A DNA stretch of 50,091 nucleotides from an uncultured Flavobacteriales bacterium (GTDB lineage: Bacteria > Bacteroidota > Bacteroidia > Palsa-965), in the NCBI GenBank assembly GCA_903873905.1, contig CAIQQJ010000161.1:1-50091 (forward strand), written 5' to 3'. The translations under genes and the position numbers were made by a program. Under the pieces are notes generated by a model. The model was not told where the DNA came from and made no database searches. It was given only the letters and a program-made list of their open reading frames with translations. Shown piece by piece: positions 1 through 50,091 of this stretch (the stretch's first letter is position 1; each line of letters begins with the position of its first letter).

Positions 1-430
1 AATTAACATGATCTGAAGAATAACCATAAGCACTTTCGCACTTTTCTGTTTTTTCTCCTCTTCTGAATCATCAGCCTCTTCCATCTTCTCATGAATTTCA
101 GAAGTTGTTTTCGCCAAAAGAAATACGCCACCGCAGAATAAAATAATATCTCGACCACTGAATCCATTTCCGAAAAGCGTAAAAAGATCCGCCTTCAATC
201 CGATAATCCATGTGATTCCAAAAAGCAAGCCGATTCGCATGAGCAAAGCCAATATCAATCCAATTGCCCGTGCGCGCTGACGCTCCTTTTTATCTTGAAC
301 CTTTCCGGCAATAATTGAAATGAAAATTACATTGTCGATTCCCAAAACGATTTCAAGCAAGGTCAAGGTCAACAAACTCAATAATCCGTCAAGGGTGCAC
401 AAGTGCTGTAATTGATGAGAAAAGTCCATA
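1..430 (-). CDS. TerC family integral membrane protein (C-terminal part outside window)
   Basis: Reading the minus strand from the ATG at 430 gives an open frame that runs off the left edge, so only the first 143 residues are visible. Residues about 28-40 contain the TerC hallmark EIVLGIDNVIFIS, an acidic motif inside a membrane helix. Further hydrophobic helices follow, then an acidic/lysine linker (EEADDSEEEKKQK) and the start of another helix. TerC proteins are multi-pass inner-membrane proteins linked to tellurite resistance and, in other bacteria, to manganese export. The substrate here cannot be decided. The gene is transcribed away from the PadR gene; 234 bp separate the two starts. 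The call is firm at family level. Confidence 0.88.
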
Positions 431-539
431 TCGAAAATATAATCCTGATTAGCGGTGGGCAAATGTAGCTGAAAAGATCATTTAATTGATTAGTCGAATT
501 TTTATTAAATTGATTTTCAATAAGATATCTATTATTCAT

Positions 540-560
540 GTACTATGTCTTGCATAGTAC
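540..560. promoter_or_regulatory. Palindromic operator overlapping the PadR promoter -33 element
   Basis: A perfect 8-bp inverted repeat, GTACTATG (540-547) and CATAGTAC (553-560), is separated by 5 bp. A TTG at 550-552 lies inside it and can serve as the -33 element. A TAnnTTTG -7 element (TATCTTTG, 574-581) follows 21 bp later. PadR regulators commonly bind ATGT/ACAT-type dyads and repress their own promoters, so autoregulation of the downstream gene is the natural inference. Confidence 0.65.
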
Positions 561-664
561 TAAAGTATAGATATATCTTTGCATCGTACAGGTTTGGATT
601 TGTGTTTTAAAATTCGAAATGTAAAACAGACCTAGAATACATTCTGAAAAACACGGAACAAAAA

Positions 665-1018
665 ATGACAATAGAAAATACAAAAGCAAACATCGAAAAC
701 ACTAAAGCGCAAATGCGAAAGGGTGTATTGGAGTTCTGCATTCTGTCAACACTATCAGAAGGTGATGCCTATCCGACAGAAATCATTGAGCGAATGAAAA
801 AAGCAAAACTCGTTGTAGTGGAAGGAACATTATATCCACTTCTTACGCGTTTGAAAAATCTTGAATTGTTATCCTATCGTTGGGAAGAATCTACCTCCGG
901 ACCTCCGCGAAAATATTACCGACTTACAGAAACAGGAGAACGTTTTTTGCGGGAACTTGAATCTACTTGGGATGAATTGGTCAATTCTGTGAATGAAGTC
1001 ACTAAAAAGAAAAAATAA
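665..1018 (+). CDS. PadR family transcriptional regulator
   Basis: The 117-residue protein has a winged-helix PadR domain. The motif MRKGVLEFCILSTLSEGDAY begins near residue 17. It continues with GTLYPLLTRL, and the wing region reads SGPPRKYYRLTETG. These are the usual PadR landmarks, and the length is that of the short subfamily 2. Such regulators dimerise and repress nearby genes until a ligand binds. It lies 30 bp upstream of a PspC-domain membrane protein on the same strand. PadR-PspC pairing is common in Bacteroidota and suggests a small envelope-stress operon. The palindrome at 540-560 probably makes the operon self-regulated. The ligand is unknown. Confidence 0.9.
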   Translation: MTIENTKANIENTKAQMRKGVLEFCILSTLSEGDAYPTEIIERMKKAKLVVVEGTLYPLLTRLKNLELLSYRWEESTSGPPRKYYRLTETGERFLRELESTWDELVNSVNEVTKKKK

Positions 1019-1048
1019 AATTCGAATATTATTTCAAACGACAAAACG

Positions 1049-2686
1049 ATGAATAAGACAGTCACCATAAATATCAGCGGCATCATTTTTCATATTGAAG
1101 AAGATGCATACGAGAAACTCGGAAATTATTTACGCACTGTTCGGAACCGTTTTTCGGAAGAAGATGGTCGCGATGAAATCATGACCGACATCGAATCGCG
1201 CATTGCCGAAATTCTCAATGAAAGAGTTGGACCATCCAAACAAGTTGTGCTCTTGCTCGATGTTGATCATGTGATTTCGTTGATGGGAGAACCCGATGCG
1301 ATTTCTGACAAGGAAGAAAAAGAAGAAACGAAATCTACCAATGAAGATTCGCATTCTAGTAACCCAAATCGTCGCCGCAGACTTTACCGCGATACGGATG
1401 ATAGAGTAATAGGTGGAGTTTGTTCAGGACTTGGATATTATTTTGATCTCGATCCGATTTGGATTCGTCTTGGATTCGTTCTGATCCTTTTTGCATTCGG
1501 AACTGGAATTCTGTTTTACATATTGTTGATGCTCATTATTCCAAAAGCTGAAACAACAGCCGAAAAGCTCGAAATGCGGAGAGAACCTGTTGATCTAAAT
1601 AACATCAGCAAAACAGTGAAGGAAGAATTCGATGGATTAAAAAAACGAGCGGAAGACTTTGGTCAGGAAGCAAAACAATATGGAAAAAAGTGGAAGGATG
1701 ATTCGCGCGATTGGAGAAAAAGAAACAGCGTACGAAGGGGATTCGAAGATTTTTTTAGTGGTATTTTCCATATCATAGGAAGAATATTTGCATTCGCACT
1801 TCTGATAATAGGAATACTTTTTTTAATCGGTCTTCTCACTTCAACATTTTCATTGACAAATTTCGGTCCGAGAGCATTTGGAGATAGTATTGAAAGTCTT
1901 TTCCCTGGTAGTTTTCACTATGCAATTGCAATCGCATCTTTTTTACTGGTATTTGGAATTCCAGTTGTAATGATGATATACAAAGGCATTCGATTAATTT
2001 TTCGAATCAAACGCAGCGACACGATTATCGGAATAAGCGCTTTGGTTTTATGGATTATCGGAATTGTGGGATGCACTTATTCAGTTGTCTCTGTGTCAAA
2101 AGGTTTTTCAGAACAAGTTTCCATTCACGAATATTTCCCAATGAAAAATGCGAAAATGGATACGCTCTATTTGAATGTAAAGATTGATCATGACATGGTC
2201 AATGAAGATTATCATTCGAAATGGAATCATCGTTATCATTTCGAACGTCGTTGGAAAGCGGTGAGTGTAAATGGAAGCGAAGTGAAATTCGGATATCCTG
2301 ATTTGAAAATTGTCCCATCTGATAATGACAGTCTACAAATGATTATTTACAGTTCTTCCTATGGATCAGAAAAAAGAGAAGCATTGGATCGATCGAAAGC
2401 AATTAGTTATCTAATTCAACAAAAAGATTCATTAATAACTTTCAATTCCTATTTCACCATTGGAGCCAATCAGCATTGGAGAGCGCAGCGGGTTCGCATA
2501 GAATTGCATGTTCCAAAAAACAAAGTTGTTTTTCTTTCAGGAACGATGCGTGATATGTTGAATGAGGTGGATAATCTTTCCAATGCCCTAGAAGAAGACA
2601 TGGTAGACCGCAGATGGAAAATGACAGATAAAGGATTAGAATGCATCGATTGCGCAGGATTGGAAGTTTCTGATAATCCTAAATAA
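1049..2686 (+). CDS. PspC domain-containing membrane protein
   Basis: This is a 545-residue protein. Residues 1-85 form a small N-terminal domain with MNKTVTINISG at the start and an acidic helix DEIMTDIESRIAEIL. After a charged Ser/Glu linker, residues about 109-167 match a PspC domain (RLYRDTDDRVIGGVCSGLG, then a hydrophobic helix ending in MLIIPKAE). Three more membrane segments lie near 237-257, 285-307 and 325-348. The C-terminal ~195 residues are soluble and probably outside the cytoplasm. PspC proteins act in phage-shock type envelope stress in enterobacteria; the role here is inferred only from the domain. It is very likely cotranscribed with the PadR gene. Confidence 0.85.
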   Translation: MNKTVTINISGIIFHIEEDAYEKLGNYLRTVRNRFSEEDGRDEIMTDIESRIAEILNERVGPSKQVVLLLDVDHVISLMGEPDAISDKEEKEETKSTNEDSHSSNPNRRRRLYRDTDDRVIGGVCSGLGYYFDLDPIWIRLGFVLILFAFGTGILFYILLMLIIPKAETTAEKLEMRREPVDLNNISKTVKEEFDGLKKRAEDFGQEAKQYGKKWKDDSRDWRKRNSVRRGFEDFFSGIFHIIGRIFAFALLIIGILFLIGLLTSTFSLTNFGPRAFGDSIESLFPGSFHYAIAIASFLLVFGIPVVMMIYKGIRLIFRIKRSDTIIGISALVLWIIGIVGCTYSVVSVSKGFSEQVSIHEYFPMKNAKMDTLYLNVKIDHDMVNEDYHSKWNHRYHFERRWKAVSVNGSEVKFGYPDLKIVPSDNDSLQMIIYSSSYGSEKREALDRSKAISYLIQQKDSLITFNSYFTIGANQHWRAQRVRIELHVPKNKVVFLSGTMRDMLNEVDNLSNALEEDMVDRRWKMTDKGLECIDCAGLEVSDNPK

Positions 2687-2687
2687 T

Positions 2688-2781
2688 AAGTTGGAATTAT
2701 GAAAGTTGAAAAAAAATAAAATCTCTTCAGAAAAAACTTTCTTATAAATAGAATCAAAAAATTTTCCAACTTCTCAACTTT
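2688..2781. repeat. Intergenic AAGTTG-type interleaved repeats after the PspC gene
   Basis: AAGTTGGAA (2688-2696) is the inverse of TTCCAACTT (2764-2772), and AAAGTTGA (2702-2709) is the inverse of TCAACTTT (2774-2781). The pairs are interleaved, not nested. The same word family reappears at 23.36-23.49 kb. No function is evident. Confidence 0.5.
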
Positions 2782-2814
2782 TAAACTCAAATGTTAAATT
2801 TCCAAAAATCTGAC

Positions 2815-2958
2815 GAATTAGGAGTAACAAACTACCAATTCCTCCGTCTTATAGTTGAACACCCTTTCTGAAGGTTAGGTTAGGCAGAAGGAAAGGTTCT
2901 GTTTCGTGCATTTGGTGTGCAGAAGGCCAGGTTTCGCAGCTCTGGCCTTCTTTTTTTT
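2815..2958 (+). ncRNA. Candidate small RNA ending in a strong terminator (unassigned)
   Basis: The gap between the PspC gene and the RRM gene holds no plausible protein gene. It does hold stable folding potential: CCTTTCTG (from about 2863) can pair with CAGAAGG (about 2884-2890), followed by a clear terminator at 2921-2958. No signature of SRP RNA, 6S RNA, tmRNA or RNase P RNA could be recognised, and no TAnnTTTG element was found just upstream. It may instead be the untranslated 3' end of the PspC transcript. Confidence 0.25.
2921..2958 (+). terminator. Rho-independent terminator
   Basis: AGAAGGCCAG (2921-2930) pairs with CTGGCCTTCT (2942-2951), with an 11-nt loop and a run of T to 2958. 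It ends the PspC transcript or a small RNA. Confidence 0.8.
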
Positions 2959-3015
2959 GAATATTTGGTTGTTAACGAAATGCACAGAGTGAAGGTCTTT
3001 GAGCCTTTTTGTATG

Positions 3016-3023
3016 TATCTTTG
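3016..3023 (+). promoter_or_regulatory. Bacteroidota -7 promoter element of the RRM gene
   Basis: TATCTTTG matches TAnnTTTG and sits 35 bp before the start codon, after the terminator at 2958. So the RRM gene has its own promoter. No well-spaced -33 TTG was found. Confidence 0.6.
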
Positions 3024-3058
3024 CAGTAAACAAACAAACAAACAAAGACCGAAATTAA

Positions 3059-3340
3059 ATGAACCTTTTCATCAACAACCTAGCTTGGGCAACAACAGAA
3101 GAAGATTTGCTCGGAATGCTTTCCCAATACGGAGAAGTAACATCTGTAAAAATCATTGTTGACAAATTCACCCAACGTAGCAAAGGCTTTGCATTTGCTG
3201 AAATGCCTGACAATGATGCCGCTAACAAAGCAATTGCTGAGTTAAATGGTGCAAATATCAAAGGCCGTAACATCAATGTAAATGAAGCCCGCCCAAAAAC
3301 GGAGCGACCTTCAAACTTTGACAGAAAAGACCGCTATTAA
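3059..3340 (+). CDS. RRM-domain RNA-binding protein
   Basis: This 93-residue protein is almost a single RNA recognition motif. RNP2 is LFINNL at residues 3-8 and RNP1 is KGFAFAEM at 42-49; each carries aromatic residues that stack on RNA bases. The tail is basic and polar (RPKTERPSNFDRKDRY). Bacteria use such small single-RRM proteins as RNA chaperones or post-transcriptional regulators, and they are widespread in Bacteroidota and cyanobacteria. It has its own promoter, is flanked by terminators at 2958 and 3406-3451, and so is monocistronic. RNA targets cannot be told from sequence. Confidence 0.92.
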   Translation: MNLFINNLAWATTEEDLLGMLSQYGEVTSVKIIVDKFTQRSKGFAFAEMPDNDAANKAIAELNGANIKGRNINVNEARPKTERPSNFDRKDRY

Positions 3341-3405
3341 GCGATCTTAGTAGGTGATATTACATTTCTTTAGTAGGACTGCAATTTCACCACTATCCCA
3401 TTTTT

Positions 3406-3451
3406 AAAAACAACCGTCTGATCAGTATTTGCTGTTAGGACGGTTGTTTTT
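3406..3451. terminator. Terminator after the RRM gene
   Basis: AAAAACAACCGTC (3406-3418) and GACGGTTGTTTTT (3439-3451) form a perfect 13-bp stem with a 20-nt loop, ending in T. It is symmetric and could act on both strands. Confidence 0.75.
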
Positions 3452-3535
3452 GTAATCATTTTCCCTTTCCTCAACAATACTTTCATTGAGACGAAAGGGA
3501 AATTTTAGTGCACGAGAATTAATCAAAAACCGCCA

Positions 3536-4606
3536 ATGTCCAAAATATCCTTCAACAACAAGCAAACAGATTTCACCATTGCCCTTAAGAAAAGCGTAGA
3601 GGATTATTTTTCCTCTCGAAATATTAAGACAACGGGAAACTGGAAACTCTATGTAAAGACGGCAATCGTAATTGCTACAGCAGTTACAACTTATTGGTTG
3701 CTCCTTTTTATACAACCTGCTGCGTGGATCAGTCTTCTGCTTTGCGCAATATTCGGAATCAATCTTGCAATTATCGGTTTTAATGCCATGCACGATGGAG
3801 CACACGGAAGCTATTCACAAAAACATTGGGTGAATGAAATCATGGCATACACACTTAACATGATGGGAGGAAGTTCCCTGATGTGGAAAGTGAAACACAA
3901 TATCATTCATCATACCTACACGAACATTGAAGGGCAAGATGATGATATCGACATCAAGCCATTTATTCGTACAAACGAGAACCAGAAAAAATACTGGTTC
4001 CATAAATACCAACACATTTATTTCCCAATTCTTTATTCCTTGACATTGTTGTGGTGGATTTTTCAACGCGATTTTTCAAAATATTTCACAGGCAAAATTT
4101 CTGGATTCAAAATCAAGAAACTGACATTAGTGGAGCATTTGATTTTTTGGGTTACAAAATTGGTTTACGTTTTCGTTTATCTTTTACTTCCAATGTATAT
4201 GGTTGGAATTGGCCCTGCAATTCTTGGATATTTGATTGCTTCCTTGGTTTGTGGTGTGGTATTGGCTGTTGTATTTCAACTGGCACACGTTGTTGAAGAT
4301 GCTGATTTCCCAATGCCAGATGCAACAACAAATATTATGGAGGAAACTTGGGTTATTCACCAATTCTCAACTACCGCTGATTTTGCAACACGTTCCAGAA
4401 TCATTTCATGGTTGACAGGCGGACTGAACTTTCAATTGGAGCATCACTTGTTTCCGAAAATATCACACATCCACTACCCTGCCCTTCATAAGGTAATTCA
4501 GGATCTTTGTAAAAAATACAATGTTCCAATAATCGAATATCCGAATTTGCAGAGAGCATTAAAATCACACATCTCCTATTTAAGAACTGTTGGCGCTATG
4601 GCCTAA
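3536..4606 (+). CDS. Membrane fatty acid desaturase (acyl-CoA/front-end type)
   Basis: The 356-residue protein has the three histidine boxes of membrane di-iron desaturases: HDGAH at 86-90, HNIIHH at 121-126 and QLEHH at about 300-304. The glutamine form of the third box is typical of front-end and linoleoyl-CoA-type desaturases. Hydrophobic helices lie at about 43-60, 65-82 and in the 175-240 region. There is no N-terminal cytochrome b5 domain, so electrons must come from a separate carrier. The enzyme would introduce a double bond into an acyl chain, probably adjusting membrane fluidity. Position specificity cannot be predicted. The start at 3536 leaves a normal-length N terminus. Confidence 0.88.
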   Translation: MSKISFNNKQTDFTIALKKSVEDYFSSRNIKTTGNWKLYVKTAIVIATAVTTYWLLLFIQPAAWISLLLCAIFGINLAIIGFNAMHDGAHGSYSQKHWVNEIMAYTLNMMGGSSLMWKVKHNIIHHTYTNIEGQDDDIDIKPFIRTNENQKKYWFHKYQHIYFPILYSLTLLWWIFQRDFSKYFTGKISGFKIKKLTLVEHLIFWVTKLVYVFVYLLLPMYMVGIGPAILGYLIASLVCGVVLAVVFQLAHVVEDADFPMPDATTNIMEETWVIHQFSTTADFATRSRIISWLTGGLNFQLEHHLFPKISHIHYPALHKVIQDLCKKYNVPIIEYPNLQRALKSHISYLRTVGAMA

Positions 4607-4668
4607 TAAATTGATTCCATATTCTCAAAACATTTTTTTATACTTGTATCCGCATAAACAACAACAAC

Positions 4669-4944
4669 ATGGAAAATAACGCACACACAGACAATCACGA
4701 TAGCCACGCAACCGAGGGCGATCGCCAATCTTATCCTAAAGGATGGTGGATTCCAAAAGTTGGGTTATTAATTATCGCACTTGGATTTACTGTACTTGGA
4801 AGTGTAATCTTCAGTCATGCAGGAACTGATCGTTGGGGAAAAACCGAACAATGTGAGAAAAATGGAAAATGTTGTGCGGGAGAAAACGCCAATGGAGCGA
4901 ATTGCAAGGATGGAAAAGAAGCTACAGGAACAAAAGCAAAATAA
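4669..4944 (+). CDS. Small single-pass membrane protein, Cys-rich tail, unknown function
   Basis: This is a 91-residue protein. A His/Asp-rich N terminus (about 1-25) is followed by one membrane helix (VGLLIIALGFTVLGSVIF, about 31-48) and a C-terminal tail with four cysteines (QCEKNGKCC...NCK) and many Lys/Gly. The gene lies 62 bp after the desaturase and has a terminator right behind it. The His-rich head and Cys-rich tail could bind metal, but that is speculation. No known family was recognised. Confidence 0.6.
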   Translation: MENNAHTDNHDSHATEGDRQSYPKGWWIPKVGLLIIALGFTVLGSVIFSHAGTDRWGKTEQCEKNGKCCAGENANGANCKDGKEATGTKAK

Positions 4945-4990
4945 TATCTTCTGGAAATTTAGCTGGAATAATTTTTAGCTGTGAAATTGC

Positions 4991-5024
4991 AAAGGGAATC
5001 TGAAAAACAGATTCCCTTTTTTTT
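4991..5024 (+). terminator. Rho-independent terminator
   Basis: AAAGGGAATCTG (4991-5002) pairs with CAGATTCCCTTT (5008-5019) across a 5-nt loop, with a T run to 5024. It closes the small membrane protein transcript. Confidence 0.85.
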
Positions 5025-5169
5025 ATATTAAACAATATCAAACTTTCCTTAAAATTATTTTTATTTATTGTAGCGATACAAGCCTTCCAAGATCCACATT
5101 TAGCCAGTAAAATGATTAATTTTATGGCAAATACCTCCGTCGGGTTAAATTCAAAAAACCGCCATTTAA

Positions 5170-7589
5170 ATGAGTAACGTAGTCGAGAAAAACGCTTCTG
5201 TTTCAAAAGAAAAATTGCAGGAATTCAGAAACATCATTTTGAAGGATTATCGCATTGCCAACGAGAGCCGTGAAGCTAGTTTAACAGGAAGAAAGGAAGT
5301 GCTTACCGGAAAAGCAAAATTCGGAATTTTCGGAGATGGAAAAGAAGTTGCACAGATTGCAATGGCAAAATCATTTCGTGAAGGTGATTTTCGTTCTGGA
5401 TATTATCGCGATCAGACTTTCATGTTCGCCACTGAAAATCTCACTATTCGTGAATGGTTTGCTCAACTATACGCACACACAGATTTAGAAGCAGAACCTT
5501 CTTCAGCGGGTCGCCAAATGAACGGACATTTTGCAACACGCAGCTTGAACGCAGATGGCTCATGGAAAGATCTTACAAAAATCAAAAATTCTTCGGCTGA
5601 TATTTCTTGCACTGGTTCACAAATGCCACGCTTGCTCGGACTTGCACTCGCATCAAAACATTATCGTCAAAATATAGAATTGCAGTCTTTACAGTTTTCA
5701 AAATTCTCCGATAAAGGAAATGAAATTGCCTTTGGTACCATTGGTGATGCTTCCACTTCTGAAGGATTATTTTGGGAAACAATGAATGCTGCTGCTGTCA
5801 TGCAAATCCCAATGCTTGTTTCTGTTTGGGATGATGGCTATGGAATTTCTGTTCCGAAAAAATATCAAACCACAAAAGAAAGTATTTCAGAAGCGCTTTC
5901 CGGTTTTCAACGAAATGAAAACCATACAGGCTTCCAAATTTTCAAAACAAAAGGATGGGATTATGCTCATCTGCTTGACACCTACGAAAAAGCTACAAAA
6001 ATTTGTAGAGAAGAACATGTTCCAGTATTGGTTCACGTAGAAGAAGTAAATCAACCACTGGGCCATTCCACTTCTGGCTCGCATGAACGTTACAAGACAG
6101 CGGAACGAATGCAGTGGGAAAAAGATTTCGATTGCATCAAGAAATTCCGTGAATGGATTCTTTCATCATCTATTGCAAGCGTTGAAGAACTTGATCAATT
6201 GGAAAAAGATGCAAAAGAAAAAGTTCGCAATGACAGACGTACTGCATGGGATGCTTTTCTTGCTCCAATGAAAATTGAAGTGACTGAAGTGCTTGCTTTG
6301 CTTGATGAACTTGCGAAGCAATCCAGTAACGGAGTATTTGTTTCTAAAATCAGAAACGATCTTGCAACAAGTACTGATCCACTTCGCCGCGACATTATTA
6401 CTGCAGCAAAAACTGCATTACGTTTTGTGAAAAATGAAAATAATATCGCGCGAACAAATCTTATTAGTTGGTTAGAGCTAACCAAAATTGCAAATCACAA
6501 GCGTTATGCTTCCAATTTGCAGAGTGGAAAAGCGCTTGACATAAAAGAAATAAAACCTACCTACAGTGAAGAAGAAAAATTGTGCGATGGAAGAGAAATT
6601 CTCCGCGATAATTTTGATTCATTGCTCGAAAATAATCCTGAACTCGTCATCTTCGGGGAGGATGTCGGATTTATTGGTGGTGTGAATCAAGGTCTAGAAG
6701 GCTTGCAAAAAAATACGGAGAAATTCGTGTCTTCGATACTGGAATTCGTGAAGCAACAATTGTTGGGCAAGCAATAGGAATGGCCATGCGGGGTTTACGA
6801 CCTATTTGTGAAATCCAATACCTCGATTATCTTCTTTACGGATTGCAGATCATGAGTGATGATCTTTCCACTTTACAATGGAGAACAGTTGGTGGACAAA
6901 AAGCACCAGTCATCATCCGTACGCGCGGTCATCGATTGGAAGGTGTTTGGCATTCTGGTTCTCCAATGGGAATGATCATCAACGCACTTCGTGGATTATA
7001 CATTTGCGTTCCGCGGAATATGACACAAGCTGCTGGAATCTACAATACATTACTTTCCGCTGACGAACCTGCATTGGTTGTTGAATCACTTAATGGCTAT
7101 CGATTGAAAGAACGAGTTCCTGAAAATTGGGGTGAATTCAAAGTGCAATTGGGTATTCCTGAAATTTTACGAGAAGGAAAAGATGTGACGCTGGTTTCTT
7201 ATGGCTCAACATTGCGCTTGTGCATGGATGCTGCGAAACAATTACAAGAAGCTGATATTTCAGTGGAAGTAATTGATGTGCAAACCTTGTTACCATTCGA
7301 TAAAAATAATTCCATTGTTGAATCTGTCAAGAAAACAAATCGACTGCTTGTTGTGGATGAAGATGTTCCAGGAGGAGCTTCTGCATTCATTATGCAGAAT
7401 ATTCTTGAGAATCAAAATGGCTTCAAATATCTCGATAGCGAACCAAAAACATTGACTGCAAAAGAACATCGTCCTGCTTATGGTTCTGATGGTGATTTTT
7501 TCAGCAAGCCAGGTGTCGTTGATATTTATGATGCAGTTTATTCAATGATGAATGAAGCTGATCCTGTTAAATGGCCTGCTATTTATTGA
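5170..7589 (+). pseudogene. Fused alpha/beta ketoacid dehydrogenase E1 gene, split by a -1 shift
   Basis: Two frames together encode one E1 enzyme. The first (5170-6777) gives an E1-alpha part with the thiamine diphosphate motif GDASTSEG near residues 192-199 and DDGYGIS, then the start of E1-beta ([19 protein letters not shown]). It then leaves frame for about 20 junk codons. The second frame resumes at tac 6714-6716 with [19 protein letters not shown] and runs to 7589 ([18 protein letters not shown] and the transketolase C-terminal domain). The break is at seven A (6707-6713); one extra A would give a single protein of about 806 residues. The heptamer A AAA AAT (6708-6714) is also a legal -1 slippery site. 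Either a homopolymer error, a real lesion or programmed frameshifting is possible. Substrate (pyruvate or branched-chain) is uncertain. Confidence 0.8.
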
Positions 7590-7733
7590 GCCTTTATCAG
7601 GAATTCCCTGTTTTAAGGACAATATTTTAACATATTCATTGGCACCTTAACTTATCGGAGGGTATGCTTCAATTTCCTATTTTTACACGTTCACAAAAAA
7701 ACCATTCCGCCACGGTGGATAAAAAAAACCAAA

Positions 7734-8816
7734 ATGAAACATTCTTTACTCACGCTTGCAGCTTGCGCATTTGTTTCTGCTTTGTCTGCACAAACAACCA
7801 TCACTGAAAACGACATGGCTCCAGTGATGACGATGTTACGCATCGCAAAAGACACCCTACCCGATACTTCCTTGGTTCATCCAGGAAATATTGGAGCAAA
7901 TCAAACTTATAACCTCGCTGGGCTTGCCAACAATTCAGTTGACACAATGAATTTTTCATTGCCTTCATTTACACCCTACGGAAATTTGTACCCAAACTGC
8001 AATCGTGTAATTATTCAAAGTCCTTCTGCAAGTCCTACTTATGCTTTTTGCACTCAAAATTCAACTGGACTTTACATGAATGGTGGCGTAGCTGATCCTG
8101 GAACTGGTTCACCTGTTAATCTAACTAATACACCTGCTGAAACCAACATCACTTTTCCTTCATCCCTCGGCACCACCTTTTCAAATAATTTCACTTCTCA
8201 TGCAAAATTCTTTTATGGTCAAGATCCAGGAATCGGATTTGTATTGGATTCCGTTGAAATCATTTCTCATATCGTGAAAACATCTGTAATTGACGGATGG
8301 GGAAGTGTTACAACACCTGCAGGAACTTTTAATTGTGCTAGACAAACAGTTCTCCGCACAAACGTAGATAGTATTTACGGCTATGCAATGTTTCCTCTTT
8401 TTGGATGGGCTTTCTTGATTTCGCAAACAGATTCCAACCGTGTTTATTCTTATTGGGCAAATGGAATTGGGTATCCTGTTGCTCAATTAACAGATGCACA
8501 TGAATTCGGAATAATTACTTCTGGAGAATATTTTCTGTCAACTGCCATTGCGGGAATACAAGAACATTCCAACGCTTCCTTGATTTCAGTTTATCCAAAT
8601 CCTGCAAGTGACAATATTAATTTCAATTCAAAGGCAAATTCAGTTTCAATAATTGAAATTTATGATGTGAATGGACAATTGATTTCATCTCAAGCATTAA
8701 TGAATGCCAATACATCAATTAATGTCAGTGCATTCTCCAATGGAATTTATTTCTACAGCGCAATTGATGTGAATGGAAATACAATTGACCGTGGCAAATT
8801 TAGTGTTGCACATTAA
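7734..8816 (+). CDS. Secreted protein with T9SS type A sorting domain
   Basis: The 360-residue protein starts with a Sec signal peptide (MKHSLLTLAACAFVSALSAQ). The last ~80 residues form a type IX secretion sorting domain: SVYPNPASDNINF, then IEIYDVNGQL, SINVSAFSNGIYFY and a final basic/Gly strand ending SVAH. Cargo of this type crosses the outer membrane through the Por/Spr machinery and is often anchored to the surface. The middle (about 25-275) was not recognised and contains no visible catalytic motif. A TATTTTTA element at 7678-7685 may be the -7 box. A terminator follows at 8834-8867. Confidence 0.85.
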   Translation: MKHSLLTLAACAFVSALSAQTTITENDMAPVMTMLRIAKDTLPDTSLVHPGNIGANQTYNLAGLANNSVDTMNFSLPSFTPYGNLYPNCNRVIIQSPSASPTYAFCTQNSTGLYMNGGVADPGTGSPVNLTNTPAETNITFPSSLGTTFSNNFTSHAKFFYGQDPGIGFVLDSVEIISHIVKTSVIDGWGSVTTPAGTFNCARQTVLRTNVDSIYGYAMFPLFGWAFLISQTDSNRVYSYWANGIGYPVAQLTDAHEFGIITSGEYFLSTAIAGIQEHSNASLISVYPNPASDNINFNSKANSVSIIEIYDVNGQLISSQALMNANTSINVSAFSNGIYFYSAIDVNGNTIDRGKFSVAH

Positions 8817-8833
8817 TAAAATACTGCTTCAAT

Positions 8834-8867
8834 AAAAAAACCGAATTCAAATGAGTTCGGTTTTTTT
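8834..8867. terminator. Bidirectional terminator between convergent genes
   Basis: AAAAAAACCGAA (8834-8845) and TTCGGTTTTTTT (8856-8867) pair, with T runs on both strands. It serves the T9SS cargo gene (+) and the facing TPR/PD40 gene (-), which ends at 8866. Confidence 0.82.
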
Positions 8868-10506
8868 ATTTTGGTTTGGCTGGACTTTTCGGAATTGGTT
8901 TTGCCTGATTTTTAGGAGGTGGTTTTTGATTTGATGGTGGAACAATTGCCTCGCTGGGTTTGAGCAGAACAATCTTTTTATCGATTTCAAAGATATAATC
9001 GGATTTGTCGAATACATTTACTCCCAATGAATAATCCAAATATCCATCACTGGAAACAACTAATAAATATTTTCCAGGCCCAACTGCAAAAATAAAATTA
9101 CCTGTTTTCGAATTTGCATTCTCAGAATCAATAAGCTCTTTCGTTTTCGGATCAAGTAATGAAACTGTCGCAACAATATCTTTTTTAATTGTGTCGTTAG
9201 TTGAAATTGTTCCTTTCACAACAGTCAATCGCTCAGCCACTCCATTAAAAACAACTTTGTAAATATCAAGATCGCCAAAACCACCTTTCCTCACTGCGGA
9301 AACATATCCATCACGGTCATTTTCTGCCAAGGTAAATTCCATATTGTCTTCCGGTGTGTTAATCGGATAACCAACGTTTTCCGCGCTTCCAAAAGTTTGT
9401 GATTCAGGATCAAATTTCGATCTGAAAATATCATAACCTCCCATATTTGTATGCCCTTCAGAAGCGAAATACAACACTTGCTTATCATCATCGTAATACG
9501 GGAAGGCTTCTTTGTATTTGGTATTCACATTTGGACCAAGATTTATTGGTAAACCCCAATTTCCAGTTGGAAGCTTTTTAAACATCCACAAATCCGTTTC
9601 ACCTAAACCTCCTTTTCTGTCGCTGGAAATAATTAATATGTTTCCTTCATCCGCAAGACAACCTTCCAATTCCAAAAAATCTGTATTCACAGGATCGTTA
9701 AATCCAATTGGTTTTTGAAAAGTCTTATTCTTATTGGTGGTGGATTGAAAAAGATCACCTGAAATATTATCATTATCAAAATAGATGATCATATTTTTTC
9801 CATCGGGTGTTACAGAAACACACTCTTCATCTTCTGCCGTATTGATTACGGTTCCCATATTTTTCGCTTTCGTCCATTGACCAGATTTTACTTTTGAAAA
9901 ATAAATATCTGCCGTGAAATAGCCTTGCCAACTCGTATTTTTACGTGAATTACCTTCCCGTCTTGAAGTAAAATATAGTGTTCCCTCATCTTTTGTAACG
10001 AATGGATAATAATCTGGAAAAGGCGAATTCACATCTTTTCCTAAATTTTCAAACGTAACATCGAGTGGGCTTTTCATCAACACTTTTGCACTTTCACAAT
10101 CTTCAATCAGATGATCCACCATTTCATAATTTTTGGAAGATGTCTTTGAACGATAAGTATTGAAATGGGAAATGGCAACATCAAATTTGTAACCATACAT
10201 GTATGCTTGTCCGAGATAAAGTTGAATGTCCTTTATCAATGGATCTTTTTTGCTTGCAAATTCTAAATATGGAATTGATTTTGAACGATCGTCATTTATC
10301 TTAAGGTAACAGAAACCAATATTAAAATTGAAACCAATATCAGAAGGATTGTCCTTATACAATTTCAGAAACTCCGTCAATGCACGATTGTAATCTTGCA
10401 TGTCGAGATATTCAGTTGCAGTGAGAACTGGTGCTGGTTGTGCCCTAACCTTTGCAATTGAAAGGAGGATACAGAAACATACCATTACACCATAAATTCT
10501 CGCCAT
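8866..10506 (-). CDS. TPR / PD40 beta-propeller protein, PorE-like without OmpA domain
   Basis: The 546-residue protein has a signal peptide (about 1-23), TPR-like helices at about 28-150, then PD40/WD40-like propeller repeats at about 165-420. Repeated words are GTLYFTSRREG, GKNMIIYFDND, GNILIISSDRKGGLGETDLW and QVLYFASEGHTNMGGYDIF. After that comes a carboxypeptidase-regulatory-like beta domain (about 430-515). The tail is proline/lysine-rich (SNQKPPPKNQ) where the paralogue at 25132-27171 has a peptidoglycan-binding OmpA domain. It is therefore likely an envelope protein of the PorE/TPR-PD40 group that lost or never had the OmpA part. The binding partner is unknown. Confidence 0.8.
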   Translation of the reverse strand: MARIYGVMVCFCILLSIAKVRAQPAPVLTATEYLDMQDYNRALTEFLKLYKDNPSDIGFNFNIGFCYLKINDDRSKSIPYLEFASKKDPLIKDIQLYLGQAYMYGYKFDVAISHFNTYRSKTSSKNYEMVDHLIEDCESAKVLMKSPLDVTFENLGKDVNSPFPDYYPFVTKDEGTLYFTSRREGNSRKNTSWQGYFTADIYFSKVKSGQWTKAKNMGTVINTAEDEECVSVTPDGKNMIIYFDNDNISGDLFQSTTNKNKTFQKPIGFNDPVNTDFLELEGCLADEGNILIISSDRKGGLGETDLWMFKKLPTGNWGLPINLGPNVNTKYKEAFPYYDDDKQVLYFASEGHTNMGGYDIFRSKFDPESQTFGSAENVGYPINTPEDNMEFTLAENDRDGYVSAVRKGGFGDLDIYKVVFNGVAERLTVVKGTISTNDTIKKDIVATVSLLDPKTKELIDSENANSKTGNFIFAVGPGKYLLVVSSDGYLDYSLGVNVFDKSDYIFEIDKKIVLLKPSEAIVPPSNQKPPPKNQAKPIPKSPAKPK

Positions 10507-10665
10507 ATGCTTCGGAATTTTGACATTACTAAATTACTTTTTTATAACGACCTTTTTCTAAAACCAAATCAAGCAAGAGAAATTTTGTTGAACTTTTAAC
10601 AAAATCGACTTTCCATTTTTTGGAAAGCAGCAGCCCGTTTCGCCCATTACCTCAATTTCCTTAAT

Positions 10666-10673
10666 TACCTTTG
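10666..10673 (+). promoter_or_regulatory. -7 element directly upstream of murQ
   Basis: TACCTTTG matches TAnnTTTG exactly and ends 5 nt before the murQ ATG at 10679. Transcription would start at or next to the A of the start codon, giving a leaderless mRNA. Confidence 0.55.
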
Positions 10674-10678
10674 CAAAC

Positions 10679-11491
10679 ATGGAACGTATTACGGAATCGG
10701 AATCCAATTACAATCATCTCGAAAAGATGAGCGTGAGTGAATTGCTGAACAACATAAACACTGAAGATAAATCGGTCGCTATTGCGGTTGAAAAATGTAT
10801 TCCTCAAATTGAATTGTTGGTGAGTGAAGCAGTGGAAAAAATGAAAATTGGCGGACGATTATTTTATTTAGGTGCTGGAACAAGTGGACGATTGGGAATT
10901 GTTGACGCCTCTGAATGCCCACCAACTTATGGCGTGCCGCATGGAATGGTAATAGGATTAATTGCTGGTGGAGATGCAGCCATTCGCAAAGCTGTTGAAT
11001 TTGCAGAGGATGATCGTGAACAAGGGTGGAAAGATTTACAAGAACACGCAATAGGGAAAGAAGATGTTGTTATTGGAATTGCCGCTTCTGGAGGAACGCC
11101 ATATGTAGTTGGCGCATTGGAAAAATGCAATGCGAATGGAATTACAACTGCTTGCATTACTTGCAACCCTGCTTCTCTTGTTTCTTTAACTGCAAAATTC
11201 CCAATCGTCGCAATTGTTGGTCCAGAATTTATTACTGGAAGTACGAGAATGAAATCGGGTACTGCACAGAAATTAATTCTGAATATGATTTCCACTTCCA
11301 TCATGATTCGTCTTGGACGCGTAAAGGGAAATCGAATGGTTGACATGCAACTCAGTAACAATAAACTCATCGACCGCGGAACAAAAATGGTGATGGACGC
11401 TACGAAATTATCATATGAAGAAGCCAATAATTTATTGAAACAATTAGGAAGTGTTAGAAAAGCTATTTTATCAGTGACAAGTGGCAAGTGA
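10679..11491 (+). CDS. murQ: N-acetylmuramic acid 6-phosphate etherase
   Basis: MurQ cleaves the lactyl ether of MurNAc-6-phosphate to give GlcNAc-6-phosphate and D-lactate in cell-wall recycling; it is cytoplasmic. The 270-residue protein has the SIS fold with the sugar-phosphate loop LGAGTSGRLGIVDASECPPT at about 64-83; Glu79 matches the known catalytic glutamate. Further signatures are GIAASGGTPYV, GSTRMKSGTAQKLILNMIST and KGNRMVDM. The start is fixed by the conserved TESESN stretch at residues 5-10. It ends a little earlier than the E. coli enzyme, and its last codons (VTSGK) are read from an intergenic repeat. No MurNAc kinase or transporter is adjacent. Confidence 0.95.
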   Translation: MERITESESNYNHLEKMSVSELLNNINTEDKSVAIAVEKCIPQIELLVSEAVEKMKIGGRLFYLGAGTSGRLGIVDASECPPTYGVPHGMVIGLIAGGDAAIRKAVEFAEDDREQGWKDLQEHAIGKEDVVIGIAASGGTPYVVGALEKCNANGITTACITCNPASLVSLTAKFPIVAIVGPEFITGSTRMKSGTAQKLILNMISTSIMIRLGRVKGNRMVDMQLSNNKLIDRGTKMVMDATKLSYEEANNLLKQLGSVRKAILSVTSGK

Positions 11492-11571
11492 CAGGTGCCA
11501 AGTAAAAAAACAATTCCACAAAATCTTAAATGACATTTTAAACACCTGTCACTTGCCACCTGTCACTTGCC
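11473..11571. repeat. CACYTGY heptamer repeat with inverted arms at the murQ 3' end
   Basis: The arm at 11473-11497 is the inverse of 11543-11567 over 25 nt with one mismatch. The right arm is a tandem of the 14-nt unit CACCTGTCACTTGC (11543-11556 and 11557-11570), made of two 7-nt words. The left arm contains the murQ stop codon. The pair could form a hairpin with a 45-nt loop containing a run of A, perhaps acting as a terminator. Confidence 0.7.
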
Positions 11572-11581
11572 ACTCTCCCGT

Positions 11582-12148
11582 ATGCACCAAATAGAACCTT
11601 ATTTCAACTGGCGTCATTTTTACATCGCAGAAGAGGATGAAAAATCTCCTTTTTTCGGAAGGGAATATTCTGAATTTGAATTCACGAATCAGCTTTACAA
11701 TTTCCTGATTCACCCGCAATGGGATGAATTTGGTTCTTCTTCCTTATTCATGAAAATAATTTTTGCCGATTATGACTTGAAATGTTGTGTGATCGAATTG
11801 CTAGGTGAATGGAATGATGCATTGAATAATGACATCATGATTATCAAACGTGATATTGTGGAAGAATTACAATTGCACGGCATTAATAAATTCATTTTCA
11901 TTGGTGAAAACGTACTCAATTTTCATTACTCCGATGATTCCTATTATGAAGAATGGTTTGAGGAAGTGGAAGATGGTTGGATTGCATTGGTAAATTTTCA
12001 GCCACACGCATTAGCCGAAATGAAAAAAGCAAGAATTGACTGGTATCTCCATTGGGGTGGCCCGTTGGATGAATTGCCTTGGAGAACCTATACTCCTGCA
12101 CAATTATTGGAAGTTGTTGACGACATCATTAGAAAAAGAATCGGATAA
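11582..12148 (+). CDS. Conserved hypothetical protein
   Basis: This is a 188-residue soluble protein with no signal peptide or membrane segment. It is rich in Trp, Tyr, Phe and acidic residues (EDEKSPFFGREYSEFEF, DSYYEEWFEEVEDGW, HWGGPLDELPWRTYTPAQL). The ATG at 11582 is preferred to an upstream TTG at 11567, because the TTG lies inside the intergenic repeat. The WD40 gene follows 9 bp downstream on the same strand, so the two are probably one operon. I do not recognise a family with a known function. Confidence 0.75.
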   Translation: MHQIEPYFNWRHFYIAEEDEKSPFFGREYSEFEFTNQLYNFLIHPQWDEFGSSSLFMKIIFADYDLKCCVIELLGEWNDALNNDIMIIKRDIVEELQLHGINKFIFIGENVLNFHYSDDSYYEEWFEEVEDGWIALVNFQPHALAEMKKARIDWYLHWGGPLDELPWRTYTPAQLLEVVDDIIRKRIG

Positions 12149-12157
12149 AATTTCAGA

Positions 12158-13069
12158 ATGAAAATTACAGCAAATAGAAAATTCGAATTATCAGGTCACC
12201 GAGGAGGAATTTACGGATTGGCGAATAGTGAAAATCCAGCAATACTATTCAGTGGTAGTAGTGATAAATTTGTTGGTGCATGGAATACAGTTGAGGGAAC
12301 ACAGGAAGAATTCGCCATTGAGTTTCCTTCACCTGTTTATTCCTTGTTGCATTTGCCGAAAACAAAAACACTTCTCGCAGGCACGGGCATGGGAACTTTT
12401 CATGAAATTGATATTGATAAAAAAACAATTTTAAAAACAAGTCATCTTCACACTGGCCAAATATTTGATCTCGCCTTTTCACAAAGGCACAATTTGGTTT
12501 TCACTGCAAGTGCAGATGGAAGTTTTTCAGTGCTTGATGCCACTACTTTTTCATTAGTTGAAATAAAAAAAATCACCAAAGAAAAAGTCCGGGGCTTTGC
12601 CTTGGATCCAAATGAAGACTTACTTGCTGTTACATGTGGCGATGGAAACATCAAAATTTTCTTTCTGCCTGAAATGCAAGAAGTGAATTCATTTCCTGCG
12701 CATGATTTATCCGTCAATACAGTTTGTTGGCATCCTAGTGGAAATTATTTATTGAGTGGAGGACGTGATGCTTATTTGAATGTTTGGGATCCAAAAAATA
12801 ATTTTGTTTCGATCAAGAAAATCCCTGCACACAATTTCGCGTTGTATCATATTGCATTCAGTCCCGACAATAAATTATTCGCTACAGCAAGTCGCGACAA
12901 GTCGATGAAAATTTGGGATGCGGAAACTTTTGATTTGTTACTTCGCTGCGGAAAAGACGGACAAGATGGTCACAAAAATTCCGTCAATAGATTAATCTGG
13001 AATGAACTCGGATTAATTTCCGGAAGCGATGATCGTACGATGATTGTTTGGGATGTGAATTACTTTTAA
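12158..13069 (+). CDS. WD40 repeat protein
   Basis: The 303-residue protein is built of WD40 blades. Typical blade ends are SSDKFVGAWNT, SADGSFSVLDA, CGDGNIKIFFL, GRDAYLNVWDP, SRDKSMKIWDA and GSDDRTMIVWDV, with inner HxxxVNxxxW words such as HDLSVNTVCWHPSG and HKNSVNRLIWNE. This is enough for a seven-bladed propeller with nothing else. There is no signal peptide, so it is probably a cytoplasmic scaffold for protein contacts. It is likely cotranscribed with the unknown gene just upstream, which is a candidate partner. The biological role is unknown. Confidence 0.88.
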   Translation: MKITANRKFELSGHRGGIYGLANSENPAILFSGSSDKFVGAWNTVEGTQEEFAIEFPSPVYSLLHLPKTKTLLAGTGMGTFHEIDIDKKTILKTSHLHTGQIFDLAFSQRHNLVFTASADGSFSVLDATTFSLVEIKKITKEKVRGFALDPNEDLLAVTCGDGNIKIFFLPEMQEVNSFPAHDLSVNTVCWHPSGNYLLSGGRDAYLNVWDPKNNFVSIKKIPAHNFALYHIAFSPDNKLFATASRDKSMKIWDAETFDLLLRCGKDGQDGHKNSVNRLIWNELGLISGSDDRTMIVWDVNYF

Positions 13070-13140
13070 CTCCCCGCCTCTACATTCAAACTTGCACACA
13101 TTTCAGATATTTGCAAAATAATATTTCATTGCACTATTAA

Positions 13141-13578
13141 TTATTGGCCATCATTCTTCCTCATAAATTCATAAACCGCGCGCACTTCCTCATCGCTAGG
13201 ATTTAACTGTGGCATTCTCACAATGTATTTTATCAAAAGTGCTTTTGCCGTCGAATCCTGATTTAACATGACATCTGTATTCGAAGTGAAATTCATAATC
13301 CATTCAGGAGAAAAACGCGAGGTTACACCTTTCCATCCAGGACCCACAAGTTTTTTATCGTCCAACTGGTGGCATCCAATACATTTTGAAATAAAAACTT
13401 TTTGTCCCTTGGTAACCATTTCCTGATCGAGTGGTGATTTCAGTTCAACCTTGGTGAATTTCCCAATTCCCAAACTCGTATTTGTAGTTTCATGCGACGA
13501 ACCTGAATTGCTACAGGAAAATAATAACAGATTTATTATTGCAAGAAAGATTAGTCCAAAACTTTTTTTCATGTTCAT
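13141..13578 (-). CDS. Lipid-anchored mono-heme cytochrome c (third paralogue)
   Basis: The 145-residue protein has a lipoprotein signal (hydrophobic stretch ending LLLFSC, Cys22), one CxxCH heme site (CIGCH, about 66-70) and a downstream Met ligand candidate in VRMPQLNPSDEEVRAVYEFM. It shares the pattern LVGPGWKGVTSR-PEWIMNF with the cytochromes at 13768 and 21090. The start could also be the second ATG (13572). A TACTTTTG -7 element (minus strand, 13609 to 13602) precedes it. It is probably a periplasm-facing electron carrier linked to the nitrous oxide reductase cluster, but no FNR-like box was found at its promoter. Confidence 0.88.
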   Translation of the reverse strand: MNMKKSFGLIFLAIINLLLFSCSNSGSSHETTNTSLGIGKFTKVELKSPLDQEMVTKGQKVFISKCIGCHQLDDKKLVGPGWKGVTSRFSPEWIMNFTSNTDVMLNQDSTAKALLIKYIVRMPQLNPSDEEVRAVYEFMRKNDGQ

Positions 13579-13767
13579 TATAATTTCATTTCAAAAGTAT
13601 TCGATTTTTTTGCAATTCGTTACACTTGCAAAACAATCCATTTTCAATATTATGAATGATTATTTTCAAAAAAAAACCTCCACATATTTTTGCAGAGGAT
13701 TTGGTGCATTCATAAAATTATTAATTCAAGAATTTCAAATAATTTTATTGTAATTTTTTAAGGCCTG

Positions 13768-14232
13768 TTATTTTTCCCCATCATTCTTGCGCATGAATTC
13801 CAACACAGCTCTTGCTTCTTCATCTGCAAGATTAGGTGGTGGCATTTTCACAAGCCAAGTTGCCAACAAGGCTTTTGCCTTAACGTCATTATTGAGCATG
13901 TATTCCGTATTGGTTGTAAAATTCATTATCCATTCCGGCGTGAATCGAGATGTTACACCTTTCCAACCTGGGCCAACTAATTTCTCATCCGTCAATTTGT
14001 GACATTGAAGGCATTTGGACGTGAAGATTTTCTCTCCATTGGCGACCATTGCTTCATCGAGAGGCGTGTTGAGTTCCACTTTGGTGAATTTTCCAATTCC
14101 CGATTTCCCATCCGCTCCAGTTGAGGCAAAAGTTGTTGAAGCTGGTTCGCTATTCGCAGAACTTGAATTGCCGCAAGCAATAAAGAATAGACTCGCGGGA
14201 ATGAAAAAGATTGCAATCAAATATTTTTTCAT
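13768..14232 (-). CDS. Lipid-anchored mono-heme cytochrome c (second paralogue)
   Basis: This is a 154-residue protein if it starts at the MKKYLIAIFF methionine (14232). A longer frame to 14271 exists, but the shorter start gives a clean lipoprotein signal (ASLFFIAC, Cys20) and leaves a TAAATTTG -7 element (minus strand, 14283 to 14276) in the leader. Heme is bound at CLQCH (about 74-78), with a Met in VKMPPPNLADEEAR as likely axial ligand. It is very similar to the cytochrome upstream of nosZ, so a role in passing electrons towards NosZ is likely but inferred from family and context. Confidence 0.88.
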   Translation of the reverse strand: MKKYLIAIFFIPASLFFIACGNSSSANSEPASTTFASTGADGKSGIGKFTKVELNTPLDEAMVANGEKIFTSKCLQCHKLTDEKLVGPGWKGVTSRFTPEWIMNFTTNTEYMLNNDVKAKALLATWLVKMPPPNLADEEARAVLEFMRKNDGEK

Positions 14233-14358
14233 AATTGAAATTTGTTCCATGAATTCAAAAATTGAATTCAATCTGCAAATTTATATGTTTTATCGTCTTT
14301 TATCATGTTTTGTCAAATAGCAAGGAAAATATCTATTCTAATTTATTGAAAAATAAAA

Positions 14359-14381
14359 ACGTTCCGGGTTTGCCGGAACGT
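14359..14381 (-). terminator. Terminator of the FAS1 gene
   Basis: ACGTTCCGG (14359-14367) and CCGGAACGT (14373-14381) pair across a 5-nt loop. On the minus strand the stem is followed by a T-rich tract. Confidence 0.8.
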
Positions 14382-14407
14382 CTTATTTAGGAGTTGGTAA
14401 AGTATTG

Positions 14408-14992
14408 TTATTTCGCTGGTGCGGGCGGCAATAGAACTTGGTCAACCACATATACAACACCATTGGAAGCCGGTACTGTTCCAATAATATTGGCACCATT
14501 CACTGTATACTTTCCGTCTTTTACTCCTACAGTAACGTTTCCTAAATTCACCATATTCAACACTTGTCCATCATGTAAATTTTCAAGTTTGAGAACTCCC
14601 ACAAAAACGTGGTATTGTAATACATCTGCAAGAGCATCTTTTTGCTCAGGCTTAAGCAAATTATCAACTGTTCCTGCTGGCAATTTTGCAAACGCATCAT
14701 TCGTTGGTGCAAAAACAGTGAAGGGACCAGCATTTGAAAGTACATCTACTAATTCCGCAGCTTTTACGGCTGCAACAAGGGTGGTATGATCTTTAGATCC
14801 AACCGCAATCTGTACAACATTTTTTTGCGATTGATCATCTTTAACGGCAGACTGTCCTGTTCCGTCAGTTGATCCACCTGATGTAGTTGCAGTAGAATCT
14901 CCATCTTTCTTACCAGCAGCATCAGAACCACAAGAAGTGTTTAGCATTAGAAAGGAAGCGAGAACAAAGAGGCTCGTTGTTATCTTTTTCAT
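14408..14992 (-). CDS. FAS1 (fasciclin) domain lipoprotein
   Basis: The 194-residue protein has a lipoprotein signal (FLMLNTSC, Cys21), a Gly/Ser/Thr/Asp-rich linker (about 22-58) and one FAS1 domain (about 60-190). The domain shows AGPFTVFAPTNDAFAKLP (H1 box), the central YHVF word and the end VVYVVDQVLLP (H2 box). FAS1 domains mediate adhesion or bind small ligands; in bacteria most have no known role. It lies between the nos genes and two cytochromes. Its promoter carries a TATTTTTG -7 box and two FNR-like dyads (15059-15072, 15108-15121), so it is probably expressed with the nos genes. Confidence 0.88.
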   Translation of the reverse strand: MKKITTSLFVLASFLMLNTSCGSDAAGKKDGDSTATTSGGSTDGTGQSAVKDDQSQKNVVQIAVGSKDHTTLVAAVKAAELVDVLSNAGPFTVFAPTNDAFAKLPAGTVDNLLKPEQKDALADVLQYHVFVGVLKLENLHDGQVLNMVNLGNVTVGVKDGKYTVNGANIIGTVPASNGVVYVVDQVLLPPAPAK

Positions 14993-15028
14993 ATTGTTTG
15001 CGTTTAGTTTTTAACTTATTTTATGTAC

Positions 15029-15121
15029 CAAAAATATTTTTTCTGTTTGTATTTAAATATGATTTATATCAATCTCTTAGTTCTTTTTCAATATTTCTTC
15101 ATCCAAATTGATTGATATCAT
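15029..15121 (-). promoter_or_regulatory. FAS1 gene promoter with two FNR/DNR-like boxes
   Basis: On the minus strand, TATTTTTG (15036 to 15029) is a perfect TAnnTTTG -7 element. ATGAT-TTAT-ATCAA at 15059-15072 is centred 36.5 bp upstream of the -7 end, about -41.5 if transcription starts 5 nt after the box. A second dyad, TTGAT-TGAT-ATCAT (15108-15121), lies 49 bp further upstream. The known FNR/DNR consensus is TTGAT-N4-ATCAA. Confidence 0.6.
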
Positions 15122-15180
15122 ATTTTCAATTTATGTGGAATCACAAAACCTCATTTTCAAGGACTTATGTGAAACAAAAC

Positions 15181-15948
15181 TCATATATCTTTTCGGTTAA
15201 ACCTTCGAATACAAAGAAGTAATGGGATTATTATCCAGACAAATAGCATTGCAAAGGCAAATACCATCCCAATTGAGCTTCCGAGGAAATCACGATAGAT
15301 GGCGCCGGTATATCCCATAATGGCTGAAATATCAAGTTGAAGCAGGATATAAATTCTGCCCAAATCAATTGGATTCAATGCGCTCAATGCTACCATTGAC
15401 TTTTCCATTGGATAATCACTGAACGTGAACAGGATTAGCAGCAACAAGCCATCATAAATCAAACCGAAATAAAGCCATAACAAAATCACCACTCCAATAC
15501 CTTTTGCCTTATCACGCGTGAGCACAGAGGCGAGCATTGCAATGGATACAAAAACCCATGTCAGTGCAATACTTACAATCAGTAACGTTAATCCAGTGGC
15601 ATTGGGAGAATAAATCAAGATGGGAATTCCCATTCCCAATAAAACGGCAACGGAAAGCGCCACTGCAAGTCCAGCATAAACACTGATGATGATTTGCTTT
15701 CGTTTAATCGGCATTGTTAAAAGCAATTCAATAAATTCTGCGGAGTTGTAATAATAAATGGTTCCGAAAATGATGGAAACCAAAGGCACAATCAGCAAAG
15801 AAATATTGAGAAGTCCGAGGATTCCTTTTACAGGATTTGAATCAAGATTGAACAATGAAAAGGAAATCGCAAGAAGAACCACGAGATAGGACAATACAAT
15901 CCTATTGCGGATGAGATCGAGAATTACGTATTTGCTAATTTTTCCCAT
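15181..15948 (-). CDS. nosY: NosY-type ABC transporter permease
   Basis: The 255-residue protein has six hydrophobic segments and no other domain, typical of NosY. Conserved-looking words are the NPVKGILGLLNISLLIVPLV stretch, TIYYYNSAEFIELLLTMPIKR and VSIAMLASVLTRDKAKGIG. NosY pairs with NosF in the inner membrane and, with NosD, helps build the copper centre CuZ of NosZ, possibly by handling a sulfur species. The gene begins 4 bp after nosF and is the last gene of the cluster. The name rests on family similarity plus its position next to nosF and nosD. Confidence 0.88.
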   Translation of the reverse strand: MGKISKYVILDLIRNRIVLSYLVVLLAISFSLFNLDSNPVKGILGLLNISLLIVPLVSIIFGTIYYYNSAEFIELLLTMPIKRKQIIISVYAGLAVALSVAVLLGMGIPILIYSPNATGLTLLIVSIALTWVFVSIAMLASVLTRDKAKGIGVVILLWLYFGLIYDGLLLLILFTFSDYPMEKSMVALSALNPIDLGRIYILLQLDISAIMGYTGAIYRDFLGSSIGMVFAFAMLFVWIIIPLLLCIRRFNRKDI

Positions 15949-15952
15949 AATA

Positions 15953-16675
15953 TTAATTTACAAGCGCTGCATTTTTCTTCATGACACTTGCAATCGCGCG
16001 GGCAAGTTTTTCTTCTCCAGTATCGTTACGCAATTCATCAATTGATTTATGAAAAAGCAAATCTCCATCTTGCATATAAATTACTTCGGAAGTAATTTCA
16101 TCGAGATCACTTAATATGTGAGAGGTGATGAGAATTAATTTTCCTTTGTTTTTTTCTGCGAGAATTTTTTCCTTGAGTTGTTCTGCTGATAATGGATCAA
16201 GTCCTGCAGTCGGTTCATCAAGAATAATAACAGGTGGATTAAAAAGAAATGCAAGACATGCACTAACTTTTTGTCGTGTACCACCAGAAAGTGTGCGCAT
16301 GGTTTTGTCCTTCATCTTATCGAGTCCATACGTCTCGATTAATTCATGATCTTCTTTCAATCCGTGACTCTTTCTTATATCACGAATCATATCAAACAAT
16401 TGTTCAATACGGATATTTTCAGGAAACCTTCCGATCTGCGGCATGTAACCGATTTTACTTCTATAATCGCTGTTGCCAACAATATTGGTTCCATCAAAAA
16501 CAATTGTTCCTTTATCGGCAACAACAAGTCCAAGCAGACTTTTTATAAAAGTTGTTTTCCCAGAGCCATTCGGTCCTATTAGAGAAATTGATTGACCATT
16601 TTTCAACGACAGAGAAACGTTGTTCAGCGCAACCAGTTTTCCAAATTTTTTTGTAAGATTTTCAACTTCAATCAT
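15953..16675 (-). CDS. nosF: NosF-type ABC transporter ATPase
   Basis: The 240-residue ATP-binding protein has Walker A GPNGSGKT at 34-41, the Q-loop region GYMPQIGRFPENI, signature LSGGTRQK, Walker B VIILDEP and the switch His in ITSHILSDLDE. It energises NosY for NosZ maturation. Its start overlaps the end of nosD by 8 bp and nosY follows 4 bp downstream, so the three are tightly coupled. Nothing unusual was seen. Confidence 0.93.
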   Translation of the reverse strand: MIEVENLTKKFGKLVALNNVSLSLKNGQSISLIGPNGSGKTTFIKSLLGLVVADKGTIVFDGTNIVGNSDYRSKIGYMPQIGRFPENIRIEQLFDMIRDIRKSHGLKEDHELIETYGLDKMKDKTMRTLSGGTRQKVSACLAFLFNPPVIILDEPTAGLDPLSAEQLKEKILAEKNKGKLILITSHILSDLDEITSEVIYMQDGDLLFHKSIDELRNDTGEEKLARAIASVMKKNAALVN

Positions 16676-17948
16676 AACGAGACGACATTGATTTCATGAG
16701 CGGACGATTATCAATTAGATCAACCGGAGTCATTCCGGGAATTACTTTTTCAGCTTTATCTAGAAGATTGGTCATCGGACTTCTAAAAAGCATTAATGCA
16801 GAAGGTATTTTTTGAATGATTACAGAATACAATCCGACTGGTCTATAAGGCACATCCCCTATTCCATTTCTATCCAAATCATAACCTTCATATTTATCCC
16901 AATAATTTCCATCGAATTTTGTCAGCACGAGATCGCCATTTGTAGAAATGTCAAACGAATTTCCAACGAAACAATTATGCGTTACAACAATATCCATGCA
17001 ACTTGCTTGTACTTGTGCTGCCCATCCGTTTGAAAGAAATAAATTATTTCTGAATTCCATTCGTGTACTTCCTTCGATGTGAACAGCCTCGGTATTTTCC
17101 TGAAAAGTATTTCCCTCAATTTTACTGTCTGAAATATCTTTCAACAATAAACCATAAGCGGCATCTCCCCAATTCAAAAGAAATTTATTGTAAAGCATTG
17201 TCAAATTCTTCGTGTACATAACTGCTACACCAGCTCCATTTTCCTGGAAGATATTTGAAGTGTATGTATCACTATTTGAAAACATAAAATGCAAACCATA
17301 CCGTTCATTGTTGTGGCTAAAATTTCCAAGGATCAATGAATTGGTTACAAATTCAAAATAAATTCCATCGCGCTGAGAGGAAATATTATTCTGAAATATT
17401 CTTAAGCTATCGGAATGCCAACAATGAATGCCATTTCCAGACATCATTTCAGAAGCTTTCACGCCATGAATGAAATTGTTATAGATAAAACAATTGGTGC
17501 AGCCCTGTAGGTAAATTGAAAAATAGGCGTGCTCAATGATATTTGATCGAATCTCTACATGATGGCCATTGAATATTTTTATTGCAGCCATGTCGTTAAT
17601 ATCAGACCTTCCTGCGTTAATAAATTTCAATCCAGTTATTGTAACATAGTTTGCTTTAGTTTCAAGAATCTCATTTTTGTCTTGCCCATCTAATACAGGG
17701 AAATTTTCTCCCTTTATGTATAACGACTTGTCAACGACAATTGTGGGTTCTGCATAATTTCCTGAAGGAATAATTAAGGTGTCGCCACTTTCTGCTCTAG
17801 CAATAGCAGTAGAAATGGTTTCTCCTTTATTTTTTTCTACCCGCAATACTCTTGAAAATAAAGATTGCGATGAAACAAAAAATAAAACAAGGGATAAAAC
17901 AATATGTCGAATCCCTTGTGAATATATTGAAGTTTTATCCAAAATCAT
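16668..17948 (-). CDS. nosD: NosD periplasmic copper-site maturation protein
   Basis: This is a 426-residue protein when started at the ATG at 17948, which overlaps the nosL stop as ATGA and suggests translational coupling; an ATG 18 bp upstream is possible. A signal peptide (about 12-33) is followed by a right-handed parallel beta-helix of CASH/NosD repeats. Repeated strands include VEIRSNIIEHAYFSIYLQG, LRIFQNNISSQRDGIYFEF, YGLHFMFSNSDTYTSN and GVAVMYTKNLTMLYN. The C-terminal part carries GNYWDKYEGYDLDRNGIGD, a NosD hallmark. NosD works with NosFY in the periplasm to deliver components of CuZ. Confidence 0.93.
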   Translation of the reverse strand: MILDKTSIYSQGIRHIVLSLVLFFVSSQSLFSRVLRVEKNKGETISTAIARAESGDTLIIPSGNYAEPTIVVDKSLYIKGENFPVLDGQDKNEILETKANYVTITGLKFINAGRSDINDMAAIKIFNGHHVEIRSNIIEHAYFSIYLQGCTNCFIYNNFIHGVKASEMMSGNGIHCWHSDSLRIFQNNISSQRDGIYFEFVTNSLILGNFSHNNERYGLHFMFSNSDTYTSNIFQENGAGVAVMYTKNLTMLYNKFLLNWGDAAYGLLLKDISDSKIEGNTFQENTEAVHIEGSTRMEFRNNLFLSNGWAAQVQASCMDIVVTHNCFVGNSFDISTNGDLVLTKFDGNYWDKYEGYDLDRNGIGDVPYRPVGLYSVIIQKIPSALMLFRSPMTNLLDKAEKVIPGMTPVDLIDNRPLMKSMSSRYD

Positions 17949-18973
17949 TTTGTCAGTTCGTCCCAAGTTATTGGTGATCCCTGAAGTTCACTGATAGCCT
18001 TTTGTCGTGATGCTGCATCTTTGAATGCTGCAATATTTCCACCCATTGGCGTGTGCAATGCTTCACTTTTCATCAGAAATGCCTTGTCCGCAAGAATAAA
18101 ACCTCCGTCGCCTGAATAATCAAGGAGGTAAACATTTCCTTCGTTTTCTTTTTTTATCGCACCAGATTTCTTGTAATCAACAATGCAGCGTGCATCATCG
18201 AATTTGAATATTTTTCCTTTTGAGGTAACAATTTCTCCTCCGAATTTTTTGTCCATGATGGTCATTTTGCAATGATCACAAGGATCTTTTCCAAATCGAA
18301 TTGTTTCCGGTCCAGAAGTGCAACCCATCATTGACAAGGCAATAATCCCCATTGCAATCGGTGCAATTTTATTCGCAAGGCCAATTCCCGCTTTTTTCTC
18401 GCGACGGCTTTTTAATTTTTCTACAAGTACACCACCCAATAATAAAACTCCACTTGAAACAATCATCCATCCGCCAATATCAGGAACAGAGTAAGCTCCG
18501 AAATTGAGCAATTGTTTATATCCAATTAATGGTGGCTGATAAGATTGTCCAGGAACTTGAATTGGTGCTTCTGGATTAAGGTTATGTCCATAACTATATT
18601 CCCATCTGTAAAAATCAACCATCGCAATAACAGCAAATGCAATAAATAGGAAAAAATAAATGTGAAATATTTTCTTTTTGTTTAAAGCAGCTGCAAGAAT
18701 TCCAAGAAAAACAAAAGACCAAATGATATAGGGCAATATTGTAAACTCGATGAATTCATTTGCATGCAAAGTCTTCATACCGATGTAATGGTTCAATCCA
18801 TTAATGATATCGACATCACTACCTAATTTATTCGCCCAAATGTAAAGGCATAATCCTTCAGGATATTGTGGAGCTGCAAGTTCAATTCTCCAAATGGGAT
18901 AATAAATAGCAGCAATCATGCTAAGTGCTGCCAATAAGGTTAGAATTCTAGTTACGATACTCAGCTTTTTCAT
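17945..18973 (-). CDS. nosL: NosL fused to an N-terminal multi-pass membrane domain
   Basis: This is a 342-residue protein from the MKKLSIVTR start (18973); an upstream ATG at 18997 is less likely. Residues about 1-185 carry four membrane segments and the motif PQYPEGLCLYIWANKLGSDV followed by INGLNHYIGMK. I recall this domain as a separate protein in other genomes. Residues about 203-342 are NosL: a fifth hydrophobic stretch ending LSMMGC (Cys218), the copper-binding motif DPCDHCKM (Cys232, Cys235) and MGGNIAAF near the end. NosL is a Cu(I) chaperone for NosZ and normally a free lipoprotein of about 150-190 residues. The internal lipobox looks like a relic of that state. Confidence 0.88.
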   Translation of the reverse strand: MKKLSIVTRILTLLAALSMIAAIYYPIWRIELAAPQYPEGLCLYIWANKLGSDVDIINGLNHYIGMKTLHANEFIEFTILPYIIWSFVFLGILAAALNKKKIFHIYFFLFIAFAVIAMVDFYRWEYSYGHNLNPEAPIQVPGQSYQPPLIGYKQLLNFGAYSVPDIGGWMIVSSGVLLLGGVLVEKLKSRREKKAGIGLANKIAPIAMGIIALSMMGCTSGPETIRFGKDPCDHCKMTIMDKKFGGEIVTSKGKIFKFDDARCIVDYKKSGAIKKENEGNVYLLDYSGDGGFILADKAFLMKSEALHTPMGGNIAAFKDAASRQKAISELQGSPITWDELTK

Positions 18974-19020
18974 TTTCCCACAGATCGAATTCTGCAATTA
19001 TTTACCAATGTGATTTTTGA

Positions 19021-19052
19021 AAAACGGGTGAGATTTTCATCTCACCCGTTTT
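19021..19052 (-). terminator. Terminator between nosZ and nosL
   Basis: AAAACGGGTGAGAT (19021-19034) and ATCTCACCCGTTTT (19039-19052) form a perfect 14-bp stem with a 4-nt loop. The minus strand continues with TTTTTC. It lies just after the nosZ stop and should limit read-through to the accessory genes. Confidence 0.85.
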
Positions 19053-19059
19053 GAAAATT

Positions 19060-21042
19060 TTATTTTCCGCTTCCGTCTGCTGGCAAATTCGTACCAGTAC
19101 TCCAGGATAAAGGAACTGTACTATTTGCAACCGACACTCGAGTGTAACCTTGCATCTCTTGGTGCAATGCACTACAGAAGTCTGTGCAATACATTGGAAC
19201 TACTCCAACATAATCAGGAATCCATTTCAAGGTACAGGTTTCACCTGGCATGATCAGAAGTTCAGCTGTGGCTGCACCTTTAATAGCAAATCCGTGTGGA
19301 ATATCCCAATCCTGTTCAAGGTTGGTTACGTGGAAATACACTTCATCTCCCAATCTTACACCTTCAATATTATCAGGAGTAAAATGTGAACGGATACAAG
19401 TCATGTAAACATCAACTCTGTTTCCAGTACGAACAACTTTAGCTTCTTTTTCTCCATTGGTGAAATAAGGATTTTTGTTTTCCTCAATTTTGAAAAACTT
19501 AACACTCTTGTCTTTTATCAAGGCTGCAGGACAAGCTTGTGCATAGTGAGGTTCTCCAATTGTTGGGAAGTCAAGAAGAAGTTGCATTTTATCTCCAGAA
19601 ATATCAAACAATTGAGCACTCTGACAAAGTTCTGGACCTGTAGGCAAGTAACGGTCTTTTGTAATCTTGTCGTAAGCAATCATGTATTTTCCGAAAGGCT
19701 TGCGACTATCTCCGCCAGGAACACAAAGGTGACCAACAGAGTAATAAGTAGGAACGCGATCTACAACTTTAAGATCTTTGATATTCCATTTTACAACTTC
19801 AGAAGTAACGAACATGGAAGTATATGCAAATCCATTTCCATCAAATTCTGTGTGCAGAGGTCCTAGTCCTGGCTTTTTAACTTCACCATAAAGAACAGAC
19901 TCATACTTAAGAACTGGAATACCTTGGTAATCGCCATCAAATGCATTATCAGCAATTGCCTTTTGGATTTTCGTAAAAGAGAAAACAGGAATCAAAGCTG
20001 CAAGTTTACCACTACCAACAATGTATTCTCCTGAAGGATCAACATCACAACCGTGTGGTGATTTTGGGCAAGGCATAAAATAAAGTAAGCCAGGGCATTC
20101 TTTTGGATCAAGAACAGTTACAGACTGCTCGATTGTAGAAGTTGCCATGTGTTTTTTATCGTCGTATACGTTATGTGCATATTTTGCTGGTGTAGCGTGT
20201 CCTTTTCCTGCAGCAACATATTCTTCAGCTTTTTTCCAGTTCACAGCCATGATATAATCTTTGTCATGTTGGGAAGCGTTTACTTCAAGCAATGTATTTG
20301 CTTGTTCAGAATTATAGCAACTGAAAAACATCCATCCGTGTGATGGTCCTTTACCTGCGTGTGCAAGGTCAAAGTTTACACCAGGGCACATAATTTGAAA
20401 AGCAATTTTCATATTGCCATCATCTTTGTTGACACTGATGAAACTTACAGTTCCTTGGAAGTTCTGTTTGTAGGTATTAATAGGAACATCGCGATTGTCA
20501 CCCATTGGAACGCTAAATCTTGTACCGGCAACAACGTATTCAGTACTCTGTGTAATGAAAGGAGAACTGTGGTTACCAGCACTGTTTGGCAATTCAATAA
20601 TCTCAGCTGTACGGAATGTTGTCAAATCAATTCGCGCAATACGAGGTGTATTGTTTCCATTGATAAAAACCCATCTGCCATCAACTTCGCCTTCTGTTTG
20701 AGAAAGTTCAGCATGGTGAGAATCATCCCATGGAATAAATCCGTGAGAAGTGTTCAACATTGGCTTTGTTTCTTCACTATAACCCCAACCACTTTGTGGA
20801 TCAACAGAGAAAACAGGAATAACACGAAGTGTTCGTCCTGATGGCAAACCTACAACTGACATTTGTCCGTTAAAACCGCCTGAAAGAAAGTTATAGAATT
20901 CATCGTATTTACCTGGAGCAACGTATGCTTTTTCAGCTGCGTTTCCAGCAACAACTTCTTCAGTTGTTTTTGGTTTACAAGAATATACTAAAGACATTCC
21001 TGCAAGTAAGAGAGAGATTGAAATTATCCTGGTGGATTTCAT
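19060..21042 (-). CDS. nosZ: Nitrous oxide reductase, clade II, lipoprotein form
   Basis: NosZ reduces N2O to N2. The 660-residue protein has the copper-Z propeller with DDSHH at 106-110, GNHSSPF and further histidines (HAGKGPSHGW, SPHGCDVDPSGEY, PLHTEFDG, GHLCVPGGD). It ends in a cupredoxin CuA domain with CTDFCSALHQEM (Cys619, Cys623, His627, Met630). The N terminus lacks a twin-arginine motif and is a Sec lipoprotein signal (LVYSC, Cys22). Sec export is the mark of clade II; a lipid-anchored form implies attachment to a membrane. The gene follows a cytochrome c gene by 47 bp and precedes a terminator and the nosL-D-F-Y block. All key copper ligands seen are intact. Confidence 0.97.
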   Translation of the reverse strand: MKSTRIISISLLLAGMSLVYSCKPKTTEEVVAGNAAEKAYVAPGKYDEFYNFLSGGFNGQMSVVGLPSGRTLRVIPVFSVDPQSGWGYSEETKPMLNTSHGFIPWDDSHHAELSQTEGEVDGRWVFINGNNTPRIARIDLTTFRTAEIIELPNSAGNHSSPFITQSTEYVVAGTRFSVPMGDNRDVPINTYKQNFQGTVSFISVNKDDGNMKIAFQIMCPGVNFDLAHAGKGPSHGWMFFSCYNSEQANTLLEVNASQHDKDYIMAVNWKKAEEYVAAGKGHATPAKYAHNVYDDKKHMATSTIEQSVTVLDPKECPGLLYFMPCPKSPHGCDVDPSGEYIVGSGKLAALIPVFSFTKIQKAIADNAFDGDYQGIPVLKYESVLYGEVKKPGLGPLHTEFDGNGFAYTSMFVTSEVVKWNIKDLKVVDRVPTYYSVGHLCVPGGDSRKPFGKYMIAYDKITKDRYLPTGPELCQSAQLFDISGDKMQLLLDFPTIGEPHYAQACPAALIKDKSVKFFKIEENKNPYFTNGEKEAKVVRTGNRVDVYMTCIRSHFTPDNIEGVRLGDEVYFHVTNLEQDWDIPHGFAIKGAATAELLIMPGETCTLKWIPDYVGVVPMYCTDFCSALHQEMQGYTRVSVANSTVPLSWSTGTNLPADGSGK

Positions 21043-21089
21043 ATGATTTGGAATTAGCGTTTAGATTTCAGAGGGTATAAATTTGGTTA

Positions 21090-21566
21090 TTATTTTGCAA
21101 CATCATTTTTGCGCATGAATTCCAGCACTCCACGTGCTTCTTCATCAGCAAGATTTTGATTTGGCATTTTCACAAGGCATATTTCCAACAACGACATTGC
21201 TGTTGCATCCTTATTTAGCATTTCTTCAGTATTGGTTGCAAAATTCAAAATCCATTCCGGAGTACGACGTGATGTAACGCCTTTCCAACCTGGACCAACC
21301 AATTTCTCGTCAGTTAATTTGTGACAAGCCATGCATTTTACATCAAATACTTTTTGTCCCGTGGCAACCATGCCTTCATCGATCTGATCAGCAATTTCCA
21401 CATTTTTAAATTTTCCAACACCCGCTTTATCATCAGATTTTGGTGCAGTGCCAGTTGCTGCTGTATCACCGGTTGCTGGTTTATCGGCAGTACTAGAACT
21501 TCCGCCACATGCGATAAAGAAAAAAGTTACTAATACTGTTAAGGCTGCTATTGAAGTTTTTTTCAT
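21090..21566 (-). CDS. Lipid-anchored mono-heme cytochrome c upstream of nosZ
   Basis: This is a 158-residue protein if started at MKKTSIAALT (21566), which gives a good lipoprotein signal (TFFFIAC, Cys20); a longer frame to 21617 would bury the promoter. The heme site is CMACH (about 78-82), followed by LVGPGWKGVTSRRTPEWIL and a Met in VKMPNQNLADEEAR. It is the first gene of the nos transcript, 47 bp before nosZ, so it is the best candidate for direct electron donor to NosZ. Two paralogues lie at 13141 and 13768. The promoter has an FNR-like box at 21623-21636. Confidence 0.9.
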   Translation of the reverse strand: MKKTSIAALTVLVTFFFIACGGSSSTADKPATGDTAATGTAPKSDDKAGVGKFKNVEIADQIDEGMVATGQKVFDVKCMACHKLTDEKLVGPGWKGVTSRRTPEWILNFATNTEEMLNKDATAMSLLEICLVKMPNQNLADEEARGVLEFMRKNDVAK

Positions 21567-21593
21567 GATATGATTGGTTTTTAAAATCTTGCA

Positions 21594-21636
21594 CAATATT
21601 ACGGCACATTTATCCATATAAAATGATTTAAATCAT
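21594..21636 (-). promoter_or_regulatory. Cytochrome-nosZ promoter with FNR/DNR-like box
   Basis: On the minus strand, TAATATTG (21601 to 21594) is a one-mismatch TAnnTTTG element. The perfect dyad ATGAT-TTAA-ATCAT (21623-21636) is centred 35.5 bp upstream of its end, a class II activator position if transcription starts about 5 nt after the box. Confidence 0.6.
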
Positions 21637-21791
21637 AGATCATCCTGCGGAATGACATTTCATGAATTTATTCATTATCTTTTAGTTCGCATAATTCATA
21701 TTTTGGATATTATCATTAAAAAAAACCTTTTTCCCTAATTTTACCCTCCTTTTTGCTAAAATTACCCTCCTTTTGTGCATTATTTTCTTTT

Positions 21792-21836
21792 ATGATCCAT
21801 ATCATACTTTGATCGTTATTTAGAAAGATACCTTTA
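21792..21836 (+). promoter_or_regulatory. Promoter of the 12-TM protein with FNR/DNR-like box
   Basis: The perfect dyad ATGAT-CCAT-ATCAT (21792-21805) is centred 37.5 bp upstream of the end of a TACCTTTA element (21829-21836, one mismatch to TAnnTTTG). The ATG follows at 21853. Geometry matches the divergent cytochrome-nosZ promoter and the FAS1 promoter. Confidence 0.6.
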
Positions 21837-21852
21837 CAGTCTGACGGTTTTT

Positions 21853-23106
21853 ATGAAGCAACAAATAAATTTCACTGGATCTCCCGCAAAATGGATACGT
21901 ATTGCGATTCTAAATCTGATGATAGTAGCTTTAGCTGGTGTTTTTAATCGGTATAAACTATCCTACGCACTGCCTCAAATTGATTTCATGAATTTGGTAA
22001 ATGCACATTCCCATTTTGCATTTACGGCCTGGGTTTCAACGGCATTATTCGCAATCATTGCTGCATTTTTCCTGAGCCCAGAACAACAGGAATCCAAAAC
22101 CTATTCCAGACTTTTTATTTTAAATCAAATTGCCTCCTACGGAATGCTGGTAAGTTTTCTAGTGCAGGATTACGGACCGATTTCCATTGCATTTTCCTCC
22201 TTTTCAATGCTGGTCTGTTATGGTTATGCTTTTTTCCTTTGGAGAGATACGCGCAAGGATTCCCATTTATTGGCTATAAAAGCACTTCGATTTTCATTGA
22301 TTTGTCTTGTGCTTTCCTCCTTTGGGCCATACGCTTTAATCATCATGAAATCCATGCATTTTTTCAATCTTATTTATTACAATAATGGCGTTTATTGGTA
22401 TTTGCATTTTCAATATAACGGATGGTTTTCATTTGGAGTAATAGCACTTGCAATCCACTCCTTTGAGCATTCATTAACAGAAAAACAACTTTCCAAATTC
22501 AAAACATTTGTCAACCTGATGATTTTTGCTCTTCCCCCAACCTATTTGATATCAATTTTGTGGACACTTCCTGCTGCCTGGGTATTCATAATCGCTGGGA
22601 TCGGTGGTTTTCTTCAATTGATGGCCGTATTTTTATTATGGTACGAAGCACTAGAAAGAAAAAATGATGTAAGAAGGATAATAAAAGAATCGGGTGGTTG
22701 GTTGTTATTGATTTCATTCCTTTCTGTTTCAATAAAACTTGTTCTTCAATTTTTCTGCATTTTTACTGAATTGAACAAATTTGTTTTCGGCCATCGTCCT
22801 GTAATTATTGGGTACTTGCATCTTGTATTAATAGGATTCATTAGTTTTTTCCTTATTGGAATTTGTATCCGTCAGGGCGTGTTGAGTTACAGAAAAAAAA
22901 TTGCGGGTGTTGGAATAATCACATTTATTGTAGGATTTCTGATAACAGAATTTACACTTGTTCTGCATGGGATTGATCTAATGACCATGTCTCCTATACC
23001 TGGATTATCATTGATCTTGTTTATTGCAGCTGTTACAATGTTTATTGGCATTGTGCTTTTTGCATTGCCCCAGGAAAGATTCGCTAAACATTCGGAGCTG
23101 AAATAA
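21853..23106 (+). CDS. 12-TM protein related to heme-copper oxidase subunit I
   Basis: The 417-residue protein is nearly all membrane helices, about twelve. Motifs resemble the NOR/cbb3 branch of heme-copper oxidases: NAHSHFAFTAW (His52, His54) in helix 2, YLHFQYNGW (His185) in a middle helix and HRPVIIGYLHLVLIG (His314, His323) late. The paired histidines that complete CuB in the next helix are absent; that region reads ALPPTYLISILW. So heme may be kept, but an oxygen- or NO-reducing centre is unlikely. It is divergent from the nosZ transcript, with an FNR-like box of its own. It may move electrons or sense/handle a nos-related ligand; this is inference. Confidence 0.6.
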   Translation: MKQQINFTGSPAKWIRIAILNLMIVALAGVFNRYKLSYALPQIDFMNLVNAHSHFAFTAWVSTALFAIIAAFFLSPEQQESKTYSRLFILNQIASYGMLVSFLVQDYGPISIAFSSFSMLVCYGYAFFLWRDTRKDSHLLAIKALRFSLICLVLSSFGPYALIIMKSMHFFNLIYYNNGVYWYLHFQYNGWFSFGVIALAIHSFEHSLTEKQLSKFKTFVNLMIFALPPTYLISILWTLPAAWVFIIAGIGGFLQLMAVFLLWYEALERKNDVRRIIKESGGWLLLISFLSVSIKLVLQFFCIFTELNKFVFGHRPVIIGYLHLVLIGFISFFLIGICIRQGVLSYRKKIAGVGIITFIVGFLITEFTLVLHGIDLMTMSPIPGLSLILFIAAVTMFIGIVLFALPQERFAKHSELK

Positions 23107-23108
23107 AA

Positions 23109-23140
23109 AACATCGGCCGATCCGAAGACCAACCGATGTT
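23109..23140. terminator. Possible bidirectional terminator
   Basis: AACATCGG (23109-23116) and CCGATGTT (23133-23140) pair across 16 nt, between the convergent 12-TM and small-protein genes. The T run on the plus strand is poor; on the minus strand it is better (TTTTTTATTT). Confidence 0.45.
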
Positions 23141-23163
23141 CAACAACAAACAATTTTCTTGTT

Positions 23164-23349
23164 CTAGAAGAAAAATAAATTCAAAAATCTTTTCTTTATT
23201 TTTCTTTCCACTGGATTGGGCATTTTTCCCTCGTGAGAAATGGTTTCATAAGTAAGAATCGCATCAAGTGTTGCGAGATAATCGGCATCATTCACGTTTT
23301 CCAATTTCTGTGTGATGCTTTTTTTGAGTTGAGATACGTAGATATTCAT
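23164..23349 (-). CDS. Small hypothetical protein
   Basis: The 61-residue protein is helical and charged, starting MNIYVSQLKKSITQKLENVN with DADYLATLDAIL in the middle and a hydrophobic FFF end. It has no signal peptide. Codon use looks like the neighbours. It lies between an intergenic repeat and the 12-TM gene. The general look resembles short regulators or toxin-antitoxin components of Bacteroidota, but nothing specific supports that. Confidence 0.5.
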   Translation of the reverse strand: MNIYVSQLKKSITQKLENVNDADYLATLDAILTYETISHEGKMPNPVERKIKKRFLNLFFF

Positions 23350-23359
23350 AAATAAATAA

Positions 23360-23495
23360 GTTTAAAAGTTGTAAAGTTTGAATGTTGTAAAGTTGAATTC
23401 TATATATAAGGCAATAATTAACAAATGTTCAATTTAAAAGTTGTGTGATAAGAAAACTTGCAAACTCTCCAACTTGCAAACTTTCCAACTCCATA
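23360..23495. repeat. AAGTTG/CAACTT-type tandem and inverted repeats
   Basis: GTTGTAAAGTT occurs twice near 23369-23393, and AACTTGCAAACT twice near 23455-23483; the second pair is roughly inverse to the first. The repeat fills the gap between the small gene and the S24 regulator, and shares words with 2688-2781. Confidence 0.6.
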
Positions 23496-23497
23496 AA

Positions 23498-24241
23498 TCA
23501 CTTCATTTTCTTTTCCAAATCTTTCAAACGCAGTTCCAATTCCATGAAACGATTCGTATCGGGTTTCTCGATGTCTTTTGTGATGCGGGCTTCCACTTGC
23601 CAAACTTGTCCAACGTCTTCGGATTTCACGGCATAGGATTCGTACACTTCATTGTCGGAACGCAATTCGAAAACATTATTTCCCAATGGGAAAACACGCT
23701 TTGCAACAATGCTTCCATCGTGCAAAACAAAAATGTAAACGTTTCCTTTTTTGACATGCGCCAATTCTTCTACATAAGAACCAACCAACATATCGCCGGG
23801 ATGAATTCCTGGAAGCATGCTATCGCCTGTGATTTCAAATGCGCGAAACGTTTTTCCGTAAAAGCCGGGCAAACGGAAAGAAGGAAGTTTAGCAATGAAA
23901 TCGGGATCGGATTGGCCTTGCAAATATCCTGCGGCTGCTTTGCGATCGACCATCACAATATTTTCTTCCTCGTCGTTGGCGATTTGCACCACTAAAGGAA
24001 GCGCACCAGATTTTTTCTTGGCCGCATCGGAAATATACATTTCACCTTTTCCGTCCATCAGCCAAAGCGGATCGATATTGAATTTCGCGACGATGGCTTT
24101 ATATACATCGTAGGAAATCCCATTCTTCTCACCTTCTAATTGTGAGAGGGAAGTTTGCGTAATGCCAATGTCGTTGGCAAATTCCGTCTGACTCATTCCG
24201 AGTTGCTTGCGGATAATTTTAATTCGTTGGGCGAGTGTCAT
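23498..24241 (-). CDS. XRE/S24 (LexA- or CI-like) transcriptional regulator
   Basis: The 247-residue protein has an N-terminal Cro/CI helix-turn-helix (GMSQTEFANDIGITQTSLSQLE, about 15-36) and a C-terminal S24 peptidase fold. The catalytic pair is Ser141 in EITGDSMLPGIHPGD and Lys181 in GSIVAKRVF. A possible Ala-Gly self-cleavage site, KAAAGYL (Ala104-Gly105), lies before it. Proteins of this kind repress genes until stress such as DNA damage triggers self-cleavage. The tail ends in a helix rich in Glu/Lys/Leu. A TAACTTTG -7 element (minus strand, 24266 to 24259) precedes the ATG. Targets are unknown; no phage genes are nearby. Confidence 0.88.
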   Translation of the reverse strand: MTLAQRIKIIRKQLGMSQTEFANDIGITQTSLSQLEGEKNGISYDVYKAIVAKFNIDPLWLMDGKGEMYISDAAKKKSGALPLVVQIANDEEENIVMVDRKAAAGYLQGQSDPDFIAKLPSFRLPGFYGKTFRAFEITGDSMLPGIHPGDMLVGSYVEELAHVKKGNVYIFVLHDGSIVAKRVFPLGNNVFELRSDNEVYESYAVKSEDVGQVWQVEARITKDIEKPDTNRFMELELRLKDLEKKMK

Positions 24242-24385
24242 TTGGATCGTTTATGGCACAAAGTTAATAAAATATTTGGATATCTATTAAGTTTAACTAT
24301 ATATTTGTGTCGTGATGCTGCTTCTATATGAGCAACTATAAGCAAAGTTAATAATAATGATTCAAAAATTGGGAGGAACATTTAG

Positions 24386-24676
24386 ATGAACTTATCAACT
24401 AGAACGAACCAAACCTTATCGATTGGTGCATTGATTTCCCAGGTAATTATGCCTCTTGGCGTCCTTAATGGCAACAACTTACCTCCCGCGGACGGAACTA
24501 TCCGGAACGTAACATCACAAAACTTATTCTTATTCGAAGAGCGTGACCCCGTAAGGTCAACGGAGCGCGTGCCGGAATGCTCTTCGAGCCAAATAGATCG
24601 GGATTGGTCTGCCAGCAGCGGTGCCTCCGCCTGCCCCGGAACGACCAACCCGTTCTTTCAAGTTGAAGCGGCGTAG
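24386..24676 (+). CDS. Doubtful ORF inside a GC-richer, highly structured island
   Basis: This open frame of 96 codons follows a good Shine-Dalgarno-like GGGAGGA (24371-24377). The protein begins MNLSTRTNQTLSIGALISQ and is hydrophilic, with Ser/Pro/Arg-rich words, no recognised domain and codon use unlike the neighbours. The opposite strand is also open (24382-24648). Because the stretch forms nested hairpins (24534-24652), it may be a structured RNA or repeat element and not a gene. Either strand being coding is uncertain. Confidence 0.3.
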   Translation: MNLSTRTNQTLSIGALISQVIMPLGVLNGNNLPPADGTIRNVTSQNLFLFEERDPVRSTERVPECSSSQIDRDWSASSGASACPGTTNPFFQVEAA

Positions 24677-24813
24677 TTATGCTTCGATACTTTCATTCCC
24701 GAAAGCTTTCGGGAATGAAAACTCAGCATAACAATAAAAAAGTCGCCACTTCAAAACGCATAACGTCCCGACTCTCTTTTGTTTCCTAAAGTGAGTCGGG
24801 ACGTCTGCATTTT
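24534..24813. repeat. Array of strong inverted repeats, possible structured RNA or mobile repeat
   Basis: In order: TCGAAGAGC/GCTCTTCGA (24534-24542, 24579-24587) enclosing TGACC/GGTCA; CGGG-TTGGTC/GACCAACCCG (24599-24609, 24643-24652) enclosing GCGG/CCGC; TTGAAG-GGCG/CGCC-CTTCAA (24663-24673, 24744-24754) enclosing GTTATGC/GCATAAC (24676-24682, 24726-24732), which in turn enclose a perfect 30-bp palindrome (24691-24720, centre AAAGCTTT). Last is ACGTCCCGACTC/GAGTCGGGACGT (24763-24774, 24793-24804), whose arms extend imperfectly to AAAA/TTTT. The region is GC-richer than its surroundings. Confidence 0.7.
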
Positions 24814-24875
24814 GTCTATTATTGCCCCTTGTTCTCGCAATACTATTTCAATTTCATTTTTTCGAATACCTTAAT

Positions 24876-25067
24876 ATGAAACAAGTAAATTTCATCCTGA
24901 TACTGGCGATAGCAACACTTTCATTTGGCTGTCCTGCAAATAAGACAGAAAATCCAGAGACAAGCAATAAGGATACGGTTAAACTTGCGGATTCCATGAT
25001 GCCGCCACCTCCTCCACCAATACCTCCTCCACCACCAGTACCCAAAATAGACTGGAAACAAAAATAA
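24876..25067 (+). CDS. Small proline-rich lipoprotein
   Basis: The 63-residue protein starts at the ATG at 24876; an upstream ATG at 24822 would bury the signal peptide. The lipoprotein signal ends TLSFGC (Cys19). The mature part has a polar linker and a run of prolines in two blocks (PPPPPP-I-PPPPP), ending PKIDWKQK. Polyproline tails may span or pack against the cell wall. It lies before the convergent PorE-like gene. Function unknown. Confidence 0.65.
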   Translation: MKQVNFILILAIATLSFGCPANKTENPETSNKDTVKLADSMMPPPPPPIPPPPPVPKIDWKQK

Positions 25068-25131
25068 AATTCAAAGTATGTAGATAGAGGAAAAGGTAAT
25101 TCTGTTCGGGTAAGGATTTATTGAAAACAAA

Positions 25132-27171
25132 CTACTGTTGCACCAACACAAACTCTGTCCTTCTGTTCTTCGCTCTTCCTTCTTCCGTTGAATTTTCTGC
25201 AATCGGTTTGGATGAGCCGTATCCTTTTGATCCGGTGATTTGACTTTTGGAAACTCCGAATTTTATAAGCGCTTCGTAAACTGAATAAGCCCTTTCATTA
25301 GACAAACTCATATTCGCACCTGCATCGCCCACATTATCGGTGTGTCCGCAAATTTCTATTTTCATATTCGGATGTTCCTTCAGATATCCAGCGAATTCCT
25401 CCAATACAACCATCGATTCCGGTTCGAGAACGGCGGCGTTGGTTGCAAAATTAATGTCGTGAATGGTATAGGCTGAACCTTCCTTCAATTTCCCAATATT
25501 CATTGGCTGAACAGCAACTGAAACAGTTTTGAAATCCTGTTTCGTGGAAAAAATCTGAGAATTAAATGCTGCGCTGTCTTTCTTCACTGAAATCACGTAA
25601 TCGTTTTTCTTTTCCACTCTCACAGCCGCGGCAAAACTTCCCATGATGGTGTCAACAACGGCAAAAGATTTTTTCTTGGTCTGAACATTTTTCACTTCAA
25701 CCGTTGTTGCTCCTGTGAGTGGATTTCCATATTCATCTTTCAAATCACCCTTTAAGATAACAGTGGCTTCAGGACGCGCTTCCTTGTAAAGTTCAAATTG
25801 ATAAACATCGTAACCTCCAATACTTCCAGGCAATTGACTATTGGAAGAGAAAAAGCCTATTGTTCCATCAGTGCTAACAAAAAAACCAAGATCATCGCCA
25901 GTTGTATTAATAGGCAACCCTAAATTTACCGGCTCCTGCCAATTATCTTTCGCATCGAGACGGGAATAAAAAATATCATAACCACCAACACCGGGATGAC
26001 CATCGGAAGAAAAATAAAGTGTTTGGGAATCGGAATGAATGAAAGGCGATTTCTCGTTACCCGCTGTATTGATTTTCGGACCAAGATTCGTTGGCACTTG
26101 CCATTCACCATCAGGCCCTTTTGTTGTCATCCAAATATCAATTCCACCTTGCCCACCAGGACGATTACTCGCGAAATAAAGAATTGTTCCATCACCGGAA
26201 ATTGTAGGTTGGGAATCCCAATAAATTGGATCATTTACTTTTTCACCAATGGAACGGATGGGCGTCCAAGAACCGTCATTGCAATCAGCTGTATAAATAT
26301 CTGTATTCGGACCATCAGGTCCATCTTTTGAAATGGTATAAAAAAGATGCTTGTTGTCGATGGTCAAAGTTGCCGCACCTTCATTTGGATTTCTGTTGAA
26401 AGGATCATCCATGAATTCCCCTTTGTCAAATTCCCCATTCGCCTGCATTTTGCTCATGGTAAAAACCTCTGCAGTTTGAGAAGTTTGCCACACACGATCA
26501 ACTTGACTGACAGGCACACGACGAATGTATAATGCTTCCGTATTATCAGGAGTGATGATGGCAAGATATTCATCCTGCTTTGTGCAAATTCCTTTGACCG
26601 TACTTGGCGCAAAAGGTCGTGGATGATTTTTTATATCCACATAAAATTTCGCCCATCTCAACATTTCAGTTGCTTGTCCGGAATTGAATTCATAATTCGC
26701 TCCCAATTTTTTTGGATCATCCGTATCATAATTCAAATATTTCGTGAGATAGGTAACTGCATCAGGATAATTTTCAACCAGATAATATTGCGTCCCCAAC
26801 CAATAAAAAGGCTCCGCTCCTATTTTCGGACAATTATCAACAGCAGCTTTTAGAAATTTTATAGCAGCGGGGTATTGTCCTTCATTTCCATCCGCTTTTG
26901 CTTTGGTCATTATCATTTTCGCCATTGCCAAATTTGCTTCCGCCCATGTTGGCTCAGCAGCAAGAGCTTCTTCTAGAAAACCTTTTCGTTCATCCCAATT
27001 ATATTTTTTTCTGTCTTTTGATTTTTCAAAATCCTTCTGTGCATCTGCATTATCGATGGTTTGACAATCACTGTTGGATGCGTTTTTGTCGTCATCCTGT
27101 GCAGCAAGAGAAATCGGTCCCAAGAAAAAACCTGAGATAATGAGAAGCTGAAAAAATAATTTCGTTTTCAT
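25132..27171 (-). CDS. PorE-like protein: TPR, PD40 propeller, regulatory beta domain, OmpA
   Basis: The 679-residue protein has a signal peptide (about 1-24) and TPR helices (about 45-190). PD40 propeller repeats follow (about 265-465: GDGTILYFASNRPGGQGGID, SQTLYFSSDGHPGVGGYDIF). Next come a CarboxypepD-regulatory-like domain (about 475-560) and an OmpA C-terminal domain (about 570-679) with the peptidoglycan-binding words IEICGHTDNVGDAGANMSLS and NRRTEFVLVQQ. This domain order is that of PorE of the type IX secretion system. P. gingivalis PorE is a lipoprotein; here no lipobox Cys is seen. Such proteins have many paralogues, so the exact role is not certain. Confidence 0.85.
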   Translation of the reverse strand: MKTKLFFQLLIISGFFLGPISLAAQDDDKNASNSDCQTIDNADAQKDFEKSKDRKKYNWDERKGFLEEALAAEPTWAEANLAMAKMIMTKAKADGNEGQYPAAIKFLKAAVDNCPKIGAEPFYWLGTQYYLVENYPDAVTYLTKYLNYDTDDPKKLGANYEFNSGQATEMLRWAKFYVDIKNHPRPFAPSTVKGICTKQDEYLAIITPDNTEALYIRRVPVSQVDRVWQTSQTAEVFTMSKMQANGEFDKGEFMDDPFNRNPNEGAATLTIDNKHLFYTISKDGPDGPNTDIYTADCNDGSWTPIRSIGEKVNDPIYWDSQPTISGDGTILYFASNRPGGQGGIDIWMTTKGPDGEWQVPTNLGPKINTAGNEKSPFIHSDSQTLYFSSDGHPGVGGYDIFYSRLDAKDNWQEPVNLGLPINTTGDDLGFFVSTDGTIGFFSSNSQLPGSIGGYDVYQFELYKEARPEATVILKGDLKDEYGNPLTGATTVEVKNVQTKKKSFAVVDTIMGSFAAAVRVEKKNDYVISVKKDSAAFNSQIFSTKQDFKTVSVAVQPMNIGKLKEGSAYTIHDINFATNAAVLEPESMVVLEEFAGYLKEHPNMKIEICGHTDNVGDAGANMSLSNERAYSVYEALIKFGVSKSQITGSKGYGSSKPIAENSTEEGRAKNRRTEFVLVQQ

Positions 27172-27215
27172 TCGAGCAATTCTATTATTCTATAACGAAT
27201 CCTGTGCCAAGATTA

Positions 27216-27310
27216 GTATTTAGTGTTTAGTTTTTAGTTCAGAGAATGAATTTTGGAACTATCTCCGAACTAAAAACTCCTAACTGCTAACTCTACTCCT
27301 AACTCCTAAT
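27216..27310. repeat. CTAACTC heptamer repeat with inverted AGTTTTTAGTTC arms
   Basis: AGTTTTTAGTTC (27229-27240) is the exact inverse of GAACTAAAAACT (27267-27278). CTAACTG/CTAACTC/CTAAT words continue to about 27310, and the last one supplies the TAG stop (minus strand, 27308 to 27306) of the AsmA-like gene. The 12-nt arm word also occurs at 48461 and 48564. Confidence 0.7.
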
Positions 27311-30134
27311 GGCATTTCGCATCATGATCGGCTTGTGCTTTTGTATTTGCATCCAATTCTACTTTATCAGCTTTTGCTTTTGCTTGCTTATTTTCATCAA
27401 TCGCTTTTTTGCGAGCGGCATCTGCCAATTTTTTATTTGCAATTTTTTGAATCGGATTGTTTGAACTGTTTTCAAGTTTTGTTGCATTATCATTGGCAAC
27501 TTTCAGTCCGTCGTCAGCAAGTTTATAGGCAGCAACTTTGGTATTGGCAGCTGTTATTTTCGCAGCATCCAATTGTTTTTGAGCTTCCTCACAAGCTTTA
27601 TTGGTGGCATTGGTGATTGTATTTTTTATAATTGCCTTTGCCGTATCCACAACAACATTTTTCAATTGATCAGCAAGATTTACTCCTGCTTCTTTCAAAT
27701 TTGTTTTTACTGTTGGATTTGTAACTGTTCCGCCAAATAAGGCCTGCACATTCACAACATCGCCCAATTTTACAGGAATTCCTTTTGCTGTTGCGGAAGA
27801 AAGCATTCCGTTCAATGCAGCATTTGCAGGACCGAATTCATCACGCGGAATGGCCATATCCATAATGTAATTTATAGATTGGTCAACTCCGGTAGAACCA
27901 CCCATTTTACCAGAAGATTTCCCAACATTAAAATCAAATGGATCAGAAGAGACACGACCGTTTTCGATTTTAAAACTGATTTGTTTGATATCGGAAATCA
28001 TAACTTTTTTGAATTTGTTCAACTTCAAAGCATCATCCAATTTATTCAAGGGTTCGAAACCGGCAATCTCAACTTGTTTAGTACTCAATGTTCCTTTTCC
28101 ATTGACAGTGGTAACAATCGGCATCATGTCGTGACCGAGATCACTTGAATAATTCATCTTCGTGGAAAACTTTCCTTTCGAATATTTTGAAACCGGTGCA
28201 AGTTTCTGAATGGTATTGAATGTTTTAAACGTTTGCTGAATATCAAAATCTGTAATATCAAGAGTGAAATTCACTTTGGGAACCATCACATTTGCCGTTG
28301 AATAATTTCCATTCATAGCCATGCTACCTCCCATCAAATTCATTTTCAAATTGCGAATGTCAACCGTTTTGTCTTTTAACACAACCATTCCTGAAACATT
28401 ATCCATATTGATGTCCGTGTAAATCAATTTCTTTATCGTGGAGTTCAATGTGAAATCAATATTTCCAGGAACTTCAATCACCACCATTGCAGAAGTGTCA
28501 GGAGTTGCGGTGGCTGCTGTTGTACCATCACCCATGAACTGATTTAAATCCATCAAGGCAGAAGTCATATTGAAAGTTCCACGCAACAATGAATCCTTGA
28601 AAATATAATTCATCAAATTGTCAATTCTTCCATCGGCATGAATATCGTTCTTGCCAATTTTTCCATCGAATTTTGAAAGCGCCACATATTGCGGAGTAAA
28701 ACTCATATCCATTCCGGAAATGTTCACGTCATAAGGAAGATCTTTAGTTTTGTAAAGCATGTCAATAATGCCCACCGTTCCGCTGCACTGAAATTGATCG
28801 TATTGTGATTTTTCAATTTGCGACATGCGACCTTTCATTTTCACATCCGCATTTATTTTTCCATTCAGTTCGTCGCCTTTTTCCATTGGCATTACATCTT
28901 TCAATGTTGCCAAATCCAATTTGCATTTCAACCAACCATCCATATTCGCATCGGAAACAGGACTTGAAACGTGCAAGCCTGCATCAATTGGATTTCCTCC
29001 AAAATTGATGTGAAACGTTTTCAAATCAATTATTGTTTGATCCGTTACACCACTTGCATCATCGATTTTGCAATCAATATTTATTGCACTTACAGATTTC
29101 GGAACAGAAGGATATTGAAATGAACCTTCGGAGATTTGAAAATTCAAACCATAACCAGGCATCTTGTTTTGTTTTTCACTATACAAACCTTTTGCATAAC
29201 CGTCGAAAGCCAATTTGCCGGAAGTCTTCACGTTCGAAAAATCTTTTGTGTAGGCTCCTGGTATGAGCGAAAGAAAATTCTTGAATTCACTTTGTTTCGC
29301 CTTGAATTTCAAATCCATATTGTAATCGTCACCCGGCATTGCAAAAAAACCATCAAGGCCCAAACCAAGTTCATTGAGATTGAATTCATTTTCCTTGAAG
29401 GTAAATTTCCAATTCACCATGTCCATATCAATTTCCGCTTTCGCTACAGTTTTGACTTTATTCAAATAAGTCATTCCTCCATAGGTCAATGAAAATTGTT
29501 CAATATTCAAATCATTCTTCATGAGAAAATTATCCTGCGTAAAATCGCCGGCGAGTGCGTAAGTCATGTCACTTAAAATGGTTTTCATTCCAAGTGAAGC
29601 ATCGTCATAAACGATATAGGCATTGGTAATCGAAAGTTTCTTAAGCGTCAATTTATATTTTGTGGGTTCAGCTGGTGCTGCAGTAGTTGCAGATGGTTCC
29701 GATTTCACAATATCCCAATTTGCTTTTCCATCCGCCAAAACTCTTGCAAGAATTCGTGGTTTATCAAGTGAAATGGAATTGATTTTATATTGACTTCCAC
29801 TGATCACACTCATCAGATCAAGATCAATTTTCAATTCAGGCAAATTCGCCAAAGTATCTTTTGCAAAAGCTCCTTTACCAATAACCTTAACGTTATCAAC
29901 GGTCAAACGAAAATCAGGAAATGTACTGAGAAGAGATAAATCGAAATTTCCAAATGTGACAGTTGCGTCAAGTTTCTTATTCACCTCCTCTTTCGCCATC
30001 GCAATTAATTTATCCTTGAAAATAAAAGGAAGTGCAATCGCAACAATAATTAAAACAAGAAAAGTTATTCCCGTCCATTTCATGATTCGACGAGCAATAC
30101 TTTTTTTCTTTTTAGGGGCTTTTTCTACTGACAT
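27306..30134 (-). CDS. Large AsmA-like envelope protein
   Basis: The 942-residue protein has a cytoplasmic basic start (EKAPKKKKSIARRIMKW), one membrane helix (about 20-40) and a long periplasmic part. The AsmA signature follows the helix (KEEVNKKLDATVTFGNFDLSLLSTFPDFRLTVDNVKV), then ISGSQYKINSISLDKPRIL. A DUF-type AsmA C-terminal region lies near 600-800 (MNLMGGSMAMNGNYSTANV). The last ~100 residues are a Lys/Ala/Asp-rich coiled coil. AsmA-like proteins are long beta-groove proteins thought to move lipids between membranes. The charged tail is unusual. A TATCTTTG -7 box (minus strand, 30166 to 30159) precedes it. Confidence 0.82.
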   Translation of the reverse strand: MSVEKAPKKKKSIARRIMKWTGITFLVLIIVAIALPFIFKDKLIAMAKEEVNKKLDATVTFGNFDLSLLSTFPDFRLTVDNVKVIGKGAFAKDTLANLPELKIDLDLMSVISGSQYKINSISLDKPRILARVLADGKANWDIVKSEPSATTAAPAEPTKYKLTLKKLSITNAYIVYDDASLGMKTILSDMTYALAGDFTQDNFLMKNDLNIEQFSLTYGGMTYLNKVKTVAKAEIDMDMVNWKFTFKENEFNLNELGLGLDGFFAMPGDDYNMDLKFKAKQSEFKNFLSLIPGAYTKDFSNVKTSGKLAFDGYAKGLYSEKQNKMPGYGLNFQISEGSFQYPSVPKSVSAINIDCKIDDASGVTDQTIIDLKTFHINFGGNPIDAGLHVSSPVSDANMDGWLKCKLDLATLKDVMPMEKGDELNGKINADVKMKGRMSQIEKSQYDQFQCSGTVGIIDMLYKTKDLPYDVNISGMDMSFTPQYVALSKFDGKIGKNDIHADGRIDNLMNYIFKDSLLRGTFNMTSALMDLNQFMGDGTTAATATPDTSAMVVIEVPGNIDFTLNSTIKKLIYTDINMDNVSGMVVLKDKTVDIRNLKMNLMGGSMAMNGNYSTANVMVPKVNFTLDITDFDIQQTFKTFNTIQKLAPVSKYSKGKFSTKMNYSSDLGHDMMPIVTTVNGKGTLSTKQVEIAGFEPLNKLDDALKLNKFKKVMISDIKQISFKIENGRVSSDPFDFNVGKSSGKMGGSTGVDQSINYIMDMAIPRDEFGPANAALNGMLSSATAKGIPVKLGDVVNVQALFGGTVTNPTVKTNLKEAGVNLADQLKNVVVDTAKAIIKNTITNATNKACEEAQKQLDAAKITAANTKVAAYKLADDGLKVANDNATKLENSSNNPIQKIANKKLADAARKKAIDENKQAKAKADKVELDANTKAQADHDAKCH

Positions 30135-30173
30135 AATTTGCTTTTAAATAATGTTATTCAAAGATAGGGATTG

Positions 30174-30237
30174 ATGTGTAGATTACAGATTACAAATGTG
30201 CAGATTACAGATTACAAGGTGTAGATTACAGATTTTG
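30174..30237. repeat. AGATTAC heptamer minisatellite
   Basis: The words GTGTAGATTACAGATTACAA and GTGCAGATTACAGATTACAA occur in tandem, followed by a partial third copy; each contains AGATTAC twice. It lies in the gap upstream of the AsmA-like gene, downstream of aroC. Confidence 0.75.
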
Positions 30238-30308
30238 ATTGGAGATGCACAAATGGAATGGAGTTCCCAAATGCACTTGTTAAAAAACCTTAATCTGCAA
30301 TTGAAAAT

Positions 30309-31403
30309 CTACACATTTGAAATCAATTGTGCTTTTTGACGCATTAGATGATCAACCAAAACAATAGCACACATTGCTTCTACAATTGGAACCGCGCGTG
30401 GCACTACGCAAGGATCATGTCTCCCGCGTCCAGTCATTTCCACAATTTGACCTTTTGAATTGACTGTTCTTTGTTTTTGAATGATGGTTGCAACGGGTTT
30501 GAATGCCACGCTGAAATAAATTTCTTCTCCATTGGAAATTCCACCTTGAATTCCTCCAGAACGATTTGTTGCTGTAATGATTTTTCTCTTTTCAGAACCT
30601 GGAATGAAAACATCATTGTGTTCAGACCCTCGCATTGCCGCACTTGAAAATCCAGAACCAAATTCAAAACCTTTTACTGCATTAATGCTCAACATTGCTT
30701 TTCCAAGATCAGCATGCAGCTTATCAAACACAGGCTCACCCATTCCAGCTGGAACATTTTTAGCAACACAACTTACAATTCCTCCAATGGTATCACCTTC
30801 CTTTCGAACTTTTTCAATGAGTGCTATCATTTCATTTGCAATCACTGCATCGGGACAACGCACAATATTTTTTTCTGTTTGAGAAAGATCCAGTTCAGAA
30901 TAGTTTTTTGTAATTCTGATTTCTCCGACTTGAGAAACATACGCGTTAATCGTAATTCCACTTCGAATCAAAATCAATTTTGCAATTGCACCTGCAACTA
31001 CACGTGCAACCGTTTCGCGCGCAGATGACCTTCCTCCGCCACGATGATCACGAAAACCATATTTCGCATCATAGGTAAAATCGGCATGAGAGGGGCGATA
31101 AATATCTTTCAATGCATCATAATCATTGGAATGTGCATCGGAATTTTTTACAATAAATCCAATCGGCGCTCCGGTTGATTTTCCTTCGAAAATTCCAGAA
31201 AGAAATTCCACTTCATCGTCCTCTTTTCTCTGTGTAACAATTTTCGATTGCCCAGGCCGACGACGTTTCATTTCGGAGCGGATAAATTCTGAATCGATAA
31301 TAATTCCAGAAGGACAACCATCAATAACACCACCAATGGCAGTGCCATGCGATTCACCAAAAGATGTTAAGCGAAATAAAATGCCGAATGAATTTCCTGC
31401 CAT
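30309..31403 (-). CDS. aroC: Chorismate synthase
   Basis: AroC converts 5-enolpyruvylshikimate-3-phosphate to chorismate, the last shikimate step, using reduced FMN. The 364-residue protein shows the family signatures [18 protein letters not shown] at the N terminus, RRPGQSK, the [19 protein letters not shown] block and [20 protein letters not shown] near the end. Length and start (MAGN) are canonical. A perfect TATTTTTG -7 element (minus strand, 31415 to 31408) ends only 4 nt before the ATG, so the mRNA may be leaderless. aroQ of the same pathway is far away (48013). Confidence 0.97.
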
Positions 31404-31407
31404 GATG

Positions 31408-31415
31408 CAAAAATA
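31408..31415 (-). promoter_or_regulatory. -7 element abutting the aroC start codon
   Basis: The minus strand reads TATTTTTG, a full TAnnTTTG match, 4 nt before the canonical aroC ATG at 31403. Confidence 0.5.
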
Positions 31416-31490
31416 GGTACTTTCATGTTGCCCAACCGATGATTTCTGAGGAGCTTTTAAACCACTTGTATCTTAGGTTGCCTACTAATT

Positions 31491-32243
31491 ATGTTACCAA
31501 TTCAATGGCATAAGGTTCGAGTATTATTTGTTCTGCTTTTCAGTTTGCTCTTTTCAGTGAATTTATTTTCTCAGGATTCTCTTTCTGTTATCCCTAAAAA
31601 GAAAAACACGTACAAGCCCGCATTCGATTTCGATCAACGATTTTCATTCATTGCAAATAAAAAAATCAATATTTGGGGATATCGTGGAGGTGTTTTGGTG
31701 AATGAAAAATTCAAAGTGGGTTTCGGAGCCTATTTTTCAAAAGACAAATTCAAAAGTATTTCAATTGATTCGGGCGGAAGTCCAACATATTATGGTTTCC
31801 GAGATTTCTATTTTGGTACAGCCTATTTTGAACCTTTTATTTTTCGTTATAAATTTTTGGAATTCAGTCTCCCATTTGAAATTGGCGCAGGAAAATCAGT
31901 CTTCAAGGCTTTTGACAACAGCACCAATGCTCAAGTAAGTAGGGTTGCAAGATATTTTGTTCCAACAGGAGCGGGATTATCCCTGTCTTTCAAACTCCCT
32001 CCAATCGGAAGATTCAAACCGACTAGATGGTTTGGAATAAATTTCCTTGCCGGCTACAGGTACTGTATGTTTCAAGGACAATTGGAAAAACTTTTCCCTC
32101 AACGATTCGATACGGATTATAATGGAATGTTTTGGTCAGTAAGCGGGGCTCTTTTTCTTGACCGCGTTTCGGATGACTATAAGGTTTTTCATCATAAGAG
32201 AATGGCAAAAAAAGCAAACAAGAATTTGTCGTTTGTTTTTTGA
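31491..32243 (+). CDS. Predicted outer-membrane-type protein, unknown
   Basis: The 250-residue protein has a signal peptide (about 1-28, ending LFSVNLFSQ) and alternating aromatic/Gly strands typical of a small beta-barrel: NIWGYRGGVLVNEKFKVGFG, YYGFRDFYFGTAYFEPFIFR, LEFSLPFEIGAG and WFGINFLAGYRY. The C terminus is basic. It faces the gene at 32246 with only 2 bp between them. No named family was recognised. Confidence 0.7.
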   Translation: MLPIQWHKVRVLFVLLFSLLFSVNLFSQDSLSVIPKKKNTYKPAFDFDQRFSFIANKKINIWGYRGGVLVNEKFKVGFGAYFSKDKFKSISIDSGGSPTYYGFRDFYFGTAYFEPFIFRYKFLEFSLPFEIGAGKSVFKAFDNSTNAQVSRVARYFVPTGAGLSLSFKLPPIGRFKPTRWFGINFLAGYRYCMFQGQLEKLFPQRFDTDYNGMFWSVSGALFLDRVSDDYKVFHHKRMAKKANKNLSFVF

Positions 32244-32245
32244 AA

Positions 32246-33106
32246 TTATTTTTCCACTCCGTTTTTCTTTTTGCAATTTCCGAATCGATACACCAAATCA
32301 AATTGATTGATCAGGGAAGGGATGTTGAAATTGTATGAATTGTAATTTTCATGGATAAGTGCTGTTGCTGTCGTGTTGCGGCCAAAACTTTGCGCTCCCA
32401 TTAGATAAGCATCAAAGCCGGTTTGAGCAGATATCATCCAGTGAGAATTAAAGGCGTAGCGCGCACCAAAAAATGGACTAACACCAGCATACCATCCAAA
32501 ACTTCTTTGATGATCCAACTGAACAAAATTGCTCGTGAAAACATTTCCGAAATTGTCAGAAGATGATGTCCAATGACCATTCGGAGCAAGTGTTTGTTGA
32601 ACATTATACAAGGAATAACTTCCCGAATAAAATCCGCCAAGCAGATCGCAACCCCAAAACGTACTCCAACGTCCAACTTTTTTACTTCTCCATTCCAAAC
32701 CAACATTCAATTGCCATTTATTTTCCGGTGACCTTGCAAAAACATTTGCGATTCTGGAAGTATCTGTTGTGTTAAAATACCATGTGTCATATAAATTAGA
32801 ATTGGAAGTTCTCCTTTCCGGCCTGTACATTACACCAAAGCGCAAGGCCATACGTGGATTTTTTAGTACCCGTTTATAATAAAGCGAATACCTGGCTTCA
32901 GTGGTCTGATAACCGCCAAGCATGGAGGAGAAAACAGGAGCGGTATTGAGGTAAAATTCATTCCTTCCGGCTGGTATAATGGTATCTCTTTTTGAAGGCT
33001 CTGTTGATTTGAACGTCAATTTTTGATTTTTATGTTTTTCAGAAACTTCCTGCGCATTTGCTGAAAGAAAAATTAGTGAAGAGAGAAAAAGAAGGAAAGA
33101 TTTCAT
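32246..33106 (-). CDS. Predicted outer-membrane barrel protein, unknown
   Basis: The 286-residue protein has a signal peptide (MKSFLLFLSSLIFLSANAQ) and strand-like words with aromatic ends: YSLYYKRVLKNPRMALRFGV, KWQLNVGLEWRSKKVGRWST, RSFGWYAGVSPFFGARYAF and FDLVYRFGNCKKKNG. The pattern fits a surface-exposed or outer-membrane barrel. It is convergent with the other barrel-type gene. Function unknown. Confidence 0.7.
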   Translation of the reverse strand: MKSFLLFLSSLIFLSANAQEVSEKHKNQKLTFKSTEPSKRDTIIPAGRNEFYLNTAPVFSSMLGGYQTTEARYSLYYKRVLKNPRMALRFGVMYRPERRTSNSNLYDTWYFNTTDTSRIANVFARSPENKWQLNVGLEWRSKKVGRWSTFWGCDLLGGFYSGSYSLYNVQQTLAPNGHWTSSSDNFGNVFTSNFVQLDHQRSFGWYAGVSPFFGARYAFNSHWMISAQTGFDAYLMGAQSFGRNTTATALIHENYNSYNFNIPSLINQFDLVYRFGNCKKKNGVEK

Positions 33107-33163
33107 AAGAGGATTTTTCTTAAAGACGTGTTTCCTAAATAAGGTTGCCTTCCCAAATCAATT

Positions 33164-33229
33164 CATCACCCAATCCCCTCATCACTTAATCACTTAATCA
33201 CCTAATCTCCCAATTACCTCAATAACCTT
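33164..33229. repeat. ATCACTTA-type tandem repeat before hutI
   Basis: Words ATCACCCA, ATCACTTA (twice), ATCACCTA, ATCTCCCA and ATTACCTC follow each other with a period of about 8 nt. It fills the gap upstream of hutI, up to the -7 box. Confidence 0.6.
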
Positions 33230-33232
33230 ATT

Positions 33233-33240
33233 TATCTTTA
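33233..33240 (+). promoter_or_regulatory. -7-like element abutting the hutI start
   Basis: TATCTTTA (one mismatch to TAnnTTTG) ends 6 nt before the ATG at 33247, as in murQ and aroC. Confidence 0.4.
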
Positions 33241-33246
33241 CACCCC

Positions 33247-34497
33247 ATGCAAAAGTTGCTCATCAAAAATATTCGGACACTCGCTCAGGTCAGGGAAAAT
33301 GCTCCTGAAATGATTGCAGGAAAAGCAATGAATGAATTGCCTTGTATCCATAACGCTTGGTTGGCAATTGAAGATGGAATCATTGTGGATTTTGGAACCA
33401 TGGTGGATTGGCCGGGAATTACAGATTGGTCAAACTTGGAAGTGATTGATGCGAATGAAGGGACTGTTTTTCCAACGTGGTGCGACTCTCATACGCATTT
33501 GGTTTACGCAGGTTCGCGCGAAGGGGAATTTGTGGATCGCATTCATGGATTGAGTTACGAGGAAATCGCTTTGAGAGGTGGTGGCATTTTGAATTCAGCA
33601 ATAAAATTGCGCGCAGCAAGTGAAGATGAATTGTTTGAACAAGCTGCTAATCGTTTGGATGAGGTAATTTCATTGGGAACAGGCGCAATTGAAATAAAAA
33701 GTGGTTATGGCCTCGACTTGGAAAGCGAATTGAAAATGCTTCGTGTCATTCGGAGATTGAGAGAACGCGGACCAATTGAAGTGAAGGCAACTTTCCTCGG
33801 CGCACATGCCATTCCGGAAGAATTCAAAAATAAAAAAGACGATTACCTAAATTTTCTCATAGGAGAATTGATGCCTGCAATTGAAAAGGAAAAACTGGCT
33901 GACTATTGCGATATTTTCTGTGAACGAAATTATTTTACGGAAGAAGATTCCATTAAACTTTTGGAAGCCGCAAAAAAACATGGAATGATTCCAAAAGTTC
34001 ATGCGAATCAACTCAGCAATTCAGGTGGTGTTCAAGCAGGAATAAAAACAGGTGCAATCAGCGTAGATCATTTGGAATATCTCGGCGAAGAGGAAATTGC
34101 ATTGCTAAAAAATTCCAAAACAATGCCAACAATTCTTCCCGGCGCACAATTCTTCCTAGGACTTCCAGCTCCTCCCGCAAGAAAAATGATCGATGCAGGA
34201 TTGCCAATCGCGGTTGCCTCAGATTACAACCCCGGTTCTTGCCCTTCTGGAAACATGAATCAAATGATTTCCATTGCCTGCATCAATTATAAAATGAGTC
34301 CCGAAGAAGCCATTAACGCGGCAACCATCAATGCTGCATACGCCATGGGCTTGAGCAATTCTCACGGAAGCATCACCATTGGTAAAAAAGCAAATCTCAT
34401 CATCACCAAACCAATTCCCTCAATCGCATTTCTCCCCTACTCTTTCGGAAGTAATCTGATTGAACAAATTATCATCAACGGAAAAAAAATAAATTAA
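33247..34497 (+). CDS. hutI: Imidazolonepropionase
   Basis: HutI hydrolyses imidazolone-5-propionate to N-formimino-L-glutamate, the third step of histidine breakdown. The 416-residue amidohydrolase has metal ligands HTH at about 82-84 (CDSHTHLVYAGSREGEF), the SGYGLDLESELKML block, KATFLGAHAIPEEF, the metal-site stretch KVHANQLSNSGGVQAG and the metal Asp region ASDYNPGSCPSGNM. Length is canonical. The next gene, a formiminotransferase, uses its product. No hutH or hutU lies in the window. Confidence 0.96.
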   Translation: MQKLLIKNIRTLAQVRENAPEMIAGKAMNELPCIHNAWLAIEDGIIVDFGTMVDWPGITDWSNLEVIDANEGTVFPTWCDSHTHLVYAGSREGEFVDRIHGLSYEEIALRGGGILNSAIKLRAASEDELFEQAANRLDEVISLGTGAIEIKSGYGLDLESELKMLRVIRRLRERGPIEVKATFLGAHAIPEEFKNKKDDYLNFLIGELMPAIEKEKLADYCDIFCERNYFTEEDSIKLLEAAKKHGMIPKVHANQLSNSGGVQAGIKTGAISVDHLEYLGEEEIALLKNSKTMPTILPGAQFFLGLPAPPARKMIDAGLPIAVASDYNPGSCPSGNMNQMISIACINYKMSPEEAINAATINAAYAMGLSNSHGSITIGKKANLIITKPIPSIAFLPYSFGSNLIEQIIINGKKIN

Positions 34498-34499
34498 TT

Positions 34500-34575
34500 C
34501 ACTTGTCACCCGTCACCCGTCACTTGTCACTTGTCACTTGTCACTTGCCACTTATCACAATCACAATCACAAATA
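34500..34575. repeat. CACTTGT heptamer minisatellite between hutI and the next gene
   Basis: About eight 7-nt units in tandem: CACTTGT, CACCCGT, CACCCGT, CACTTGT (three times), CACTTGC, CACTTAT, then CACAAT words. It starts 3 bp after the hutI stop. The same CACYTGY words form the repeat at the murQ end. Confidence 0.85.
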
Positions 34576-34604
34576 AGCGCTCTCTCAATTAAAATCACCC
34601 ACAT

Positions 34605-36293
34605 ATGAAACAACTCATCGAATGTGTTCCCAATTTTTCAGAAGGAAACGATCTAAATATCATCAAACAAATCACCGACCGAATTGAATCTGTAGAAGGA
34701 ATTCGTCTGCTGAATGTGGATCCGGGCAAAGCCACCAATCGTACTGTTGTAACTTTTGTCGGTGAACCTGATGCTGTTGTGGAAGCTGCTGTTCGTGCCA
34801 TCAAAATCGCAGGCGAACTCATTGACATGAGCAAACACAAAGGTGAACATCCACGCATGGGCGCTACTGATGTTTGTCCACTCATTCCTGTTTCCGGAAT
34901 TTCAATGGAAGAAACTGCGAAGTATTCCATCAAATTGGCTGAGCGTGTTGGAAAGGAATTGAACCTTCCTGTTTATCTCTATGAAAATGCGCAACCGAAA
35001 AAAGAACGCAACAATCTTTCCGTCATTCGCGCTGGTGAATACGAAGGTTTTTTCAAGAAAATAAAATTGCCGGAATGGAAACCCGATTTCGGTCCGAATG
35101 AATACGATGCAAAACGTGGAGCAACTGTAATCGGTGCACGCGAATTTCTCGTTGCCTACAACATCAACCTCAACACCACTTCAACCCGTCGCGCAAATTC
35201 CATCGCGTTCGATGTGCGTGAAGCAGGACGTGTGAAACGTGAAGGCGATCCATTGACAGGAAAAATCATAAACGGTCCCGATGGAAAACCAATTTCAATT
35301 CCAGGTTCATTGAAATCAGTTAAAGCAATCGGATGGTTCATTGAGGAATATGGCATTGCACAAATTTCCATGAATCTCACCAATACAAATGTCACTTCTG
35401 TTCATAAGGCATTCGATGAAGTTTGCAATCGCGCGCAAGAAAGAGGAATTCGTGTGACAGGTTCTGAATTGGTCGGTCTCATTCCATTAAAATGTTTACT
35501 CGATGCAGGAAAATATTTTCTGGAAAAACAGGAACGTTCATCCGGCGTTGCTGAAAAGGAATTGATCAGAATAGCAATCAAATCGCTCGGCCTTGATGAA
35601 TTGTCACCTTTCAAACCCGAAGAAAGAATCATCGAATATTTATTGAAGGATCCTGCAAGTTCGAAATTGATTTCCATGTCGCTCACTGCTTTTGCCGATG
35701 AAACTTCGAGTGAAAGCACTGCTCCGGGTGGTGGTTCTATTTCGGCGTACATGGGTTCACTCGGCGCTTCTCTTGCGACAATGGTTGCAAATATTTCTTC
35801 TCACAAACGCGGTTGGGATGAACGTTGGAAAGAATTTTCCGATTGGGCAGAAAAAGGTCAGCAGTACAAAGATGCTTTGTTGTATTTGGTGGATGAAGAC
35901 ACCAACGCTTTCGCAAAAATCATGGCAGCTTTCGGTTTGCCAAAAAGTAATGATGAAGAAAAAAGCATTCGTACAACCGCCATTCAGGATGCAACAAAAT
36001 ATGCAACAGAAATTCCTTTTCGTGTAATGGAATTGACTTTTGCATCTATGGAAGTCATCAAAGCAATGGTTGAAAATGGAATTCCAAATTCCGTAACCGA
36101 TGGTGGTGTTGGTGCACTTGCCGCGCGTTCTGCGGTTATGGGTGCGTACTTGAATGTAAAAATCAACGCATCCGGATTGGCCGATAAAAAATTCGCCGCC
36201 GACATCATTGCAAAAGGAGCTGTCATTCAGGAAAAAGTTCAAAAACTTGAAGAGGAAATCATAGCAATTGTAAATGCTAAAATCGGGAAGTAA
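34605..36293 (+). CDS. Glutamate formimidoyltransferase / formimidoyl-THF cyclodeaminase fusion
   Basis: The 562-residue bifunctional enzyme follows HutI in histidine breakdown. It moves the formimino group of formiminoglutamate to tetrahydrofolate, then releases ammonia to leave methenyl-THF. Residues about 1-180 are the transferase N domain (MKQLIECVPNFSEGNDL, KHKGEHPRMGATDVCPLIPV), and 181-305 its C subdomain (RRANSIAFDVREAGRVKREG). Residues about 355-562 are the cyclodeaminase four-helix domain (APGGGSISAYMGSLGASLATMVA, DTNAFAKIMAAFGLP). The domain order matches animal FTCD. It probably forms a unit with hutI, separated by the minisatellite. Confidence 0.94.
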   Translation: MKQLIECVPNFSEGNDLNIIKQITDRIESVEGIRLLNVDPGKATNRTVVTFVGEPDAVVEAAVRAIKIAGELIDMSKHKGEHPRMGATDVCPLIPVSGISMEETAKYSIKLAERVGKELNLPVYLYENAQPKKERNNLSVIRAGEYEGFFKKIKLPEWKPDFGPNEYDAKRGATVIGAREFLVAYNINLNTTSTRRANSIAFDVREAGRVKREGDPLTGKIINGPDGKPISIPGSLKSVKAIGWFIEEYGIAQISMNLTNTNVTSVHKAFDEVCNRAQERGIRVTGSELVGLIPLKCLLDAGKYFLEKQERSSGVAEKELIRIAIKSLGLDELSPFKPEERIIEYLLKDPASSKLISMSLTAFADETSSESTAPGGGSISAYMGSLGASLATMVANISSHKRGWDERWKEFSDWAEKGQQYKDALLYLVDEDTNAFAKIMAAFGLPKSNDEEKSIRTTAIQDATKYATEIPFRVMELTFASMEVIKAMVENGIPNSVTDGGVGALAARSAVMGAYLNVKINASGLADKKFAADIIAKGAVIQEKVQKLEEEIIAIVNAKIGK

Positions 36294-36309
36294 AATCATT
36301 GGGGCGCTT

Positions 36310-36411
36310 CTCCCAACAGAATTGTTGGGAGTCGGGCTATACGCTACAAGTCCGCTCTTTTCAGTTTCACTCGGGCAAGCCCGCCAAAGCTAACTCAGCG
36401 TAGGCGGGCTT
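36310..36411. repeat. REP-like structured intergenic repeat
   Basis: CTCCCAACA/TGTTGGGAG (36310-36318, 36323-36331) and AAGCCCGCC/GGCGGGCTT (36377-36385, 36403-36411) form two hairpins. Words GTCGGGCTATACGCTACAAG and TTTCCGCTTCTATCCC resemble an intergenic repeat that I recall from many Bacteroidota genomes. It lies 16 bp after the cyclodeaminase gene. The rest of the gap to 36555 is AT-rich with nothing else seen. Confidence 0.6.
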
Positions 36412-36555
36412 TCCGCTTCTATCCCTAGCGCAAAAAAATCAAACAACAAAAGACAAACAACATTCAACAAACGACAAACTCCTAATTACAATCACAAAAT
36501 TCCTCGAACTAAATTCCTACTTTGTTCGTTTAATTACAAAGTAAACTAAAACATT

Positions 36556-38898
36556 ATGGGCCGCCTGCGCGCCTGGATCGATCGACACTATTCTTTAAGA
36601 GGAATTATTTATTTCTTCCCTGTACAGTTAATATTGGTACAAGTGAAGAAAACGCCAGTACTTATTATTTTTTGGATCTTGATGTTCGGTTTTGTAAGTG
36701 GAAGCATTGCTTCACGATACGGAGTACCATTGCTTTTTATGGATCCTGAATATTGCGGCAAGGTAAATTTCCTTTCCTACTTGATAGTGGGGTTTGCATG
36801 TGGCGGCTTTATCATGGCCTACCAAATTTCCTGCTACAATTTCAGTGCATTTCGATTCCCATTCCTCGCAACATTGTCGCGTCCATTTCTGCGTTTCTGC
36901 ATCAACAATTTTATTATTCCCACGGTCTTCATTATTTTTTATCTCATCCACATTGTTGTATTCCTAGATATGGAACCAATTGATGACAAGAAAATTTTCT
37001 TCGACATTGTTGGTTTTATTTTGGGAAATATCACTTTTATTTTTTGTTCACTGTTTTATTTCTTTCGTACGCATAAAGACATGCAATCGCTATATGGTGT
37101 CATCATAAATGACATTAATTCACCAAAACCAAAACGTGTTATTCTCAATCGTGATCCCAAAACAAGTTCACTCAATTGGAAAACCATTACGCCTGGTAAA
37201 GAAGGTCGCGATTGGCATGTGGAAACTTATATTGCAAACCTTACCACCATTCGACGTGCAAGACCATTCGAACATTATGAAAAGGAATTGCTCAATCGCG
37301 TTTTTGTCCAGAACCACGGCAAATCCGTTTTGTTCGAGGTCATCGTTATCATAACGCTTCTCGTCTTTGGTTTTTTCCGTGGCATTCCAGCTTTGATGAT
37401 TCCCGCAGCCGCAAGTGTGTTTCTCTTATTTACACTTTACCTCATGCTTACGGGAGTTGTCTCAACTTGGTTCAGAGGTTGGTCAAATACCATTATTGTT
37501 TTGCTCTTGCTGATTTTCAATTGGGCTGCAAAATTCGATTTATTTGCAAGTCACACACGTGCATACGGTATGAACTATTCCGTAAAACCGGCAAGCTACA
37601 GCAATGAAGAATTCACCCGATTCATCAACTCCGGCGAATGGAGAAATTCAGATTCCCTTAACACAATTGCTATTCTTGAAAACTGGAAGAAAAAAAACAC
37701 AACAAATCCTTCCCAGAAACCCAAAATGATCATCATGAGTTGCAGTGGTGGCGGATTACGTTCCACCCTCTGGACTTTCTTCACCATGCAATATCTTGAT
37801 AGCGTCAGCGCTGGAAAAATGTTGCCTCGTACAGCTTTGATCTGCGGTTCCTCTGGAGGAATGCTTGGGGCAGCTTACATGCGTGAAATTTGGTTGCGCG
37901 AACAAAGCAGTCAGCCTTTTCGTCACAGTGATCCGAAATACAGGGCTAAAATCTCTTCCGACATTTTAAATCCTGTTGCCTTTTCATTGGCAGTGAACGA
38001 TTGGTTTTTGCCATTACGACACGCTACTTATGACGGGCAAAGTTATAGTCGCGATCGTGCCTATGCATTTGAAGAAATATTATTGCAAAACACAGATAAT
38101 ATTTTTGAAAAAAAACTGATCGATTATCGTGAACCTGAAAAGGAAGCGAAAATCCCTATGATGATTTTCGCACCAACAATTGTAAATGATGGAAGGAAAA
38201 TGGTCATCAGTGCACAAGGCGTATCCTATCTGAACCAACCAGCTCCCTCTACTAGTGTGGTCAATAATTACCTTGCCGATGGCATTGAATTTTCCCGCTT
38301 CTTCAAAAATCAAGGCGCCGATAATATTCGCTTTGCAAGTGTGTTGCGTATGAATGCAACTTTCCCTTATGTAACTCCACTTATTGACTTGCCAAGCGAC
38401 CCTGTCATTCAGGTTTTCGATGCGGGCATGAGGGATAATTTTGGACTTGATAATATTTTGCGTTTCATGTACACTTTTCGCAATTGGATTTCAGCAAATA
38501 CCTCAGGCGTAATTCTATTGCAAACAAGAGACAAAAACAAAGTGCGTCCGGTTGAAAAAACGCCAGATGAAACTATTTTGAATTCACTTGCTCGTCCTCT
38601 CGGAAGTTTTTATGGAAATCTTTTTACCGTTCAAGATTATCAACATGACTATGAAATTGAGCAATCTGCCCATTGGTTTGCTGGAAAAATTGATATTATC
38701 GATTTCGAATTGAAAAATGACGAGCCTGATATTATTTCACTGAGTTGGCATTTAACACAACGTGAAAAAAACAGTGTCGTGGGTTCAATGAATTCCCCAA
38801 ACAATAAAGTTGCAGTAAAAAGATTTTTGGATTTATTCAAGGAAGAAATTGTCCCCACAACAATTCATGTTGCAATTCCCGATTTTCATTCTAAATAG
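36556..38898 (+). CDS. Patatin-like phospholipase domain membrane protein
   Basis: The 780-residue protein has several N-terminal membrane helices (about 15-35, 75-95, 115-137, 150-175) and more near 255-310. Its C-terminal half is a patatin fold. The oxyanion word SCSGGGLRS is near 395, the nucleophile elbow GSSGG near 431 and the catalytic Asp in DAGMRDNFG near 622 (DAG in place of the more common DGG/DGA). Patatins hydrolyse acyl ester bonds of lipids. A membrane-tethered bacterial form of this length is unusual but occurs in Bacteroidota. Its 3' end overlaps the facing glycosyltransferase gene by 8 bp. Confidence 0.82.
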   Translation: MGRLRAWIDRHYSLRGIIYFFPVQLILVQVKKTPVLIIFWILMFGFVSGSIASRYGVPLLFMDPEYCGKVNFLSYLIVGFACGGFIMAYQISCYNFSAFRFPFLATLSRPFLRFCINNFIIPTVFIIFYLIHIVVFLDMEPIDDKKIFFDIVGFILGNITFIFCSLFYFFRTHKDMQSLYGVIINDINSPKPKRVILNRDPKTSSLNWKTITPGKEGRDWHVETYIANLTTIRRARPFEHYEKELLNRVFVQNHGKSVLFEVIVIITLLVFGFFRGIPALMIPAAASVFLLFTLYLMLTGVVSTWFRGWSNTIIVLLLLIFNWAAKFDLFASHTRAYGMNYSVKPASYSNEEFTRFINSGEWRNSDSLNTIAILENWKKKNTTNPSQKPKMIIMSCSGGGLRSTLWTFFTMQYLDSVSAGKMLPRTALICGSSGGMLGAAYMREIWLREQSSQPFRHSDPKYRAKISSDILNPVAFSLAVNDWFLPLRHATYDGQSYSRDRAYAFEEILLQNTDNIFEKKLIDYREPEKEAKIPMMIFAPTIVNDGRKMVISAQGVSYLNQPAPSTSVVNNYLADGIEFSRFFKNQGADNIRFASVLRMNATFPYVTPLIDLPSDPVIQVFDAGMRDNFGLDNILRFMYTFRNWISANTSGVILLQTRDKNKVRPVEKTPDETILNSLARPLGSFYGNLFTVQDYQHDYEIEQSAHWFAGKIDIIDFELKNDEPDIISLSWHLTQREKNSVVGSMNSPNNKVAVKRFLDLFKEEIVPTTIHVAIPDFHSK

Positions 38899-40594
38899 CA
38901 ATCTCCATTAAATATTTATATCTCAAGCTTCCATTTCTTTTTTCAGGAAGGAGAAAGTTTATCGTCAAAAATTGAACGTGATAATCCTCAAATTTATTTT
39001 CAGATATAATATGATATTTGCTGGAATGAATCTGAGCTGCTCCCTCCTCATCGGTATAAAGCCATAATTTCCCATTTTCCCGAATAGCCTTATCCATGAT
39101 CAAGGTGTCACTTTGCGAAAGCGTTGGAACCATATGACCACAATAAAAATCAAGTGCATGGTCAGAAACATTCAAGGCGTAAAAATCCTGACTTGGAATC
39201 TTCTTCTCAACTACGATTCGTCCAACAACATTTCCATTTTGGTATTTCAAAAGTTGTGGATAAAAATGGGAATCCCCAACAAAATACAATGCAAGCAGAC
39301 CAAATAAAAGTGGATAAATCAATCGAGTAAATGGATTCTTGAATTTCCAAGCAAAAAGAATTCCCAAGAATAACAAACAGTACGCTGCACAAATTGTAAG
39401 TATAGAGGCATTCGGAAAAAACACAAAAAGGAAAAGCGTACAAACCAAAAATATTGCACCGAAAAACACCCAATGAAAAACTGAAAATATTCTGAATAAT
39501 CCTTTACGTGCAGGATCCAAAACATCTTGCAAAATAAATCGAGCTACGATCAATGCTGAAAATGGCAATAGAACGTAAACATAATGAGGCAATTTATATC
39601 GAGATGCGGAAAGAGCGATGAACATCAACACAAATCCTCCAGTGGAAAATACCTCAACTAAATATCCTGGTTTGAATCTGCTTTTTATCAGGACAAAGAA
39701 ATTCTTAATCAAAGCGCCTATCAATAATAAACTCCAAGGAAAGAAAACCCATAAGTAGGTATGCGTAAAAAAGAAGGGACCTGCTCCATTGTCGAATTTT
39801 GTTCCCCAATCACTTTCGCCGGTAATTCTTCCGAAACTTTGTGTCCAAAAATAAAAACGCAAACCTGAAACATGTGTGTGTCCATTGATTTCATTTTCAG
39901 GATGAAGATCGAATTGCTGATATAAACCGTAACTCATCGGCAATAATAGGATAGCGATTATTATTAGCCCCACCAACCATTGCCACTTGAAAAAAGATTT
40001 CCATTCACGTTTGTAAGCAAATTCAGAACTCAAAGCAACAACAGGCAATACTAATCCCAATGGACCTTTTGCCAACATTGCTAAACCAATTCCAATAAAA
40101 CCTAAAATCAGATTAACCCACTGATTTGTTTTTAAATAAAGTAAAAGCTGCCAAGCTGCAAAAACTGTGGATCCTAAAAGAAGCGTATCTGTTCGAATAT
40201 CATTGGTCATGATAAACATACCAAGTGAAAACACCAACAACAAAGCAGCAAGCATTCCTGTTTTCTTATCATAAAGTATTTCTCCCAATTTTGCAGTTGA
40301 GAAAACTCCCAGAATCGCAAAAAGAAATGAAGGAAGTTTGTAGGCCCAATTGCTGATTCCGAAAAGTTTAAAACAGGAAGCTGAAAGCCAAAACAACAAA
40401 GGTGGTTTATCTAAATAATCCATACCCTTATTATGGATCTCAAGCCAATTACTGCTCTTTAACATATCACTTGAAATGGAAGCATATTGCGCAGCATCCA
40501 CATTCATCACATCAACACAAAGGCCTGGTAGAAATACCAAGAGACACGCAACAATGAAGAATGCGAGATGTCGGATATTTATTTCACTATTCAA
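38891..40594 (-). CDS. ArnT/GT39-type membrane glycosyltransferase
   Basis: The 567-residue protein has about a dozen membrane helices. The first periplasmic loop carries the acidic motif of lipid-dependent glycosyltransferases: VMNVDAAQYASISSDML, followed by GMDYLDKPPLLFWLSASCFKLFG. That is the pattern of ArnT and of protein mannosyltransferases. Such enzymes use polyprenyl-phosphate sugars to modify lipid A, glycans or proteins. The C-terminal ~150 residues are soluble. Donor and acceptor are unknown. It is transcribed after the fused E1 gene (25 bp gap) but need not share its role. Confidence 0.85.
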   Translation of the reverse strand: MNSEINIRHLAFFIVACLLVFLPGLCVDVMNVDAAQYASISSDMLKSSNWLEIHNKGMDYLDKPPLLFWLSASCFKLFGISNWAYKLPSFLFAILGVFSTAKLGEILYDKKTGMLAALLLVFSLGMFIMTNDIRTDTLLLGSTVFAAWQLLLYLKTNQWVNLILGFIGIGLAMLAKGPLGLVLPVVALSSEFAYKREWKSFFKWQWLVGLIIIAILLLPMSYGLYQQFDLHPENEINGHTHVSGLRFYFWTQSFGRITGESDWGTKFDNGAGPFFFTHTYLWVFFPWSLLLIGALIKNFFVLIKSRFKPGYLVEVFSTGGFVLMFIALSASRYKLPHYVYVLLPFSALIVARFILQDVLDPARKGLFRIFSVFHWVFFGAIFLVCTLFLFVFFPNASILTICAAYCLLFLGILFAWKFKNPFTRLIYPLLFGLLALYFVGDSHFYPQLLKYQNGNVVGRIVVEKKIPSQDFYALNVSDHALDFYCGHMVPTLSQSDTLIMDKAIRENGKLWLYTDEEGAAQIHSSKYHIISENKFEDYHVQFLTINFLLPEKRNGSLRYKYLMEIAI

Positions 40595-40619
40595 ATTTGT
40601 TTTTTCTTAATTGAGGAAA

Positions 40620-42620
40620 TTAATAAGTTGACAATTTAATAAGTTGTTCTTCAAATCTGGAAACAGGAAGAAAATTATTTTCAAGTTCCGCTGCAAATGG
40701 AATTGGAGTATCAAGACTGGCAATTCGAACAACAGGAGCGTCAAGAAATTCGAAACAATTTTCTGAAATCAATGCCGAAATCTCGCCGCCTATTCCTCCT
40801 GTAAATGTGTCCTCATGCAGTACAATAACTTTTCCTGTTTTTTTTACAGAAGCAAAAATGGCGTCTTTGTCAAGTGGCAATAAAGTGCGAAGATCAATTA
40901 CCTCAGCGGAAATTTCAGGATGCCTTTTTAAAACTTCCATGGCCCAATGTACGCCATAACCATATGTGATGATTGAAATGGAACTCCCTTCGCAAACCTT
41001 TTTCGCTTTACCAATTTCAATTGTATAATAATCATCCGAAACTTCTTCGGAAATACTTCTGTAAAGTGCCTTGTGTTCAAAAAATAAAACTGGATTCGGA
41101 TCTTCAAATGCTGCAAGCAACAATCCTTTTGCATCTGAAGGAGATGAAGGATAAACAATTTTCAATCCTGGAATATGAAAAAACCAAGCTTCAGTAGATT
41201 GCGAATGAAATGGACCTGCCGCTACACCTGCTCCTGTCGGCATTCGAATTACAACATCCGCACTTTGTCCCCAACGCCAATGTATTTTCGCAAGATTATT
41301 TACAATTTGATTAAATCCTTCGGTAACAAAATCAGCAAACTGCATTTCCATCATGGCCTTCATTCCATTAATGGACAAACCGAGTGCCGCGCCAACAATG
41401 GCTGATTCGCATAAGGGTGTGTTTCGTACTCGTTCTTTTCCAAATTCACTTACAAATCCATCAGTGACCTTGAAAACACCACCATATTCTGCAATATCCT
41501 GTCCCATCAAAACAAGGTTTGGATATTTTTTCATTGCAGAATGTAGTCCATCATGTATGGCGTCAATCAATCTTTTTTCAGATTTTTTTTCAGTCGAAGG
41601 ATTGGTAATTGAAAAATCAAAAGGTGCGAATAAATCATTTATTTCAATTTCTGTATGGGGAATTGGCCGTGGCTCTGCATAAGCAAACTCCAATCCTTCT
41701 TCTATTTCTTTTTTTATTTTTGTTTTGGCTTCCTCAACAAATTCTCCCGTCACAATTTTATTTTTCAGAAGCCATTGTTCAAAAGTCACAACTGGATCTT
41801 TCACTGACCACGAATCTTGTAAGCCTGCCGGATAATATTTTGTACCTGAAGCTTCTTCATGACCACGCATCCTAAATGTTACACATTCCAATAGAATAGG
41901 CCGTGGGTTTTTTCGAATATCCTCCGCAATCTTTTTTACCGTTTGATAAACTTCAAGAATGTTATTTCCATCAACTTGAACAGCATCGATTCCATAACCA
42001 ATTGCTTTGTCAACAAATTGTTTACACCGATATTGTTCCGACGAAGGAGTTGATAAACCCCATTGATTATTTTCAATGATAAAAATTACAGGAAGGTCCC
42101 AAACGGCGGCCACATTTATTGCCTCATGAAAATCACCTTCACTTGCACCGCCATCTCCAGAAAAAACCAAGGTTGCGCGATTTTCTTTTTTTAATTTGGA
42201 AGCAAGTGCGATTCCATCCGCAATTCCAAGTTGAGGACCGAGATGCGAAATCATTCCAACAATTTTATAATCGATCGCACCAAAATGGAACGAGCGATCA
42301 CGCCCTTTGGTAAAACCAGCCACTTTGCCTTGAAATTGCGAGAATAATTTATTGAGAGGAATTCCACGTGAAGTAAAAACGCCAAGGTTCCTGACCATAG
42401 GAAGAATAAATTCATCCTTATTCATTGCCAATGCTGCACCAACAGAAATTCCTTCTTGTCCAAAACCAGAAAACCATTTTGAAATTCTTCCTTGGCGCAA
42501 CAGCACCAACATCTTTTCCTCAATCATTCTTGGTCGAAGAATGGCGATATAGATTTTTTTTAGTTCCTCGTCAGAATAATTTTTTCTTTCGAAGTTTAGC
42601 GGAGTGTTGATTGTAATCAT
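40620..42620 (-). CDS. Fused E1 alpha/beta of a branched-chain-type ketoacid dehydrogenase
   Basis: The 666-residue single-chain E1 is intact. The alpha part (about 1-320) has the thiamine diphosphate motif GDGGASEGDFHEAINVAAVW ... IENNQWGLSTPS. The beta part (about 340-666) has VLMGQDIAEYGGVFKVTDG, NTPLCESAIVGAALGLS, RMPTGAGVAAGPFHSQSTEA and the transketolase C domain (VIDLRTLLPLDKDAI). It decarboxylates a 2-oxo acid and passes the acyl group to an E2 encoded elsewhere. Sequence style suggests 2-oxoisovalerate-type, but pyruvate cannot be ruled out. A second, frame-broken paralogue lies at 5170-7589. Confidence 0.92.
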   Translation of the reverse strand: MITINTPLNFERKNYSDEELKKIYIAILRPRMIEEKMLVLLRQGRISKWFSGFGQEGISVGAALAMNKDEFILPMVRNLGVFTSRGIPLNKLFSQFQGKVAGFTKGRDRSFHFGAIDYKIVGMISHLGPQLGIADGIALASKLKKENRATLVFSGDGGASEGDFHEAINVAAVWDLPVIFIIENNQWGLSTPSSEQYRCKQFVDKAIGYGIDAVQVDGNNILEVYQTVKKIAEDIRKNPRPILLECVTFRMRGHEEASGTKYYPAGLQDSWSVKDPVVTFEQWLLKNKIVTGEFVEEAKTKIKKEIEEGLEFAYAEPRPIPHTEIEINDLFAPFDFSITNPSTEKKSEKRLIDAIHDGLHSAMKKYPNLVLMGQDIAEYGGVFKVTDGFVSEFGKERVRNTPLCESAIVGAALGLSINGMKAMMEMQFADFVTEGFNQIVNNLAKIHWRWGQSADVVIRMPTGAGVAAGPFHSQSTEAWFFHIPGLKIVYPSSPSDAKGLLLAAFEDPNPVLFFEHKALYRSISEEVSDDYYTIEIGKAKKVCEGSSISIITYGYGVHWAMEVLKRHPEISAEVIDLRTLLPLDKDAIFASVKKTGKVIVLHEDTFTGGIGGEISALISENCFEFLDAPVVRIASLDTPIPFAAELENNFLPVSRFEEQLIKLSTY

Positions 42621-42692
42621 TGAAGGCGGAAATAAAGCGTCGGAAAATTACGGACTCTAAAAGAGCATTCTCATGGGAATTCAATTGTAATA

Positions 42693-42715
42693 ATGGTATT
42701 AATACCTGTTACCAT
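42693..42715. promoter_or_regulatory. Overlapping palindromes upstream of the fused E1 gene
   Basis: GGTATTAATACC (42695-42706) is a perfect 12-bp palindrome. ATGGTA (42693-42698) and TACCAT (42710-42715) form a second dyad over it. It lies about 75 bp before the E1 start, where a repressor or activator could act. The rest of the 42621-42816 gap shows nothing else. Confidence 0.35.
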
Positions 42716-42816
42716 TTTTAGAAATCAATTATATGAAAATCGATTGCACACTTAAATAAAAAAATGGAAGGGTTCCCCTAATTCAGAATGATTTCAATTT
42801 TTGGGACAAAAAAAAA

Positions 42817-42835
42817 GGGAGCGCAAACCGCTCCC
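42817..42835 (-). terminator. Terminator of the 90-residue lipoprotein gene
   Basis: GGGAGCG (42817-42823) and CGCTCCC (42829-42835) pair across 5 nt. The minus strand continues with nine T. Confidence 0.88.
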
Positions 42836-42854
42836 TAATTCGTTTTTCAAAGAA

Positions 42855-43127
42855 TTACTTCTTTGGAGCTTTGATCAGCTTTTTGTCAACTGAATCCTGA
42901 TGTGCAGCAGCTGCAGCAGCATCAGCTGTTGCTTTAGCAGCAGCAGCGTCAGTAGCAGTTTTGATTGAATCTGCCATACGAGTTGAGTCAGCTGTGTGCT
43001 GAATGCGAGCCACTGAATCGGCTGCGTTGATTGAATCTTGCAATTTTTTGGCTGCTTCTGCAGCGCCTCCGCAAGAAACAAGAGCTGCCATACCGGCTAC
43101 AGCAGCAAATGCTAGAAACTTTTTCAT
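42855..43127 (-). CDS. Small Ala/Asp-rich lipoprotein
   Basis: The 90-residue protein has a lipoprotein signal (MAALVSC, Cys19). The mature part is almost only Ala, Asp, Ser, Lys, Thr and Gln, predicted to be one long helix with repeated ADS words (NAADSVAR, TADSTRMADSIKTA), ending in a basic KKLIKAPKK. It has its own TATCTTTG promoter (minus strand, 43168 to 43161) with a TTTG -33 element 21 bp upstream, and its own terminator. It is paralogous in style to the next gene. A structural role at the cell wall is possible but unproven. Confidence 0.75.
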   Translation of the reverse strand: MKKFLAFAAVAGMAALVSCGGAAEAAKKLQDSINAADSVARIQHTADSTRMADSIKTATDAAAAKATADAAAAAAHQDSVDKKLIKAPKK

Positions 43128-43160
43128 TTTGGTTGTTGGTTGTTTTGGTTAAAACTGGGG

Positions 43161-43193
43161 CAAAGATATATTAAGATTTAATTTAAGTGCAAA
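43161..43193 (-). promoter_or_regulatory. Promoter of the 90-residue lipoprotein gene
   Basis: On the minus strand, TTTG (43193 to 43190), a 21-bp spacer and TATCTTTG (43168 to 43161) give a full Bacteroidota promoter. Confidence 0.75.
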
Positions 43194-43237
43194 CTTTTGA
43201 GTTTTTTTTTAACAGGATAATGAACAAAATGAAAAAA

Positions 43238-43254
43238 AGGGGCTAAAAGCCCCC
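43238..43254 (-). terminator. Terminator of the 111-residue lipoprotein gene
   Basis: GGGGCT (43239-43244) pairs with AGCCCC (43248-43253); on the minus strand seven T follow the stem. Confidence 0.85.
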
Positions 43255-43286
43255 TTTTTGTTTCTAGCAATTGCAGATAATAAAAA

Positions 43287-43622
43287 TTAACCGCGACCGC
43301 CTGTTGCTTTTTTGTTTTCAATTTTTTGCTTAACAGGAGCAACCTTAGGCTTTGATGTTCCTTTTTTGCTTGTTGCAGCAGCCAAAGAATCAGCCATGTG
43401 AGTAGAATCAGCTTGACGCTTAGCTTCTGTAGCTGCAATAGCGCTATTAACTGAATCAGCTTTGTGAGTTGAGTCAGCTTTTGCTTGCATTGCAATAGTA
43501 GCAAGTGAATCAGCCATGTGTGCAGAGTCAGCTTTACGCTTTGCTTCTGCTTCTCCGTTGCCGCAAGAAGCAGCGAACATCGTCAATGCAGCAATAGCTG
43601 CGAACGAAAATACTTTTTTCAT
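43287..43622 (-). CDS. Small lipoprotein with repeated ADSxHxADS motif
   Basis: The 111-residue protein has a lipoprotein signal (TMFAASC, Cys20). The mature part contains three near copies of ADSxHxADS (ADSAHMADSLAT, ADSTHKADSVNS, ADSTHMADSLAA) spaced by Ala/Lys helices, then a basic Lys/Gly tail (KKATGGRG). The helix would have a regular face of Asp/Ser/His. It carries a TACATTTG -7 element (minus strand, 43659 to 43652) and a terminator. The pair resembles Lpp-type coiled-coil wall tethers in size and layout only. Confidence 0.75.
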   Translation of the reverse strand: MKKVFSFAAIAALTMFAASCGNGEAEAKRKADSAHMADSLATIAMQAKADSTHKADSVNSAIAATEAKRQADSTHMADSLAAATSKKGTSKPKVAPVKQKIENKKATGGRG

Positions 43623-43651
43623 TTTGTTTTGATAGTTTGGTTAACCGAGGG

Positions 43652-43659
43652 CAAATGTA
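43652..43659 (-). promoter_or_regulatory. -7 element of the 111-residue lipoprotein gene
   Basis: The minus strand reads TACATTTG, matching TAnnTTTG, about 29 bp before the ATG. Confidence 0.6.
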
Positions 43660-43767
43660 GAAATGTTTAGATAATTACCAAAAAATTTGGTTTGAAAGGA
43701 ATAGTGACTAATTTTGCACGACATTTTCTAAGCAACCCTCAAAAACATTAAAAAAAATTCAACAAAC

Positions 43768-44472
43768 ATGAAAAAACAATTAATTGCATTTGCTTCCATA
43801 GCTATGCTAGCAGGAGCCGTTTCATTCACTTCTTGTAAGAAAGCTGACACTACAGCTCCTACAATTACAATTACAGGTGGAAACACCATGGCTATTTCAT
43901 TAAACGGTACATATGTAGCACCTACAGTTACTGCAGCTGATGATGTTGATGGTGATATTTCCGCTAACGTAACTTTTTCAGGTACCGTTGACCCTAACCT
44001 AGTTGGAGTTTATACAGTTGCTTATTCTGTGGCAGATGCTGCTGGAAATACTGCAACTGAGAACCTTATCGTAACAGTAGCAAATGATGCAGAGAGTTTC
44101 CGTGGCGTTTATAATGTACATGATTCAGTTCCATTGTTAGCAGCATTCAACTACACAATCTTGGTTTCACCAAGTACAACTGTAAACAATCGTCTTGAAT
44201 TTGATGTTGCTAGCACATATGGATTTGCTTACTACACCAACAACACAAACATTTATGCAACTGTTTCAGGGCATTCTGTTGGTTCAACTGTAACTCTTCC
44301 TTCGCAAGTTGCGAATTCAATCGGTTCACTTAATGAAAACCACCAATTCACAGGATCAGGTACTGTACTTGCTACTTCACCTTTGATGAAATTTGGCCTC
44401 ACTTATGATGACAATAATCTTACCCAAGTTGCAACAGCTTATGGTTGTATCATGGTTCTTACACACCAATAA
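43768..44472 (+). CDS. Lipoprotein with DUF5011-type Ig-like domain
   Basis: The 234-residue protein has a lipoprotein signal (GAVSFTSC, Cys23). Residues about 30-112 form an Ig-like/DUF5011 domain: PTITITGGNTMAISLNGTY, then AADDVDGDISANVTFSG and VGVYTVAYSVADAAGNTATE. The remaining half is a beta-rich domain not recognised. Such proteins are surface or periplasmic and often linked to adhesion or polymer binding. A TAATTTTG -7 box lies at 43709-43716 and a terminator at 44491-44519. It is a single-gene unit. Confidence 0.8.
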   Translation: MKKQLIAFASIAMLAGAVSFTSCKKADTTAPTITITGGNTMAISLNGTYVAPTVTAADDVDGDISANVTFSGTVDPNLVGVYTVAYSVADAAGNTATENLIVTVANDAESFRGVYNVHDSVPLLAAFNYTILVSPSTTVNNRLEFDVASTYGFAYYTNNTNIYATVSGHSVGSTVTLPSQVANSIGSLNENHQFTGSGTVLATSPLMKFGLTYDDNNLTQVATAYGCIMVLTHQ

Positions 44473-44490
44473 TATTTATCTTATTTCTGC

Positions 44491-44519
44491 AAAAATCCCG
44501 GTTAATCGCCGGGATTTTT
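44491..44519. terminator. Terminator after the DUF5011 lipoprotein
   Basis: AAAAATCCCGG (44491-44501) and CCGGGATTTTT (44509-44519) form an 11-bp stem with a 7-nt loop. Confidence 0.87.
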
Positions 44520-44568
44520 GCTTTAATGCGTTTTTATTGTCTGTTTTCCTGATTCCAAGAATTTCCTT

Positions 44569-44907
44569 ATGACCAAAAAGAATAATGATGGGGGTTTTAT
44601 TTATTCCACCAACCCTAATTTTAAAATCGGCCTGCAACAGGAAGGAGCGGCTGGTTCAATTCCTCCAAACCAACAGGATCTTCGCATTCACCTCGACCGA
44701 CTTGGAGGTAGTAAGGTTGTCACAAGGATTGTCGGATATATTGGTAGTGAAGAAGAACTAGAAAAAATGGGGCGAATGCTTAAGCAAAAATGTGGTGTTG
44801 GTGGTACTGTAAAAGATAAAGTCATTCTTATTCAAGGAGATCATAGAGAAAAAATCTTGGTGATTTTGACAAAAGATGGCTTTAAGGCGAAAAAAGCTGG
44901 CGGATAA
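44569..44907 (+). CDS. SUI1/YciH-type translation factor
   Basis: The 112-residue protein has a disordered N terminus (about 1-35) and a SUI1 domain (about 40-110): LRIHLDRLGGSKVVTRIVGY, then LEKMGRMLKQKCGVGGTVKD, VILIQGDHREKIL and FKAKKAGG. It is the bacterial homologue of eIF1, thought to act in start-site fidelity or ribosome handling. It is probably cotranscribed with the CoA-transferase gene 26 bp downstream. The role in this organism is not known. Confidence 0.9.
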   Translation: MTKKNNDGGFIYSTNPNFKIGLQQEGAAGSIPPNQQDLRIHLDRLGGSKVVTRIVGYIGSEEELEKMGRMLKQKCGVGGTVKDKVILIQGDHREKILVILTKDGFKAKKAGG

Positions 44908-44933
44908 TAAAAAAACTAGCAAAGCCATACAAC

Positions 44934-45983
44934 ATGGAAAAACCATTTGAAGGATTAAAAGTTATTGAACTTGCCAGTGTACTTGCTGGTCCTGCCGTGG
45001 GAATGTTTTTTGCTGAGTTGGGGGCGAAGGTTCTTAAAATCGAGAATCCATTGACAGGTGGCGACATTACTCGACAATGGAAAGGTTCTGAGGAAAATAA
45101 AGAGAGTAGTCTTTCCGCCTATTATCAATCTGTTAATTGGGGAAAAGAAATTTTGTTCATTGATATTTCGACCCAATCAGGTTATGATCAATTATTGAAA
45201 CTTCTAGAAAATGCTGATATCCTGCTTACAAATTTCAAGGCAGGTGATGCGCAAAAATTTAAGCTAGCTTTTAATAATTTATCTGAAAAATTTCCAAAAC
45301 TCATATGCGCAAACTTAAGTGGCTATAACGAAAATGACCCTAGACCCGCATTTGATTTGGTAATGCAAGCAGAAACAGGATTCATGAGTATGAACGGCAC
45401 ACCTGACAGCGGTCCTCTTAAAATGCCCGTTGCTTTTATTGATCTGATGGCTGCACATCAATTAAAAGAAGGAATTCTCACAGCCCTTTATTTGCGCGAA
45501 AAAAATGGGATTGGAAATTCCATTCATGTTTCTTTGTTTGATTCAGCAATTGCTTCGTTGGCAAATCAAGCAAGTAATTTTCTGATTACGGGTAATTCAC
45601 CTCAACTCATGGGATCTCTACATCCAAACATTGCTCCTTATGGAGAAACGTTTTTATGTGCAGATGCTCGATTTATTGTTTTGGCTATCGGAACAGAAAA
45701 GCAATTTTCTCAATTCTGCACAGCAATTGAAAAGCCTGAATTAATCGATAATCCCAAATTTTGTGATAATGCTTCTAGGGTATTGAACCGTAACGAATTG
45801 CAGGAACATATTAGCGGCTTCTTTCAAAATAGAATTGCAACACAAGCCTCATCAATTCTAGCAAGAGCAGGGGTTCCAGCTGCAATTGTGAGGTCAGTTT
45901 CAGACGTTTTACAATCAGAAGAGGTTAATTGTCTATTGCTCGACAACAAACTTGTCAGAACAGCCATTTTCAAATTAAATTAG
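44934..45983 (+). CDS. CaiB/BaiF family CoA transferase
   Basis: The 349-residue class III CoA transferase starts with the family motif FEGLKVIELASVLAGPAVGMFFAELGAKVLKIENP. It contains ANLSGYNENDPRPAFDLVMQAETGFMSMNG, whose Asp in AFDLV is the expected catalytic residue, and LREKNGIGNSIHVSLFDSAIA. It moves CoA between carboxylic acids; substrates cannot be told. It is slightly shorter than many relatives (about 380-400), and its C terminus ends without the usual extra helix, but no frameshift is evident. Confidence 0.88.
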   Translation: MEKPFEGLKVIELASVLAGPAVGMFFAELGAKVLKIENPLTGGDITRQWKGSEENKESSLSAYYQSVNWGKEILFIDISTQSGYDQLLKLLENADILLTNFKAGDAQKFKLAFNNLSEKFPKLICANLSGYNENDPRPAFDLVMQAETGFMSMNGTPDSGPLKMPVAFIDLMAAHQLKEGILTALYLREKNGIGNSIHVSLFDSAIASLANQASNFLITGNSPQLMGSLHPNIAPYGETFLCADARFIVLAIGTEKQFSQFCTAIEKPELIDNPKFCDNASRVLNRNELQEHISGFFQNRIATQASSILARAGVPAAIVRSVSDVLQSEEVNCLLLDNKLVRTAIFKLN

Positions 45984-46028
45984 AAATTCGTTTATTTTTA
46001 CTAGGCTATTCTGAAATACCTTTTTATG

Positions 46029-46036
46029 TATATTTG
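46029..46036 (+). promoter_or_regulatory. -7 element of the DUF6089-like gene
   Basis: TATATTTG matches TAnnTTTG. It supports a transcription start near 46041-46043 and hence the GTG start at 46064 and not the upstream ATG at 45929. Confidence 0.6.
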
Positions 46037-46063
46037 TATCTATCCATTAACATCCGCCATATC

Positions 46064-46987
46064 GTGCAGAAACGATTTCTGTTGATTTTGATTGTAATTC
46101 TCCCTCTGTTGGCAAGTGCCCAAAGGAATAAAAAGTATCGTTGGGAACTCGGAGCTGATCTAGGAGCTACCAATTTTCTAGGTGATTTAGGTGGTGCAAA
46201 TCAAATTGGAACTCACTTCGCAAAGGATCTTGAGCTTTCGCTTACCCAGCCAGCACTCGGTGTTCATATTCGTTATAGATCAAATCGATATGTTGGATAT
46301 CGTGCGGATTTCAAGTATGGTAAGGTTAGTGGTAATGATGCACTTACCACGGAAAAATATCGTCACAACCGTAATTTGTATTTCAAATCGAATATTTTTG
46401 AATTTTCTACAACACTTGAATTTTATTTATCCAAGGAGCGTGCAGGCCATGTTTACAATTATAAAAAGTTAAGAGGATTGAGACATATCGATGCGCAGGA
46501 GTATTTTTTTATAGGTATTGGTGGCTTTTACTACAACCCGAAGGCTAATCTAAATGGCCAATATATTGCATTACGGCCTTTGCATACGGAAGGATTGGGC
46601 TTGAAACCCGGCACCAAACAATATTCTCTTTATAGCGTTTGTATTCCTATGGGATTAGGATTTAAGTATGGAATCAACCGCAGATGGAGTGTTGGATTGG
46701 AATATGGCCTACGTCTGACTTTCACTGATTACATTGATGATGTCAGCACTGTATATGTTGACCCAGCTCTACTTTATGCAAGCATGGACCCTGCAACTGC
46801 TGCGGTAGCCGCTTCTTTTGCAAATCCAGGTGGGCATGAAATTAATGCTATCGATAATGGAGGAGTTGATCCAACTGGGGTAAACCAGCAGCGTGGAGAT
46901 TCCGTTCACAATGATGCCTACATGTTCATGTGCGTTACTGTCAATTACAAACTTGGGAAAATCAGAAAAACCCATTCCAAGTTCTAG
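46064..46987 (+). CDS. DUF6089-like outer membrane barrel protein
   Basis: This is a 307-residue protein if translation starts at GTG 46064; the frame is open back to an ATG at 45929, but that would bury the signal peptide and precede the promoter. The signal is QKRFLLILIVILPLLASAQ. The mature protein opens RWELGADLGATNFLGDLGGA and has barrel strands ALGVHIRYRSNRYVGYRADFKYG, FSTTLEFYLSKE, YFFIGIGGFYYNPKA and WSVGLEYGLRLTFTDYIDD. DUF6089 proteins are Bacteroidota barrels; some relatives belong to the type IX secretion/gliding set. A role there is possible, not shown. Confidence 0.8.
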   Translation: MQKRFLLILIVILPLLASAQRNKKYRWELGADLGATNFLGDLGGANQIGTHFAKDLELSLTQPALGVHIRYRSNRYVGYRADFKYGKVSGNDALTTEKYRHNRNLYFKSNIFEFSTTLEFYLSKERAGHVYNYKKLRGLRHIDAQEYFFIGIGGFYYNPKANLNGQYIALRPLHTEGLGLKPGTKQYSLYSVCIPMGLGFKYGINRRWSVGLEYGLRLTFTDYIDDVSTVYVDPALLYASMDPATAAVAASFANPGGHEINAIDNGGVDPTGVNQQRGDSVHNDAYMFMCVTVNYKLGKIRKTHSKF

Positions 46988-46997
46988 CATTCGTTTT

Positions 46998-47429
46998 ATG
47001 CGATTGCAAATACCTATTACTTCCCTAGATTTCGAAAAGTATTACCAATTGCGGTGGGAAATTTTGCGTAAACCTTGGAATCAACCAAAGGGTACGGAGA
47101 AAGATGATTCGGAAAATTCTTCCTTTCACTTAATGGCTTTGAATGATGAGATGGAATGTATTGGTGTTAGCCGTCTCCAGAAGAATACAAGGGAAGAAGC
47201 TCAAATACGTTTTATGGGTATTCGTGGTGACCAGCAGGGAAAAGGTGTTGGAAAACTTTTGATGGCAGCGCTGGAACAAAAAGCAAAGGAAGATGGAGTA
47301 AGAAAAATCATTCTACAGGCACGTGAAAATGCCGTTCCCTTTTATTTATCCTTAGGATATAAGCAAATCGAAAAAACTTTTTTGCTTTGGGATATTATTC
47401 AACATTACAAAATGGAAAAAGAAATTTGA
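46998..47429 (+). CDS. GNAT family N-acetyltransferase
   Basis: This is a 143-residue protein from the ATG at 46998; a longer frame runs back into the preceding gene and is not credible. The acetyl-CoA motif is IRFMGIRGDQQGKGVGKLLM (about 75-94; R/Q-x-x-G-x-G), followed by IILQARENAVPFYLSLGYKQI. This is a small single-domain GNAT. It begins 10 bp after the barrel gene and may be cotranscribed. The acceptor substrate is unknown. Confidence 0.88.
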   Translation: MRLQIPITSLDFEKYYQLRWEILRKPWNQPKGTEKDDSENSSFHLMALNDEMECIGVSRLQKNTREEAQIRFMGIRGDQQGKGVGKLLMAALEQKAKEDGVRKIILQARENAVPFYLSLGYKQIEKTFLLWDIIQHYKMEKEI

Positions 47430-47458
47430 TTGGTATTTTAAAAAAGTTCAACGCCAAA

Positions 47459-48016
47459 TCATTTTGAAGTAGGTAGCTCACTTCGTATAAGTTTGATGAT
47501 TTTATTTATTTCCATCTCACTCAACTTAAATCCAATTGCAATTTCTTTATCCTCGCAATTAAATGCAATAGAATCACAATCTATATTCCAATAATCACCG
47601 CCTACTTTTTTTAACCACTCGGGAGTTTTTTCCCCATACTTGCGGATATTATTTATTCTTTCAAGTTCAAAATCCAGCACCCATCCCCCGCCCTTTACAT
47701 CGCGTTTATAAAATAATTTCCCATCCTTTATTTTAATTAACTCCTTGCCTGACAATTGCCAAAGGAATGATTTACCAATTACATAACTGAAATAGGCCCA
47801 GAATGCAAACCATATCAGAATAAACATTTTCGTATTGTGATCTTCAATCCGGAAATAATTTATCCCAATTAAAACTCCTCCAATAATCCACAGACCAAAA
47901 ATAATTCCAATGTTTTTTGCCTTCGTTCTGTCTTCCGCAGATGAAATGACGATACTCAGTTCGTTTTCATTTTTTACAAATGAAGCGCGTTTTGAAATGG
48001 AAGTTATTTCGCTCAT
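47459..48016 (-). CDS. Two-TM hypothetical membrane protein
   Basis: The 185-residue protein has two neighbouring membrane helices (about 36-54 and 64-82: IGIIFGLWIIGGVLIGINYF and MFILIWFAFWAYFSYVIGKS). A soluble beta-rich C-terminal part follows (ELIKIKDGKLFYKRDVKGGG), with a final helix LSEMEINKIIKLIRSEL. The layout recalls small PH-like membrane proteins. Its start overlaps the aroQ stop by 4 bp (ATGA), so it is translated with aroQ. Function unknown. Confidence 0.78.
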   Translation of the reverse strand: MSEITSISKRASFVKNENELSIVISSAEDRTKAKNIGIIFGLWIIGGVLIGINYFRIEDHNTKMFILIWFAFWAYFSYVIGKSFLWQLSGKELIKIKDGKLFYKRDVKGGGWVLDFELERINNIRKYGEKTPEWLKKVGGDYWNIDCDSIAFNCEDKEIAIGFKLSEMEINKIIKLIRSELPTSK

Positions 48017-48435
48017 GAAATTTTCATAAATGCTTCGACTGCCAATCGATATCCGTCTAACCCTAAGCCACAGATACTTCCAATTGCATGGGGTGCGATA
48101 TAGGAAACGTGGCGAAATTCCTCTCGAGCAAAAATATTAGAAATGTGCACTTCAATGACTCTCGTTCTGATTCCAGCTACAGCATCTCCAATTGCAATGG
48201 AAGTATGTGTGTATGCGCCAGGATTGAAAATTATTCCATCATGGGAAAAGCCGCATTCATGTAATTTATTGATCAACTCTCCTTCCACGTTGCTTTGGAA
48301 ATAATCAAAGTTAACTTGAGGAAAATTATTTTTCAATTCAACAAAAAAATCTTCAAAGGAAGCATGACCATAAATTTCAGGTTCGCGTTTACCAAGAAGA
48401 TTTAAGTTTGGTCCATTAAGAATGAGAATTCGCAT
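48013..48435 (-). CDS. aroQ: Type II 3-dehydroquinate dehydratase
   Basis: AroQ converts 3-dehydroquinate to 3-dehydroshikimate. The 140-residue protein has the signatures ILNGPNLNLLGKREPEIYG (Tyr22 near the flexible loop), FNPGAYTHTSIAIGDAV and EVHISNIFAREEFRHVSYI with the catalytic His. Length is canonical. It overlaps the downstream membrane-protein gene. A TACTTTTA box (minus strand, 48447 to 48440) ends 4 nt before the canonical ATG, so the mRNA may be leaderless. Confidence 0.95.
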   Translation of the reverse strand: MRILILNGPNLNLLGKREPEIYGHASFEDFFVELKNNFPQVNFDYFQSNVEGELINKLHECGFSHDGIIFNPGAYTHTSIAIGDAVAGIRTRVIEVHISNIFAREEFRHVSYIAPHAIGSICGLGLDGYRLAVEAFMKIS

Positions 48436-48439
48436 ACCG

Positions 48440-48447
48440 TAAAAGTA
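48440..48447 (-). promoter_or_regulatory. -7-like element abutting aroQ
   Basis: The minus strand reads TACTTTTA, one mismatch to TAnnTTTG, 4 nt before the aroQ ATG. Confidence 0.4.
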
Positions 48448-48575
48448 GTGCTTAGTTCGGAGTTTTTAGTTCGGAGAAAAATAATTCCCATAATCTCCGA
48501 ACGAATAACTAAGCACGTTGCGTGACAGGAAATTCTATAAAGATTTCATTTCCTAAAATCTCCGAACTAAAAACT
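48448..48575. repeat. AGTTCGGAG inverted repeat between aroQ and xerD
   Basis: AGTTTTTAGTTCGGAG (48461-48476) is the exact inverse of CTCCGAACTAAAAACT (48560-48575). GTGCTTAGTT (48448-48457) is the inverse of AACTAAGCAC (48507-48516). The 12-nt core AGTTTTTAGTTC is also found at 27229 and, inverted, at 27267. Confidence 0.75.
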
Positions 48576-48586
48576 AACTTCGCACC

Positions 48587-49486
48587 ATGTCATGGAAATC
48601 GGATATTCTTGGATTCAAAACATATTTACGTTTGGAAAAATCCCTTTCTGCAAATACCATTGAGGCATATGTTCATGATATTGAAAAACTCGTTCAATTT
48701 TTGGATTACACCAATGTAGGCTTGGGTGCAACGCAATTGAAAACAGAACACTTGCGCAATTTTTTGAAATGGGTGAATGAATTGGGAATGACTGCCACTT
48801 CACAAGCAAGAATTCTCTCTGGACTTCATGCATTTTACAAATATCTTCTCGTAGAAAACCAAACCAATTCGGATCCAACAGAATTGGTTGATGCACCAAA
48901 AACAGGAAGGAAACTTCCCGACACATTGAGCAAGGAAGATGTGGAAATATTATTGGAATCAGTTGATCGATCAAGTCCTGAAGGTGAAAGGAATCGTGCA
49001 ATGTTGGAAACTCTTTATTCTTGCGGATTGCGTGTTTCTGAATTGGTGAATTTGAAAATATCAGATGTGTTTCCTAAAGAATCGTACATCCGCGTTATTG
49101 GCAAAGGAAATAAAGAAAGATTGGTTCCCATTGGCAGAATAGCTTTGAAACACATTCACCTGTATCGCGAAACCGTGCGCATTTTGGTTCCCATTCAGAA
49201 AGGTGAAGAGGATATTTTATTTCTGAATCGCCGAGGAAAGAGATTGACTCGGGTGATGGTTTTTACAATTATTAAAAATCTTGTGCAGAAATGTGGAATT
49301 AAAAAAACAGTGAGTCCGCATACATTCCGACATTCATTCGCCACGCATCTTGTGGAAGGCGGTGCCGATTTGAGAGCCGTTCAGGAAATGTTAGGGCATG
49401 AATCTATAACCACAACAGAAATTTACACACATATCGATCGGACATTTTTGAAGGAACAGGTTTTGAAATTTCATCCGAGATCATAA
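48587..49486 (+). CDS. xerD: Site-specific tyrosine recombinase XerD
   Basis: The 299-residue recombinase has an N-terminal SAM-like core-binding domain (about 1-100) and a catalytic domain with all expected residues: Arg149 (CGLRVSELVNL), Lys173 (GKGNKERLVP), His245 and Arg248 (HTFRHSFATHL), His271 (MLGHES) and Tyr280 (EIYTHI). It resolves chromosome dimers at dif, together with XerC or alone. Length is that of XerD, and aroQ-xerD neighbourhoods are common in Bacteroidota. A TAACTTCG box (48575-48582) lies 4 nt before the ATG. No dif site was identified in the window. Confidence 0.92.
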   Translation: MSWKSDILGFKTYLRLEKSLSANTIEAYVHDIEKLVQFLDYTNVGLGATQLKTEHLRNFLKWVNELGMTATSQARILSGLHAFYKYLLVENQTNSDPTELVDAPKTGRKLPDTLSKEDVEILLESVDRSSPEGERNRAMLETLYSCGLRVSELVNLKISDVFPKESYIRVIGKGNKERLVPIGRIALKHIHLYRETVRILVPIQKGEEDILFLNRRGKRLTRVMVFTIIKNLVQKCGIKKTVSPHTFRHSFATHLVEGGADLRAVQEMLGHESITTTEIYTHIDRTFLKEQVLKFHPRS

Positions 49487-49708
49487 TTGGAAAACCAAAA
49501 AATCGAGTTCCACATTTTTATTCCTAGGTATAATTTTTTCAACCACTAAGTGCCAACTTACAGCTGCCTTATGTGTGACTTTCTCTCGATAGCTTTCTAA
49601 ATTGATTGGGCTATGCACTGTATTCGTCATAAATTTTATTGCAAAAATTAGCTGGTTCAAACTGGGGCCATTCTCCTGAAAGGTCCCATTATAAGGCGAT
49701 ACTTTCCT
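49481..49708 (-). pseudogene. Possible remnant reading frame after xerD
   Basis: On the minus strand a frame is open for 75 codons to a TGA at 49483. It reads KVSPYNGTFQENG, later REKVTHKAAVSWHLVVEKII, and looks protein-like. There is no start codon at its beginning; the only ATG (49630) would give 49 residues. Its stop falls within the last codons of xerD. It may be a decayed gene end or chance. The rest of the 49487-49884 gap holds nothing recognised. Confidence 0.25.
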
Positions 49709-49884
49709 TCACGCTAAAACTATTGAAATCAATAATTATCATGAGAATGTGAAAAACAAACCAAATACTGCTTTTCATTGAAGGCATTCCAGCAAAGTTA
49801 ATCGGTATCGAATCACTGAAACCCACTGAAATCAACTATTTCAGGCAATTTTAAATCATTTGTCAGTTATTTCACAAGAAGAAT

Positions 49885-49892
49885 TATCTTTG
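49885..49892 (+). promoter_or_regulatory. -7 element of the tRNA-Arg gene
   Basis: TATCTTTG, with TTTG at 49859-49862 as -33 element 22 bp upstream. The tRNA begins 14 nt later, leaving a short 5' leader. Confidence 0.7.
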
Positions 49893-49905
49893 CACCCACG
49901 AAAAC

Positions 49906-49979
49906 GGTTATGTAGCTCAACTGGATAGAGCACCTCACTACGGATGAGGAGGTTTGGGGTTCGAATCCCTACATGACCA
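49906..49979 (+). tRNA. tRNA-Arg (anticodon ACG)
   Basis: The 74-nt sequence folds as a cloverleaf. The acceptor GGTTATG pairs with CATGACC (49972-49978; one G-U). The D arm is GCTC/GAGC. The anticodon arm is CCTCA/TGAGG with loop CTACGGA, so the anticodon is ACG. The T arm is TGGGG/CCCTA with TTCGAAT. The discriminator is A and the CCA end is not encoded. Confidence 0.95.
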
Positions 49980-49984
49980 CAAAT

Positions 49985-50012
49985 AAAAGCCACACAAATC
50001 TGTGTGGCTTTT
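49985..50012 (+). terminator. Terminator of the tRNA-Arg gene
   Basis: AAAAGCCACACA (49985-49996) and TGTGTGGCTTTT (50001-50012) form a 12-bp stem with a 4-nt loop and further T. Confidence 0.88.
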
Positions 50013-50091
50013 TTTATGAAAAAAAATGACAGTGAAAACATAGTTGTTTTAAAGAGTAACCACTATTATAATAATTCAAATTAGGTTAACA

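Follow-up and report, generated by a model that had tools for sequence, protein, structure and literature searches.

The NosB-NosL fusion protein of a clade II nos cluster carries a conserved internal lipobox and is probably a self-separating precursor

As reported in the Flavobacterium azooxidireducens paper (PMC9697520), which cites van Spanning 2011 and Hein 2017, NosB and NosL are fused in Dyadobacter fermentans and several flavobacteria, and other flavobacteria have two genes at that place. The paper also gives LNHYIGM and YGHN as NosB motifs and reports that N2O respiration depends on NosB in Wolinella. NosL proteins from elsewhere have been described as lipobox-dependent acylated lipoproteins, anchored via the acylated Cys, which bind Cu(I) and deliver it to the CuZ site (PMC7558416). 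The protein presented here resembles the Dyadobacter and Flavobacterium fusions in its two domains, their order, their place between nosZ and nosD, and both motifs; unlike the present work, the accessible part of the published account makes no mention of a lipobox at the joint, of processing, or of fusion and splitting having recurred within the phylum (PMC9697520). The NosB-NosL fusion as such is already known; what is new is the result on the lipobox at the joint.

We analysed a stretch of 50,091 nucleotides (the window) from an uncultured Flavobacteriales bacterium. It holds a clade II nos cluster with the gene order cytochrome c, nosZ, nosBL, nosD, ABC ATPase, ABC permease, in which nosBL encodes the fusion:

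15181..15948, minus strand: nosY-like ABC permease
15953..16675, minus strand: nosF-like ABC ATPase
16668..17948, minus strand: nosD (TIGR04247, E 2.8e-119; likely ATG 17946-17948)
17945..18973, minus strand: nosBL fusion gene (342 aa + stop)
17948..18319, minus strand: NosL copper-chaperone domain of nosBL, residues 219-342
18263-18280, minus strand: CxxCKM motif, Cys232-Met237 (Cys232, Cys235, Met237)
18320..18367, minus strand: h-region and lipobox, residues 203-218 (IAPIAMGIIALSMMG-C; Cys218 codon 18320-18322)
18368..18412, minus strand: residues 188-202 (KSRREKKAGIGLANK), the n-region of the internal signal, with positive charge and a predicted cytoplasmic location
18386..18973, minus strand: NosB domain, residues 1-196, with four membrane helices; the NosB motifs lie in two segments predicted to be periplasmic
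19060..21042, minus strand: nosZ, clade II Sec-dependent nitrous-oxide reductase (TIGR04246, E 2.7e-279)
21090..21617, minus strand: c-type cytochrome lipoprotein, upstream of nosZ

The nosBL open reading frame is on the minus strand, and over 17945-18973 the opposite strand is crowded with stops; the earlier sequence-only reading of this DNA had given no strand. The nosBL stop is overlapped by the nosD start codon (ATGA, 17945-17948), and a second overlap within 15945-17970 joins the ends of nosD and nosF (16668-16675). These end overlaps suggest translational coupling of nosBL, nosD and nosF. The nos cluster is flanked by three small genes for c-type cytochrome lipoproteins that resemble one another (13141-13578, 13768-14271 and 21090-21617, all on the minus strand), and their products are candidate electron donors to NosZ.

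The residue numbering at the joint was verified (...ANKIAPIAMGIIALSMMG-C218-TSGPETIRFGKDPCDHCKM). As the sequence-only reading had described, a four-helix domain is followed by a hydrophobic stretch ending in LSMMGC, with the Cys at residue 218, and then by NosL; the translation, the PF05573 match and the AlphaFold model all bear this out. The membrane domain had been called unknown. Because it lies between nosZ and nosD and carries both published motifs, we identify it from its sequence as the NosB of clade II nos clusters, the partner in the published fusion (PMC9697520). The motifs fall at residues 58-66 (NGLNHYIGM, with LNHYIGM at 60-66) and 128-131 (YGHN). The AlphaFold model, which is good over residues 1-196 (mean pLDDT 87), places the helices at 6-24, 75-97, 100-130 and 166-195. 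The gene order nosZ-NosB-nosD, the motifs and the four helices are those of NosB in other clade II clusters, whereas the window protein is extended C-terminally by NosL. NosB homologues occupy the same place in the nos clusters of Natronorubrum, a haloarchaeon, and Thermomicrobium, where NosL is encoded separately, further downstream.

In profile searches, no Pfam or NCBIfam family covered the membrane domain. Matches of nosBL to NCBIfam invert_tail (14 bits against a cut-off of 37) and to DUF3267 (E 0.8) were dismissed as chance, and comparison of the whole NosBL protein with the PDB by sequence gave no match. The 50 listed PDB matches of the NosB model (18386-18973) were all claudins, claudin-type TARP subunits of AMPA receptors, or DUOXA1. 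All of these proteins are small, with four helices and a beta sheet on the outside, and the TARPs and DUOXA1 among them serve larger membrane complexes as helper subunits. Among the matches listed, the best E was 2e-3, with TM (query) of 0.37-0.51 and rmsd of about 6-9, which is below a firm call; the agreement across them is notable, and a claudin/TARP-like fold for NosB is suggestive only.

The C-terminal domain was recognised by PF05573 (NosL) over residues 229-341, with E 2.2e-9 and 38.2 bits against a curated cut-off of 24. In Foldseek, the full-length NosBL model matched the NosL crystal and NosDFYL complex structures (PDB 7og7, 7osg), on 7og7 with E 6.8e-6 and a TM of 0.76 normalised on the target. 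The domain shares with known NosL lipoproteins its fold, the CxxCKM motif and a lipobox directly before that motif. The position of the lipobox is different, since in known NosL it lies near the N terminus and in the window protein at residue 218, behind a polytopic domain.

The joint between the two domains reads KSRREKKAGIGLANK-IAPIAMGIIALSMMG-C218 and has the features of a lipoprotein signal, namely a basic n-region, a hydrophobic h-region and a small residue before the Cys. Lipoprotein signals are usually N-terminal; the one in the window protein is not, its Cys coming after four helices. On a 19-residue scale the joint stretch is marginally hydrophobic, with a peak of 1.62 compared to 2.0-2.3 for helices 1-4, and it appears nearer to a signal than to a permanent helix. 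AlphaFold placed a short helix at 204-215, just before Cys218, at low confidence (pLDDT around 50). Topology and structure prediction had been proposed as a check on the fusion, and the predicted topology is consistent with Cys218 lying at the periplasmic face. The window's own genome encodes Lgt and two LspA. The two LspA (signal peptidase II) genes stand in tandem (G000:C40:23079-23642 and 24010-24570).

The short helix bears on the main rival to a self-separating precursor, a lipidated but uncleaved tether. According to this alternative, Lgt would modify Cys218, LspA would make no cut, and NosL would stay tied to NosB by a fifth helix, which would couple NosB to the delivery of copper. A helix at 204-215 agrees with such a tether, but the pLDDT of that segment weakens the point.

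Relatives were gathered from public genomes and by searching the class and the phylum to which the window's genome belongs; genomes of the same family held no convincing relative, and an order-level search added none. After removal of identical NosL domains, 79 fused and 104 split cases were kept, and counts on these totals refer to distinct sequences, which are related and not independent events. The split cases encode NosL further downstream, in a gene of its own whose product has a separate lipoprotein signal. With 79 distinct fused proteins, a sequencing error as the origin of the fusion was ruled out.

The lipobox Cys was present in 79/79 fused and 104/104 split proteins. The residue at -1 was G, A or S in 77/79 and 103/104, respectively (Arg or Asn in the two remaining fused proteins), and the residue at -3 was L, V, I, M or F in 67/79 and 91/104. 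Picking the lipobox Cys by score might have biased these counts; anchoring on the CxxCKM motif instead returned the same 77/79 and 103/104, with a near-fixed distance of 14-15 residues from the Cys to the motif. The entropy along the fused joints was 2.7-4 bits from -32 to -4, 1.5 at -1, and 0 at the Cys. No charged residues occurred from -12 to -4, and the n-region was basic, with a positive net charge in 76/79. A lipobox core pattern (PROSITE-type) matched 69/79 fused joints, compared to 21.7% of positions in the uncharged stretches within the NosB part of these proteins, so by this sequence measure the lipobox at the joint exceeds chance. The median uncharged run was 16 residues at the fused joint and 19 in the NosB stretches. 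The Cys codon was TGC in 51 fused genes and TGT in 28, a mixture which implies that the DNA has diverged.

The sequence-only reading had regarded the lipobox as a fossil, i.e. a dead signal that is now a mere membrane anchor tying NosL to NosB. The architecture, taken alone, would suit that proposal. Nevertheless, a dead relic would have decayed, yet the Cys is invariant and the small -1 residue nearly so in fused proteins of many lineages, at a joint that is otherwise variable, and conservation is equal in fused and split proteins. We consider a fossil signal very improbable. Alternatively, Cys218 might be conserved because it binds copper or has a structural role, rather than for lipidation, and its near-fixed distance to CxxCKM in both states is compatible with such a role. 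However, the small -1 residue, the hydrophobic -3 residue, the uncharged run and the basic n-region would all be left unexplained, which makes this the most improbable of the explanations weighed here.

For the uncleaved tether, the same data point both ways. Conservation of the Cys and the lipobox is in its favour, but the small residue at -1 is the one expected for cleavage. Fused proteins also have a slightly longer hydrophobic stretch than split ones (median 16 vs 14, p about 5e-6 on sequences that are not independent), which could fit a tether or could reflect some adaptation of the signal to its internal position.

Another way to retain a lipobox would be internal translation initiation in the fused gene, which would make free NosL and keep the lipobox for that product. 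In 45/79 fused genes, an ATG in frame stands 14-40 codons ahead of the Cys; some of these starts are of the MKK type (L021, L033, L039), and they could supply part of the relatives with additional free NosL. On the other hand, 14/79 fused genes are without any ATG, GTG or TTG in that span. The sequence-only reading had named an internal start as a finding that would count against it, and none is evident in the window gene, where the only in-frame start near Cys218 is a TTG 39 codons upstream, inside helix 4. We therefore consider internal initiation quite improbable as the reason for the conserved lipobox.

A quick, unrooted tree of the 183 NosB plus NosL sequences, built without the joint, required at least 34 changes between the fused and split states. 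After collapsing nodes with SH-aLRT below 80, 90 and 95, the number fell to 32, 25 and 17, of which 17 is the safer minimum, the tree being quick. Both states were found inside five genera (g11, g25, g43, g60, g75). Judged from these sequences, fused and split arrangements interchange often. The sequence-only reading had proposed that a membrane gene and a nosL lipoprotein gene merged, and had suggested a search for the two halves as separate neighbours. Such adjacent genes were found in close relatives, and homologues with either half alone exist, which supports this part of the reading in that the two arrangements interconvert; the unrooted tree is compatible with fusion and with splitting. 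Both directions of change nevertheless imply that the lipobox is in use. Many separate fusions would mean that it survived every time, and an old fusion followed by many splits would mean that the internal lipobox has been preserved for as long as the group has existed. The easy swapping with split genes also suggests that the linkage is dispensable, which argues against the uncleaved tether, and we consider that alternative rather unlikely.

We propose, with a probability of about 0.68, that the NosB-NosL protein of the clade II nos cluster is a self-separating precursor whose products equal those of the split operons. From the domain architecture and the comparison of relatives, we infer its topology, lipidation and cleavage as follows. 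NosB would insert with four helices and with both ends cytoplasmic; the loops that carry conserved His and Met residues would be periplasmic, and helix 4 would return to the cytoplasm. The basic linker KSRREKK would be held inside by the positive-inside rule, and the short hydrophobic stretch after it would act as an internal lipoprotein signal, from which Cys218 would emerge at the periplasmic face, the side on which Lgt and LspA work. Lgt would put diacylglycerol on Cys218, and LspA would most likely cut between Gly217 and Cys218. A normal, lipid-anchored NosL copper chaperone would be freed, NosB would keep the old signal as a short tail, and the products would match those of relatives with two genes, NosB and NosL. 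Lipidation of Cys218 is very likely, and cleavage at the joint is likely. We favour lipidation followed by cleavage because the topology fits, the stretch is signal-like, the host has Lgt and LspA, and NosL elsewhere is acyl-anchored. The cell probably still uses the lipobox to lipid-anchor NosL and to release it from NosB. It also seems reasonably likely that, more generally, this is a polyprotein whose internal lipobox, lipidated by Lgt and cut by LspA, serves as a built-in separator, and that fusions and splits are near neutral and have occurred often in one phylum.

FbcH, the cytochrome b/c1 precursor of Bradyrhizobium, likewise joins a polytopic membrane protein to one that is exported, and the internal signal of the latter is cleaved. 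The enzyme in that case is signal peptidase I, whereas NosBL has a lipobox, hence LspA. Literature searches on FbcH and on internal signals cut by signal peptidase II gave no direct precedent, and within our incomplete coverage of the literature we found no published example of an internal lipoprotein signal being processed. If the self-separating precursor is real, the known substrates of Lgt and LspA extend to internal signals, and predictors that scan N termini only would miss such lipoproteins. Fusions are often taken as proof that the partners must be physically tied; NosB-NosL would be no such proof if the lipobox is cut. Cleavage would make doubtful the physical coupling of the membrane domain to copper delivery that the sequence-only reading had put forward, and would weaken the published inference of a copper-handling role of NosB from its fusion to NosL to one of co-expression. 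The assembly of N2O reductase bears on a greenhouse gas sink.

We must also note two variations on the NosL side. In six fused proteins (L062, L065, L084, L086, L087, L088), the CxxC copper motif has lost its first Cys (e.g. GAHCRM, GAYCRM) but the lipobox Cys is still there, which speaks further for a lipobox in use. In some relatives, among them L108 (1341+), L153 (1146+) and L167 (1212+), a NosL-like lipoprotein paralogue lies between nosB and nosL, with DICxxTxKxI in place of CxxCKM.
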